The notes under the pieces were generated by a model that was not told the origin of the DNA, made no database searches, and was given only the letters and a program-made list of their open reading frames with translations. A DNA stretch of 47,819 nt from Roseburia sp. GTDB taxonomy: Bacteria > Bacillota > Clostridia > Oscillospirales > Ruminococcaceae. Every line of letters starts with the position of its first letter. The stretch's first letter is position 1. A program made the translations under genes and the position numbers. Positions 1 through 47,819 of the stretch are shown one piece after another. The stretch is taken from NCBI GenBank assembly GCA_023666265.1, contig JAMPCH010000017.1, positions 1 through 47,819 on the forward strand. The letters run 5' to 3'.

Positions 1-97
1 ACGGAAAATATGCTTGTAAGACGGGCGTTGAGCGATTGTGTCAACACGCCCTAATGCTTGTGTCTTTCTTTTTGTGCAGGACTGCGCTTTTTGCGCG

Positions 98-1294
98 TTA
101 TTCGATCCCGAGGAGGTAGCGGAGCTTTTCCGCCGCCTGATCCGAGGCTTTTTCGTGCGTCGCCGAGGTCGGATGCCAGTCCGCCGCGTAGCCGTCCGAC
201 TCCTTTTGAGGCGTAAGGTGGAGTACGTCGAGGTTCATGTCACCCGTTTCGGCGCTGTACTCGGCGACCGTAGCTTCGACCGTCGGGAAGAGGCGGTCGC
301 CCATGATCCCGAGCGCACAGAGGATCTTAGCGTTCGGGTTATATCCGCGTATTTTTTTCAGAAGCTCGATATAGCCCGCTTTATATTCCGCCTGTTTATC
401 GGAGTCGTTCTGACAATAGCTGTCGTCATTCGTCCCGAGGTTTATGACGATCACGTCCGGCTCGCGTCCCGAGAAGTCCCAGTCGTAATTCTGAGGCTTA
501 TCCTCGGCGAAACCACCGTAGGAAAAGCCGAGCTTATCATAATAGGGCGGGACTGTCTGACGCGTGACTTTTTCTCCGTTATCCGTATAGCCCGAGATGA
601 TCCCATAGCCGCTGATCGAGACCATACTGTAATCCGCGCCGAGCTTTTCCGCCGTTCGATAGGCGTAAGCCTTTGTTACGTCCTCCGTCGCGGTGGAGAA
701 GTGGTGATCCCGATCCTCGTCGTCTACGCCGTAGCCGCAGGTGATCGAGTCGCCGACAAATTCGATGAAGTATTCGCGGTCGGGGGTCGGTCGGATCTCT
801 CCGTCCGTTCGGATCTCGCGGATCGCGAGACAGGACATCGCCGTTTCGGAGAGTTTAACGACCGTAACGACCGCCTCCCGTTCCTCTGTCCCCGCGAAGG
901 CGGTAAGCGTTTTTTCGGGCGCGTCCATCATTTCGTCGGCGACGCGCTCGCCGTCCACATAGACCGCGACCCGCGCGTAATTCCCCTCGTTTTTATCCGA
1001 TTCGCTTACGGCGTCGCCGTGAATGTCGATCTCGCATTTCGTTCCCTTCACGATAAATTCCGCGCCCGTCCCCGAATAAGCGCACCAAAGGAGACCGTCC
1101 TCGTAAAAGGTTCTCCCGAGCGGCTTTATTGCCGTACTTTCGGCGGTATACGCCGCGATTTTTACTTCTGTCATAGGATCCTCACTTTCCGCCGGATCGG
1201 CTGTATTTTCGGCTGGTGCGCCCGCCGCGCAGCCCGTCAAGACGCCCGCGATCAAAACGGGACAGACCGCCCTCAGCAATCTTTTTTTCATCAT
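98..1294 (-). CDS. SGNH/GDSL-family esterase lipoprotein (CE2-like)
   Basis: This 398-residue protein begins with a lipoprotein signal peptide whose lipobox is L-T-G-C, with the lipidated Cys at residue 22, so it should be anchored on the outer face of the membrane. Residues about 50-170 look like a beta-rich N-terminal domain. The C-terminal half carries SGNH hydrolase blocks: V-G-D-S-I-T near residue 180 (nucleophile Ser), L-G-T-N-D near 287, and D-W-H-P-T near 372 (Asp/His pair). This two-domain order resembles carbohydrate-esterase family 2, which removes acetyl groups from plant polysaccharides; the substrate here is inferred only. Two adjacent ATGs (1294 and 1291) follow an A/G-rich Shine-Dalgarno at 1305-1312. 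It is a single-gene unit. Confidence 0.88.
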   Translation of the reverse strand: MMKKRLLRAVCPVLIAGVLTGCAAGAPAENTADPAESEDPMTEVKIAAYTAESTAIKPLGRTFYEDGLLWCAYSGTGAEFIVKGTKCEIDIHGDAVSESDKNEGNYARVAVYVDGERVADEMMDAPEKTLTAFAGTEEREAVVTVVKLSETAMSCLAIREIRTDGEIRPTPDREYFIEFVGDSITCGYGVDDEDRDHHFSTATEDVTKAYAYRTAEKLGADYSMVSISGYGIISGYTDNGEKVTRQTVPPYYDKLGFSYGGFAEDKPQNYDWDFSGREPDVIVINLGTNDDSYCQNDSDKQAEYKAGYIELLKKIRGYNPNAKILCALGIMGDRLFPTVEATVAEYSAETGDMNLDVLHLTPQKESDGYAADWHPTSATHEKASDQAAEKLRYLLGIE

Positions 1295-1332
1295 GCTGTG
1301 TCGTTCCTTTCCTTTTTACAAATGATAATCTT

Positions 1333-1361
1333 ATTTTAGCATATTTTTCCCGATTTCGCAA
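1333..1361 (-). promoter_or_regulatory. Vegetative promoter of the SGNH lipoprotein gene
   Basis: Read on the minus strand, the -35 is TTGCGA (1361-1356), the spacer is 17 bases, and the -10 is TAAAAT (1338-1333) preceded by an extended TGC. The start codon lies about 40 bases downstream. Confidence 0.7.
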
Positions 1362-1443
1362 GCCCCGAAAGGGAGATTTTTTAAATGCACTCCTCGTTTT
1401 CGGAAAATTCAGGCTTTTTAACGTATAAAACGGCGGAAAATAC

Positions 1444-1472
1444 TTGAATGATCCGACTTGATATGATATAAT
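1444..1472 (+). promoter_or_regulatory. Vegetative promoter of the 1546 gene
   Basis: The -35 is TTGAAT (1444-1449), the spacer is 17 bases, and the -10 is a perfect TATAAT (1467-1472). The next start codon is 73 bases downstream. Confidence 0.7.
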
Positions 1473-1545
1473 GAAAATATCAAAACGGATTTTCAGTTCG
1501 GAAACGAATGAGCAGCTACGAAAAAGGAAAAAGGGATAATTGTTT

Positions 1546-2334
1546 ATGCGAAACGATACTTCGTTGATATGTCAATTTAATTTTGAACAAAGCGAGGGCT
1601 TGACCGCGCGTCTGATTGAATGTACCGAAGCGCTCTTTTCGCTGTTTCACTATCCGATTAAAAAGGTTTACACCTTCTCGGGCGAAAAAAATTTGTCGCC
1701 GACGTATCAAAAATTGAAAGTCTTTACAAACCCGGATTACTTTGATACGATTACATTCCGATCCGACTATCGTAAAGAAGACTTTGAGCCGCAGACGCGC
1801 TTACACGTATGTATCGATAATTCGTTAACAAAAGGATCGCCGTATACTTTACCCAAATCGATGGTAAAATTTACGGTCGTCGTAAACGACGTATGTCTTA
1901 TAGAGCATATTGATCGTACATACGCGAGCATTCTTCTGCCGCTTTCCGAAATTCCGCAACGAAAAACAGCGGGGTATTCATTTTTGTTCCCAAACCGTTA
2001 TGGCGCGGTTTCCTTTTCGTTCGGTGTTTTGAGAAGCGCGAATCTTCCCCGTCCATTGCAAGACCTTGCTCGGTGGTATCGTGATTCCGACACGGAAAAA
2101 TGCGTTCCGGGACTGTTTAATTGTTTTACCGGTTTGGCTCAAAAACAGATTGAGGCTTTAAAACGCGTTGTCGGGCAAGAAAACATCTCATCGGTCAAGG
2201 AAATCGTTTATTTTAAAAATAAGTTTATGGATTCGACCGATCCGAGCGACTGTCTTACTTCGGATGCGTATCGGAATTTTTGTGATCGATTAAGCGGCGA
2301 ATTTTATTTCCTTGGCGAAACTCGAGCGTATTAA
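1546..2334 (+). CDS. Hypothetical protein, 262 aa
   Basis: I do not recognise this protein. It has no signal peptide, membrane segment or familiar catalytic motif. It looks like a soluble mixed alpha/beta protein with scattered Cys residues. A TTG two codons upstream (1540) is possible, but ATG 1546 sits about 9 bases after an AAGGGA Shine-Dalgarno and is preferred. The codons are visibly AT-richer (many TTT, AAA, TTA) than in the genes on either side, which suggests recent acquisition. It has its own promoter and stands alone. The coding call rests on length, ribosome-binding site and promoter. Confidence 0.75.
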   Translation: MRNDTSLICQFNFEQSEGLTARLIECTEALFSLFHYPIKKVYTFSGEKNLSPTYQKLKVFTNPDYFDTITFRSDYRKEDFEPQTRLHVCIDNSLTKGSPYTLPKSMVKFTVVVNDVCLIEHIDRTYASILLPLSEIPQRKTAGYSFLFPNRYGAVSFSFGVLRSANLPRPLQDLARWYRDSDTEKCVPGLFNCFTGLAQKQIEALKRVVGQENISSVKEIVYFKNKFMDSTDPSDCLTSDAYRNFCDRLSGEFYFLGETRAY

Positions 2335-2414
2335 GAGCGGCGGATTTCTTTTTGAGGCTGAGGATAAGAGTAGAGGTTTTGGCAGAAATTTGACGAAAAT
2401 TTCGCGTTTCCCTC

Positions 2415-2443
2415 TTGACTTTTTTGCTTTCACGTGATAAACT
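2415..2443 (+). promoter_or_regulatory. Promoter of the yerC-like/methyltransferase/hslO run
   Basis: The -35 is TTGACT (2415-2420), the spacer is 17 bases and ends in TGA (extended -10), and the -10 is TAAACT (2438-2443). About 105 bases of leader precede ATG 2555. The rest of the 2335-2554 gap shows no recognised element. Confidence 0.65.
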
Positions 2444-2554
2444 GTAAATAATCTTGATGAAGGATCGGGCAGAGCCGTATATCGATAAGGGAACGAAAAT
2501 TGCCCGACTTGGGCGAAGCCTACACAAAAATAAAAGAAAAAGGAAGGACGCTTT

Positions 2555-2851
2555 ATGAAAAAACTCACGATCAATCGGGAAAATCGGGAAGTCTTGTACG
2601 AGGCGCTTTTAACGCTCAAAACGACGGAGGAATGTAAGAAATTTTTGGACGATCTTTGTACCGTAAACGAGCTCGAGTCGATCTCTCAGCGGCTCGTCGT
2701 CGCGAAGCTCTTAACGGAGAACAAGGTCTATATCGACATTGTTGAGAAAACCGGCGCGAGTACCGCGACGATCAGCCGCGTAAATCGCACGCTTCGCTAT
2801 GGGACGGGCGGTTATGAGATGATTTTTGAGCGCCTCGCGGAGAAGGAATAA
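2555..2851 (+). CDS. YerC/YecD-type TrpR-like DNA-binding protein
   Basis: This 98-residue protein matches the YerC/YecD family of TrpR-repressor-like proteins in both length and pattern. There is a helical N-terminal part (residues 1-50), then an S-Q-R-L segment and a helix-turn-helix around residues 60-85 that ends in the typical S-T-A-T-I-S-R-V-N-R run. Proteins of this family are DNA-binding regulators of mostly unknown targets in Firmicutes. A GGAAGGA-type Shine-Dalgarno precedes the ATG. The methyltransferase gene begins 6 bases after the stop, so the two are probably co-transcribed. Confidence 0.88.
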   Translation: MKKLTINRENREVLYEALLTLKTTEECKKFLDDLCTVNELESISQRLVVAKLLTENKVYIDIVEKTGASTATISRVNRTLRYGTGGYEMIFERLAEKE

Positions 2852-2857
2852 GCGGGC

Positions 2858-3613
2858 ATGAGCTACGGTGCGTTTGCGGAGTTTTACGACACCCTGACCG
2901 AAAACGTCGATTACGCGGAGATCGCGGCGTATTACGACCGTTTAAACACGCGCTTCGGCGGAAAGAAGGAGATCCTGTTGGATCTCGCCTGTGGTACGGG
3001 AAGCCTTTCCGTGCTTTTCTCAAAAATGGGCTATGACGTGATCGGGGTCGACAGCTCGCCGGAAATGCTGAATGTCGCGCTCTCAAAGGAGCATGGCGCG
3101 ATCCAGTATCTTTGTCAGAGCATGACGGAGCTTGACCTGTACGGGACGATCCAAGCCGCCGTCTCCTCACTCGACAGTATCAATCATCTCTCGGATCGCG
3201 GAGAAGTCCTCCGCGCCTTTGAGCGTGTGTCGCTTTTCAGCGACCCCGGGGCGCTGTTCCTGTTCGACGTGAATACGGTCTATAAGCACGAACGGGTGTT
3301 GGAGGATCGAACCTTCCTTTATGAGGCGGAACACGTCCTTTGTATATGGCAGAACGAATACCTCGGCGACGGGACGACCGAGATCGCGCTTGATTTCTTC
3401 GCGGAAGGGGAGGACGGGCGCTACGAGCGTTTTTCGGAAGGGTTTACCGAGACCGCCTATCCCGAGGAGGAGCTTCACGCTCTGTTGGAGCGGGCGGGCT
3501 TTGAGGTCTGCGCCGTTTATGATTATTTAACGGAAGAGCCGCCCCGCGCGGACAGCGAAAAGCTGACCTTTGTCGCGCGGAAAAGGGAAGGATCGGGAAA
3601 GGAACGGGAATAA
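2858..3613 (+). CDS. Class I SAM-dependent methyltransferase
   Basis: The 251-residue protein shows a Rossmann-type methyltransferase core. Motif I is L-D-L-A-C-G-T-G at residues 41-48, the acidic end of strand 2 is V-I-G-V-D-S-S-P, and an S-S-L-D-S-I-N-H segment follows strand 4. It resembles the YqeM-like small-molecule methyltransferases of Firmicutes, but the substrate cannot be read from sequence. It starts 6 bases after the upstream regulator and ends one base before hslO, so the three genes read as one operon. The translation start of hslO lies inside the same purine-rich run that ends this gene. Confidence 0.85.
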   Translation: MSYGAFAEFYDTLTENVDYAEIAAYYDRLNTRFGGKKEILLDLACGTGSLSVLFSKMGYDVIGVDSSPEMLNVALSKEHGAIQYLCQSMTELDLYGTIQAAVSSLDSINHLSDRGEVLRAFERVSLFSDPGALFLFDVNTVYKHERVLEDRTFLYEAEHVLCIWQNEYLGDGTTEIALDFFAEGEDGRYERFSEGFTETAYPEEELHALLERAGFEVCAVYDYLTEEPPRADSEKLTFVARKREGSGKERE

Positions 3614-3614
3614 A

Positions 3615-4493
3615 ATGGGGAAAATCGTAAGAGCGCTTTCGGCGGACGGAAGCGTACTTTGTTCGGCACTCAACTCAACGGACATCGTAAACGAGATCTT
3701 TCGCGTTCATCAGACATCGCCCGTCGCCTCGGCGGCGCTCGGGCGGCTCGCGACCGCCACGAGCATTATGGGCGCGATGTTAAAGGGGAAGGACGATCGC
3801 CTCACGCTCAGGATCAACGGCGGAGGTCCCTCGGGCGGACTGGTCGCGGCGGCGGACTATATGGGGAATGTAAAATGTTACGCCGAACACCCGCAGGTCG
3901 ACCTTCCGCTCAAATCGAACGGAAAGCTCGACGTATCGGGCTATGTCGGCTCGGACGGCTTCCTCGGGGTTATTAAGGATCTCGGGCTGAAAGAGCCGTA
4001 TGCGACACAAACGCCGATCGTCTCGGGCGAGATCGCCGAGGATATTACGAGCTATTACGCCGTTAGCGAACAGATCCCGACCGTCTGTGCGCTGGGCGTT
4101 TTGGTAGACCGCGATTGGAGCATCAAGGCGGCGGGCGGCTACCTGATCCAGCTCGTACCGCCGATCAACGAGGGCGCGATCGACGTGATCGAGCGGAATA
4201 TCAAAAAAATGCAAAGCGTTACCGAGATGATCGAGTTGGGGCTAAATAGCGAGGAGATCGCGCTGATGGGGTTAGAGGGACTGGATGGCGCGGTACTCGA
4301 CAGCTGGGAGGCGCGGTATTATTGCGGCTGTAGCTGCGAGCGGACGGAGCGTATCTTGATCAGCCTCGGTAGGGAGGAGCTTTCGCGCTTGATCAGCGAG
4401 CGCGAGGAGATCGAGGTCTGTTGTCATTTCTGCGATAAAAAGTATCGGTTCAACGCCGAGGAGGCGAAAGCGTTAATGGAGCGGGGGAAATAA
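3615..4493 (+). CDS. hslO: Hsp33 redox-regulated chaperone
   Basis: The 292-residue product is Hsp33, a cytosolic holdase chaperone activated by oxidation of a zinc-bound Cys cluster. The diagnostic C-terminal zinc motif is present: C-S-C near residues 239-241 and C-H-F-C near 270-273. The N-terminal part has the family blocks around L-T-L-R-I-N-G-G-G-P and G-Y-V-G-S-D-G-F-L. An in-frame start exists upstream at 3570, but ATG 3615 has a GGAAAGGA Shine-Dalgarno and gives the family-typical N-terminus (G-K-I-V-R-A). It is the last gene of the 2555-4493 run. Confidence 0.96.
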   Translation: MGKIVRALSADGSVLCSALNSTDIVNEIFRVHQTSPVASAALGRLATATSIMGAMLKGKDDRLTLRINGGGPSGGLVAAADYMGNVKCYAEHPQVDLPLKSNGKLDVSGYVGSDGFLGVIKDLGLKEPYATQTPIVSGEIAEDITSYYAVSEQIPTVCALGVLVDRDWSIKAAGGYLIQLVPPINEGAIDVIERNIKKMQSVTEMIELGLNSEEIALMGLEGLDGAVLDSWEARYYCGCSCERTERILISLGREELSRLISEREEIEVCCHFCDKKYRFNAEEAKALMERGK

Positions 4494-4516
4494 CGTTCGT
4501 TTTTCCCCTTGAAGGG

Positions 4517-4545
4517 TTGACAAGGCGAAAAAAATGTGCTATACT
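4517..4545 (+). promoter_or_regulatory. Strong promoter of the heavy-metal-binding protein gene
   Basis: The -35 is a perfect TTGACA (4517-4522), the spacer is 17 bases and ends in TGC (extended -10), and the -10 is TATACT (4540-4545). The A-rich spacer end plus -10 is almost identical to the promoter at 41473-41501. Confidence 0.85.
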
Positions 4546-4550
4546 TCTTA

Positions 4551-4564
4551 TTAGTCTAAGCTAA
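4551..4564 (+). promoter_or_regulatory. Candidate metalloregulator operator (TTAG-N6-CTAA)
   Basis: A partly palindromic TTAGTCTAAGCTAA lies just after the -10, where transcription should start. The outer TTAG/CTAA arms are perfect. The pattern is reminiscent of DtxR/IdeR/MntR-family operators, and the gene behind it has a metal-binding CxxC domain. The regulator assignment is inference. Confidence 0.4.
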
Positions 4565-4582
4565 CAAAAGGAGGAGGAGCGC

Positions 4583-4831
4583 ATGATCAAAACAACGCTG
4601 AAAATTCGGGGAATGGCTTGCGGGATGTGTGAGGCGCATATCAACGACGCGGTTCGGAAGAGCTTTTCGATAAAAAAAGTGACCTCGTCCTTTCGGAAGG
4701 GGACGACGGAGATCCTTTCGGAGGATCCGCTCGATATGCCGTCGCTTCGCGCGGCGATCGCCGATACGGGCTATGAGGTGCTTGAGGCGAGCGAAGCGCC
4801 TTATGAAAAGCGCGGGATCTTTAAAAAATAG
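4583..4831 (+). CDS. Heavy-metal-associated (HMA) domain protein
   Basis: This 82-residue protein consists almost entirely of one ferredoxin-like HMA domain. The metal site is G-M-A-C-G-M-C (Cys13 and Cys16), the MxCxxC arrangement used by copper chaperones of the CopZ/Atx1 type and by P-type ATPase N-domains. The C-terminal tail is short and basic. It is probably a cytosolic metal carrier, although the metal (Cu, or another soft metal) is not decided by sequence. A near-perfect AGGAGGAGG Shine-Dalgarno precedes ATG 4583. No transporter gene is adjacent. The possible operator at 4551 suggests metal-responsive control. Confidence 0.88.
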   Translation: MIKTTLKIRGMACGMCEAHINDAVRKSFSIKKVTSSFRKGTTEILSEDPLDMPSLRAAIADTGYEVLEASEAPYEKRGIFKK

Positions 4832-4856
4832 CTTTTATTTTTGTGAAGTCGTTAAA

Positions 4857-4898
4857 GCGGCGGGTCGTGTTGTACTTGACACGATCCGCCGCCTTCTT
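4857..4898 (+). terminator. Hairpin terminator after the HMA gene
   Basis: A 14-base-pair stem (4857-4870 with 4879-4892, one G-U pair) has an 8-base loop and is followed by a short CTTCTT run. The T tract is weak, so some read-through towards prfB is possible. Confidence 0.6.
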
Positions 4899-4910
4899 AA
4901 TAAAAAATAC

Positions 4911-4939
4911 TTTACAAATGATCATAAATGTAGTATAAT
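4911..4939 (+). promoter_or_regulatory. Promoter of prfB-rlmCD
   Basis: The -35 is TTTACA (4911-4916), the spacer is 17 bases, and the -10 is a perfect TATAAT (4934-4939), ending 32 bases before ATG 4972. Confidence 0.8.
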
Positions 4940-4971
4940 AGCAAAAGAACTTAAGGAAAGGAAACGTAAAA

Positions 4972-6090
4972 ATGCTTCAATACGAGGAATTGATTTTGGA
5001 ATTTGAGGGACTGAAGCCGCAGTTAAAGGAGCTTTCGACGGCGCTCGATCTTGAGCGGCTCCGCGCGGAGATCGCCGCGCTCGAGGAACAGTCCGCCGCG
5101 CCCGATTTTTGGAACGACAGCGAAAATTCCCAAAAAATATTTCAAAAAATGGGCGCGCTGAAGGCGAAGGTCTCTCAATTTAATAAGCTGTCCGAGAGCT
5201 TTGACGACGTGATCACCATGGCGGAGCTCGCGAATGAGGACGAGGACGAGTCCATGCTCGAGGAGATCTCTTCGCTCGCCGCGAAGACAAAGGCGATGCT
5301 CGAGGAGCAGAAGCTCGTCACGCTTTTATCGGGCGAATTTGACGCGAAAAACGCGATCCTTACCTTCCATGCGGGCGCGGGCGGTACGGAGGCTCAAGAC
5401 TGGGTGGAAATGCTCTATCGTATGTATAATCGCTGGGCGGAGCGCCATAATTTCAAGGTCTCGCTCCTTGATTACCTCGAAGGGGAGGAGGCGGGGATCA
5501 AGAGCGCCTCGATCCTTGTCGAGGGGCTGAACGCCTACGGCTTTTTAAAGTCCGAGAACGGCGTTCATCGGCTCGTCCGCGTTTCTCCGTTCGACGCGTC
5601 GGGGCGGCGGCACACCAGCTTCGCGAGCCTTGAGGTCATGCCCGAGATCGACGAGGACACGACCGTCGACATTCGCCCCGAGGATATTGAAATGGAGGTC
5701 TATCGCTCGAGCGGCGCGGGCGGACAAAAGGTCAACAAGACAAGCTCCGCCGTTCGGCTGATCCATAAGCCGACGGGGATTGTCTGCGCCTGTCAGACCC
5801 AGCGTAGCCAGCTTCAAAACCGCGAATACGCCATGAGGATGTTGGTGTCGAAGCTTGTGGAGATCAAGGAGCGCGAGCATCTCGACAAGATCAGCGACAT
5901 TAAGGGCGAACAGCTCCAGATCGCGTGGGGCGCGCAGATCCGTTCTTATGTGTTTATGCCCTATACACTCGCGAAGGATCATCGGACGGGCTTTGAAATG
6001 GGGAATATCCAAGCGGTCATGGACGGCGACCTCGACGGCTTTATCAACGCCTATCTAAAGAGTAAGGCACTTGAAAAAAATGCGGAATAA
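4972..6090 (+). CDS. prfB: Peptide chain release factor 2
   Basis: RF2 ends translation at UGA and UAA codons. The 372-residue protein carries the S-P-F tripeptide (near residue 205) that distinguishes RF2 from RF1, and the S-G-A-G-G-Q-K peptidyl-hydrolysis motif near residue 250. The N-terminal helical domain is complete. In many bacteria codon 26 of prfB is an in-frame TGA read by a programmed +1 frameshift. Here the reading frame runs straight through the corresponding place (around A-L-D-L-E-R), so expression does not need a frameshift. The next gene overlaps its 3' end by 11 bases. Confidence 0.97.
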   Translation: MLQYEELILEFEGLKPQLKELSTALDLERLRAEIAALEEQSAAPDFWNDSENSQKIFQKMGALKAKVSQFNKLSESFDDVITMAELANEDEDESMLEEISSLAAKTKAMLEEQKLVTLLSGEFDAKNAILTFHAGAGGTEAQDWVEMLYRMYNRWAERHNFKVSLLDYLEGEEAGIKSASILVEGLNAYGFLKSENGVHRLVRVSPFDASGRRHTSFASLEVMPEIDEDTTVDIRPEDIEMEVYRSSGAGGQKVNKTSSAVRLIHKPTGIVCACQTQRSQLQNREYAMRMLVSKLVEIKEREHLDKISDIKGEQLQIAWGAQIRSYVFMPYTLAKDHRTGFEMGNIQAVMDGDLDGFINAYLKSKALEKNAE

Positions 6091-7447
6091 AACAGAGCTC
6101 AAAAAGAACGAGATCGTTACGGTCACCGTAACGGCGCTCACAAACGAGGGCTGTGGGATCGGAAGATGGGAAGGAATGGTGATCTTTATCCCGTTTTCCG
6201 CCGTGGGCGACCTTCTTCGCGTTCGGATCGTTAAGGTTGGGCGGACGCATTGTTACGGAAAAATCGAAGAAATATTGACCCCCTCTTCGGATCGCGTTCC
6301 CGTCGATTGTCCCGTGTTCGGGCGGTGCGGCGGCTGCGATTTTCGTCATCTTCGCTATGAGGCGGAGCTTTCGGCGAAGGAGGGCTTTCTACGTGACGCG
6401 TTTACGAGGATCGGCAGACTTGATCCCGAATTTCTCCCGATCCTTCCGAACGCTTCCGTTTCCGCTTATCGGAATAAGACCCAGTATCCCGTTCGTAAAG
6501 GGATAAACGGGACGGAGTGCGGTTTTTTCGCCGAACGAAGTCATCGGATCGTTCCATGCGGCGCGTGCCGCCTCGAACCGTCCCGCTTTGAGGAGCTTCG
6601 CGGCTTTATCCTCGATCTCGCGCGGGAAAATCGGATCTCCGCTTATGACGAGGAAACGCACAGCGGCGTTCTTCGTTCGATCTGTATTCGTCGCGGGTAT
6701 CATTCGGGGGAAGTCGGCGTTTCGGTCGTCGTTCGCCGCTTTGTTCCCGAGTTGAAAAAGCTCGGCGAGGCGGTCCATGCGCGTTTTCCCGAGGTGGTGA
6801 GCGTGACCGCGAACGTTAATCCCGAGCGGACGAATGTGATCCTCGGCGAGGACGAGCGGCTTCTTTACGGGACGCCGTATATTACGGATACGATGTGCGG
6901 GAAGACGTTTCGGATCTCCGCCCGCTCGTTTTATCAGGTCAATACGCCGATGGCGGAGGCGCTTTATCGGGAGGCGGCGAAGCTGATTGAGCCGGACGGA
7001 AAGACGGTCGTCGATCTGTACTGCGGCGCGGGAACGATCGGGCTTACGGTGGCGGATCGCGCGAAGCGGGTGATCGGCGTAGAACAAAACGAGAGCGCGG
7101 TCGAGAACGCGCGGGAGAACGCGCGCCTAAACGGCGCGGAAAACGTTCGCTTCCTTTGCGGCGACGCGGGGGAGGCGACCGAGCGGCTGACGGCGGAGGG
7201 AGTACGCGCGGACGCGGTCATCGTTGACCCCGCGCGGAAGGGCTGTGACCCGAGGACGATCGAAAATATCGTAAAGCTCGATCCCGCGCGGATCGCGATG
7301 ATCTCCTGTAACCCCGCGACCGCCGCGCGGGACTGTAAGCTGTTGAGCGAGCGCGGGTATCGTGTGGAAACGGTTCGGGGCGTGGATCTTTTCAGTCGAA
7401 CGAGGCATGTTGAGACGGTAGTATTGATGTCAAGGGCAAAGGACTGA
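6080..7447 (+). CDS. rlmCD: 23S rRNA m5U methyltransferase, RlmCD/TrmA family
   Basis: This 455-residue SAM enzyme of the RumA/RlmCD family methylates C5 of uridines in 23S rRNA. An N-terminal TRAM domain (about residues 8-68) is followed by a [4Fe-4S] cluster motif with Cys77, Cys83, Cys86 and a further Cys near 159-162. The SAM motif is V-D-L-Y-C-G-A-G-T-I-G-L and the catalytic nucleophile lies in I-S-C-N-P. Start ATG 6080 overlaps the prfB stop, implying translational coupling; TTG 6071 is an alternative. The protein ends soon after the conserved H-V-E-T-V-V-L block, without the longer C-terminal tail seen in some clostridial relatives. An accessory cassette follows. Confidence 0.92.
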   Translation: MRNKTELKKNEIVTVTVTALTNEGCGIGRWEGMVIFIPFSAVGDLLRVRIVKVGRTHCYGKIEEILTPSSDRVPVDCPVFGRCGGCDFRHLRYEAELSAKEGFLRDAFTRIGRLDPEFLPILPNASVSAYRNKTQYPVRKGINGTECGFFAERSHRIVPCGACRLEPSRFEELRGFILDLARENRISAYDEETHSGVLRSICIRRGYHSGEVGVSVVVRRFVPELKKLGEAVHARFPEVVSVTANVNPERTNVILGEDERLLYGTPYITDTMCGKTFRISARSFYQVNTPMAEALYREAAKLIEPDGKTVVDLYCGAGTIGLTVADRAKRVIGVEQNESAVENARENARLNGAENVRFLCGDAGEATERLTAEGVRADAVIVDPARKGCDPRTIENIVKLDPARIAMISCNPATAARDCKLLSERGYRVETVRGVDLFSRTRHVETVVLMSRAKD

Positions 7448-7687
7448 TAGTCTTGAAAGCCCTTGATTTTAGGCATTTTTCGGCTTTCCCTGCTTCGGGA
7501 AGGTCGAGTGAACAATTTTGCGGGCATCGGAGTACATATTCGAGACAGGCACATTGTATCAAAGATAGAACCTTGTTAGACGACACCTAAGGGAGCGGTG
7601 GATTTATTTTCGAGTGGGATTAACAAATCCGCAAAAATTGCGAGACCTCTTATGAAGTAGCAAATAAAAAGGAAAGGTCATAAACAA
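7448..7687 (+). other. Non-coding flank upstream of the zinc-ribbon cassette
   Basis: No convincing ORF, terminator or promoter stands out here. The stretch is AT-richer than rlmCD and contains short imperfect hairpins, for example the TTCCC/GGGAA pair at about 7490-7503. A GGAAAGG Shine-Dalgarno near 7671-7677 serves the next gene. Confidence 0.4.
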
Positions 7688-8821
7688 ATGAGCAGAATAC
7701 TATGCCCGGAATGCGGGACAAAAATATCAGATAAAGCTACAAAGTGTCCGCATTGTGGTTTTCAAAGCGCCGATCCAAAGAGGCCAATCAGTGAACAGGA
7801 TAAATATGAGATGGTTCCTATCTTCGAATACGATATTGAAGAGTGGCAGCCGAATCGCGGAGAACTAAGCATAATTTCCTATGAGGATAATAGAAGTCTC
7901 ATTCAGTATTTTGGTAAGTGGGAAAATATCAAGGTAAAGCTTCCGGCAATTGCAGAAGTGATCGGAGCGATGGCGGGCAAAGATCACATCATGGTCGCTA
8001 AGATGGATTCCTATGTCAAGGATTTAATAGATAGGGGGATCTATCGATTCACCATTGATAAACAGGGCGAAATATTACCAACAATCCGTGATGCTGATGG
8101 ATTCGTTAAACAAGTGAGACTTGAGGATATGGTCTTGAAGCCTAATCTCACACAGTCCTTAAACAATTTATCAATGCATGCAGTAATGGCTCAGATTCTT
8201 GATGAGATAGAATATGTCGGTGATGCGATAAGAGAGATTCATGTGGAGCTTCAGAATGATCGCCTTGCTATGGCAGAAGGAGTGCGAGACAAATTAATGC
8301 AGACAAGGCTGATTCAAGATGCAAAGCTGAGGGAAGCAGCAGTGCTTGATGTTATACATAGCGCGACAGATGCAAAACGTGTATTGATGCGGAACTTTGC
8401 TCAGAATATGTATCATATCACGGAGCATTCTCAGAAGTCAGACTTTCAAATGATGCTCGATTTAAAAGGCGAAAAAGACGTCAGCAGGAAGGCGATTGAC
8501 GCATTTCAGGCACTTGTTTACATTACTAACTCTGTGCAGACGGAGTGTGAAGGATACACTATGCTGGGCGAGTATGAACCATGCAAGGAGTGCTTAGAAG
8601 AATTCAAATCCTTTATTGTGGAAAATAAACTTAATGATCGAGATACAATATTGTTGCTCAATGAGAATTCTTCGCAGAAGCGGATTGAAGTAGTTGATCA
8701 GTTTACCGATATAGCAGCGAGGATAACAGCCTTTGATCCGAAGGCGCAAATTGATTATTCAGTACATAATCTACTAACTGCAGAAACAGAACATACCGGA
8801 GGTGATTCTGATGACCAATAA
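7688..8821 (+). CDS. Zinc-ribbon protein of unknown function, 377 aa
   Basis: The protein opens with a rubredoxin-like zinc ribbon (Cys6, Cys9, Cys20, Cys23). The remainder (about 60-365) is not a family I can name. It has a compact mixed segment (about 50-140), then long charged helices (about 165-235) that could form a coiled coil, a later C-K-E-C pair near 300, and an acidic end. No membrane segment or signal peptide is present, so it is probably cytosolic. Codon use is clearly AT-richer than in rlmCD and lepA. Its last 11 bases overlap the next gene, which also encodes a four-Cys ribbon, so the pair probably acts together. Function unknown. Confidence 0.8.
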   Translation: MSRILCPECGTKISDKATKCPHCGFQSADPKRPISEQDKYEMVPIFEYDIEEWQPNRGELSIISYEDNRSLIQYFGKWENIKVKLPAIAEVIGAMAGKDHIMVAKMDSYVKDLIDRGIYRFTIDKQGEILPTIRDADGFVKQVRLEDMVLKPNLTQSLNNLSMHAVMAQILDEIEYVGDAIREIHVELQNDRLAMAEGVRDKLMQTRLIQDAKLREAAVLDVIHSATDAKRVLMRNFAQNMYHITEHSQKSDFQMMLDLKGEKDVSRKAIDAFQALVYITNSVQTECEGYTMLGEYEPCKECLEEFKSFIVENKLNDRDTILLLNENSSQKRIEVVDQFTDIAARITAFDPKAQIDYSVHNLLTAETEHTGGDSDDQ

Positions 8822-9023
8822 TGAAGAGACAGAAATACGCTACTGCAAGAAGGGCGAATGCGAACTTGTAAGCACGAACAGGCATAAGCTATGTGATAAT
8901 TGCAGGCGCGAAAGAAATTCAAATATTAGAAAAGTAATATTAGTTGCCGTGGGCAGCACGGTTAGTAGTGCATTATTTATTGTTACCAAGGGAAAACATG
9001 GGGGCGGAGGAAATAAGGCTTGA
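8811..9023 (+). CDS. Small four-Cys, single-membrane-helix protein
   Basis: This 70-residue protein has a possible zinc ribbon in its first 35 residues (Cys12, Cys17, Cys28, Cys31, the last pair as C-D-N-C). A hydrophobic helix follows at about residues 41-58, and then a short Lys/Gly tail with four glycines in a row. ATG 8811 is chosen because a GGAGGTG Shine-Dalgarno ends 6 bases before it; an in-frame GTG at 8802 lies inside that Shine-Dalgarno. The gene starts within the 3' end of the 7688 gene, so translation is probably coupled. It could tether the larger zinc-ribbon protein to the membrane, but that is inference. Confidence 0.72.
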   Translation: MTNNEETEIRYCKKGECELVSTNRHKLCDNCRRERNSNIRKVILVAVGSTVSSALFIVTKGKHGGGGNKA

Positions 9024-9343
9024 ACTGGGTCGAGGCGATGGAAAATCACAGGTTTTCGGACATATTCCCTCAGAGCGAAGTCTTGAGGCGATTGGAAAAA
9101 CTGTGCAGCTACATATAATAAGTAGGGACAAACACATCGACCTGTTTCCGAGAACGAGTGCGGTCGAGAAAATGGCGATTTTGAGGTCGAAAAAGCCTTT
9201 GATGAATTCCCGTGAGCGAACGGGCTGATTTTCTGAGAATTGCCTGATTATTTGACATCAATATCGAGCAATCGTGCCATGTGGAGTGTGTCGTCCTGAT
9301 AATAAAAGCAAATACGCCTTAGAACAAGTACTGATACAAATAT

Positions 9344-9432
9344 GAAAAACCGTAAAAATCAATCACAAGCTTAGGCTTATACGATCCTGCGAGATTTTTT
9401 ACGGTTTTAACCGTATCGTATCAATCACAAGC
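9344..9432. repeat. Imperfect direct repeat pair with internal inverted repeats
   Basis: Two related copies of 23 and 24 bases occur at 9348-9370 and 9409-9432. Each begins AACCGTA and ends with the identical 13-mer ATCAATCACAAGC. Between them an inverted repeat pairs 9344-9360 with 9393-9408, and a smaller palindrome lies at 9401-9414 (ACGGTT/AACCGT). The arrangement might be a small mobile-element remnant or a protein-binding site. Confidence 0.55.
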
Positions 9433-9520
9433 AAAGTACCAATGATCTTCTTTGATTTAAAACGAGTACCGTGATCGTCACTTGGGGTTTCGGCGCTAAA
9501 GCAATGGCGATTTCAGCAGT

Positions 9521-9553
9521 CGGGAAGCTCGCTCGCGGGTTTCCGCTTTTTTT
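9521..9553 (+). terminator. Possible intrinsic terminator before lepA
   Basis: A short 6-base-pair stem (CGGGAA at 9521-9526 with TTTCCG at 9540-9545, one G-U) is followed by C and seven T. The 13-base loop is long, so the call is moderate. Confidence 0.4.
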
Positions 9554-9625
9554 ATTGTAACATATCGTTTCAAAAAAAGTCAAATCTCGGTCGGAAAATC
9601 ACCCTTCGCTTTCGTCAAATTTTTC

Positions 9626-9654
9626 TTGCTATTTTTGGGAAAATGTGGTATACT
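9626..9654 (+). promoter_or_regulatory. Promoter of lepA-hemW
   Basis: The -35 is TTGCTA (9626-9631), the spacer is 17 bases and ends in TGG (extended -10), and the -10 is TATACT (9649-9654). It overlaps the most upstream in-frame start (9645), which therefore cannot be the lepA start. The leader is about 110 bases. Confidence 0.75.
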
Positions 9655-9773
9655 GTGTATCAAAGTATTTATTTGATCTGGGCGAAGCTTCCCGATTTGG
9701 ATTTTTCGGCGGCGGGAAGAGAAGTTCAATAAATAAAAAAATACCGATCCGGACCCGACAGGAGGAGCTTATT

Positions 9774-11588
9774 TTGGCAGACGGCAGTTATCTATCCAAT
9801 ATCAGAAATTTTTGTATCATCGCGCATATCGACCACGGAAAGTCGACTCTCGCGGATCGCATTTTAGAGAAGACGCGGACGGTCGCCCAGCGGGATATGG
9901 AGGAACAGCTCCTCGACAATATGGAGCTCGAGCGTGAGCGCGGGATCACGATCAAGGCGCGGGCGGTACGCCTCAATTATCGGGCGCAGGACGGGAACGA
10001 CTATGTTTTTAACCTGATCGATACGCCCGGTCATGTCGACTTTAACTATGAGGTCTCTCGTTCGCTAAACGCCTGTGAGGGCGCGATCCTGATCGTGGAC
10101 GCGTCTCAGGGGATCGAGGCGCAGACCTTGGCGAACACTTATCTCGCGATCGAACAGGATCTCGAGGTCGTCCCGGTCATCAATAAGATCGACCTTCCCT
10201 CGGCGCACCCCGAGGAGGTCAAGGCGGAGATCGAGGACGTGATCGGGATACCCGCCGAGGACGCGCCGCTTATCTCGGCGAAAATGGGAACGAATATCGA
10301 AGCCGTTTTAGAACAGGTGGTGAAGTGCGTTCCCCCGCCGAAGGGCGACCCAGCCGCGCCGTTGAAGGCGCTGATCTTTGACAGCTATTACGACAGCTAT
10401 AAAGGCGTGATCGTATACGTAAGGATCAAGGAGGGAACGCTTCGCGTCGGGGATAAGATCCGTTTTATGGCGACCGGCGTGGAGTTTCAGACGACCGAGG
10501 TCGGTTATATGGGCGCGACGAGCTTAAACGTTTCGGACGAGCTTCGCGCGGGTGAGGTCGGCTATATCGCCGCTTCGATCAAGTCGATCGGTGACACAAA
10601 GGTCGGCGATACGGTCACGCTCGCCGATGATCCCGCCGACGAGCCTCTCGCGGGCTATCGAAGCGTGAACCCCATGGTATTCAGCGGGGTTTATCCCGCC
10701 GACGGCGCGAAATACGGTGACCTTCGCGACGCGCTCGAGCGGCTTCGCTTAAACGACGCTTCGCTTACCTTCGAGCCGGAAAGCTCCGCCGCGCTCGGCT
10801 TCGGCTTTCGCTGCGGCTTTCTCGGTCTGCTCCATATGGATATTATCCAGGAGCGGCTCGAGCGCGAATATAATCTTGATCTCGTAACGACCGCGCCCTC
10901 GGTCGTGTATCGGATCGAAAAGATCGGCGGGGAGATCGTACAGATCGACAATCCCTCAAATTATCCCGATCCCGCCGAGATCGCTCAGGCGTATGAGCCG
11001 ATCGTCGAGGCGCACGTTTTTAGCCCGGCGGAGTATGTCGGGAACATCATGGAGCTTTGTCAGGAGCGGCGCGGGACGTTCAAGGACATGAAATATCTCG
11101 ACGAAACGCGGGTCGATCTCCATTACGAGCTTCCCTTAAACGAGATCGTATACGACTTTTTTGACGCGCTGAAATCGCGGACAAAGGGCTACGCGAGCTA
11201 TGATTACGAGCTGATCGGCTTTCGCCCGTCAAAGCTCGTGAAGCTCGACATCATGCTGAACGGCGAGACGGTAGACGCGCTCTCCTTTATCGTTCATACG
11301 GATAAGGCGTATCCGCGCGCGCGGAGGATTGCCGAAAAGCTTAAGGAGCATATCCCGCGCCAGCTTTTTGAAGTACCGATCCAGGCGGCGATCGGCGGGA
11401 AGATCATCGCCCGCGAAACGGTAAAGGCGATGAGAAAGGACGTTCTCGCGAAATGCTACGGCGGCGACATCACCCGTAAGAAAAAACTGCTCGAAAAGCA
11501 AAAGGAAGGGAAAAAGCGTATGCGCCAGCTCGGTACGGTAGAGGTCCCGCAGGAGGCGTTTATGGCGGTCTTAAAGTTCGACGAATGA
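9774..11588 (+). CDS. lepA: Elongation factor 4 (LepA) GTPase
   Basis: LepA/EF4 is a ribosome-associated translational GTPase. The product from TTG 9774 has 604 residues. It shows G1 A-H-I-D-H-G-K-S-T, the switch I region R-E-R-G-I-T-I-K, G3 D-T-P-G-H-V-D-F and G4 N-K-I-D, then the EF4-specific C-terminal part ending [16 protein letters not shown]. The TTG is preferred because an AGGAGGA Shine-Dalgarno (9760-9766) lies 7 bases upstream and the family homology begins there. The reading frame extends further upstream but into the promoter. It overlaps hemW by the ATGA tetranucleotide. Confidence 0.96.
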
Positions 11589-12652
11589 GAGGGCTGTATA
11601 TCCACGTACCCTTTTGTCTGACGAAGTGTCCTTACTGCGATTTTTATTCCGAGCGGTTTAGCCGTTCGCTCGCCGAACATTATAAAAGCGCGGTTTTACG
11701 AAATCTCTCTTGTTATGACGAAAGCTTTGATACCGTATACTTCGGCGGGGGTACGCCGATCCTCCTCGCGCGTGAGATCGCCGACATTTTACGCGGCGCT
11801 TCTTTTTGTGAAGGCGCGGAAGCGACGGTTGAGGCGAATCCTTGCGTGACCGATCGGGAACGGCTGACTTTGCTTTTTCAAAGCGGGGTAAATCGGATCT
11901 CCTTCGGCGTACAGTCGACGCAGGAGGAAGAGCTTCGCTTCCTCGGTCGGCGTCATACGCCCGAACAGGCGGAAAAAGCGATCATTCGTGCATACGATGC
12001 TGGATTTCGGAATATTTCGGCGGATCTGATGATCGGGCTGAAGGATCAAACAAAAGCCTCCGTTTCGGCATCGGTTCGGGCGCTTACGGCGCTCCCGCTC
12101 ACGCATTTTTCGGTATATCTGTTGAAAATCGAGGAGAATACGCCGTTTTTCGCTGAAAAGCGCGAAACGGCGAACGAGGACGAGGCGGCGGGATTGTACC
12201 TGTTCACTGCAGAGCTATTGGAGGAACACGGCTTTCGCCAGTACGAGATCAGTAATTTCGCGCGAACGGGCTATGAATGTCGCCATAATCTGAAATACTG
12301 GCGGTGTGAGGAGTATCTCGGGGTCGGTCCCGCCGCACATTCCTATTATAAAGGGAAGCGTTTTTGTACGTCGCGAGACTTGAACGTCTTTTTGGAGCGG
12401 GAGCGACAGGAAGCCTTCGTCACGGACGAGGCGGCGGGCGGCTTTGAGGAATTTGCGATGCTGCGGCTTCGGCTGACCGAGGGACTTTCCTTTGCGGATT
12501 GTGTACGGTTCGGGATCGAGAAGGAAACGCTCTTACGAAGAAGCGAGCGTATCCCGCCTTCGTACCTTCGAGTGACGGAGGAAGGGATCGCGCTGACGAA
12601 GCGGGGATTTTTGGTATCGAATGCGGTGATCGGAAGGCTGTTGGGATATTGA
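11585..12652 (+). CDS. hemW: HemW-type radical SAM protein (heme chaperone)
   Basis: The 355-residue protein is a radical SAM enzyme with Cys11, Cys15 and Cys18 (CxxxCxxC) near its start. The residue two after the last Cys is Phe rather than Cys, which fits HemW and not the coproporphyrinogen oxidase HemN. The blocks [16 protein letters not shown] and Q-Y-E-I-S-N-F-A-R are also family-typical. HemW binds and transfers heme in the cytosol. The ATG overlaps the lepA stop (ATGA), a gene order seen widely in Firmicutes, so the two are translationally coupled. Confidence 0.94.
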
Positions 12653-12744
12653 ATGTTCTCAAAGTCAAAAAAAGCGAACAAGTTGACAGCGGTCGTTCGC
12701 TAAAAAGCGGACGCACAAACGAAGGCATTGAAGCGGAGCGGTCA
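12653..12744. other. Short gap with inverted repeat
   Basis: Between hemW and dusB, a perfect 7-base inverted repeat AGCGAAC (12673-12679) / GTTCGCT (12695-12701) is followed by five A. A TTGACA occurs in its loop, but no -10 lies at a suitable distance. It could be a weak attenuating hairpin. Confidence 0.35.
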
Positions 12745-13722
12745 ATGGAATATTTATCCATCAAAAATGTAAAAATAAAAAAGACCGCCGCGCTCGCACC
12801 GATGGCGGGCGTTGCGGATCACGCGTTTCGCGCCGTCGCGAAGGAGTTCGGCGCGGCTTATGTGGTCGGAGAAATGGCGAGCTGTAAGGGAATGGTCTAC
12901 AGCGATCGTAAAACGGCGGAGCTTTTGACGGTGACGGAGGCGGAGCGCCCGATGGCGATCCAGCTGTTTGGATGTGAGCCGGAGTTTGTCGCGCCCGCGA
13001 TCCGGATCGCGGAGCGTTTTTCGCCCGACGTGATCGACCTGAATTGCGGCTGTCCCGTCCCGAAGGTCGCGGGAAACGGCGCGGGGTGCGCTCTTATGAA
13101 AGCACCGAAGCTTTTCGGTGAAATGGTTTCGGCGGCGGTTCGGGCGACGGCGCTCCCGATCACGGTCAAGATCCGTAAGGGCTGGGACGAAGAAAGCGTA
13201 AACGCGGTCGAGATCGCGCGGATCGCCGAGGAATGCGGCGCGAGCGCGATCGCCGTTCACGGGAGAACGCGAAACCAAATGTACAGCGGGGAAGCGGACT
13301 GGGAGATCATCGCCGATGTAAAGCGGGCGGTAAAAATTCCCGTGATCGGGAACGGCGATGTAAACAGCGCGGAGAAATGTCGCGAAATGTACGAAAAAAC
13401 GGGCTGTGATCTTGTGATGATCGGGCGAGCCGCATGCGGGAGACCTTGGATCTTTCGCGAGATCGAACAAAGCCGAAAGGGAGAGCCGTTTTCCGAGCCG
13501 TCGCTTACGGAGCGGCTGGAGATCATGCGAAGGCATATCCGCCTCCTCGTCGAGGATAAGGGAGAGCGGGTCGGAATGCGGGAAGCACGAATGCAGGTCG
13601 GTCATTATTTAAAGGGGATCGCGAACGCGGCGAAATACCGCGCGATCTGTGGGGCGCTGACGGCGGAGGAAGATCTGGATCGACTGATCGCGCTGATCTT
13701 GTCGGAAAACGGATTAGGTTGA
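12745..13722 (+). CDS. dusB: tRNA-dihydrouridine synthase, DusB-like
   Basis: This FMN enzyme reduces uridines to dihydrouridine in tRNA. The 325-residue protein has the TIM-barrel FMN motifs A-P-M-A-G-V (residues 18-23), the catalytic Cys103 within D-L-N-C-G-C-P-V, a V-K-I-R-K-G-W motif, A-V-H-G-R-T-R, and I-G-N-G-D-V followed by M-I-G-R-A-A-C-G-R-P-W. These match the bacterial DusB subfamily. ATG 12745 has a GGAGCGG Shine-Dalgarno and begins at the conserved region; the longer upstream frame runs back into hemW and is not needed. It lies 92 bases after hemW in the same direction. Confidence 0.93.
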   Translation: MEYLSIKNVKIKKTAALAPMAGVADHAFRAVAKEFGAAYVVGEMASCKGMVYSDRKTAELLTVTEAERPMAIQLFGCEPEFVAPAIRIAERFSPDVIDLNCGCPVPKVAGNGAGCALMKAPKLFGEMVSAAVRATALPITVKIRKGWDEESVNAVEIARIAEECGASAIAVHGRTRNQMYSGEADWEIIADVKRAVKIPVIGNGDVNSAEKCREMYEKTGCDLVMIGRAACGRPWIFREIEQSRKGEPFSEPSLTERLEIMRRHIRLLVEDKGERVGMREARMQVGHYLKGIANAAKYRAICGALTAEEDLDRLIALILSENGLG

Positions 13723-13781
13723 AATTTGTGATCCTGCACAAAAAATAAATACAGCAAAAAACTGAAAGGCGGAAAAAAATT

Positions 13782-14558
13782 ATGATCGCATTGGTTACGG
13801 GAGCAAGCTCGGGGATCGGACGAGAGATCTCGATCAGTCTCGCGCGGCGGGGGATCGACCTCATTATCGCGGCGCGACGGGGACAACGGCTCGCGGAGTT
13901 AAAACAGGAGCTTACGGAGCGGTACGGGATACGGGTACATATCGTACTCGGCGATCTGTCAAAGAAGGAGGATTGCCTTCGATTGTACCGCGAGGCGAGC
14001 CGCGTCCGCGTGGATATCCTCGTGAATAACGCGGGCTTCGGCGTGTTCGGCGCGTTCGATGAGAGCGACCTCGACGCGGAGCTGAGTATGATCGACGTGA
14101 ACGTGAAGGCGGTCCATATACTCTCTAAGCTTTTTTTACGGGATTTTAAGGCGCGAAACAGCGGGTATATTTTAAATATCGCGTCGCTCGCGGGCTTTAT
14201 GGCGGGACCGAATTTCGCCGGCTATTACGCCTCTAAAAATTATATTGTACAGCTCACAAAAGCGATCGCCGAGGAGCTTCGCTACGATCATTCACGGGTA
14301 TCGGTCAGCGCGTTTTGTCCCGGACCGGTCGTAACGGAATTTAACGAGGTCTCGGGCGTGGAATTCGCCGTCGCGGGGATCTCCGCCGCCGAAGCGGCGG
14401 AATACGCAGTTGAACAGATGTTCCGTAAAAAGCTGTTGATCGTACCGACCGCGCTCGGTAAGACGGTCGTCGTTTCGGCGCGCTTACTTCCGTCGAAGCT
14501 GGTGCTTCGGGCGGCGGGCGCGATCCAGCGGGCGAGAAAGACCACGCGGGAGGAATAA
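13782..14558 (+). CDS. Short-chain dehydrogenase/reductase (SDR)
   Basis: The 258-residue protein is a classical SDR oxidoreductase. The cofactor motif is T-G-A-S-S-G-I-G (residues 6-13). The structural N-N-A-G is at 82-85. The catalytic set is Ser135 with Y148-xxx-K152. The basic A-A-R-R-G-Q-R after strand 2 suggests NADPH preference. Family members reduce carbonyl groups on many substrates, so the natural substrate cannot be given. The C-terminal part ends in a basic stretch. It follows dusB by 59 bases and may be read from the same transcript. Confidence 0.9.
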   Translation: MIALVTGASSGIGREISISLARRGIDLIIAARRGQRLAELKQELTERYGIRVHIVLGDLSKKEDCLRLYREASRVRVDILVNNAGFGVFGAFDESDLDAELSMIDVNVKAVHILSKLFLRDFKARNSGYILNIASLAGFMAGPNFAGYYASKNYIVQLTKAIAEELRYDHSRVSVSAFCPGPVVTEFNEVSGVEFAVAGISAAEAAEYAVEQMFRKKLLIVPTALGKTVVVSARLLPSKLVLRAAGAIQRARKTTREE

Positions 14559-14652
14559 AAGTTATTGCTTGACCGTGCTTTTGCCTGTTCGCTAACTTCT
14601 GTTTTGTTTCACTCGGTTTTCAATTTGTCGGGCGGAGAAAGGAGCGGAAATA

Positions 14653-15210
14653 ATGCGCTATTCGGATATGTTTCATTGCCTTAACCCGGGCTTCTTCGAG
14701 GAAGAAAGAATTCGCGCCTTACCCGAGGATTTGATTTTTACGGAGCTTGTTATGGATCTTCGCGGGGAGTCCCCGAGCGGAACGCCGCCCGTCTTGGGCG
14801 GGATCACGTTCGGCGAGTATCGGGGTGCGCTTTCGTCGCTACATAGCGCGGTTCGGCGAGTGGACGAGGACTGGGTAAAATATTTTAGGGAAGGCGATCG
14901 CTTTTACTGCGCTTTCGACGGTGACAGGATCGTTTCTTTTTGCGGTCTGCCCGATATGGGACGGTTTCGGGAGCTTCGGGTCGGCGGACCGGGCTGTGTC
15001 GGGACGATCCCCGAGTATCGCGGTCGGGGGATCGGCTTGGAAATGGTAAGGCTCGCGACCGAAACGCTACGGCGGGATGGCTATGACCTCTCTTGGATTC
15101 ATTATACGCATTTGGAGGGTTGGTACGCGAAGCTCGGATACCGACCGATCCTTCGCTGGAATAGCGGCGGGATCGTATGGAAGGCAGAGGTCAATTCGTT
15201 TAATTTTTGA
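14653..15210 (+). CDS. GNAT-family N-acetyltransferase
   Basis: The 185-residue protein has the GNAT acetyl-CoA binding motif A as V-G-T-I-P-E-Y-R-G-R-G-I-G at about residues 116-128, followed by a long helix and an L-E-G-W-Y-A-K-L-G-Y segment that is typical of motif B. The substrate is unknown; GNAT enzymes acetylate small molecules or protein N-termini and lysines. A GGAG-type Shine-Dalgarno precedes the ATG. A weak promoter-like TTGACC-17-CTAACT lies at 14569-14597. The frame stays open for a further 85 or so codons past its TGA stop, discussed separately. Confidence 0.87.
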   Translation: MRYSDMFHCLNPGFFEEERIRALPEDLIFTELVMDLRGESPSGTPPVLGGITFGEYRGALSSLHSAVRRVDEDWVKYFREGDRFYCAFDGDRIVSFCGLPDMGRFRELRVGGPGCVGTIPEYRGRGIGLEMVRLATETLRRDGYDLSWIHYTHLEGWYAKLGYRPILRWNSGGIVWKAEVNSFNF

Positions 15211-15471
15211 AATATTTCATTCGACTCACGAAAGTCGATCACTACGCTTCGGTCGAAGAACGAGGGTATCTCAAGCGTCATTCAAAGCGCGGTTTACAGG
15301 CTCATTCTCGACCAAGCGGTGGGCGCGATGAAAAGCCTTGCGAACTCCGACACGTTGGCGGACGCGCTCTTTCGAAGGGATTTCTATAATGGTGATGATC
15401 GATGTCGGGATTGTGTATTGACATTTCTGTTTAGTTATGGTATAATTATTTTGTCGAGGATCGCCTGTTAA
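15211..15471 (+). pseudogene. Possible decayed ORF after the GNAT stop
   Basis: In the same frame as the GNAT gene, directly after its TGA, about 86 sense codons follow without a stop to a TAA near 15471. The predicted peptide is protein-like for its first 60 or so residues (R-K-S-I-T-T-L-R, then L-I-L-D-Q-A-V-G-A-M-K, then D-A-L-F-R-R-D-F-Y-N). There is no start codon with a ribosome-binding site. I cannot assign a family. It may be a gene remnant, a stop-interrupted extension, or chance. Confidence 0.25.
15418..15446 (+). promoter_or_regulatory. Consensus promoter of the P-loop ATPase gene
   Basis: A perfect TTGACA (15418-15423), a 17-base spacer ending in TGG, and a perfect TATAAT (15441-15446). 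This is the closest match to the sigma-A consensus in the window. Confidence 0.9.
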
Positions 15472-15494
15472 ATCGGAATTGGAGGTACAAGGCG

Positions 15495-16160
15495 TTGAAA
15501 ATTGAGAATAACATTCTAAAATACTATCTCAAAAATGTTTATTTTATTACGGGTACGGCTTATGCAGGAAAGTCAACAACCGTAAAAATGCTTGCTGAAC
15601 GATATGATATGATTTTCTGCGGTGAAAACTATCACAGCACAGTATCCGATAAAGTTGCGTTGCCCGAATTTCAGCCCAATATTTGTTATCTTAACAATCT
15701 TGAAGATTGGAAGGATTTTGTGACCCGTTCGCCGGAGGAATACGAACGTTGGATATTCGGCGTCGGCAGAGAAGCCGCTGAATTTGAGGTGACTCAGCTC
15801 ATCTCAATGCCAAGGGATAAGAAAATAATCGTTGATACCAACATTCCCGTCAATTTGCTCAAAGAAATATCCGATTACAATCGTGTTGCCGTTATGCTTT
15901 CGCCGCAGTCCATGAGCGTTGAGCGTTTCTTTGACCGAAACGACCCCGAAAAGCAATTTATATTGGATATTATCAAAAGCTGTAGTGAGCCCGAAAAAGT
16001 CATGGAAAATTATCGGCAAGGGCTTGCGCTTATCAACAGCCGCAAGCATTATGATGAACTTGCAGACAGCGGCTTTTTTACGGTTGTCAGAAAAGATGAT
16101 GGTATAGACACAAGGGAAGGGGTATGCGATATAATTGCAAAGCATTTCGGATTGATTTGA
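15495..16160 (+). CDS. P-loop NTPase/kinase-like protein
   Basis: The 221-residue protein has a Walker A motif G-T-A-Y-A-G-K-S-T at residues 20-28, placed after a short N-terminal extension, as in small P-loop kinases (shikimate- or nucleotide-kinase-like fold). A hydrophobic strand ending in D-T-N (I-I-V-D-T-N-I-P) may be the Walker B or substrate-site region. The substrate is not evident. The TTG start follows a GGAGG Shine-Dalgarno at 15481-15485. Codons are AT-rich compared with neighbours, and the gene has its own consensus promoter and terminator, so it looks like a self-contained acquired unit. Confidence 0.8.
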   Translation: MKIENNILKYYLKNVYFITGTAYAGKSTTVKMLAERYDMIFCGENYHSTVSDKVALPEFQPNICYLNNLEDWKDFVTRSPEEYERWIFGVGREAAEFEVTQLISMPRDKKIIVDTNIPVNLLKEISDYNRVAVMLSPQSMSVERFFDRNDPEKQFILDIIKSCSEPEKVMENYRQGLALINSRKHYDELADSGFFTVVRKDDGIDTREGVCDIIAKHFGLI

Positions 16161-16206
16161 CAACTTTCGATTTATCCGGCGCTTCACCTTGCCAAACCAA
16201 ATAGTG

Positions 16207-16243
16207 AAAAACGGCATCGCTTTTCAAAGCAATGCCGTTTTTT
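16207..16243 (+). terminator. Intrinsic terminator after the P-loop ATPase gene
   Basis: The stem 16211-16223 pairs with 16226-16238, with one mismatch and a small loop. It is preceded by A residues and followed by TTTTT, so it could work in both directions. Confidence 0.85.
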
Positions 16244-16366
16244 GCTGTCAATCACTCGGTTGTCCTGTCGTCCTGCTCCGTTGCGTCAAGACAGCAGAGG
16301 TCGTCTCAACGGTAAAATTTCCGTTATAATTGTTGATGTGCCTGTCAAATAAAGCAGATCGCTTTT

Positions 16367-17368
16367 TCATTTTTCATAATCCCCCCGAAGCTGACCGCAG
16401 GCGGCGTTTACGCCCGCGCCCATTTCACGGCGCATGGTAACGCCGATCTTATTCTTTTTCAGAATATCGTAAAAGCGAAAGATCTGATCGTCGTCGCTCC
16501 GCTCAAATTCGTCTCCCTCGCTCGGGTTATAGCGAATGATGTTGACATAACACTTACTTTCCCCGATCAGGTCGGCGAGCGCTTTGGCTTGATCGACGCC
16601 GTCGTTTATGTTTTTGAGCATGACATATTCGAGCGTGACGCGACGGTTCGTGTCCTTTGAAAAACGCTTTATCGCGGGGATCAGTACCTCCAGTGGGTAA
16701 GTACGGTTGATCGGCATCAGGCGGGAGCGAAGGGCGTTATCCGGCGCGTGGAGACTGACGGCGAGGTTTACGTTGTAATTCGTTTTGGACAGCGCCTCGA
16801 TCCTTGGGACGACCCCACAGGTCGAGACCGTGATATGACGCGAACCGATACAAAGCCCATTTTGATAAAGGGCGGTATCGATCATACCCAGTACGTTTTC
16901 GTAATTGTCAAAGGGTTCGCCGATCCCCATGACCGCGAGCCCGGTGATCGGCTCGCCGATGCTTTCGCCGACCGCGAGGATCTGTCCGAGCATCTCTCCC
17001 ACGCTTAGATTTCGTATTTTTTTCATGCGCCCGCTTCGACAGAAGGCACAGCCCATATTACAGCCGACTTGGGTAGAGATACAGATATTATTTCCGTATT
17101 CGTGGCGCATAAGGACGGATTCGATGAAATGACCGTCGGAAAGGCGAAACAGGTATTTGACCGCGTTTTCTCCGTCCGATACGGCGGCACACTCGAGCCG
17201 CTCGATCGTGAAACGCTCCTCTAAAAGCGAACGAAGCGCGGGCTTTAGCGGAATTTCCGAGAGGGAAGGGACGCGATCGCGATAAAGTGCGCGAAAGACC
17301 GTTTCCGCCGCCGTCTTTTTTTGAAGGACTTCGATCAGGCGGGCGAGGGGTAGATCGTAAATATTCAT
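16367..17368 (-). CDS. rlmN: 23S rRNA/tRNA adenine C2-methyltransferase RlmN
   Basis: RlmN is a radical SAM enzyme that methylates A2503 of 23S rRNA and A37 of some tRNAs. The 333-residue product has Cys103, Cys107 and Cys110 as C-N-M-G-C-A-F-C, a following G-E-P-F-D-N-Y block, and the C-terminal methyl-carrying Cys324 in A-A-C-G-Q-L-R-G. The start at 17368 is fixed by an ATGA overlap with the upstream yihY stop and a GGAAA Shine-Dalgarno; a longer in-frame start at 17407 is unlikely. Cfr resistance enzymes are related, but nothing here points to Cfr rather than RlmN. Confidence 0.94.
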   Translation of the reverse strand: MNIYDLPLARLIEVLQKKTAAETVFRALYRDRVPSLSEIPLKPALRSLLEERFTIERLECAAVSDGENAVKYLFRLSDGHFIESVLMRHEYGNNICISTQVGCNMGCAFCRSGRMKKIRNLSVGEMLGQILAVGESIGEPITGLAVMGIGEPFDNYENVLGMIDTALYQNGLCIGSRHITVSTCGVVPRIEALSKTNYNVNLAVSLHAPDNALRSRLMPINRTYPLEVLIPAIKRFSKDTNRRVTLEYVMLKNINDGVDQAKALADLIGESKCYVNIIRYNPSEGDEFERSDDDQIFRFYDILKKNKIGVTMRREMGAGVNAACGQLRGDYEK

Positions 17369-18246
17369 GACGTTTCCTTTTTTATCGGCTGTTTTTGGGG
17401 GATCCATTTCCCGATCTTTTTAAAAAATCCGCTCGAAAGCATGAGGTTCAGCTCCTCGCCGAGGAAGAGAATATACATACAGATATAAAGCCATAGGATC
17501 AAGAGGGCGACCGTCGTAAGACTTCCGTAAACGTAGGAATAATTCGCGAGACGGTTCACATAAAACGAGTAGAGCGCCGAGAAGCCGAGCCAGCCCGCCG
17601 CGCTGAATACCGCGCCGGGAAGCTTTGAAAAAGGGCGGGATTTTTGGATCGGGAGCGCGGCGTATATAAAGAGGAAAAAGAGGATCAATACCCCAAAGCC
17701 GATCGCCCAGCGAAAGGTAAAGAGCGCCCCGTCGAAGGATTCGAAGATCGGAAAGGCGCGGATCAGTCGCTCCAAGATCGCCTGCCCAAAAACAAGAAGC
17801 ACCAAAACGGCGAGCATCGCGAGGATAAAGAGGATCATATAAAAAACGGCGCTGATCCTGAGGCGGAGAAAGCCGCGCGTTTCCTTTACGCGGTGAATAC
17901 GGTTCAGCCCGTTAATGATCCCGATCAGCCCGCGCGAAGCCGACCACAGCGCGACGACCGTCGTGACCGATAAGATTGCGCCGTTTGCTTTTTCCCGTGC
18001 CTCGGCGATGATCCGGGTGATAAAGCCCCCGACCTCGTCGGACAGGATCTCGAGTTCGTAGGTACTCGTTTCGGAGAAGATTGGGAAATTTTTCATAATA
18101 TTTAAAAGGATCATAATAAACGGGACGAACGATAGGATCATAAAAAGCGCCGAGTAGGCGGCGTATTCGTTTAGGTTATCCCGCCGAAAACGCTCCGTTA
18201 CGCATTTAACAACGGTATAAAGCTTTAAGATGAGTATTTTATTCAA
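17365..18246 (-). CDS. YihY/BrkB-family membrane protein
   Basis: The 293-residue integral membrane protein belongs to the YihY/virulence factor BrkB family, once mislabelled RNase BN. It has about six hydrophobic segments, beginning with one at residues 28-50 after the A-A-Y-S-A-L-F segment, and the conserved L-W-S-A-S-R-G and Y-S-Y-V-Y-G-S-L blocks. Its molecular role is unsettled. The start is TTG 18246 with an AAAGGAGCG Shine-Dalgarno. Its stop overlaps the rlmN start by ATGA, so the two are co-translated. Confidence 0.9.
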   Translation of the reverse strand: MNKILILKLYTVVKCVTERFRRDNLNEYAAYSALFMILSFVPFIMILLNIMKNFPIFSETSTYELEILSDEVGGFITRIIAEAREKANGAILSVTTVVALWSASRGLIGIINGLNRIHRVKETRGFLRLRISAVFYMILFILAMLAVLVLLVFGQAILERLIRAFPIFESFDGALFTFRWAIGFGVLILFFLFIYAALPIQKSRPFSKLPGAVFSAAGWLGFSALYSFYVNRLANYSYVYGSLTTVALLILWLYICMYILFLGEELNLMLSSGFFKKIGKWIPQKQPIKKETS

Positions 18247-18288
18247 TCGTTTCGCTCCTTTAAAATTTTTTTATTATTTTTGTCACTT

Positions 18289-18316
18289 TTTCCGATTTTC
18301 AAACGTTCTTTATAGT
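18289..18316 (+). promoter_or_regulatory. Putative promoter of the 18321 small RNA
   Basis: The -10 is TATAGT (18311-18316), about five bases before a GGGG run that opens the structured region. The -35 is weak (TTTCCG at 18289-18294, 16-base spacer). A TTGTCA at 18280 is too far away to pair with this -10. Confidence 0.5.
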
Positions 18317-18320
18317 AGAA

Positions 18321-18480
18321 GGGGAAAATCCTCTCGTAACTGCTTCAATACGACGATCCCCTTTTAGCCCCGCGACGGGGCGAACCCTATGGGAAACCGA
18401 CCGGTCGGCGACTCATACGGGAATGTCCGCTTTTACGGAGATCGACTCTTCGGGAAAGCGGACATATTTTTACTTTTTAT
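18321..18480 (+). ncRNA. Candidate structured small RNA with own terminator
   Basis: Both flanking genes are on the minus strand, yet the gap holds a chain of + strand hairpins ending in a strong terminator. Domain 1 pairs GGGGA (18321-18325) with TCCCC (18357-18361) and inside it TCGT with ACGA. Hairpin 2 is GCCCCG (18367-18372) with CGGGGC (18376-18381). Domain 3 pairs CCCTATG (18385-18391) with CATACGGG (18414-18421, one bulge) around CCGAC/GTCGG (18397-18408). The last stem is 11 bp (18423-18433 with 18455-18465) followed by ATTTTTACTTTTT. I could not match it to 6S, SRP, tmRNA or any riboswitch I know. Confidence 0.65.
18423..18478 (+). terminator. Intrinsic terminator of the small RNA
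   Basis: A perfect 11-base-pair stem (18423-18433 / 18455-18465), with a GAG/CTC pairing in the loop, is followed by a T-rich tract on the + strand only. On the minus strand no T run follows, so it does not belong to the exonuclease gene. Confidence 0.85.
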
Positions 18481-18485
18481 AGGCT

Positions 18486-19427
18486 CTATTTTCTCTCGAG
18501 ATGAGCGGTTCTACGCCTAAACTGTCGATAGCGCTCATTTTTTGCGCGGTGTCGTATTCTCGCGGTATAGATCTTTTCGAGCGAGGGCGTCATCGGATAA
18601 AGCCCGCCTTTAAGGTGATCGTCGCTTTTTTCAAAGTGCGCGAAAAAGTCGCCGTCGTCGGGACACCGTAGCTTCGTCACAAAGCCGTTTTTTTGAAAGC
18701 GGTAAAACTTTCCCGCTCCTAAGCCCTTCCCACAGATCGGGCAGTCGGTAAAAAACGTCCCGCAATATGCCGCCATACCGTCGACGCTCCCGAAATAGTC
18801 GGTCTCGTCGGTGAGGAGCGCTTCCTCGGTGAGCCACGAGAGATCGGGTCTTTTGGGGGAGGCGCTTTTTCGGCGGTATCGGCGGATCCCGCCGGAAAGA
18901 TCCAGCCGACGCGCGATGAGGAGGGTAATATACGCGTCGTTCAGTGCGTCATGAACGCGAACGCTCGTGTTAATGGAGAAATACTCCGCCGCAGTCTTTA
19001 AACCGATCTGGAGAACGGACTGTCGTGTTTCGGTACAAAAAATACGTTGTAGGTTATAATGTGGGGGAAGCTCGGTCTCGACCCGATGAAACGCCATATT
19101 TTCCGTCAAGATCGGGAGGTCGTCGTCTCCCCATGCTAATAGAACGGTCTCATCCTCAAAATATCGCGTCATTTTCGAGAAGCCCTCGGGGAAGGGGAGA
19201 CCTCTTTCCGCGCGTTCCTGCGTGATCCCCGTAAGCTCGCTCACATACTCGTTCATGGTCGGATAGACGACGGGTCTAACGGTGACTTTATCCCGATACA
19301 GGATCTCGAGCCTCTCGCTGAGGACAAAAAATCCGATCTGGATAATTTCGCCGTGACGGAGCGCGGAGCTTTTTTCCTCCGGGGTAGAGGGCTGATTCCA
19401 CTCCATATCAAAAATAATGTAATTCAT
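18486..19427 (-). CDS. DEDDh 3'-5' exonuclease with C-terminal zinc ribbon
   Basis: The 313-residue protein starts with an exonuclease domain: D-M-E-W-N (Asp7 and Glu9), and an H-D-A-L-N-D-A block near 157-163 that supplies the ExoIII His and Asp. Related proteins act on RNA or DNA 3' ends; some are annotated as KapD-like. After residue 230 there is a Cys-based ribbon (C-P-I-C-G, then L-R-C-P) and a basic tail, which suggests nucleic-acid binding. The ATG shares its A with the TAA of gltA (TAATG), so the two are translationally coupled. The metabolic reason for pairing with citrate synthase is not obvious. Confidence 0.85.
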   Translation of the reverse strand: MNYIIFDMEWNQPSTPEEKSSALRHGEIIQIGFFVLSERLEILYRDKVTVRPVVYPTMNEYVSELTGITQERAERGLPFPEGFSKMTRYFEDETVLLAWGDDDLPILTENMAFHRVETELPPHYNLQRIFCTETRQSVLQIGLKTAAEYFSINTSVRVHDALNDAYITLLIARRLDLSGGIRRYRRKSASPKRPDLSWLTEEALLTDETDYFGSVDGMAAYCGTFFTDCPICGKGLGAGKFYRFQKNGFVTKLRCPDDGDFFAHFEKSDDHLKGGLYPMTPSLEKIYTARIRHRAKNERYRQFRRRTAHLERK

Positions 19428-20815
19428 TACTGCCTTTCCTCGAGCGGAATATAATCCTGATGCTCCGCGACATATTTATAGGCTGGTCGAATAATTTTTC
19501 CGTGGTTTACGATCTCCTCGAGCCGATGCGCGCACCAGCCGGAGATCCTCGCAATCGCGAACAGAGGGGTAAAAAGCTCGTCGGGGATGCGGAGCATATC
19601 GTAAACGAAGCCGCTGTAAAAATCGACGTTCGCACAGATCGGCTTGAATAAACGACGCTTCTCGGCAATGACCTGTTTCGCTATCCGCTCGACGCGCTCG
19701 TAAAATTCATATTCCTCCATACGATTTTTTTCGACGGCGAGCTTTTTCGCGTAATCCTTTAGGATCACCTCGCGCGGATCGGATTCGGTATAGACCGCAT
19801 GTCCGACCCCATAGATCAAGCCCGTCCGATCGAACGCCTCTTTATCGGTGATCTTGATCAGATAGTCGCGGATCGCTTTTTCGTCCCTCCAGTCGGAAAC
19901 GTGCGTCTTAATGTCCTCAAACATCTGTTTCGCCTTTAGGTTCGCGCCGCCGTGGCGAAATCCCTTTAACGAGGCGATCGCCGCCGCGACAGCGGAATAG
20001 GTATCCGTCCCCGACGAGGTCACGACGTGGGTCGTAAAGGTCGAGTTGTTTCCGCCGCCGTGTTCGGCGTGGACGACGAGCGCGACGTCCAACACCTTCG
20101 CCTCCAGCTCGGTAAATTCGCCGTTTTCGCGGAGCATATAAAGGATATTTTCCGCCGTGGAGTATTCGTTGACGGGGTTACGGATCATAAGACTGTCGTG
20201 CTGTTTATAGTGACGGTAGGCGCAGTAGGCGTATACCGAGATCAGTGGGATCTTGGCGATCAGCTGGATCGACTGGCGAAGAACGTTTTCGGCGGAGATA
20301 TCCTCGGGATTATTATCATAGGAATAAAGCGTCAAGATACTTTTTTGGAGCGCGTTCATAATGTTTGAGCTTGGCGCTTTCATGATAACGTCGCGGGTAA
20401 AATTCATAGAGAGCGTCTGGTTATCGGAGATGAGGTGAAAAAAACGCGTAAGCTGTTCGCGGTTCGGGAGAGACCCGAACAGGAGAAGGTAGGTCGTCTC
20501 TTCGAAGCCGTTCCGACGGTCGCCAAAGCCCGCGATCAGATCGACGATATTATAATTATGGTAATAAAGACGACCGTCACAGGGGATCTTCCTCCCCCCG
20601 ACGATATTGTAGGATACAACGTCGGAGATCTCGGTCAGACCCGTGAGAACGCCTTTTCCGTTCGAGTCGCGAAGCCCTCTTTTTACGTCGTATTCGATAT
20701 AAAGCGAGGGGTCAATCGTCCCGTTATTCATATTTTTGAGAAGTCCGTTTAAAAGCTCCTGCTCGTCCTGTTCGAGATTGATGATCTCTTTATCTTTTTC
20801 CAACTCGGTCTGCAT
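19427..20815 (-). CDS. gltA: Citrate synthase
   Basis: Citrate synthase condenses oxaloacetate and acetyl-CoA. The 462-residue protein has the catalytic set: His in H-A-E-H-G-G-G-N-N-S-T-F, His in G-V-G-H-A-V-Y, and Asp in A-N-V-D-F-Y-S-G, followed by the R-I-S-G-W-C-A-H block. It is longer than the roughly 370-residue Bacillus type, with an N-terminal extension of about 40 charged residues, like other clostridial citrate synthases. 2-methylcitrate activity cannot be excluded. In anaerobes it usually feeds an incomplete TCA branch to 2-oxoglutarate and glutamate. It is the first gene of a two-gene operon with the exonuclease. Confidence 0.95.
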   Translation of the reverse strand: MQTELEKDKEIINLEQDEQELLNGLLKNMNNGTIDPSLYIEYDVKRGLRDSNGKGVLTGLTEISDVVSYNIVGGRKIPCDGRLYYHNYNIVDLIAGFGDRRNGFEETTYLLLFGSLPNREQLTRFFHLISDNQTLSMNFTRDVIMKAPSSNIMNALQKSILTLYSYDNNPEDISAENVLRQSIQLIAKIPLISVYAYCAYRHYKQHDSLMIRNPVNEYSTAENILYMLRENGEFTELEAKVLDVALVVHAEHGGGNNSTFTTHVVTSSGTDTYSAVAAAIASLKGFRHGGANLKAKQMFEDIKTHVSDWRDEKAIRDYLIKITDKEAFDRTGLIYGVGHAVYTESDPREVILKDYAKKLAVEKNRMEEYEFYERVERIAKQVIAEKRRLFKPICANVDFYSGFVYDMLRIPDELFTPLFAIARISGWCAHRLEEIVNHGKIIRPAYKYVAEHQDYIPLEERQ

Positions 20816-20932
20816 TTTTTGTTATCCTTTCATTGCATGGTCGGATCGGTCTCCGCTCGTGCCAAAAACATTGCCCCTGTCGGGACGCGCTCGTCCGCCG
20901 CTTATTTCGGTGTAAGCGATCTATACCTTCTT

Positions 20933-20961
20933 ATTATATATGAATCCGAAAAAATAATCAA
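20933..20961 (-). promoter_or_regulatory. Promoter of gltA
   Basis: On the minus strand: TTGATT (20961-20956), 17-base spacer, perfect TATAAT (20938-20933). Confidence 0.75.
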
Positions 20962-21098
20962 TACAAATTCCGTAAAGTTGGTACTTTTATACGAAAAGAA
21001 AAATTGTCGAAAGATGTTTTAAGTGATTATGACAGGGAATGGGACGGCGATTTTGCAATTTCGGAATACAAATCCTGCAATTTTTAGATCGAGATTTT

Positions 21099-21134
21099 AA
21101 AAAACGCCGTGAAAATCATATCCCGGCGTTTTTT
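21099..21134. terminator. A/T-flanked hairpin upstream of spoIIID
   Basis: AAAAAACGCCG (21099-21109) pairs with CGGCGTTTTTT (21124-21134) around a 14-base loop. It has terminator shape in both directions. No gene feeds it from the left on the + strand, so it may insulate spoIIID from read-through. It overlaps the proposed sigma-E promoter. Confidence 0.6.
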
Positions 21135-21145
21135 CGCATATAAAT
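21117..21145 (+). promoter_or_regulatory. Candidate sigma-E-type sporulation promoter for spoIIID
   Basis: A CATATC block (21117-21122) and CATATAAAT (21137-21145) are separated by 14 bases, close to the mother-cell sigma-E pattern (ATA-type -35, CATACAAT-type -10). In Bacillus spoIIID is known to be sigma-E dependent. The match is by eye. Confidence 0.45.
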
Positions 21146-21176
21146 CTGACATAACATCATTTGGAGGGGCGAGATC

Positions 21177-21473
21177 ATGTCACAGAAAAACAAGAACGCC
21201 GCGGAATACTCCGCCTATGGAACAAAACAGGAAAGATGTGTAAGCCTCGCAGAATATATTATTGCCACAAAGGCAACGGTCAGAAACGCCGGAAAGGTTT
21301 TTGGAATCAGTAAAAGTACGGTTCATCAGGATATTACGGTCAGGCTCGAAAAGGTGAATCCGGAGCTTCATAAAAAGGTCAAGGCGATTTTAGAGCAGAA
21401 TAAACAGGAGCGCCACATACGCGGGGGAATGGCGACAAAGAAAAAATACGGAAAATGTACGGAAGGTCCATAA
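21177..21473 (+). CDS. spoIIID: Sporulation transcription regulator SpoIIID
   Basis: SpoIIID is a small mother-cell regulator that acts after sigma-E. The 98-residue protein has the signature helix-turn-helix A-T-V-R-N-A-G-K-V-F-G-I-S-K-S-T-V-H (about 34-51), then a basic second DNA-contact region with R-H-I-R-G-G. Length is slightly above the 93 residues of the Bacillus protein because of a short N-terminal extension. A GGAGGGG Shine-Dalgarno lies 6-7 bases upstream of the ATG. It is monocistronic. Its presence means the organism carries an endospore programme. Confidence 0.96.
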   Translation: MSQKNKNAAEYSAYGTKQERCVSLAEYIIATKATVRNAGKVFGISKSTVHQDITVRLEKVNPELHKKVKAILEQNKQERHIRGGMATKKKYGKCTEGP

Positions 21474-21485
21474 TTATGCTCAATG

Positions 21486-21518
21486 AAAAAAGGCGTGCCG
21501 ATCGGTACGCCTTTTTTG
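21486..21518. terminator. Bidirectional terminator between spoIIID and the ABC permease
   Basis: Six A, a stem GGCGTGCC (21492-21499) / GGTACGCC (21104-offset; 21504-21511) with a GATC loop, then six T. It serves the two convergent genes. Confidence 0.88.
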
Positions 21519-21526
21519 AGGTATTT

Positions 21527-22909
21527 TTACTTATTCCCCTTCGCCATTTTAAACATATCCGCGAGCTTTAGCCGATCGCCCGTGTATAGGACGATATGCT
21601 CATAGACCTTCGCGACAACGATACAGAGCGCGATCACACAAGCCAACAGGAAAGCGAGCGACAGAAGCGCCTCGCCAAAGCCGATCTGTCCGAGCATATA
21701 CGCGCTCGGGAGACAGAAGGGGGAGGAGATCGGCAGGTATCGCGCGAGGATCATGACCGCGTTCGTTTCGCCGTCTATCGCGCCGACCTGAGGCACATAC
21801 GCGAGATAAAAGCCGAGGACGCCGATAATGGACATCGGCTGGATCGCGGCGGAGAGATCCTCCATTTTACTGATGCTTGCCCCCGCGAGCCCCGCGATCA
21901 GCGCGTAGAGCAGGAAGCCGAGTATAAACGTTAAGAGAAGGACTAAGATCGTCCCGATATTTACGCTTGAGAAAGCGCTCTGAATATCTGTAAGGATCAC
22001 TTCCGCGTTCGCGCCTACATCGGAGCTCGCGGCGGCGGCGATCAAGCCGTCGATCCGGCTGAAAATACCGAACGGCATGGAAACGAGAAATCCGAACGCG
22101 CCCGCGAGGATCAGAATGATAAACTGCATAAGTGAAACGAGACAGATCGCGAGAACCTTCCCGACAATGATCGAAAGCGGGCTGACCGAGGTCAAAAGGT
22201 ATTCCATGACCCGCGAAGATTTTTCGATGGCGATCGCCTGAGCGATCATCTGACTGTACGCAAAGATAAAGATAAAGAGAACCAACGAGCAGACCATCGG
22301 GACGACCGTGTTGATGAGATCCTGTACGGGGCTTGTTATCTCTTTCCCTGCTCGGTTCAGCGAAACGGTGACGCCGCTCATCGCCGTGGAGATCTCCTCC
22401 GAGGGAACGCCGATCGCGCTTAAATACTGCATTTGAAGCTGGGTCGAGAGGAGCGTCGCGATCGCCGAGCAATCACTTTCCTTTACGTCGGCGTTCTCGC
22501 CCGCGTAATAGGCGTCGATCACGTAGCCGTCCTCCGATTTAAAGATCAGGGCGAGCATGGCGTTCTCGGTCGTGGTCTCGAGCTCCGTGATCTTCGCCTC
22601 GGCTTCCTCGGACGGGATCGTCTCGATCGGTACGCCGAGCGAGACCCCGGTAACGCTGAAATTGAGCGAAAGACCCGAACGATCGGCGATATAAAGCTTT
22701 GAGACTGAGGAATCGGTCATTTCCCCGTTTACGGCGCTCTCGATCTGGTTGATCTCGTCCTCGAGAAAAACGGCGGGGAGAATGTTGGCGGTCGCGGCGA
22801 TGATCGCGATGATGAGACCGATAATGACCGTACTGATGATAAAGCTTTTGGTTTTGATCTGTTGAGTAAAGGTGAACGCAAAAATATTTTTCCAACGCTT
22901 AAGCTTCAT
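21527..22909 (-). CDS. ABC-2 type transporter permease (NatB-like)
   Basis: The 460-residue membrane protein has one N-terminal transmembrane helix (about residues 20-42), a large extracytoplasmic domain of about 150 residues, and five to six C-terminal helices. This layout is typical of the NatB/ABC-2 permease family used for export. Start ATG 22909 is preferred: it lies 6-7 bases after a GAGGAGGCGG Shine-Dalgarno and overlaps the ATPase gene by 11 bases. The frame runs open to 22981, but that part is inside the ATPase gene. The substrate is unknown; Na+ extrusion, drug or peptide export are possible. Confidence 0.88.
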   Translation of the reverse strand: MKLKRWKNIFAFTFTQQIKTKSFIISTVIIGLIIAIIAATANILPAVFLEDEINQIESAVNGEMTDSSVSKLYIADRSGLSLNFSVTGVSLGVPIETIPSEEAEAKITELETTTENAMLALIFKSEDGYVIDAYYAGENADVKESDCSAIATLLSTQLQMQYLSAIGVPSEEISTAMSGVTVSLNRAGKEITSPVQDLINTVVPMVCSLVLFIFIFAYSQMIAQAIAIEKSSRVMEYLLTSVSPLSIIVGKVLAICLVSLMQFIILILAGAFGFLVSMPFGIFSRIDGLIAAAASSDVGANAEVILTDIQSAFSSVNIGTILVLLLTFILGFLLYALIAGLAGASISKMEDLSAAIQPMSIIGVLGFYLAYVPQVGAIDGETNAVMILARYLPISSPFCLPSAYMLGQIGFGEALLSLAFLLACVIALCIVVAKVYEHIVLYTGDRLKLADMFKMAKGNK

Positions 22910-23816
22910 TTTTTTCCGCCTCCTCACCGTTTCCGCATTTTTCGACAAATAATTCGTGGAGCGACGGCTCTCTGAGGTCAAAGGTGATCACGCCGATCCC
23001 GTTCTCGAGCATACGTCGAAGCAGGTCGTGCGCCATTTCCTCCCTCGGGACTTTAAAATCCGTCCCGTTCGGCGTATCCTCTACGACGGTAAGTCCGCAT
23101 TCCGCCGCGAGGGGAAGGTAGCTTCCGTCCGCCTTTACGGTGAGATTGACCCGACCATAGCTTTTTTTGATCTCGTTCAGGTTTCCCTCTAAGACCGTCT
23201 CTCCGCGATGCAGTAGCACAAGATCCTCACAAAATTCCTCGATCGTCGCCATCTGATGGCTTGACATAATAATAAACTTCCCTTTATCGCGCTCTTCGCG
23301 GATAATGCTCTTAAATACGTCCGCATTAACGGGGTCGAGACCGCTCAGCGGTTCGTCGAGGATCAAAAGCTCGGGATCGCTGATGAGCGTCGCGGCGAGC
23401 TGGACCTTTTGTTGATTCCCTTTGGAGAGCTGTTCCGCCTTGTTTTTGCGGTATTCGTTGATTTTTAGGCGTTCAAAAAGATAGTCGATCGCGGCGGTCG
23501 CTTGGGTACGCTTCATACCCTTTAAGGAGGCGAAATAGTACATCTGTTCGAGAATGTTGTACTTCGGGTACAGCCCGCGTTCCTCCGATAAATATCCGAT
23601 CTTTTCCTCCGTTACCTCGAGCGGTTTTCCTTTCCAAAGTACCGTTCCGCCGTCCTTTTTGAGCATATTGAGGATCATACGGATCGAGGTGCTTTTTCCC
23701 GCTCCGTTCGTCCCGAGTAGGGCGAATACGCCCGGCTCTTTAAACTCGAAGGAGAGATCCTTTACCGCCGTTTTTCCGTTAAAGGATTTTGACAGGTGTT
23801 CGACGATCAGCGACAT
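22899..23816 (-). CDS. ABC transporter ATP-binding protein (NatA-like)
   Basis: The 305-residue ATPase has Walker A G-T-N-G-A-G-K-S-T (residues 35-43), the signature L-S-K-G-N-Q-Q-K-V, Walker B L-L-I-L-D-E-P-L-S-G-L-D-P and the switch His in M-S-S-H-Q-M. An additional C-terminal domain of about 80 residues is common in exporter ATPases that pair with ABC-2 permeases. It overlaps the permease gene by 11 bases, so the two proteins form one exporter. It has a strong promoter of its own. Confidence 0.92.
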   Translation of the reverse strand: MSLIVEHLSKSFNGKTAVKDLSFEFKEPGVFALLGTNGAGKSTSIRMILNMLKKDGGTVLWKGKPLEVTEEKIGYLSEERGLYPKYNILEQMYYFASLKGMKRTQATAAIDYLFERLKINEYRKNKAEQLSKGNQQKVQLAATLISDPELLILDEPLSGLDPVNADVFKSIIREERDKGKFIIMSSHQMATIEEFCEDLVLLHRGETVLEGNLNEIKKSYGRVNLTVKADGSYLPLAAECGLTVVEDTPNGTDFKVPREEMAHDLLRRMLENGIGVITFDLREPSLHELFVEKCGNGEEAEKNEA

Positions 23817-23846
23817 TTTCTCATTCCTTTCTGTCCTGTTTTTATC

Positions 23847-23875
23847 AGTATATCACACGAAAAGAGATTTGTCAA
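23847..23875 (-). promoter_or_regulatory. Promoter of the ABC exporter operon
   Basis: On the minus strand: perfect TTGACA (23875-23870), 17-base spacer ending in TGA, TATACT (23852-23847). Confidence 0.85.
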
Positions 23876-23909
23876 TACCGTTTACAAAAAAAAAAACAAT
23901 AATCTTAAC

Positions 23910-24170
23910 TTACATTAAAAAGACCTTAAAGCTAAGTCCCGTTTTTTCCGTCCCGCTAACGTCGAGCTCGGAGAAATACGGCGCACAGGCGACTTCCTTG
24001 TCCTCCTCGTGTAAATACATGCGGGCGATCGCGATCGCCTTGACCGCTTGGTTGACCGCGCCCGCGCCGACCGCCTGTACCTCGGCGGTATTGTCCGTTC
24101 TCAAAACGGCGGCGATCGCCCCCGCGACCGCTTTCGGGACGCTTCTTGAAGATACCTTGATCGTTTCCAT
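23910..24170 (-). CDS. spoVS: Stage V sporulation protein S
   Basis: SpoVS is a small, highly conserved protein needed for late spore-coat and cortex steps in Bacillus. The 86-residue product has the whole family pattern: V-S-S-R-S-V-P-K-A-V-A-G-A-I-A near the start, V-Q-A-V-G-A-G-A-V-N-Q-A-V-K-A in the middle (an Alba-like nucleic-acid-binding fold), and a short C-terminal strand. It lies 40 bases after ymdB. The ymdB-spoVS order is widespread in Firmicutes, which strengthens both calls. Confidence 0.96.
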   Translation of the reverse strand: METIKVSSRSVPKAVAGAIAAVLRTDNTAEVQAVGAGAVNQAVKAIAIARMYLHEEDKEVACAPYFSELDVSGTEKTGLSFKVFLM

Positions 24171-24210
24171 TTTTACTGATCCTTTCTAAAATAATAGAGT
24201 ATTTTCGATC

Positions 24211-24978
24211 TCATAAATTGATCCTTTGGATTGAGAGACAGCGCCCGCTTGTTTCGTCGATGGACAAAACCGCGCCGTTGATCATAAAGTCGCCCTCCTC
24301 GGGGTAGGTGTGCTTTTGCGGGAGGTAACTGGTGAGCCGCATAATGATGATATCCTTATCGATCCCGAGTACGGACTGGCGGATACCCGTCATACCCACG
24401 TCGGTGAGATAGCCCGTATGGTCGTTTAGGATCTCCTCGTCCGCCGTCTGGACGTGTGTATGCGTCCCGAGAACGGCGGAAACACGTCCCGCGAGATAAA
24501 AGCCCATCGCCTTTTTTTCGGAGGTCGCCTCGGCGTGAAAATCCACCAGGATATTCGGTGTTTGGAGCTTTTCCAAAATCCGATCCGCGCAGAAAAAGGG
24601 ATTATCACAGGGATCCATAAACGCTCTCCCCATAAGGTTGATCACGGCGAGGCTCGTTTTACCCATATCGAATATCGTCACGCCCTTCCCATAAGTATCG
24701 CCGAGATTGGCGGGGCGGAGGATCACGTCGCTTTCCTCATATAGAGCCATCATCTCCGACCGACGAAAGCAATGATTTCCCGTGGTGATGACGTCCGTAC
24801 CGCCCGATAAAAGAAGGTTGGCGGAAAAAGGCGTGATCCCGTTTCCGTTCGCCGAATTTTCCCCGTTCACGACGGTAACGTGGATCTCGTATTCGCGTTT
24901 TATATTTGGAAGGCGCTTGATCAGGCGATTTACGCTTGACTGTCCGACCACGTCTCCGATAAAAAGAACGTTCAGCAT
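24211..24978 (-). CDS. ymdB: YmdB-family metallophosphoesterase
   Basis: The 255-residue protein belongs to the YmdB family (2',3'-cyclic nucleotide phosphodiesterase; in Bacillus it affects biofilm and motility choice). Metal-ligand motifs are F-I-G-D-V-V-G at residues 6-12, N-G-E-N at about 39-42, T-G-N-H at about 66-69, D-F-H-A-E near 149 and G-T-H-T-H-V-Q-T-A-D near 174. It acts in the cytosol. It is followed closely by spoVS and preceded, 112 bases away, by purA in the same direction. Confidence 0.94.
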   Translation of the reverse strand: MLNVLFIGDVVGQSSVNRLIKRLPNIKREYEIHVTVVNGENSANGNGITPFSANLLLSGGTDVITTGNHCFRRSEMMALYEESDVILRPANLGDTYGKGVTIFDMGKTSLAVINLMGRAFMDPCDNPFFCADRILEKLQTPNILVDFHAEATSEKKAMGFYLAGRVSAVLGTHTHVQTADEEILNDHTGYLTDVGMTGIRQSVLGIDKDIIIMRLTSYLPQKHTYPEEGDFMINGAVLSIDETSGRCLSIQRINL

Positions 24979-25090
24979 ATCCGTTTTTTCCCTTTCTAAA
25001 ATCGGGACCGATTCGGAGCGTCTGATTTCCGACTTGACCGAACGGGGATCGTTCGGCGTGTACGGTGCGTTCCTTCACAGTCCCGAAGGG

Positions 25091-26365
25091 TTATCTCTCT
25101 AAGATCTGGCTTCTGTCCGGACCGATCCCGACCATCGTGATCTTACATTCACAAAGCTCCTCGAGCCGACGGATATAGTCCTTACAACGCTGAGGGAGCG
25201 CGTCAAAGGATCGACAGCCCGAAATATCCTCATGAAATCCGGGGAAGTCCTCATAGACCGGTTCACATTCCGCCAGCTCCTCGAGCGCGGCGGGGAAGTC
25301 CTTTAAAACCGTCCCGTCCTTTTTACGATACGCGACGCAGATCCTTAATCGGTCGATCCCGCTGAGCGTATCGAGCTTATTGATCGCGAGCTTTGACAGT
25401 CCGTTGACGCGGACGGAGTGGCGGACGATGACCGCGTCGAACCAGCCCGTTCTCCTCGGGCGACCCGTCGTCGTACCGAATTCGCCGCCTTTGTTTCGGA
25501 TCAGGTCGCCGATCTCGTTATCGAGCTCGGTGGGGAAGGGACCTTTCCCGACGCGCGTCGTATAAGCCTTCGCGACGCCGATAATATCATCGATGATCGT
25601 TGGACCGACCCCTGTCCCGACGCATACGCCCGCCGCGAGCGGGTGAGAGGAGGTCACATAAGGATACGTGCCGAAGTCGATGTCGAGGAGGGTCGCCTGC
25701 GCGCCCTCGAACATGATCTGTTTTCCGCTTTGCGCCGCGTTATACACGAGGACGGAAACATCGTCCACGTATTCCTTCAGCCGCTCGCCGTAAGCGGTAT
25801 ATTCTCGAATGATCGCTTCGATATCGTGCGGCTCGCCGCCGTATACCTCGGTAATGATCTTATTTTTGAGCGTACCCGTCGAACGCGCTTTTTCGGCGAA
25901 GATCTCGGGGTGGATCAGGTCGTAAACGCGTATCCCGCAGCGCTCGTATTTATCCATATAGGTGGGTCCGATCCCGCGCTTTGTCGTACCGATGTCGCTG
26001 TTGCCTCTGAATTTTTCGGAAAGTCCGTCCAGGGTGATATGCCAAGGCATTACGACATGCGCGCGCGGGTCGATCTTTAAATTTTTAAAGGAAACGCCCC
26101 TCGCGCCGAGCGAATCAAGTTCTCCGACGAAATCCTTTGGGTCGAGAACAACGCCCGCGCCGATCAGACACAGCGTATCGCTGTAAAGAATCCCAGAGGG
26201 GATCAGGTGGAGCTTATAGGTCTCGCCGTTGTTTACGACGGTATGACCCGCGTTATTTCCGCCCTGTGAACGAACGACAACGTCAGCTCTCGAGGCGATG
26301 ATGTCGATGATCTTACCCTTCCCCTCGTCGCCCCATTGCGTTCCTACTACGATGCTTGCCGGCAT
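25091..26365 (-). CDS. purA: Adenylosuccinate synthetase
   Basis: PurA makes adenylosuccinate from IMP, aspartate and GTP, the first committed step to AMP. The 424-residue enzyme has the N-terminal G-D-E-G-K-G-K loop, the G-H-T-V motif, the I-G-T-T-K-R-G-I-G-P block with the active-site R, and G-P-F-P-T-E later. ATG 26365 is preceded by an AGGAAAGG Shine-Dalgarno and gives the family-typical N-terminus; the longer frame to 26524 runs through the promoter. The 112-base gap before ymdB has a CCGAAC/GTTCGG hairpin (25038-25056) but no T tract. Confidence 0.96.
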   Translation of the reverse strand: MPASIVVGTQWGDEGKGKIIDIIASRADVVVRSQGGNNAGHTVVNNGETYKLHLIPSGILYSDTLCLIGAGVVLDPKDFVGELDSLGARGVSFKNLKIDPRAHVVMPWHITLDGLSEKFRGNSDIGTTKRGIGPTYMDKYERCGIRVYDLIHPEIFAEKARSTGTLKNKIITEVYGGEPHDIEAIIREYTAYGERLKEYVDDVSVLVYNAAQSGKQIMFEGAQATLLDIDFGTYPYVTSSHPLAAGVCVGTGVGPTIIDDIIGVAKAYTTRVGKGPFPTELDNEIGDLIRNKGGEFGTTTGRPRRTGWFDAVIVRHSVRVNGLSKLAINKLDTLSGIDRLRICVAYRKKDGTVLKDFPAALEELAECEPVYEDFPGFHEDISGCRSFDALPQRCKDYIRRLEELCECKITMVGIGPDRSQILER

Positions 26366-26401
26366 AGTTGTACCATTCCTTTCCTGTTCTGATGGATTAT
26401 T

Positions 26402-26421
26402 CGTCCGCGCCGACGCGGACG
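26402..26421 (-). promoter_or_regulatory. Hairpin in the purA leader
   Basis: A perfect 8-base-pair stem CGTCCGCG/CGCGGACG with a four-base loop lies in the purA 5' leader, between promoter and Shine-Dalgarno. No T tract follows, so it is not a terminator. It might stabilise the mRNA or bind a regulator. Confidence 0.45.
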
Positions 26422-26438
26422 AACCAAAGACCTTCCCT

Positions 26439-26467
26439 ATTATAACAGAAAAAGGAAGGGATTGCAA
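26439..26467 (-). promoter_or_regulatory. Promoter of purA
   Basis: On the minus strand: TTGCAA (26467-26462), 17-base spacer, perfect TATAAT (26444-26439). Confidence 0.75.
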
Positions 26468-26524
26468 GCGGTTTAGGCGATTTTTCGCAACATTTTTCAA
26501 AAAGTCGCCGATCTCAGTTTCCAT

Positions 26525-26558
26525 AAAAACTCCCGACGTATCGCCTACGTCGGGAGTT
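26525..26558 (-). terminator. Intrinsic terminator of the amidase gene
   Basis: A perfect 13-base-pair stem (26528-26540 with 26546-26558) with a 5-base loop, followed on the minus strand by a T run. It lies about 20 bases after the stop at 26579. Confidence 0.9.
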
Positions 26559-26578
26559 CAAAAAAATCTTAGATCGCT

Positions 26579-29500
26579 CTATAAAAGCCAGCCGGCGGTC
26601 GTTTCCGAGGTCGCGGGCGGTTCTTCGCTCTCGAACGGGTCGACAAACCAAGGATTGGTCGTGGTCTCGGTCGATTCCGTAGCCGAAGTCTCGTCGGACG
26701 GCTCGGCGGTATCGGGATTGTCGGGAGGCGCGGTCGTTTCCTCGGAGGAAACGGGGTCGGGAGGGAGCGTCGTAATATCGGGATCATCTTCCTCCTCGAG
26801 TCCTTCCGATCCTCCCGGATCGTTCGCTTCGTCGGGCGCGGTCGTTTCTTCGGGCGTTTCCGCGTCCTCGAGCGGAGCTGTCTCCTCTGTATCGTCGGTT
26901 TCCGTCGGCGCGTCGACGACGGTCGAGCCCTCGGAGGCGTAAGAAATGCTGCTTCGGGCGATGAAGTTCTTTATGCCCGCGACGATCGCTTTCGCGATCC
27001 CGTTTTGGTGCGTCGGCGAGGCGAGCGCCATCGCGTCGTCGATCTGATCCACGAACCCCGTTTCGATCAGGACGGAGGGGAAATCCTGGGGAAGAGTTAC
27101 GGAATAATAGCTGTACTTCGCCCCGCGATTTTTATTCGCGCCGTCCGTGTAAACGTTGCCCGCGTAATAGGTCGCGAGGCTCGACGAGATCGAGGTGGCG
27201 AGTGGCTGGGAATAAGACGTGAAATAATAGACCTCTACGCCGCGCGCGGTAGCGTTCGCTTTATTGGCGTGAACGGATAAATACAGGTCACAGCCGTAAT
27301 CCCGCGCGTAGCTCGGTCGCTTCCGCGTCAACAGGAAGGGCGTTGGGTTCTCGGTCTTGAGCCGAATGACATTTGCGCCCGCCGCCTGAAGCTCGGCGGT
27401 AAGCTCCTTGGCGATCGCGAGAACGACCTCTTGTTCGATGACCTCGCCGACCGCGCCGGGGTCGTATGTCCCGGCGGTCTTCCCATAACCGTGTCCCGGA
27501 TCGACGACGATCGTCAGTCCGCTGAGGAGATTCGTCGGTACTTTAAAATAGAGCATCAGATCGCCGTTGTCGTCGTAGCGCGCGCTATGACCGAAATAAA
27601 CGCCCGGCTGTCTCAACTCGAGAATAAGGCGGAACTTCGTCCCGTTCGCCTCCGTGACCGTATCCCATTTCCCCGATTTAAAGACCATATTATTTTCAAA
27701 GGAAGGAAGCTTCGTTACGCTGGTGATGTTTTCAAAGGTGATATATAAGTGCGTCGCCGTCAGTGAGCTTAAATTATAATCCCCGTCCCAGGCGGTATAA
27801 TAGCTGTTCCCGACTAATCGCATATTAAAGCCGGTCTTATGCTCGAGTCCGATCTTGATATAGCTTTCGCCGCCCGAGGTTCCGACGGATTTAACGATCA
27901 GCGCGTTTTGGTCGATCCCCGATCCGTCGATCAGCTCGGCGCTTTCCGTGCTGATCCGCTTTCCCGAGGCGGTGAGATAATAGCTCCCCGAGGTAGAGCT
28001 GTAAGGCTCGATCGTCCCCGCCGGGAGAGGAGAAAATTCGGGGGAGGGAATATCATCGGTCGTCTTACCGTCATAGATCATCGTATAATTGGCGTTGATC
28101 CTAACGTATTTTACCGTATCCGACGCGCCGTATACGGATTCGAGCGTACCGATGACCTCGCCCGAGCCGACGCTGTTCGCGTCGAGAAGCTCTACCTTCT
28201 TTTCAACGATCGGTTCGGGGAGCGCGTTTACGGTAACGCTCGCGCCCGATACTTCCATACTGTAACCGCTGTTTGAGCCGAATATTTTGATTGTCCCGAG
28301 GTTTTGTTCCTGCCCGATGATCCCCTCCGGCGCGGTATAAGAGCCGGTATAACGAACGTAAGAGGAGTTTACGTCCTCGTCGTCCGTCTTTGTTTCCGAT
28401 TCGGTCATGGGGACGGTTTGTCCGTTGACGACCCCGTAAACGTTTGAGCCTTTATAAGCGGTAACGGAGAGCTTGATCTTTGTTCCGCCCTCGACGCGAA
28501 GGCTTTTACCCTCCGAGATAGAGGAGCTGATCGACTTCATAACAATGATCTTACGTTCGATCTTATAAGTATAGGTCTTGGATTTATGTGTGATCGTGAA
28601 GGTGTTCATACCGACGCTTAGGTCGCGGGAGAAGTAAAAATTTCCCGCGTCGTTCAGCTGGATCGGCGCGTTGTTAAAGTAGACGGGGAAGTTGCTGTCA
28701 AAGCTCCCCATAAAGGTAACGGTCGGCTCGCTCGTCGTAAAGCTGAGCTTCGCGGGGGAAACCATTTTAAGATCCTCAAAGAGCGAGCTTTTATTGATGT
28801 TTTCATTAAAATAAGAGGTGAGCGTCGACGTCGTACCGAGCGGATTTTGAGTCAGGCGGCTATAGGAATTGAACACGCTCCCGTGATAGCTGTCGAGCTT
28901 CTCCGCGACGGTGAGCTGTTTTAAAAGCTGATCCTCGCTGTTCCAGCCCGCCGCGTCCGTTCCGATCTTTTCGTTATAGTGTACGATATACATCGGGATC
29001 TCATAATCGGCGGTCAGCGTTCCCCACCAGCCCGTGACGCTCTCAAAGGGGAGTGCGCCGTCTGTTAGCGAGCCGTAGGCGCGTAACAGCGCGAAATCCA
29101 CATAACCCTTTTCGATAAAGCTTTTTGTGTCGGAATAACCGTCGTAAAGCGCCTGCGTCGGATCGGCGGTCTCGCTCCCGAGACTGTTGTCCGAGGCGTT
29201 CGCCCACATATCGTTGATCATAAAGCCGACGGCGATCGAGTTGTTGGTGCGGTGGATCACGTCCGCCGCAGTACTGAACAGCTGTTCGGCGGTATCATAC
29301 AGCCAGTTCATATAGCCGATCCCCGAGCCGTCGTCCATGTATTCGCCGAAGCTTTCGACATTTCGACGAAGGTAGTAGTCGTCGAGAATGATCCCGTCAC
29401 AAGGGTATTTCAGCGCGAAACGATGAACGCGGGAAACGAGCGTATCGATCCGCGAGGGATTTTCGGATTTGTCGATCAAAAGATGACTCAGATCGAGAAC

Positions 29501-29932
29501 GATATACGGCGAGATCCCGTAATTATACGCTACCCGAAGTGCGATCTCCGTCGGATCAAAGGCTTCCTCGTTCACATCAATACTATAATAAGAACGATCT
29601 TCGTAAACCGTATTCAGAATGACCGTATTCAGCCCGATCTCCGAAAATTCCGCAAAGATCGTTTCCAACTCCGAGGTCACGCTTTTTTCGGAAATTTCCT
29701 CCGTTAAAAGGTAGTCGATCGACGGCGTAAGGATCGAGGCGCGCATATTCTCGGGAAGGACAAACATATACTGCGGTGTGGAAGCCTCCGCAACCATCGG
29801 CTCGTCGGCAGTTTCCAACGCCGATAGATCGGATCCCGACTCCCCGGGATCGGCGGAAGCGGGAAGCGCGGCTGATGAAACAAAGATCGAGGCGGTAAGA
29901 AAAGAGGCTATAAAATGCTTAAAGCGGATCAT
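26579..29932 (-). CDS. Secreted GHL10-like / N-acetylmuramoyl-L-alanine amidase fusion
   Basis: The 1117-residue protein starts with a cleavable signal peptide (about residues 1-28, ending A-S-A-D). Residues about 75-390 resemble the family 10-like (GHL10/DUF187) glycoside hydrolase fold, with a G-I-I-L-D-D-Y-Y block near 190. A long beta-rich linker with SH3-like or Ig-like repeats (about 400-790) follows. Next is an amidase_3 domain: V-V-D-P-G-H-G near 806-812, a Glu in G-E-V-I-E-Q-E, S-V-H-A-N near 883 and L-I-E-T-G-F near 954. The last 120 or so residues are a low-complexity Thr/Glu/Asp/Pro tail. It probably cuts peptidoglycan stem peptides outside the cell. The next gene upstream encodes another GHL10 protein, suggesting a joint wall-remodelling role. 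Confidence 0.9.
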   Translation of the reverse strand: MIRFKHFIASFLTASIFVSSAALPASADPGESGSDLSALETADEPMVAEASTPQYMFVLPENMRASILTPSIDYLLTEEISEKSVTSELETIFAEFSEIGLNTVILNTVYEDRSYYSIDVNEEAFDPTEIALRVAYNYGISPYIVLDLSHLLIDKSENPSRIDTLVSRVHRFALKYPCDGIILDDYYLRRNVESFGEYMDDGSGIGYMNWLYDTAEQLFSTAADVIHRTNNSIAVGFMINDMWANASDNSLGSETADPTQALYDGYSDTKSFIEKGYVDFALLRAYGSLTDGALPFESVTGWWGTLTADYEIPMYIVHYNEKIGTDAAGWNSEDQLLKQLTVAEKLDSYHGSVFNSYSRLTQNPLGTTSTLTSYFNENINKSSLFEDLKMVSPAKLSFTTSEPTVTFMGSFDSNFPVYFNNAPIQLNDAGNFYFSRDLSVGMNTFTITHKSKTYTYKIERKIIVMKSISSSISEGKSLRVEGGTKIKLSVTAYKGSNVYGVVNGQTVPMTESETKTDDEDVNSSYVRYTGSYTAPEGIIGQEQNLGTIKIFGSNSGYSMEVSGASVTVNALPEPIVEKKVELLDANSVGSGEVIGTLESVYGASDTVKYVRINANYTMIYDGKTTDDIPSPEFSPLPAGTIEPYSSTSGSYYLTASGKRISTESAELIDGSGIDQNALIVKSVGTSGGESYIKIGLEHKTGFNMRLVGNSYYTAWDGDYNLSSLTATHLYITFENITSVTKLPSFENNMVFKSGKWDTVTEANGTKFRLILELRQPGVYFGHSARYDDNGDLMLYFKVPTNLLSGLTIVVDPGHGYGKTAGTYDPGAVGEVIEQEVVLAIAKELTAELQAAGANVIRLKTENPTPFLLTRKRPSYARDYGCDLYLSVHANKANATARGVEVYYFTSYSQPLATSISSSLATYYAGNVYTDGANKNRGAKYSYYSVTLPQDFPSVLIETGFVDQIDDAMALASPTHQNGIAKAIVAGIKNFIARSSISYASEGSTVVDAPTETDDTEETAPLEDAETPEETTAPDEANDPGGSEGLEEEDDPDITTLPPDPVSSEETTAPPDNPDTAEPSDETSATESTETTTNPWFVDPFESEEPPATSETTAGWLL

Positions 29933-30000
29933 TTATGATATTCTTCCTTTCTGTCTGCGAAACTGTTCGCTTTTGGAGAAAAAGTGTACAAAAATACAAA

Positions 30001-31641
30001 TCAATCGTTTGTTAAGATCGGTTTAAAATTTTCGATCTCTTTTTGGATCGCGGCGGTACGATACCCCTCGGTAAAGAGATAGTTATAGCTATAAAGCGCG
30101 ATCCCGCCGTAATTTTTACCTTCCTTCGCGTATTCGATCTGGCGGCGGAGCATGGTATCGGTATTCTGCCATTCATACTTGCCCTCGCCCGCCCATTGAT
30201 CCTCCGCGCCGATCTTATAAACGGCGAGACCGATACAAAGTCGGGTGCTTGTCCCTCGGACGAGCGCGTTCCATTCATCGGTACAGCGTTTAAAGGGCTG
30301 TGCGGAGTTTTCAAAGCCGTAATAGATCTGCGGCGCGAAATAATCGACATAACCGCCTTTACACCACGCCTCCGCGTCGGCGTAGAGCTGGTTCAGATTA
30401 TTGCTCATATTGCCCTGCGTGCTTGCGCCGAAGACGGCGGAGTCGGAACACTCGTGAACCGCGCGATAGATCTCGCGTACCAGTTCATTACAGTTTCCGA
30501 TCCGAAACGCCGACAGGGAGGACGCGTCCGAGGCGGCGTAAGCCGCGCGGTCAAAGGACGCGTCCGTTGTCGGGTAAAAATAATCGTCGATATGTACGCC
30601 GTCCACATCATAACGGGAGACGATCTCGCGAACGCCGTCACCGGCGAGCCGGATCGCTTCCGGGTAGGCGGGGTTTAAGTACCAACTCCCGTTCACCTCT
30701 ACGAGATAATTCCCTTTAAGAGAACTGTCCGAATACCACTTTTTGATTGGAAATTCCGACGATACGGCGATCAGATCGCTTGTCCCACAAAGACGAAGCG
30801 GATTGATCCACGCGTGAAAGGATATTCCGCGCTTATGCGCCTCATCGATCAGGATCGGGTACGGGTCATAAGCGGTCTTAACGCCGATCGAACCCGAGAG
30901 ATGCTTTGTGAAAGGGAAGAGGTCGGAGAAATAAAACGCATCCCCGAACGCCCGCGCATGCACAAAAACGGTATTGATCCCGAGTGAAAGACAGTTATCG
31001 TATATTTCCGCCGCCGCTCGGCGAAAATCCGTCTCATTTTTTCCTTTTAAAAGCGTCGCGATCTCGAGATAAGAGATCCAAACGCCTTTCATTTCCTGAT
31101 AATTGATCGCTTGATAGCTGTTTTTGGGATAGCTCCCCGTCCATGCGGCGGCGGTCGTCACGCTCGGCTGAGAAAGCGTTTCGGGCTCGGTCAATCCGGG
31201 GGTCGTGGTCGTTGTAGCAGTGATAGCGGTCGTCCGCTCGGTCTCGCTTGTTGCCGGGGCGGTGGTGCGTTCGGTCGTTGTCCGCGCGGTCGTGGTTTCC
31301 GCGCTCCTTGACGTTGTTTCGGTTTGGGTCGGCGCGGCTGTGGTCGTATTTATGGAAGGCGCGGTAGCGGCGGCTGTCGTTTCGCTTACGGACGTTTCTT
31401 CGTTCGGGGCGCTTTCGGGAGCTTCCGTTGACGTCGTATGGTGATACGATCCCGTCGCCTCGGAGGTATCGGAAAGGGCGACAGACGCCTTTGAGGTCCG
31501 GATCATCGGGTCAAAGGCGATCCCGCCGAAGCTCTCATTCGCCACGGTCTGTTCGGTAAGGACCGTATTTTGTTTACAGGCACTAAGGAAAAGGAGTGAG
31601 GATAAAATTATCGTTAAAATTTTCGCCGAATCGCGCTTCAT
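30001..31641 (-). CDS. GHL10 (DUF187) family glycosyl hydrolase-like lipoprotein
   Basis: The 546-residue protein has a lipoprotein signal with lipobox L-S-A-C (Cys22). A Thr/Ala/Ser-rich linker of about 120 residues (60-170) probably spans the wall. The domain from about 180 to the end is the GHL10 family: M-K-G-V-W-I-S-Y-L near the start, I-N-T-V-F-V-H-A-R, F-H-A-W-I-N-P-L-R, and D-G-V-H-I-D-D-Y-F-Y-P with acidic residues at the expected barrel position. Related proteins are thought to act on wall glycans, but activity is poorly tested. The downstream amidase gene starts 68 bases after it, so they are likely one operon. Confidence 0.9.
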   Translation of the reverse strand: MKRDSAKILTIILSSLLFLSACKQNTVLTEQTVANESFGGIAFDPMIRTSKASVALSDTSEATGSYHHTTSTEAPESAPNEETSVSETTAAATAPSINTTTAAPTQTETTSRSAETTTARTTTERTTAPATSETERTTAITATTTTTPGLTEPETLSQPSVTTAAAWTGSYPKNSYQAINYQEMKGVWISYLEIATLLKGKNETDFRRAAAEIYDNCLSLGINTVFVHARAFGDAFYFSDLFPFTKHLSGSIGVKTAYDPYPILIDEAHKRGISFHAWINPLRLCGTSDLIAVSSEFPIKKWYSDSSLKGNYLVEVNGSWYLNPAYPEAIRLAGDGVREIVSRYDVDGVHIDDYFYPTTDASFDRAAYAASDASSLSAFRIGNCNELVREIYRAVHECSDSAVFGASTQGNMSNNLNQLYADAEAWCKGGYVDYFAPQIYYGFENSAQPFKRCTDEWNALVRGTSTRLCIGLAVYKIGAEDQWAGEGKYEWQNTDTMLRRQIEYAKEGKNYGGIALYSYNYLFTEGYRTAAIQKEIENFKPILTND

Positions 31642-31717
31642 GCCCTCATCCTCCGATTATTTATAACAGACCGCCTCATTCCGTGAGTTCCCGATGAGGT
31701 CTAATAATACAGGTTAC

Positions 31718-31746
31718 ATTATAACACAAACCCCCGTTAAAGTCAA
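31718..31746 (-). promoter_or_regulatory. Promoter of the GHL10-amidase operon
   Basis: On the minus strand: TTGACT (31746-31741), 17-base spacer, perfect TATAAT (31723-31718). A short hairpin CCTCAT/ATGAGG sits in the leader (about 31675-31700). Confidence 0.8.
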
Positions 31747-31805
31747 TCCCGTATAGACTTTTTGACGAAAAGAAAGGTCAATTTTTACGAAATGCCACAA
31801 AATTC

Positions 31806-31832
31806 TTGACAATTTTCGTATACTATGATAAT
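31806..31832 (+). promoter_or_regulatory. Promoter of the LacI-sensor/EAL gene
   Basis: A perfect TTGACA (31806-31811) with GATAAT (31827-31832, 15-base spacer) or TAATAT (17-base spacer, one base to the right). The -10 choice is not certain. Confidence 0.55.
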
Positions 31833-31929
31833 ATAAAAAATTGAGGGGAGCATTTGCGTGAATATCCGTTCGAAACGCGGCTCCGTATGACGAAACTCAG
31901 CGATTGGACGAAAGGAGCACTGTGGCGTT

Positions 31930-34626
31930 ATGCTTAACGGGATAAAAATGATCGGAGTGTGCCTCACAAAAGTTCAAGACGAGGGCACAAAGGAGTTTTT
32001 ACAGCTCCTTTATCACGAAACGGAAACGACGGATTACCGTCTTCTTGTATTTAACAGCTTTTTGGATTTTTATCGGAAGGACAAATACGAAAAGGGCGCG
32101 TCCGCGATCTATAAGGCGATCAATTTTGATGTATTGGATATGCTGGTCGTCGCGAACCATTGTTTTTTTGATCGGGAATTGGTAGATGAGCTGATCGATA
32201 AGGCGAAAAAGCGCGGTATCCCCGTATTGATCCTATTCGGGGAACACGAGGGCTGTTTTACCCTCACGAGGGACAGCTATGACGTTTTTTCAAAGCTGGT
32301 CGAGCATATCGTTGAGATCCACCATGTCAAGGAGATCGGTTTTATCGCCGGCTCAAAGGGGGAAGAAAATTCCGAGCGGCGGTTACGGAGCTGTCGCGAT
32401 ACTTTAGCGCGCTATGGATTGGCGCTAAAGGAGGAAAATATCGCGTACTGTGATTATTGGGAGCTTCCCGTAACGAGAACGATCGACGCTTGGGTCAGCG
32501 AAAAACGGATACCCGAGGCGATCGTTTGCGCGAACGACACGATGGCGTCGGTCGTCTGTGACCGACTTCGTGAGTATGGTTATCGAGTACCCGAGGACGT
32601 GATCGTGACCGGGTTCGACGGGATCGAGAGCGTTTCTTATCACGAACCCAGACTTACGACCTGTCAAGAGGACGTCCCCGGTTTAGCGCGGAAATGCTTT
32701 GAGATGATCCGGGGGGCGGTCGAGCGTGGGGAAGCGCCGTACCGCGCGTCGGAACAGTACGAGCTTTTTATTTCGGAATCCTGTGGCTGTCGGAGGGAGA
32801 CGGATCTAAGCTATCGCTCGAACGCCTCGCGCCTGTATAATTTGACGGAATCGATCCGTTCGCACGAAAACGTGCTTTATGACTGGGCGGATCGCTTGAT
32901 CGAAAGAACGGATATGAGCGCTTTCGGAGAGACGCTGTATCGAAATATCCTTCCCGGCTCGTCTCTCGCGCTGAACAGCGACTTTTTAGTCGCGGCGAGG
33001 AAGAATAAGATCACCGATCCCGAAAATCCGTTTACCGAAAAAATGATCATTCTCTCCTCCTGCGACGAAAATTATATAAAGAAAAATCAAGAGGTCTTTG
33101 ATCTTTCCGAGATGTATCCGAGCCTTTCGGAAAGTTTTAAAAGCCCGGGAATGTATATTTTCCAATCGATCTATGTCATTGATAAGGTATTCGGCTATTA
33201 TGTTATGAAAACGGAGGATATTCAAAATACGGCGCACCGCCTCCACCGCTTTTTTAGGATTGTGAACCTCGCTTTCGGTACGCTCGTGAGCCGTTTAGAG
33301 CAGGAGCATCTTACCTCCGATATGCAGAAGATGCGTTATCGCGACGCGCTGACCGATCTGATGAATATGCGCGGTCTGCTCCACGAGACGGAGCTTCGTA
33401 GCGCGGAGATCCATCAAAAACGTATGGCGGTATCCGTATACTGTATCCCCCAGTATCGGTTTATTTATGAGAACTATGGACTTACCGACGCCGAGGAGGC
33501 GGTTAGGATCGTCTCCGAGGCGCTCCAGCTCGCGAATCCGATGAATTCGATGCTCGCGCGGATCTCCGAAAATGAATTTGTCGTTTTAAATATCGAAGAA
33601 CCCGACGTGGACATCGGCGAGATCATCACACGTTCCGTTTCGGTATTCTTTGGGATCACCGAGAGCTATAACGACGATCTCGGGAAAGATTATTTTGTCG
33701 AGGTCAATTGCGGCTGTACGGTCGTAGAACCCGGGTGGGACGGCGACCTCATCTCCTTTATTAAGGTCGCGAACGGCGAGCTGTATCTAAACCGCTTAAA
33801 AGCGGGGAATACGCCTGTTTTAAAAGAGGAGAAGACCTCGGAGGATAAGTATCGGATGTTTGACATCCTGATCCGGCGCGATCTTTTTATCTATCACTTT
33901 CAGCCGATCGTCAACGCGCGGACGGGCGGGGTGTACGCTTATGAGGCGCTGATGCGAACGGGCGGGGATATTCATATGAATCCGCTCGAGATCTTGGACA
34001 CCGCGAAGGCGTATCGGCGGCTTTACGATATAGAGATTGCTACCTTCCGAAACGTCCTTCGCTTTGTATCGGAACACCGCGAGGACTTTGACGGGAAGCA
34101 TGTCTTTATCAATACGATCCCCGGGCATTTCCTGAACGAGAGCGATTACGCCGAGATCGGCGACCTGTACCACGACGTGCTACGTATGTGTACGATCGAG
34201 ATCACGGAGCAAAACGACATCTCCGATGAGGAACTGCTTCGGATCAAGGCGCTTGGCGACGAGGAATCCGCATGTCAGCTCGCGGTCGACGATTACGGGA
34301 CAGGGTATTCGAATATCGTAAATCTTCTCCGCTATAAGCCACAGGTCATCAAGATCGACCGCTTCCTGATCACTGAGATCCATAAGGATAACAATAAACA
34401 GATGTTTGTCCGCAACATTATCGATTTCGCACAGGCGAACCGCATTTTAACGATCGCGGAGGGGGTCGAGACCTCGGAGGAGCTTTGGGCGGTGATCGAC
34501 TACGGCGTAGACCTGATCCAAGGGTTTTATACCGCCCGCCCCGCGCCCGATCCGCTCCAAGAGCTTCCGAGAGAGCTTCGCGAAGAGATCCTCGCGGCGA
34601 ATCGGTCGCGCGGTCGCGCCGGATAA
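31930..34626 (+). CDS. Cytosolic ligand-sensing c-di-GMP phosphodiesterase (LacI-type sensor, degenerate GGDEF, EAL)
   Basis: The 898-residue protein has no signal peptide or membrane helix. Residues about 7-295 match a periplasmic-binding-protein-like sensor of the LacI/GalR kind (A-I-V-C-A-N-D-T-M-A then V-T-G-F-D-G-I-E), but no helix-turn-helix precedes it. A second sensor-like region follows to about 440. A GGDEF-fold domain (D-A-L-T-D-L near 470) has S-E-N-E-F (about 547) in place of G-G-D-E-F, so it should not make c-di-GMP. The EAL domain (640-890) keeps E-A-L near 671, an F-I-N segment, I-E-I-T-E, D-D-Y-G-T-G-Y, K-I-D and A-E-G-V-E-T, so hydrolysis of c-di-GMP is likely. It probably links an intracellular or imported ligand to c-di-GMP turnover. 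Confidence 0.88.
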   Translation: MLNGIKMIGVCLTKVQDEGTKEFLQLLYHETETTDYRLLVFNSFLDFYRKDKYEKGASAIYKAINFDVLDMLVVANHCFFDRELVDELIDKAKKRGIPVLILFGEHEGCFTLTRDSYDVFSKLVEHIVEIHHVKEIGFIAGSKGEENSERRLRSCRDTLARYGLALKEENIAYCDYWELPVTRTIDAWVSEKRIPEAIVCANDTMASVVCDRLREYGYRVPEDVIVTGFDGIESVSYHEPRLTTCQEDVPGLARKCFEMIRGAVERGEAPYRASEQYELFISESCGCRRETDLSYRSNASRLYNLTESIRSHENVLYDWADRLIERTDMSAFGETLYRNILPGSSLALNSDFLVAARKNKITDPENPFTEKMIILSSCDENYIKKNQEVFDLSEMYPSLSESFKSPGMYIFQSIYVIDKVFGYYVMKTEDIQNTAHRLHRFFRIVNLAFGTLVSRLEQEHLTSDMQKMRYRDALTDLMNMRGLLHETELRSAEIHQKRMAVSVYCIPQYRFIYENYGLTDAEEAVRIVSEALQLANPMNSMLARISENEFVVLNIEEPDVDIGEIITRSVSVFFGITESYNDDLGKDYFVEVNCGCTVVEPGWDGDLISFIKVANGELYLNRLKAGNTPVLKEEKTSEDKYRMFDILIRRDLFIYHFQPIVNARTGGVYAYEALMRTGGDIHMNPLEILDTAKAYRRLYDIEIATFRNVLRFVSEHREDFDGKHVFINTIPGHFLNESDYAEIGDLYHDVLRMCTIEITEQNDISDEELLRIKALGDEESACQLAVDDYGTGYSNIVNLLRYKPQVIKIDRFLITEIHKDNNKQMFVRNIIDFAQANRILTIAEGVETSEELWAVIDYGVDLIQGFYTARPAPDPLQELPRELREEILAANRSRGRAG

Positions 34627-34647
34627 ACGGATCGGAAAGCTTAATCG

Positions 34648-34695
34648 AAAAAAGAACCCGGGACACTTCAACAAAAGAGAAGCTGTCCCGGGTTC
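34648..34695 (-). terminator. Terminator between convergent genes 31930 and 34699
   Basis: A perfect 12-base-pair stem (34654-34665 with 34684-34695) is followed on the minus strand directly by six T. On the plus strand only a diffuse T-rich run follows, so it mainly serves the minus gene. Confidence 0.85.
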
Positions 34696-34698
34696 GCG

Positions 34699-36276
34699 TT
34701 ATTCTTTTTTCTTGGCGGTCTCGTGATATTCTTTTTCGGTATTTACGCTCCATACCGCGTTTTTATCCGTTTTACCCGATAAGATCTGTTCCGCCGCGCG
34801 GATCGCGGTAAGCATGGAGTGATCCATGTTATTATAGCGGTGCTGTCCGTTCCTTCCGATACAGAAAAGGTTCGGGAAACCGTCGAGATAGTCGCGGACG
34901 CGGTCGAACCGCTCGTAAACGCCGAAATAGCCCGGATAGGCTTTTTTTACCTTTGTCGTAAAGCCGTCGAGGACGTGTTCCTTTTGGATGATCCCGATTT
35001 TTTGAAGCTCGTTAATCCCGGTTTCGATCATTTTTTCTTCGGGGAGCGACCAAAGCTCGTCACCCTCATAACAAAAATATTCCAACCCGATCCATACATG
35101 CTCGGTTACGTCGTCCACCATATAAGGAGACCAGTTATTAAAGATCTGAAGCCTTCCGATTTTAACGTCCCGCTCTTGGATATAGATCCAACAGTCGGGA
35201 ACGATCCCGTTTACGGTGGGTAGCTTCGTTTTATTTTTCAGTTCGAGGCGATCGAGCAGTAATCCGACCGTAATAAAATCGCGGTAGGGGAGATGCTCCG
35301 AGATTTCTTTTATCTCGTTCGGCGCGTCGGGAAGCGCTCCGATCAGATCCTTGATCGGCATGGAGGAGATCAGAACGTCACATTCGATCGTCTCTTCTTT
35401 CCCGAAATCGGGAGAACCTTCGTCCGTATTCCGAACCGTGACGGAACGGATCACGCCGTTCTCCGTATGGATCTTTACCGCCTCCCGATTCATTCTAAGC
35501 TCCGCGCCCATTTCAAGATCGATCTCGGCGAGACGTTCCCAAAGCTGTCCCGGACCGTACTTCGGGTAATAAAATTCCTCGATCAGCGAGGTCTCGACCT
35601 TTTCGTCCTTTTTATGGAAGGGCTTCGCGAGCGCCGAAGCGATCAGCTTTCGGATCGATAGCCCTTTCACGCGTTGCGCTCCCCAATCCGCCGCGATCTC
35701 GGAGGGCGGAACGCCCCATACCTTTGTGGTATAATCCTCAAAAAACATTTGGTACAGCGGCTTTCCGAAGCGGTTGATGTAAAAATTCTCCAAAGAGGTC
35801 TCGGGGAGCTTATGAAAAACGCTCCCGAGGTAACCGAAGCCCGCCTTTAGGGTGTTGAAAAAGCCCATATTGATAAATGTCGCTGGCTTTAAAGAGATCG
35901 GATAGTCAAAAAAACGGCGGCGAAAATATATGCGTGAAACACGGTTTCGGGTCAAAAAAACATTGTCCGTTTTTTCGGGGTCGGCTTCCCCGGGGTATTC
36001 GCGCGCTTTTTTTAACAGGAGTTCGTCCTTCGCGGGTGCGCCTTGAAGCGGGAAGATTTCCGTCCAAAGCTTCATAACGGAGGGATCTTTTGAGAAAAAA
36101 CGGTGACCGCCGATGTCGATCCGATTTCCGCGATATTTTTCGGTACGTGAGATCCCGCCAATCGACGCGCTCGCTTCGATCAGGAGCGGATGAAATTCGG
36201 CGTTTCCCCTCTTTAAAAGCGTATAGGCGGCGGTAAGCCCCGCGGGTCCCGCGCCGATTATGACGACCTGTTTCAT
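34699..36276 (-). CDS. FAD-dependent oxidoreductase (UDP-galactopyranose mutase-like)
   Basis: The 525-residue flavoprotein has the N-terminal dinucleotide motif [10 protein letters not shown] (7-16), an E-A second-strand acidic site, and the G-G-H-R-F-F segment. The body resembles the amine-oxidase/UGM-like superfamily, as in NAD(P)/FAD-dependent enzymes found next to polysaccharide genes. The C-terminal block [16 protein letters not shown] matches UGM-like flavin contacts. The exact reaction is not proven; sugar-nucleotide isomerisation is the leading idea. It lies 62 bases after a GtrA-type gene in the same direction, a pairing that suggests surface glycan modification. Confidence 0.82.
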
Positions 36277-36338
36277 TGCGCTGTAATCCTTTCGTCGATT
36301 TATGTATGTTAGACTTTGTTTGGGAAGGTTGGCTTTTT

Positions 36339-36773
36339 CTACTTTCTTTCAAATACAAATATTTTTCGTCCGATATAGTTCCAAATCAGGACAAGCGCGG
36401 CTACGACGATCCTTGTAAAAAGATAGTGAAATTGTAAGAGCGCCGTTCCGACAAACATTCCGAGCTCGGTCAGACCAAGTCCGACGACGCCGACCGCCGC
36501 GAAGATCAGAAAGCTCCGAAGATCCCGCCCGCTGTTCCTGTTTTCACTTTTACGGAACGCATAGAAAATCGAGAGAAGATAATTCACGATCAGACCGACA
36601 ATAAAACCGATCGCGGTACTGAAATAAAGACCCTCGCTTGTTTCGCCGGGAAAGATAAATTCCCGAAAGAGAGCGAGCGTTCCCGCGTCCGCGAGGAAGG
36701 AGATCCCTCCGACGAAGGCGTAGCGGATAAACTCAAAAGGGAGTTGCCTTGACTTTAGATCCTCTTTTTTCAC
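36339..36773 (-). CDS. GtrA-family membrane protein
   Basis: The 144-residue protein has four transmembrane helices in the GtrA pattern (F-I-R-Y-A-F-V-G-G at the first helix; a [11 protein letters not shown] ending), found in proteins that help move lipid-linked sugars across the membrane. The start is taken as GTG 36773, which follows an AAGGAGGGA Shine-Dalgarno. The longer frame to 36824 begins inside a hairpin and is unlikely. It is followed by the UGM-like gene, consistent with a shared role in glycan assembly, although no glycosyltransferase is in this window. Confidence 0.87.
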
Positions 36774-36814
36774 GCGATCGATCCCTCCTTCATTGTCGAT
36801 AAGTATTATGATCG

Positions 36815-36848
36815 AAAGCGGCATATTTCACACGAAATATGCCGCTTT
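36815..36848. terminator. Perfect hairpin between the CobW-like gene and gtrA
   Basis: A 15-base-pair stem (36815-36829 with 36834-36848) has a four-base loop. It follows the cobW-like stop on the minus strand. The U tract is short on both strands (CTTTCG and CTTTTG), so efficiency is uncertain. Confidence 0.65.
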
Positions 36849-36856
36849 TGATCCTG

Positions 36857-38107
36857 TCATACATCGAGACACTCGTCGAGCGAGGCGATGATCCCCGCCT
36901 TATCCATATTCTGTCCGATAAAAACAAGCTTTATCTCGCGGTCGCCATAGGTCTCGTCCCAATCCGCCGCGATCTCGGGATATTCCTTTAAAAGCTGTTT
37001 TCTCTGACGCTCGGGCGCCGCCGCGAACCATTTCCCGGATTCGTCCGCCGTGATCTGAACGCCCGACTGTTCAAATACATACGCGCTGTCGCGATTGTCC
37101 GAGAACCAAAGCATCCCCTTTGTCCGAATGATTCCCTTCGGCCAGCGGTCGATCCAGCGCATCAGCTTTTCTTTATTGAACGGGCGGCGGCGACGGTAAA
37201 CAAAAGTCCCGATCCCGTATTCCTCCGCCTCGCCCTCGTCGTGGTGGTGATGATGATGTCCGTGTTCATGCTCATCATGGTCGTGATGCTCGTGTTCTTC
37301 GTGTTCATGGTGATCGTGATGTTCATGTTCATCGTGATCATGATGCTCGTGTTCTTCATGCTCGTCGTCCGCGCCGTTTTCGTATGCCTGAACCCAGCCG
37401 GCGGAGGTCGCCGCCTCCTCAAAGCGATACGCGCCGGTATTCAGAATATCGGCGACCGCGACCTTCCCGTAAACGGACTCGATCAGCCTCGCCTTTGGTT
37501 GGAGCGTTTTGATCATGGCGCGGACTCTCCCGAGCTGTTCGGGCGTGACCTTATCGGTCTTATTTAAAATAACGGTCGTACAAAATTCGATCTGTTGGAT
37601 CAAAAGGTTCTCGATATCCTCCTCGCCGATCTCGTCCTCTAAAAGGCGATCGCCACAGCCGAACTCGGTCGCCATACGAAGCGCGTCCACAACGGTAACG
37701 ATATTGTCCATACGACAGATCGGGGGCTTTCGGCTTCCTTCGCCCTCCTCCATATAGGCGATCGTCTGGGCAATCGGGAGCGGCTCACAGATCCCGCTCG
37801 CCTCGATCAGGATATAATCGAAGCGCCCGGTCTTGATCAGATCGGTGATCTGATTGATAAGATCGACCTTTAGCGTACAGCAGATACAGCCGTTTGAGAG
37901 CGGGACGAGCGTTTCGTCCTTTTGGGTCACCGCGCCGTTTTTTTGGATCAGCTCGGCGTCGATATTGACCTCGCCGATGTCGTTTACGATCACGGCGCAC
38001 TTATAGCCCTCCTGATTACGGAGAACGTGGTTGATCAGGGTCGTTTTACCGGAGCCGAGATAGCCCGTGAGGAGCGTGATCGGGACCGGCTTGATGGTTG
38101 TTTTCAT
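36857..38107 (-). CDS. CobW/COG0523 GTPase, His-rich metallochaperone
   Basis: The 416-residue G3E GTPase has Walker A G-Y-L-G-S-G-K-T-T (15-23), the family-defining C-I-C-C motif (Cys74, Cys76, Cys77), N-K-T-D near 183 and a CobW C-terminal domain (about 300-410). Between the domains, residues about 245-296 are an unusually long His/Asp/Glu repeat (H-E-H-H-D-H type). COG0523 proteins insert or traffic metals, often Zn, Co or Ni; the His repeat suggests metal storage or sensing. It is cytosolic. A promoter lies about 115 bases upstream. No metal transporter is adjacent. Confidence 0.92.
   Translation of the reverse strand: MKTTIKPVPITLLTGYLGSGKTTLINHVLRNQEGYKCAVIVNDIGEVNIDAELIQKNGAVTQKDETLVPLSNGCICCTLKVDLINQITDLIKTGRFDYILIEASGICEPLPIAQTIAYMEEGEGSRKPPICRMDNIVTVVDALRMATEFGCGDRLLEDEIGEEDIENLLIQQIEFCTTVILNKTDKVTPEQLGRVRAMIKTLQPKARLIESVYGKVAVADILNTGAYRFEEAATSAGWVQAYENGADDEHEEHEHHDHDEHEHHDHHEHEEHEHHDHDEHEHGHHHHHHDEGEAEEYGIGTFVYRRRRPFNKEKLMRWIDRWPKGIIRTKGMLWFSDNRDSAYVFEQSGVQITADESGKWFAAAPERQRKQLLKEYPEIAADWDETYGDREIKLVFIGQNMDKAGIIASLDECLDV
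37224..37372 (-). repeat. Coding tandem repeat for the His-rich linker
   Basis: A run built from short CAT/GAT/GAA-type codons in overlapping copies encodes the His/Asp/Glu linker of the CobW-like GTPase. One segment of about 40 bases is present in two near-identical copies. The length may vary between strains by slippage. Confidence 0.75.
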
Positions 38108-38147
38108 TTTTTATTCTTCCTTTCTTTTTTCTTTTATTGTCGGGTAT

Positions 38148-38165
38148 GCCGCTTGTTAGAGCGGC
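38148..38165. other. Short hairpin in the CobW-like leader
   Basis: GCCGCT (38148-38153) pairs with AGCGGC (38160-38165) around a 6-base loop. It lies in the leader of the minus-strand gene. On the plus strand it is followed by TTTTAT. A loose palindrome TAAT...ATTA lies next to it. Confidence 0.35.
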
Positions 38166-38221
38166 TTTTATAATACGTATAACCATTAAAAGGCGTTATT
38201 TCTTTGACGAACCCAAAGCTT

Positions 38222-38250
38222 ATCGTATCACAATTTTGTTCCTTTGTCAA
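38222..38250 (-). promoter_or_regulatory. Promoter of the CobW-like gene
   Basis: On the minus strand: perfect TTGACA (38250-38245), 17-base spacer ending in TGA, TACGAT (38227-38222). The leader is about 108 bases. Confidence 0.7.
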
Positions 38251-38292
38251 GCCTCGGAGCGGAAAATCTTCGCTTAGCGCCGTATCCGACTC

Positions 38293-39318
38293 TCATAAAA
38301 GCTCGATCAGGCGATCGACCGCATCCTTCTCGGTCGCCCAGCTTGTCGCGAATCGCACGACCGTTCGCCCGTCGTTCGTTTTTTCCCAGAAGCCGAAAGA
38401 GACCTTTTCGCGAAGGAGTTTCAGTCGATCGTCGTCTAAAACGATAAAGATCTGGTTGGTTGGCGAATTCATAAAAAACGAATAGCCCTTTTCGCGAAAT
38501 GCGGTGCGGAGGCGATCCGCCGCTTCGATCGCGTGCCTTCCGAGCTCGAAGTACAGATCGTCGGTAAAAAGCACGTCAAATTGAAGCCCGAGAAGCCAAC
38601 CTTTGGCGAGGAGCGCCCCCTGTTGTTTTATAAGCGTCATAAAATGGGGCGGACTGTTCTTTTTCGGGAAGACAACGGATTCGCCGAACAGCGCGCCGAC
38701 CTTTGTCCCGCCGATATAAAAAACGTCACAAAGCTTCGCGAGCTCCGACGGCGTTATATCCGCCTCGGGACAGGCGAACCCATACCCAAGGCGTGCGCCG
38801 TCTAAGTACAGAGGGATCTCATAGCGCTTACAAAGCGCGGAGATCGCCGTAAGCTCCTCCTTTGTATAAAGCGTTCCGTATTCCGTCGGATAGGAGAGGT
38901 AGACCATTCCCGGGAAGACCATATGCTCGCGGTTTTCGTCCTCGTAAAAGGCGCGGAGAAAGGCTTCAAGCGTGTCGGCGGAAAGCTTCCCCTCACGCGC
39001 GGGGAGGGATAAGACCTTATGACCCGTATATTCGATCGCGCCCGCCTCGTGCGTACCGATATGTCCCGTTTCCGCCGCGATTACGCCTTCGTGGCGGCGG
39101 AGAAGGGAAGCGATCACCGTTTGATTCGTCTGAGTCCCGCCCGTTAAAAAGAAGATCTCCGCCTCGGGGCATTGAAACGCCTTTCTGATCTTTTGCTTCG
39201 CGGAATCGCAGTACGGATCGCTTCCGTAGCCGGAGAACCCCTCGCGGTTTACCCGAAGGATCTCTCGGAGGATCTTTTCGTGTGCGCCCTCGGAATAATC
39301 GTTGGAAAAATTCAGCAT
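38293..39318 (-). CDS. Low-specificity L-threonine aldolase-like PLP enzyme
   Basis: The 341-residue PLP enzyme belongs to the threonine aldolase/beta-eliminating lyase family. It has the N-terminal F-S-N-D-Y-S-E-G-A-H segment, T-G-G-T-Q-T-N (phosphate-binding site), H-I-G-T-H-E-A-G-A-I-E, L-D-G-A-R-L-G (the PLP Asp) and Y-I-G-G-T-K-V-G with the Schiff-base Lys near 206. It splits threonine or allo-threonine to glycine and acetaldehyde, although related beta-eliminating activities cannot be excluded. It starts 15 bases after the EAL gene, so it is probably carried on that transcript. No obvious link in function is visible. Confidence 0.9.
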   Translation of the reverse strand: MLNFSNDYSEGAHEKILREILRVNREGFSGYGSDPYCDSAKQKIRKAFQCPEAEIFFLTGGTQTNQTVIASLLRRHEGVIAAETGHIGTHEAGAIEYTGHKVLSLPAREGKLSADTLEAFLRAFYEDENREHMVFPGMVYLSYPTEYGTLYTKEELTAISALCKRYEIPLYLDGARLGYGFACPEADITPSELAKLCDVFYIGGTKVGALFGESVVFPKKNSPPHFMTLIKQQGALLAKGWLLGLQFDVLFTDDLYFELGRHAIEAADRLRTAFREKGYSFFMNSPTNQIFIVLDDDRLKLLREKVSFGFWEKTNDGRTVVRFATSWATEKDAVDRLIELL

Positions 39319-39333
39319 TTTCTTCGCTCCATT

Positions 39334-41256
39334 CTACGCGTTCAGCGATTCACCGATAAATCGGACAAATTCCGCCTCGGGGATCGGTTTTGAATAGTAA
39401 AAGCCCTGAATATAATCACAATTGAGATCGGAAAAGCGATCCGCGAGCTCCGGCGTTCCCACGCCCTCCACAACGATCTCAAGATCCATTTCCTTGATCA
39501 TTCGGATCGTATTCTCGAGGACGATCATCATTTTGGGGTTCTCGTCGAGCGCGGTGAAGGATTTATCGAGCTTGATCAGCTTCAGCGGGAGGGAAGCGAC
39601 GCGGCGGATATTTGAGTAGCCGGTTCCGTAATCGTCGAGCGAAAAGCTGATCCCCGACTCGGCGAGTAAGCGAAGGTTTTCGTCCAAGACGTGCTGAGAA
39701 TAAGAGACGGCGGTCTCGGTGATCTCGAGGTTGATCTTATCGGGGGAGAGGTGATATTTATCGAGGATCTTTAAAACGTCTTTGGCGAGCCCGGTCTGCA
39801 TACATTGCGCGACGGAGAGGTTCACCTCGATATATTCAAGCCCAAGCTTTTGAAAGTCGTCGCTCGCGATAAAGCGACAGACCTCGTCCAGTACAAAATT
39901 CCCGATCGCGTAGATCGCGCCGCTTTTCTCGGCGGCGGGAATAAACAGTTCGGGCGAGATAAAGCCGTATTTCTCGTTTTTTAGGCGAAGGAGCGCCTCG
40001 GCGGAGCGATATTTTTTCTCCTTGATCGAGTAGATCGGCTGGTAATAGACCATAAGCTGACCGTTGGCAAGCGCATGCTCAATGATCGAATCCAACTCCT
40101 GCATAATATCGAAGCGGTTTTTGATCAACAGATCGGCGGCGCAAAGAACATCGCCGCTATATGAATTGTGGCGGTCGAGATCCTCTCCGAAGAGATTCAG
40201 CGTTTGGAAATCACCGATATCCTCAGGGCATTTGACCGTACAGACATAGCCGACTAAGCTGAAATTCATATGATTGACCGAAAAGGTCGATTTAAGGGAT
40301 TCGTTGATCCAGCTCGCGGCGGTCGCGAGCTTCGCGTTCTCATATCTCTCGACCGCGACGACGAAACGTCCGTTTTCGAGGTAATAGAGATCGGCGCGGA
40401 GCTTGTTGGTTCGGTTCATGCGGTTCAGCTCGTCGGCGAGCTGGCGCAGGAGAACGTTCGTCCCCGTATAGCCGAGAACGCTGTAAATAATGGAATAATT
40501 CGAGATATTGATCAGGATCGCGTCGAATTGCTTGTTGTTGATAAAATTACGTCGCATTTCCTCCGCGTAGGCGCTGAATTTTCGCAATCCCGTAATGTGA
40601 TCGACCATTTCCTCGGGGCGGCTGATCATCATGGTGATAAAAAGAATCCCGAGGGTATACGAAAACATCGTGGTACGGATCGTCGTGTTTAAAAGCTGGA
40701 CGATGATCCCAATCAGCGAGATCGGGAAGACCAGGATCAGCCCGATAAACTGGTGCTTTGAAAAAAGCTTATGAAAAACGCACATATACGCCGTCCCAAA
40801 CAGCACATAGAGGACGGAGACCACATGCATGAGAAGAAACCAAGGTCCGCGGGTATACGCACCTTCCACAATAGAAAAGATCGCTTTATTAAAAGGGTTT
40901 AAGAGAAAGGCGAGAACGATCACAACGACGGGGAGAAAGCATAGGATCAACAATACGCGGTTCTCACGGAGCTTATGGATCGTGTCCGTAAAAAAGAGGA
41001 TATAAGCACAGAAGGCGAAGGGGATCAGCGTATTACAGAACAGGTAAAAGAAATGGAGCAGGTAGGACAGGATTGGATCGCAGTTATCCGCGAGCATGAC
41101 CGAAAAAAGATCGGCGACGGTCGCGATCAGCGCGAGACCCGTCATCATCAAAAGCGCGCGGTTCGTTTTACCCTTTGTCATTTTCCTGAAGATCGTTGAG
41201 GCGAGAAGCAGGAAAAGGAGCAGAAAGGAACATATATTAAAGTAATTCATCGCCAT
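39334..41256 (-). CDS. Membrane sensor with degenerate GGDEF and EAL domains
   Basis: The 640-residue protein starts with about seven transmembrane helices (residues 1-215) that form a membrane sensor. A GGDEF-fold domain (about 220-375) has E-N-G-R-F where G-G-D-E-F should be, so cyclase activity is unlikely. The EAL domain (about 395-635) keeps Q-P-I-Y, A-E-A-L-L-R near 419, E-V-N-L-S, L-E-I-T-E, D-D-Y-G-T-G-Y near 536 and K-L-D-K. The usual E-G-V-E-T is E-G-V-G-T. It probably hydrolyses c-di-GMP. The start may be the first or third codon (ATG in both). A consensus promoter lies upstream. Confidence 0.87.
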   Translation of the reverse strand: MAMNYFNICSFLLLFLLLASTIFRKMTKGKTNRALLMMTGLALIATVADLFSVMLADNCDPILSYLLHFFYLFCNTLIPFAFCAYILFFTDTIHKLRENRVLLILCFLPVVVIVLAFLLNPFNKAIFSIVEGAYTRGPWFLLMHVVSVLYVLFGTAYMCVFHKLFSKHQFIGLILVFPISLIGIIVQLLNTTIRTTMFSYTLGILFITMMISRPEEMVDHITGLRKFSAYAEEMRRNFINNKQFDAILINISNYSIIYSVLGYTGTNVLLRQLADELNRMNRTNKLRADLYYLENGRFVVAVERYENAKLATAASWINESLKSTFSVNHMNFSLVGYVCTVKCPEDIGDFQTLNLFGEDLDRHNSYSGDVLCAADLLIKNRFDIMQELDSIIEHALANGQLMVYYQPIYSIKEKKYRSAEALLRLKNEKYGFISPELFIPAAEKSGAIYAIGNFVLDEVCRFIASDDFQKLGLEYIEVNLSVAQCMQTGLAKDVLKILDKYHLSPDKINLEITETAVSYSQHVLDENLRLLAESGISFSLDDYGTGYSNIRRVASLPLKLIKLDKSFTALDENPKMMIVLENTIRMIKEMDLEIVVEGVGTPELADRFSDLNCDYIQGFYYSKPIPEAEFVRFIGESLNA

Positions 41257-41299
41257 AAATTTTAAACCCCATCGTGACGCGTTTAGTCATATTCAATTT

Positions 41300-41328
41300 A
41301 TTATACACGATATTTTGTTACGTTTCAA
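41300..41328 (-). promoter_or_regulatory. Promoter of the membrane EAL gene
   Basis: On the minus strand: TTGAAA (41328-41323), 17-base spacer, perfect TATAAT (41305-41300). Confidence 0.8.
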
Positions 41329-41435
41329 GCACAAAAATAAACAATTCTCCTTCGATTTTTTTGGAATGAGATATTCGATCCCACAAAAATCGGTTTTTTT
41401 AACGATCTCGGCGATCAAAAAGGAAGAAGTTTCGC

Positions 41436-41457
41436 AAAAAAGGAATTTTCCTTTTTT
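41436..41457. terminator. Small A/T-flanked hairpin
   Basis: AAAAAAGGAA (41436-41445) and TTCCTTTTTT (41448-41457) form a perfect inverted repeat with a 2-base centre. It has bidirectional terminator shape but the GC part is only two pairs, so it may simply be an AT-rich palindrome upstream of the next promoter. Confidence 0.35.
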
Positions 41458-41472
41458 AGGACACGCTTCGCC

Positions 41473-41501
41473 TTGATTTTCGAGGAAAAATGTGCTATAC
41501 T
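41473..41501 (+). promoter_or_regulatory. Promoter of the 2-hydroxyacid dehydrogenase gene
   Basis: TTGATT (41473-41478), 17-base spacer ending in TGC, TATACT (41496-41501). The A-run plus TGTGCTATACTT is identical to the promoter of the HMA gene near 4531-4546. Confidence 0.8.
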
Positions 41502-41572
41502 TTATTTTAAGGGATTTTCGAGTAAGCACGATCCGCCTGTGGGCGGTTCAAAAGAAAGGAAGGGTCGTTAAA

Positions 41573-42556
41573 ATGAAGATTTTTGTATTCAGCTATCGGG
41601 ATTTTGACGAAGCGGAGGTTTTCACCGAGGAGGCGGCGCGGACGGGCGTTACGCTCGGGATCTGTCGAACCGCGCCGACCTTGGAAACGATCGGACAAGC
41701 GGCGGGGTACGACTGTATCAGTATCTTAACGACGCCGCTCGACGCGGCGCTTCTCCGTGAAATAAAGCGGCTCGGGATACGAATGATCTCTACCCGGACG
41801 ATCGGCTATGACCATATCGATATAAAAGAGGCGGCGGCGCTCGGGCTAAAGGTCAGCAACGCCTCTTATTCGCCGAACGGTGTGGCGGATTACGCGATCA
41901 TGTTGATGCTGATGGCGTCGCGGAAGATGAAGCGGATCATGCAGCGCTCGGAGATCCAAGACTATACGCTCCCGGGGATCCAAGGGCGTGAGCTTTCCGA
42001 AATGACGGTCGGGATCGTCGGAACGGGACGGATCGGGCGGACGGTCGCGCGCCATCTCTCAGGCTTTGGGTGTAAGATACTCGCTTGTGACCTTTATGAG
42101 AGCGAGGAGCTTCGCGGGTTCGCCGAATATGTCCCGTTAGAGGAGATCTGGCGTCGCTGTGACCTGATCTCGCTCCATATGCCGCTCACCGACGAGAACT
42201 ATCACATGGTCGGTCGGGAGACGATCGCCAAGATGAAGGATCGGGTCATCCTCGTGAATACGGCGCGCGGCGGGTTAGTGGATTCCGAGGCGCTGATCGA
42301 GGGGATCGAGATCGGGAAGATCGGCGCGGCGGCGCTCGATGTCGTAGAGGACGAATTCGGAATGTATTATTACGATCGAAAGTCGGACGTTCTTATAAAC
42401 CGCCCGCTCGCCGTGTTAAAAAACTTCCCGAATGTGATCGTAACGCCGCATATGGCTTTTTATACCGACCGCGACGTTCGGGATATGATCCACGCCTCGA
42501 TCGAGAGCTGTCTCCTCGAAGAGGCGGGGAAGGAAAATCCGTGGAAGGTTTTGTGA
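41573..42556 (+). CDS. D-2-hydroxyacid dehydrogenase (D-lactate dehydrogenase/VanH-like)
   Basis: The 327-residue NAD enzyme has the dinucleotide motif G-I-V-G-T-G-R-I-G near 146-154, V-N-T-A-R-G-G with the substrate Arg, a Glu in D-V-V-E-D-E, and the catalytic His in T-P-H-M-A-F-Y-T. The last pattern is typical of D-lactate dehydrogenases and VanH-like members. It probably reduces pyruvate or a related keto acid to a D-hydroxy acid. There are no D-Ala-D-Lac ligase or vanX genes nearby, so a resistance role is not supported. ATG 41573 has a GGAAGGG Shine-Dalgarno; the longer upstream frame overlaps the promoter. Confidence 0.92.
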   Translation: MKIFVFSYRDFDEAEVFTEEAARTGVTLGICRTAPTLETIGQAAGYDCISILTTPLDAALLREIKRLGIRMISTRTIGYDHIDIKEAAALGLKVSNASYSPNGVADYAIMLMLMASRKMKRIMQRSEIQDYTLPGIQGRELSEMTVGIVGTGRIGRTVARHLSGFGCKILACDLYESEELRGFAEYVPLEEIWRRCDLISLHMPLTDENYHMVGRETIAKMKDRVILVNTARGGLVDSEALIEGIEIGKIGAAALDVVEDEFGMYYYDRKSDVLINRPLAVLKNFPNVIVTPHMAFYTDRDVRDMIHASIESCLLEEAGKENPWKVL

Positions 42557-42604
42557 CGGCGGGACGCCAATTTTCGGTAACTTCGCTTTTTTTCCGAAAA
42601 AAGC

Positions 42605-42633
42605 TTGAAATAAATTCACGGGAATGTTATAAT
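42605..42633 (+). promoter_or_regulatory. Promoter of the 42732 gene
   Basis: TTGAAA (42605-42610), 17-base spacer, perfect TATAAT (42628-42633). Confidence 0.8.
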
Positions 42634-42731
42634 AAAAATATAACAAAACCGACGATCGGTGGAAGAGAGATCGACTTGTTCATGATAGCTGTTTTTAGGA
42701 ACAAGCATCGGAACGGAAAGGAATACCGGAT

Positions 42732-43643
42732 ATGGCTGCTGTGATCGACCGAACCTTGTCTTATATGCCGATCAACGAGGAATTCGTACAAAAAAGACAT
42801 ATTGCCACTTACCTAAGCGCGTTGCGGGATTGCGGAACGGATTATATCGAGGTCGGGAGAAACGTCCTTCTTGTTATGGAGGGGGAAAATCTATCGGAGC
42901 GGTATATCTTTCGCGCGGAGAAGGAAACGGATCTCTTTTTTTGCCGCGATCGCCGATTCGCCTATGTCTGCGTTCCGTATTCACTCTCGCGTCACTTTGA
43001 GACGCTGAGCCGAAATCAGAATATCTTGATCGAGCTTTTTGCCGACGAATACAGCGCGCCCGCGATCCTCCTCCGTTTAAAATATTCGGGAGTTCTCCGC
43101 TACATATCCGTGATACGGCTTACCGGCTTTTTTTCCGTTGAGAACGGGAAGATGAAAAGATTGATCCGATGGTTTCGGAGCGAATTTGCCCAAGCGATCG
43201 ACATTTGTCCTTTAAACAGGGGGTTAGCGGGCTGTGTCGGCGCGATCGACGCGAGAGACGCGGGGGCGGACGCGATCACGCTTTCGTTCGGGCGGGATTA
43301 TCGATATGCCTCGCTCGAGAGCTATTATATCGATTCGCATATTTTGAGCCGAACCTATATGCCGAAAGAGGTGATCATGGGGATCTGTCGCGCCAGCTCG
43401 ATCTATCTCGAGATCTTCGGGACGATGCCCTGTGGGCTTGGTCAGCTGAATGAACTGGCGAACCGGCTAAATTCCCCGATCTATAATATCGAACGCGGGA
43501 TACTTTATCGAAAAATAACGATCCGTAAGGACGAAAGAGAACGAAACGCCGCCGTGAAGCGAACGGTCGAGGAGCTGGGCTATGAAAACGAGCTCGAGAA
43601 GTCGATCTTAGAGGCGATAAAAAAAGCGGGACTGCTCGGGTAA
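42732..43643 (+). CDS. DRE-TIM (HMGL/homocitrate synthase)-like protein lacking the metal motif
   Basis: The 303-residue protein looks like a shortened relative of the DRE-TIM metallolyase group (isopropylmalate/homocitrate synthases, HMG-CoA lyase). It keeps an I-D-R-T-L start (residues 5-9), a D-Y-I-E-V-G-R strand (37-43) and an N-x-G-L-A...A-x-D-A-G-A-D-A-I region. The usual R-D-G after D-x-T-L is missing. The H-x-H metal ligand pair is replaced by C159-P-L161. Catalysis of the normal kind is therefore unlikely. It may be a regulatory or re-purposed barrel. A GGAAAGGA Shine-Dalgarno precedes the ATG. Family placement is by eye and moderately certain. Confidence 0.7.
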   Translation: MAAVIDRTLSYMPINEEFVQKRHIATYLSALRDCGTDYIEVGRNVLLVMEGENLSERYIFRAEKETDLFFCRDRRFAYVCVPYSLSRHFETLSRNQNILIELFADEYSAPAILLRLKYSGVLRYISVIRLTGFFSVENGKMKRLIRWFRSEFAQAIDICPLNRGLAGCVGAIDARDAGADAITLSFGRDYRYASLESYYIDSHILSRTYMPKEVIMGICRASSIYLEIFGTMPCGLGQLNELANRLNSPIYNIERGILYRKITIRKDERERNAAVKRTVEELGYENELEKSILEAIKKAGLLG

Positions 43644-43673
43644 TGACCGCGACAATCGAAAGGATAACATCGG

Positions 43674-44762
43674 ATGGAAATCAAATCGGTAGCCTATAAA
43701 TGCCCCGCCTGCGGCGCGTCGCTCGAATTTGACGCATTGACGCAAAATTTTGTCTGTCACTACTGCGGCTCGGCATTTGAAAAGACGGAGCTCGATCAGC
43801 GCTTCACCGACGACGAGCTTACGGACAGCGAACGCTTTACCGAGGAAGAAAAGGAGCTCGCAAAAAAGCGGGGAGAGGATTGGGAAAAGCTGAACGTTCT
43901 ATACAGCTGTCCTTCCTGTGGCGCGGGGATCTTTTCCGACAGCGAAAGTACCGTTTCTCTGCATTGCCATTACTGTAACAGCCCCGTTATCCTCGCCGGG
44001 AAGCTATCGGGACAGTTTCGACCGAATAAGCTGATCCCGTTTGTAAAAACGCGGGAACAGGCGGAGACGGCTTTTAAGGAATGGAGCGGGAAGCGTTTTT
44101 TTGTTCCGAAGGCTTTTAAAAGCGATCGCGTTTTAGCCGAAATGAAGGGGGTTTATGTCCCGTTTTGGCTGGCGGACTGTTGTGTGGAGGGGACGCTCGA
44201 GGCGATCGCGACGAAGACCTCTTCCATCCGTCACGGAGACACCGTCACGACCACGCATCGGGAATATCTCGTGGAGCGTCAGGGAAGCCTGATCTGTCGG
44301 GGCGTACCCGCAGACGGCTCGACGCACGCCGCCGATCTCTTAATGGAAAATATCGAGCCGTTTGATTATTCAAAGCTGATCGATTTTGATATGTCCTATC
44401 TCTCGGGGCATAACGCGGAAAAATACGACGTTGGGAAGGAAGCGGTCTTTCCCCGGATCGAGCAACGGGTACGCGAGGAGGCGATCTCCTGTTTTAAAGC
44501 CTCGGCGACGGGGTACTCCTCATTTAAGATCGTCAAGAGCGAATTTAAGATAAACGGGGTAAACTGGACATACGCGCTTCTCCCGGTCTGGTTTTTGTCC
44601 TATTTTTATAAGGATCAGCTTTATTGTTATGCGATGAACGGTCAGACCGGGAAGTTCAGTGGGAGACTGCCGATCAATAAGCTAAAGCTCGGGCTATGCG
44701 CGGCGGGCGCCGCGATCCTCGCGCTACTGGCGGGACTTTTATTCTTTGGAGGCGCATTATGA
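43674..44762 (+). CDS. TFIIB-type zinc-ribbon protein with C-terminal membrane helix
   Basis: The 362-residue protein begins with a zinc ribbon (Cys10, Cys13, Cys28, Cys31). After a charged helix comes a second ribbon (C-P-S-C ... C-H-Y-C, about 78-105). A beta-rich body (about 120-325) is shared by a Firmicutes family usually annotated as TFIIB-type zinc-ribbon proteins of unknown function. One transmembrane helix closes the protein (about 338-358). The body should lie in the cytosol. It starts 30 bases after the upstream gene and overlaps the TPM-domain gene by ATGA, so these two are translated together. Confidence 0.85.
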   Translation: MEIKSVAYKCPACGASLEFDALTQNFVCHYCGSAFEKTELDQRFTDDELTDSERFTEEEKELAKKRGEDWEKLNVLYSCPSCGAGIFSDSESTVSLHCHYCNSPVILAGKLSGQFRPNKLIPFVKTREQAETAFKEWSGKRFFVPKAFKSDRVLAEMKGVYVPFWLADCCVEGTLEAIATKTSSIRHGDTVTTTHREYLVERQGSLICRGVPADGSTHAADLLMENIEPFDYSKLIDFDMSYLSGHNAEKYDVGKEAVFPRIEQRVREEAISCFKASATGYSSFKIVKSEFKINGVNWTYALLPVWFLSYFYKDQLYCYAMNGQTGKFSGRLPINKLKLGLCAAGAAILALLAGLLFFGGAL

Positions 44763-45595
44763 AGAAATTAGCGATTTTCCTGTCGGTGGTATGTACATTG
44801 ATCTTCGGCACGGTAAGCGCTTTCGCCGATGCCTCCGGCTGTTATTCGGAACAGCGGGACGGCGGTATCGCGGCGCTCCACGATCTCGATCATTCTCTGA
44901 CGGAGTCGGAGGAGGGTCAGCTTTTCTCCTTACTTCGCGATACCGTCGATCGTGTCGGATTTAGCGTTTGTATCGTTTATTCGGGCGACGTCGGCGGCGC
45001 GAATACCGACGCGCAGGTAATGGATTACGCGGATCTGTACTGTGAAGCGCTTTGCGGAATGGACACAGACGCGATCCTTTTATTGGTCAATAACGACACA
45101 AAGCTCGATTGGATCTCGACGAGCGGGCGCTGTATCGAGATCTTTACCGACGCGCGGATCGAGCGGGTCTTTGACGATTTTTATGATTGGCTGAAACAGG
45201 GCGATTATTATAAAGCGGGTACCGGTTTTTGCAGTTCCGTCTCGTATTACGGAACAGGGCATAGCGATCCCGCTTTTTCGGGGACGATGTCCCTTTATCT
45301 CGATTTCTCGACCCTTTTTGTGATCTTTGTGTTTATGGGGATCGTGGCGGTCGCGATCCTTCTTTTTGTGGAAACGGTCAAAAAAAGTTATTCTGTACAG
45401 GCGCGTAAAGGGGCGAGTCAATATCTCCTAAAAAATTCGCTCGTTTTTGAAAAGGAAGCGGATACGTTCCTACGTACCTATGTAACGACGCAAACCACGA
45501 GCGGCAGCGGGTCACATTCTCATTCCCATTCCCGCTCATCCTCTCACCGCTCGAGCAGCGGTGGGAGACACGGCGGCGGCGGGAGAAGACGGTAA
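44759..45595 (+). CDS. TPM-domain membrane protein (YgcG/COG1512-like)
   Basis: The 278-residue protein has a signal peptide (cleavage probably after F-A near 22-23), an extracytoplasmic TPM domain (about 40-165, with L-L-L-V-N-N-D and W-I-S-T-S-G-R), one transmembrane helix (184-205) and a cytosolic tail rich in Ser and His that ends with a Gly/Arg run. TPM-domain proteins are often linked to membrane-protein maintenance; phosphatase activity was shown for a plant member. The start at 44759 is fixed by the ATGA overlap with the zinc-ribbon gene. The His/Ser tail could bind metal. Confidence 0.86.
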   Translation: MKKLAIFLSVVCTLIFGTVSAFADASGCYSEQRDGGIAALHDLDHSLTESEEGQLFSLLRDTVDRVGFSVCIVYSGDVGGANTDAQVMDYADLYCEALCGMDTDAILLLVNNDTKLDWISTSGRCIEIFTDARIERVFDDFYDWLKQGDYYKAGTGFCSSVSYYGTGHSDPAFSGTMSLYLDFSTLFVIFVFMGIVAVAILLFVETVKKSYSVQARKGASQYLLKNSLVFEKEADTFLRTYVTTQTTSGSGSHSHSHSRSSSHRSSSGGRHGGGGRRR

Positions 45596-45633
45596 GCTTT
45601 GAGCGGACGGCGGCGCGGCCGAAAATGACGGGA

Positions 45634-45662
45634 TTGACAAATCCGTAAAAATACGCTATACT
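45634..45662 (+). promoter_or_regulatory. Promoter of the UPF0104-thioesterase pair
   Basis: A perfect TTGACA (45634-45639), 17-base spacer, TATACT (45657-45662). Confidence 0.85.
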
Positions 45663-45701
45663 ATAAAGGTACGCCGATACGGCTGATCGCGGAGGACAAA
45701 C

Positions 45702-46766
45702 ATGAAGAAGAAAAACAACAAGTTGAACCTGATCATTTGCGGCTTTGCCTTTGTCGTTATGCTTTTATATATTTTTTGTTTTGACGGCGTCGATAATCTT
45801 GTCCGCTCGATCACGACCGTCAATGTCGGCTTTTTATTGATCGCCGTGTTGTGTATTGTCGGGTACTGGGTGTTTGAGGCGATGACGCTTCATGCCTCGG
45901 TAAAAAGCATCGCGCCCGAGACGCGCTTTCGCGATTCGCTTTTCGTCACGATCATCGGGCAGTATTTTAACTGTATTACGCCCTTCGCTTCCGGCGGACA
46001 GCCGATGCAGGCGTATTATTACGTAAAGCGCGGTGTTCCGCTGAGTGCGGCGATGACTGCGCTCGTTTCCCGTTTTATCGTGTATCAGTTCGTTCTGACC
46101 CTTTATTCGATCGTTTTTTTGATCTTTAAGCTCCCGATGTTTCGGGAAGGCGAGTTTCGGGGTCTGACCGTATTGGTCGTCATTGGGTTTATTATCAATA
46201 CGGCGGTCATTCTCCTTTTATTTATGGTCTCCTTCTTTCGGAAGCCGACGACGAAGCTCGCTCACGGGGCAGTACTCTTACTCGGGAAGCTCAGGATCTT
46301 TAAAGATCCCGACGAAAAGATCGCCGCCGTGGATCAAGTCTTAGATCAATATTACGGTCACTTTCTTTTTATTAAAAGTAAGCCGCTTTTGATCCTAAAA
46401 ATGTGCGGCTTTACGCTGTTACAGCTTTTTTTGTATTTCAGTATCACTTATGTTATTTATCTCGGTTTCGGGTTAAACGAAACGGATCTCTTTACGATCA
46501 TCGCCTGTCAGTCGTTTGTATTGATGATTTCCTCGTTTGTTCCGCTTCCCGGTGCGCTCGGCGCGGCGGAGGGGAGCTACGCCGCTTTTTTCGGCGGTAT
46601 TTTTGGAAATTACACGGGATTTTCGACCTTTGTTTGGCGTTTCTTGACCTTCTACCTCCCGATCTTGATCGGGCTTTGTGTAAATTTATACCTGACCCGA
46701 CACGGAAAGGAGAATTTTGAGGAAATGCAGATCAATTCCGAAAAGAAGGGGCAGAAGCTCGGATAA
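45702..46766 (+). CDS. UPF0104 / LPG-synthase-type transmembrane protein
   Basis: The 354-residue integral membrane protein has about eight helices and matches the UPF0104 (lysylphosphatidylglycerol synthase transmembrane region) family. The conserved blocks are I-G-Q-Y-F-N-C-I-T-P-F-A-S-G-G-Q-P and P-L-P-G-A-L-G-A-A-E-G near 285. The MprF-type synthase domain is absent, so it is more likely a lipid flippase-like or transport protein than an aminoacyl-lipid synthase. A GGAGG Shine-Dalgarno precedes the ATG. The thioesterase gene starts 29 bases after its stop. Confidence 0.9.
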   Translation: MKKKNNKLNLIICGFAFVVMLLYIFCFDGVDNLVRSITTVNVGFLLIAVLCIVGYWVFEAMTLHASVKSIAPETRFRDSLFVTIIGQYFNCITPFASGGQPMQAYYYVKRGVPLSAAMTALVSRFIVYQFVLTLYSIVFLIFKLPMFREGEFRGLTVLVVIGFIINTAVILLLFMVSFFRKPTTKLAHGAVLLLGKLRIFKDPDEKIAAVDQVLDQYYGHFLFIKSKPLLILKMCGFTLLQLFLYFSITYVIYLGFGLNETDLFTIIACQSFVLMISSFVPLPGALGAAEGSYAAFFGGIFGNYTGFSTFVWRFLTFYLPILIGLCVNLYLTRHGKENFEEMQINSEKKGQKLG

Positions 46767-46795
46767 GGTCGATGAAAAATCGGAGGTGCGGTAAA

Positions 46796-47293
46796 ATGAA
46801 GGTCGTTCAAAAACAGAGCAACAGCAGAATGTGCTTTATTTGCGGGATGGACAATCGCGAAGGACTGCGGGCGCAGTTTTACACCATGGAGGACGGGAGC
46901 GTTATGACGCCGTTTATGTTTCGGACGGAGCATCAGAGCTTCCCACAGCGCGTCCACGGCGGGCTGATCTCGACGATGCTTGACGAAATGGGGCTTCGCG
47001 CGATATGGGCGAAAAATTCGGAGGATGATTTCGGCGTAACGTTTTCGCTCACGGTAAAGTTTCGGAAGCCTGTTCCGTATAATGAAGCCTTGATCGGGCG
47101 GGGAATCGTCGAACGCGACAGCACAAAATTTATCACCATTCGTTCCGAGCTGTTTGATCGCGGCGGAGCTTTACTCGCGAACGCGGAGGTAAAATACCTG
47201 CGCCTTATGCCGGATCAGATCGCGAAGGATGTGAACGTACACGATGAGATGTGTTATCGTATCAACGATGACGTCTCGGAGATCGTTTTTTAG
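46796..47293 (+). CDS. Hotdog-fold thioesterase (PaaI/YbgC-like)
   Basis: The 165-residue protein is a single hotdog domain. An N-terminal C-F-I-C-G-x-D-N-R-E-G-L motif and the active-site block H-G-G-L-I-S-T-M-L-D-E-M-G (Asp/Glu on the long helix) are typical of small acyl-CoA thioesterases. The acyl-CoA substrate is unknown. ATG 46796 follows a GGAGGTG Shine-Dalgarno; an earlier in-frame start at 46772 lacks one. It is probably co-transcribed with the UPF0104 gene. Confidence 0.88.
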   Translation: MKVVQKQSNSRMCFICGMDNREGLRAQFYTMEDGSVMTPFMFRTEHQSFPQRVHGGLISTMLDEMGLRAIWAKNSEDDFGVTFSLTVKFRKPVPYNEALIGRGIVERDSTKFITIRSELFDRGGALLANAEVKYLRLMPDQIAKDVNVHDEMCYRINDDVSEIVF

Positions 47294-47319
47294 GGATTTT
47301 GTCCAATAGCGTCATTTAA

Positions 47320-47475
47320 TACGAGTCTACCCCCGACGCTGTTCCTGCGTCGGGGGTAGACTTCCTCGATTGTTATATTCTTCTTTCTCTAACACACGAT
47401 AAGCGCCGATCTATACTACATGGGGAGGACGGCTTACGGGAGACGCCATGTGTATATATCGATTCTTGTCGGTAC
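47320..47475 (-). ncRNA. Candidate minus-strand structured small RNA
   Basis: A consensus promoter points left at 47510-47482. Directly downstream on that strand lies a long hairpin (47461-47446 with 47423-47407; about 15 pairs with a mismatch and a bulge, loop of 22 bases that contains CCTCC), then an unpaired purine-rich stretch, then a perfect 16-base-pair hairpin (47362-47347 with 47339-47324). No clear T tract follows the last hairpin, so the 3' end is uncertain. It would run antisense to the 3' end of the thioesterase transcript. Confidence 0.4.
47324..47362. terminator. Strong 16-bp hairpin after the thioesterase gene
   Basis: AGTCTACCCCCGACGC (47324-47339) pairs perfectly with 47347-47362 around a 7-base loop. 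A T/C-rich stretch follows on the plus strand, so it can act as the thioesterase terminator, though the T tract is not clean. Confidence 0.65.
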
Positions 47476-47481
47476 GTTTAT

Positions 47482-47510
47482 ATTTTAGCACGCTTTTGGG
47501 GATTTTTCAA
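47482..47510 (-). promoter_or_regulatory. Minus-strand promoter in the final intergenic region
   Basis: TTGAAA (47510-47505), 17-base spacer ending in TGC (extended -10), TAAAAT (47487-47482). No minus-strand gene follows, only the hairpins described for the candidate RNA. Confidence 0.65.
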
Positions 47511-47579
47511 TCTTTTTTTCAAAAAAACGGGAATAATCTATAAAAAATTTTTTTCAAAATGTGAAATGATGAGAAGGGT

Positions 47580-47628
47580 AAGCGCCGAAAAGCCGATAAT
47601 AAAGCGGTTTTCGGCGCTTTTGTTTTTT
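47580..47628 (+). terminator. Strong intrinsic terminator
   Basis: AAGCGCCGAAAA (47580-47591) pairs with TTTTCGGCGCTT (47608-47619), then TTGTTTTTTT follows. Its upstream transcript is not obvious; it lies 290 bases after the thioesterase gene. Confidence 0.8.
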
Positions 47629-47709
47629 TCGGCAAAACGAAGATTTGTCGAAAAAAAGGGAAAAGGTCTGAAGAAGATTAGAAGGTAAATCTGTTTTTTA
47701 GCAGAAAAT

Positions 47710-47735
47710 CGGTATCCGAGAGATCTCGGATACCG
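47710..47735. other. Perfect 12-bp palindromic hairpin
   Basis: CGGTATCCGAGA (47710-47721) and TCTCGGATACCG (47724-47735) form a near-perfect palindrome with a 2-base centre. No T run follows. It could be a DNA-binding site or RNA structure. Confidence 0.5.
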
Positions 47736-47745
47736 CAACCTATCG

Positions 47746-47773
47746 AAAAAGTCCGGTTTTCACCGGACTTTTT
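47746..47773. terminator. Bidirectional terminator near the right edge
   Basis: AAAAAGTCCGGT (47746-47757) pairs with ACCGGACTTTTT (47762-47773) around a TTTC loop. The A and T runs on both sides make it functional in either direction. Confidence 0.88.
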
Positions 47774-47783
47774 CGCATTACTG

Positions 47784-47792
47784 TGGTATAAT
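47784..47792 (+). promoter_or_regulatory. Extended -10 promoter for a gene beyond the window
   Basis: TGG directly followed by a perfect TATAAT (47787-47792). The -35 position falls in the terminator stem and is poor, so this is an extended -10 type. The next gene would lie outside the window. Confidence 0.5.
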
Positions 47793-47819
47793 AAAAGCAT
47801 AGAAGTAAAGAAAGAGGCG

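Follow-up and report, generated by a model that had tools for sequence, protein, structure and literature searches.

Small RNAs under ECF sigma control are best known from envelope stress in Gram-negative bacteria. In E. coli, MicA, RybB and MicL make up the repressive RNA arm of the RpoE response (PMC8103513), and in Fusobacterium nucleatum two ECF-driven small RNAs, FoxJ and FoxI, repress envelope mRNAs; FoxJ is about 156 nt long, and its likely seed is a conserved one for which a loop position is predicted (PMC11005410). The SigI regulons of cellulolytic clostridia offer a further likeness, with alternative sigma factors, extracytoplasmic sensors and control over secreted enzymes (PMC6056542). 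SroA of S. aureus was considered as an ECF-linked precedent and set aside; it is described as a small protein.

We analysed a locus on a 47,819-nt stretch of DNA (as a whole, the window) from a 2.8-Mb genome. Its plus strand carries, at 18315-18476, what appears to be a free-standing gene for a structured, non-coding RNA, with homologues in three other genomes from its genus (G021, G004 and G075), so that four homologues are compared below. The RNA resembles FoxJ and FoxI in being a probable ECF-linked small RNA outside the Proteobacteria, and FoxJ in its conserved putative seed, predicted to be loop-borne, although here the promoter is recognised by sequence, pairing is proposed where the targets of FoxJ and FoxI have been tested, the seeds differ (C-stretches there, ACUGCUUCAA here), and the likeness is one of description. 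With MicA and RybB it shares a layout of stand-alone RNA, ECF-type promoter and exposed conserved loop, and the mechanism that we propose, an RNA arm of an ECF envelope regulon, is that of MicA, RybB and MicL. Those RNAs, however, are Gram-negative and aimed largely at outer-membrane proteins, and the sequence comparison with them consists of the window's lack of an Rfam match. SigI promoters differ from the one found here, having an A-tract in the -35 element and a CGAA -10 element as against TGTCAC, a T-tract in two of the four homologues, and CGTT.

The first-pass annotation of this DNA, made without database searches, had been unable to place the RNA in a known family, and the covariance-model search bears it out. 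Rfam gave no match at the gathering threshold over the whole window, and at E values up to 10 the region 18200-18600 returned only HOXB13-AS1_1 (E 0.83), which is not credible; there was no match to 6S, SRP, tmRNA, RNase P, riboswitches or other Rfam families. Searches of an open-access library, which cover only part of the literature, gave no description of this small RNA. Judged by its sequence, it founds a new family within a known kind of small RNA, the ECF-dependent ones. An exact loop motif and a readable promoter are features of this conserved Firmicutes RNA, which would extend the logic of ECF-controlled small RNAs to uncultured ruminant-gut clostridia.

The RNA, its fold and its loop

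The elements of the transcript are as follows.

18315-18476, plus strand: predicted small RNA of about 160 nt, from promoter, fold, terminator and three homologues; both ends are predicted
18316-18366, plus strand: hairpin 1, the conserved domain, from the fold and compensatory changes in its basal stem
18329-18333, plus strand: UCCUC, anti-Shine-Dalgarno-like, in three of the four homologues (UCCUU in G075)
18339-18348, plus strand: ACUGCUUCAA, conserved decamer in the apical loop and proposed seed, identical in all four homologues
18367-18381 and 18385-18421, plus strand: two middle hairpins specific to this genome, from the fold
18423-18480, plus strand: intrinsic terminator, a hairpin (18423-18465) with a U-rich tail, from the fold

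The plus strand of 18289-18480 folds at -68.5 kcal/mol, compared with -50.2 ± 4.5 for 200 dinucleotide shuffles (z -4.1), none of which folded as well; for 18315-18476 the fold beats all 200 shuffles (z -5.6). The same holds for the full-length fold of each of the four homologues (200 of 200 shuffles, z -4.7 to -6.5), and hairpin 1 alone was matched or beaten by 4, 11, 4 and 0 of 500 shuffles. Three folded domains had been described for the RNA, and all three appear in the fold of the window, but only hairpin 1 is conserved. The window's two middle hairpins were not found as such in the other three homologues; the G004 RNA has a small hairpin ahead of its terminator, and the G075 RNA has an extra hairpin within the first domain. 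The terminator, also described before, is seen in the fold too: its hairpin is followed by ATATTTTTACTTTTTAT, and all four homologues end in a strong hairpin and a U tract, the sequences of which differ. A simple terminator scan did not list it, perhaps because an internal loop breaks its stem. Sequence signals expected of a discrete transcript, including a terminator of its own, can be read in each of the four homologues; the conserved elements are the promoter boxes, hairpin 1 and a terminator, the last in presence though not in sequence.

Covariation in the stems, named beforehand as a check on the RNA, was found in the basal stem of hairpin 1. Since MAFFT had put the 3' strand of this hairpin in the wrong place, the pairs were registered by hand; 31 of 32 are standard pairs over the four homologues. 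A shift of one column left pairs at no more than 20 of 28 and 17 of 29 positions, and among 24 reassignments of the 3' strands the true one alone reaches 31 pairs. Changes on both sides occur in columns 6 (GC/AU), 7 (AU/CG) and 8 (AU/UA, unpaired in the window). The covariation is thus in the right direction and limited in extent, being drawn from four sequences, three columns and a hand-made register.

In the alignment of the promoter and 5' part, all other runs of identical columns are shorter than the decamer ACUGCUUCAA. Its mean unpaired probability is 0.88-0.96 in the four RNAs, compared with 0.34-0.50 for the RNAs overall; in the window's RNA, where it is exactly the apical loop, the value is 0.90. 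The UCCUC upstream of it has a mean unpaired probability of 0.61 in the window, 0.42 in G021 and 0.22 in G004, and the UCCUU of G075 one of 0.98. We considered an anti-Shine-Dalgarno role for this motif, but the idea is weakened by the altered sequence in G075 and by its pairing in G004 and G021.

Proposed mode of action and the search for targets

The comparison of the four loci shows a conserved gene with conserved promoter boxes, a conserved hairpin and a loop that is predicted to be exposed, while base pairing as its mode of action and repression as the outcome are speculative. The reading that we favour, with moderate confidence, is that of a trans-acting, ECF-transcribed small RNA which is made together with a secreted-protein regulon and pairs with mRNAs through the loop decamer. 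An extracytoplasmic signal would free the sigma factor, and RNA polymerase carrying this ECF (group IV) factor would transcribe the small RNA alongside the secreted proteins and lipoproteins of the regulon, with the 3' hairpin terminating transcription. The 5' hairpin would present the decamer for base-pairing with target mRNAs, which would carry UUGAAGCAGU-like sites and the translation of which would probably be blocked.

The four genomes were searched for such targets. The pattern TTGAAGCAGTNNC occurs in 15 places, three of which are the RNA locus; the other 12 each fall within a frame of more than 90 codons, which may be on either strand, and the window's own genome contributes none of them. 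Before an ATG, TGAAGCAG is rarer in the own genome than its reversed control (6 versus 31) and commoner in G021 (100 versus 16), G004 (97 versus 14) and G075 (46 versus 13). This excess is more likely due to codon use, since none of the 30 loci checked, out of 249, was a clear gene start with a Shine-Dalgarno sequence. The seed followed by GG and ATG occurs 18 times in the own genome versus 70 for the control, with one real gene start by reading. An rpsC-like gene in this genome (L253), in which GAAGCAG and then GGAGG precede the ATG, is a weak lead that we do not claim, being close to chance by a rough estimate. In G075, at 37 nt past the ATG of a membrane protein gene that is permease-like by reading, there is a 13-nt perfect complement of that genome's own loop (L191, G075:C59:14246-14258, minus strand), which is also one of the 12 places above. 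As a target it is weak, occurring in G075 only; G004 has no TTGAAGCAGTATC outside the RNA. In all, the searches of the four genomes supported no mRNA target.

Because no pairing target is supported, a protein-binding role is a live rival. The RNA could be an ECF-driven structured RNA that binds a protein, as a sponge or a scaffold, through its conserved loop and without pairing with mRNA. The loop is exactly conserved on a stem of varying sequence, as would be expected of a protein site. On the other hand, no known protein site was recognised in the loop by reading, and pairing seeds, too, usually take the form of a short open loop. We regard protein binding as unlikely, and pairing through the decamer as the better account of the loop.

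The promoter and its probable ECF link

Upstream of the transcript the plus strand carries the following elements.

18281-18286, plus strand: -35 element TGTCAC, identical in all four homologues
18287-18291, plus strand: T-tract after the -35 element, in the window and G021, absent in G004 and G075
18304-18307, plus strand: -10 element CGTT, 17 nt after TGTCAC, identical and at the same spacing in all four homologues
18311-18316, plus strand: TATAGT, probably part of the start region that follows the ECF -10 element, not kept in G004 and G075

TGTCAC-N17-CGTT looks like an ECF-type promoter in each of the four homologues. A T-tract behind a -35 AAC is an ECF promoter feature (PMC6056542), and AAC and CGTT boxes are given for EcfG, one ECF group (PMC8103513). 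The first-pass annotation had instead read TATAGT as the -10 element and GGGG as the start, and both assignments are probably wrong. TATAGT is probably not a sigma-A -10 element, because the consensus scan listed no plus-strand sigma-70-type site there, hence no TTGACA-like -35 element 16-18 nt before it, and because the hexamer is not kept in G004 and G075. Judging by other ECF promoters, the transcript probably starts near 18314-18318 and not at GGGG, which gives an RNA of about 160 nt. A small RNA transcribed by sigma-A from TATAGT, with no link to an ECF regulon, would have in its favour that TATAGT matches five of the six positions of the consensus TATAAT. We consider it very improbable, since it is TGTCAC and CGTT that G004 and G075 keep, and since the element as a whole recurs, in variant form, before ECF sigma genes.

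A profile (R1) of the promoter and loop was built from the window and G021 and run at two levels, over 394 genomes from the order and over 71 from the genus, the own genome included. Most of the other R1 places that were read hold like elements upstream of genes. In relatives the genes that follow encode secreted proteins, lipoproteins, one MBOAT-like protein and one Sel1-like protein; in the own genome they are dockerin-like, Fic-like and lipoprotein genes, all named by sequence reading. At least one place (L094) appears to be a coincidental match within coding sequence. The variant TGTCAC-N16-TGTT in G009 and the variant TGTAAC-N17-CGGA in G789 each stand directly before a sigma gene with Sigma70 regions 2 and 4, and the exact TGTCAC-N17-CGTT precedes neither. 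The membrane-protein gene after each of these ECF sigma genes could, by sequence reading, encode an anti-sigma factor. The own genome yields 26 loci (L151-L176) matching the ECF-type sigma region 4 family, of which 20 pass the cut-off; L157, the closest of them to the G009 and G789 sigma genes alike, has TGTCCC-N17-CGTT about 150 nt before its start. From these elements we infer that an ECF factor reads the small-RNA promoter.

A matrix of 12 protein-gene promoters scores the RNA promoters of the window at 35.3, G021 at 39.3 and G004 at 19.6, and besides the RNA promoters one site among 368,566 background positions exceeds 19.6; the 12 sites came from the search seeded with two RNA promoters, so that the test is partly circular and the scores are supporting, not independent. 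At the G075 site the matrix gave no score above 8, though TGTCAC-N17-CGTT is present. The promoter would offer a handle on a set of secreted-protein genes in this group that looks like an ECF regulon not described before.

Some of the like elements occur in more than one copy. Upstream of a secreted dockerin-like protein in the own genome there are two near-identical tandem ECF-type promoters, 203 nt apart (L110, G000:C58:5971-6020 and 6174-6223, minus strand). In G033 (L103, G033:C4:5025 and 2437, minus strand) and in G002 (L101, L102), closely similar lipoprotein genes occur two per genome, each with its own copy of an ECF-type promoter.

Neighbourhood and distribution

The genes around the small RNA in the window are these.

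16367-17407, minus strand: rlmN-like radical SAM gene, from a Radical_SAM match
17365-18246, minus strand: BrkB-family membrane protein gene (PF03631, E 5e-53), divergent upstream neighbour
18486-19427, minus strand: RNase T-type exonuclease gene (PF00929, E 1.6e-10), convergent downstream neighbour

In all four genomes the small RNA lies on the strand opposite to both flanking genes, with a divergent gene upstream and a convergent gene downstream, and the rlmN-like gene lies behind it. The neighbours, the fold (0 of 200 shuffles) and the three homologues thus agree with the earlier description of a plus-strand structured RNA between two minus-strand genes. A free regulatory RNA of about 155-160 nt had also been proposed: the free RNA, of about 160 nt and at a conserved locus, is the best-supported reading, and that it regulates anything we infer.

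The BrkB gene adjoins the small RNA in three of the four loci (window, G004 and G075), and a minus-strand sigma-70-like site pointing towards BrkB (18302-18273, TTGAAA-18-AATAAT, 10/12) overlaps the ECF-type promoter of the RNA. Both would fit a locus whose main effect is in cis, on the divergent BrkB gene, for example through overlapping promoters. In G021, however, the RNA is kept at the locus beside a different gene, a small PqqD-like one (match below the Pfam cut-off) from which it diverges, with no BrkB in that genome at E <= 1e-20, and occlusion would not need a transcript with a conserved loop; we find a cis role highly unlikely. A leader or untranslated remnant of a lost plus-strand gene, or a small ORF, is barely credible: one frame of the G004 RNA is open from a 5' ATG to the 3' end, but in the window this frame lacks a start codon, and stop codons close it by codon 8 in G021 and by codon 6 in G075; none of the reading frames is shared by the four homologues, and the divergent upstream and convergent downstream genes in each genome leave no same-strand gene downstream, so that the RNA is neither a leader nor, as the first-pass annotation had rightly held, a cis-riboswitch.

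In its own genome the window's RNA has itself as the sole match at E <= 0.001. Whole-interval BLAST against 60 relatives gave G021 as the only real homologue (E 5.5e-8, 83% over query positions 8-60), the best match in any other genome having an E value of 0.0019; four of the weaker loci were read (L003, L012, L013 and L017) and all 30 fetched loci scanned for the loop, and no homologue beyond G021 appeared. Full-length R1 matches in the 71 genomes of the genus were those of the window, G021 and G004 (25 bits, E 3.6e-5 for G004). Among the R1 places read, 19 in relatives and seven in the own genome besides the window's, only that of G004 carried the RNA. The places read were a minority of those listed; a scan of 115 loci for the loop pattern found no exact match beyond the known RNAs. 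A second profile (R2), run over 396 genomes of the family, gave 28 places, of which 17 were read, and the decamer was in none but the window's.

The G075 homologue was found by reading upstream of BrkB genes. BrkB is present at E <= 1e-20 in 32 of the 71 genomes; 30 loci were read, three with the RNA and 27 without, one of the latter (L127) ending early at a contig end. The small RNA is therefore known in four of 71 genomes of the genus, and further carriers may have escaped detection. A tree built from 27 of the 32 BrkB proteins (L127, L134, L137 and two without loci were omitted) places the three encoded beside the small RNA in one clade (support 100/99). The homologues, the kept position and the BrkB clade together argue that the small RNA is a gene kept in a small lineage and not a chance fold.

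It is quite possible, though we would stop short of calling it probable, that in gut clostridia this RNA serves an ECF extracytoplasmic regulon as an RNA arm confined to one lineage. It would be co-induced with secreted dockerin-like proteins and lipoproteins, its loop-displayed decamer would tune these or other envelope mRNAs, and its origin would be separate from that of the sigma-E RNAs found in Proteobacteria and Fusobacteriota.

A contig pattern scan gave five matches. Two of them, in a Buchnera record and in 'bacterium YF1.bin83', were rejected, being without TGTCAC and the closing stem by eye. The other three were G004, G021 and G075, which in the named collection are MAGs labelled Ruminiclostridium sp., from roe-deer rectum or water-deer cecum. 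At the corresponding position in G003, again divergent from BrkB, there is an ECF-type promoter (L107/L145, G003:C28:12033-12077, plus strand), with the decamer absent downstream; this locus perhaps holds a small RNA that has diverged or been replaced.
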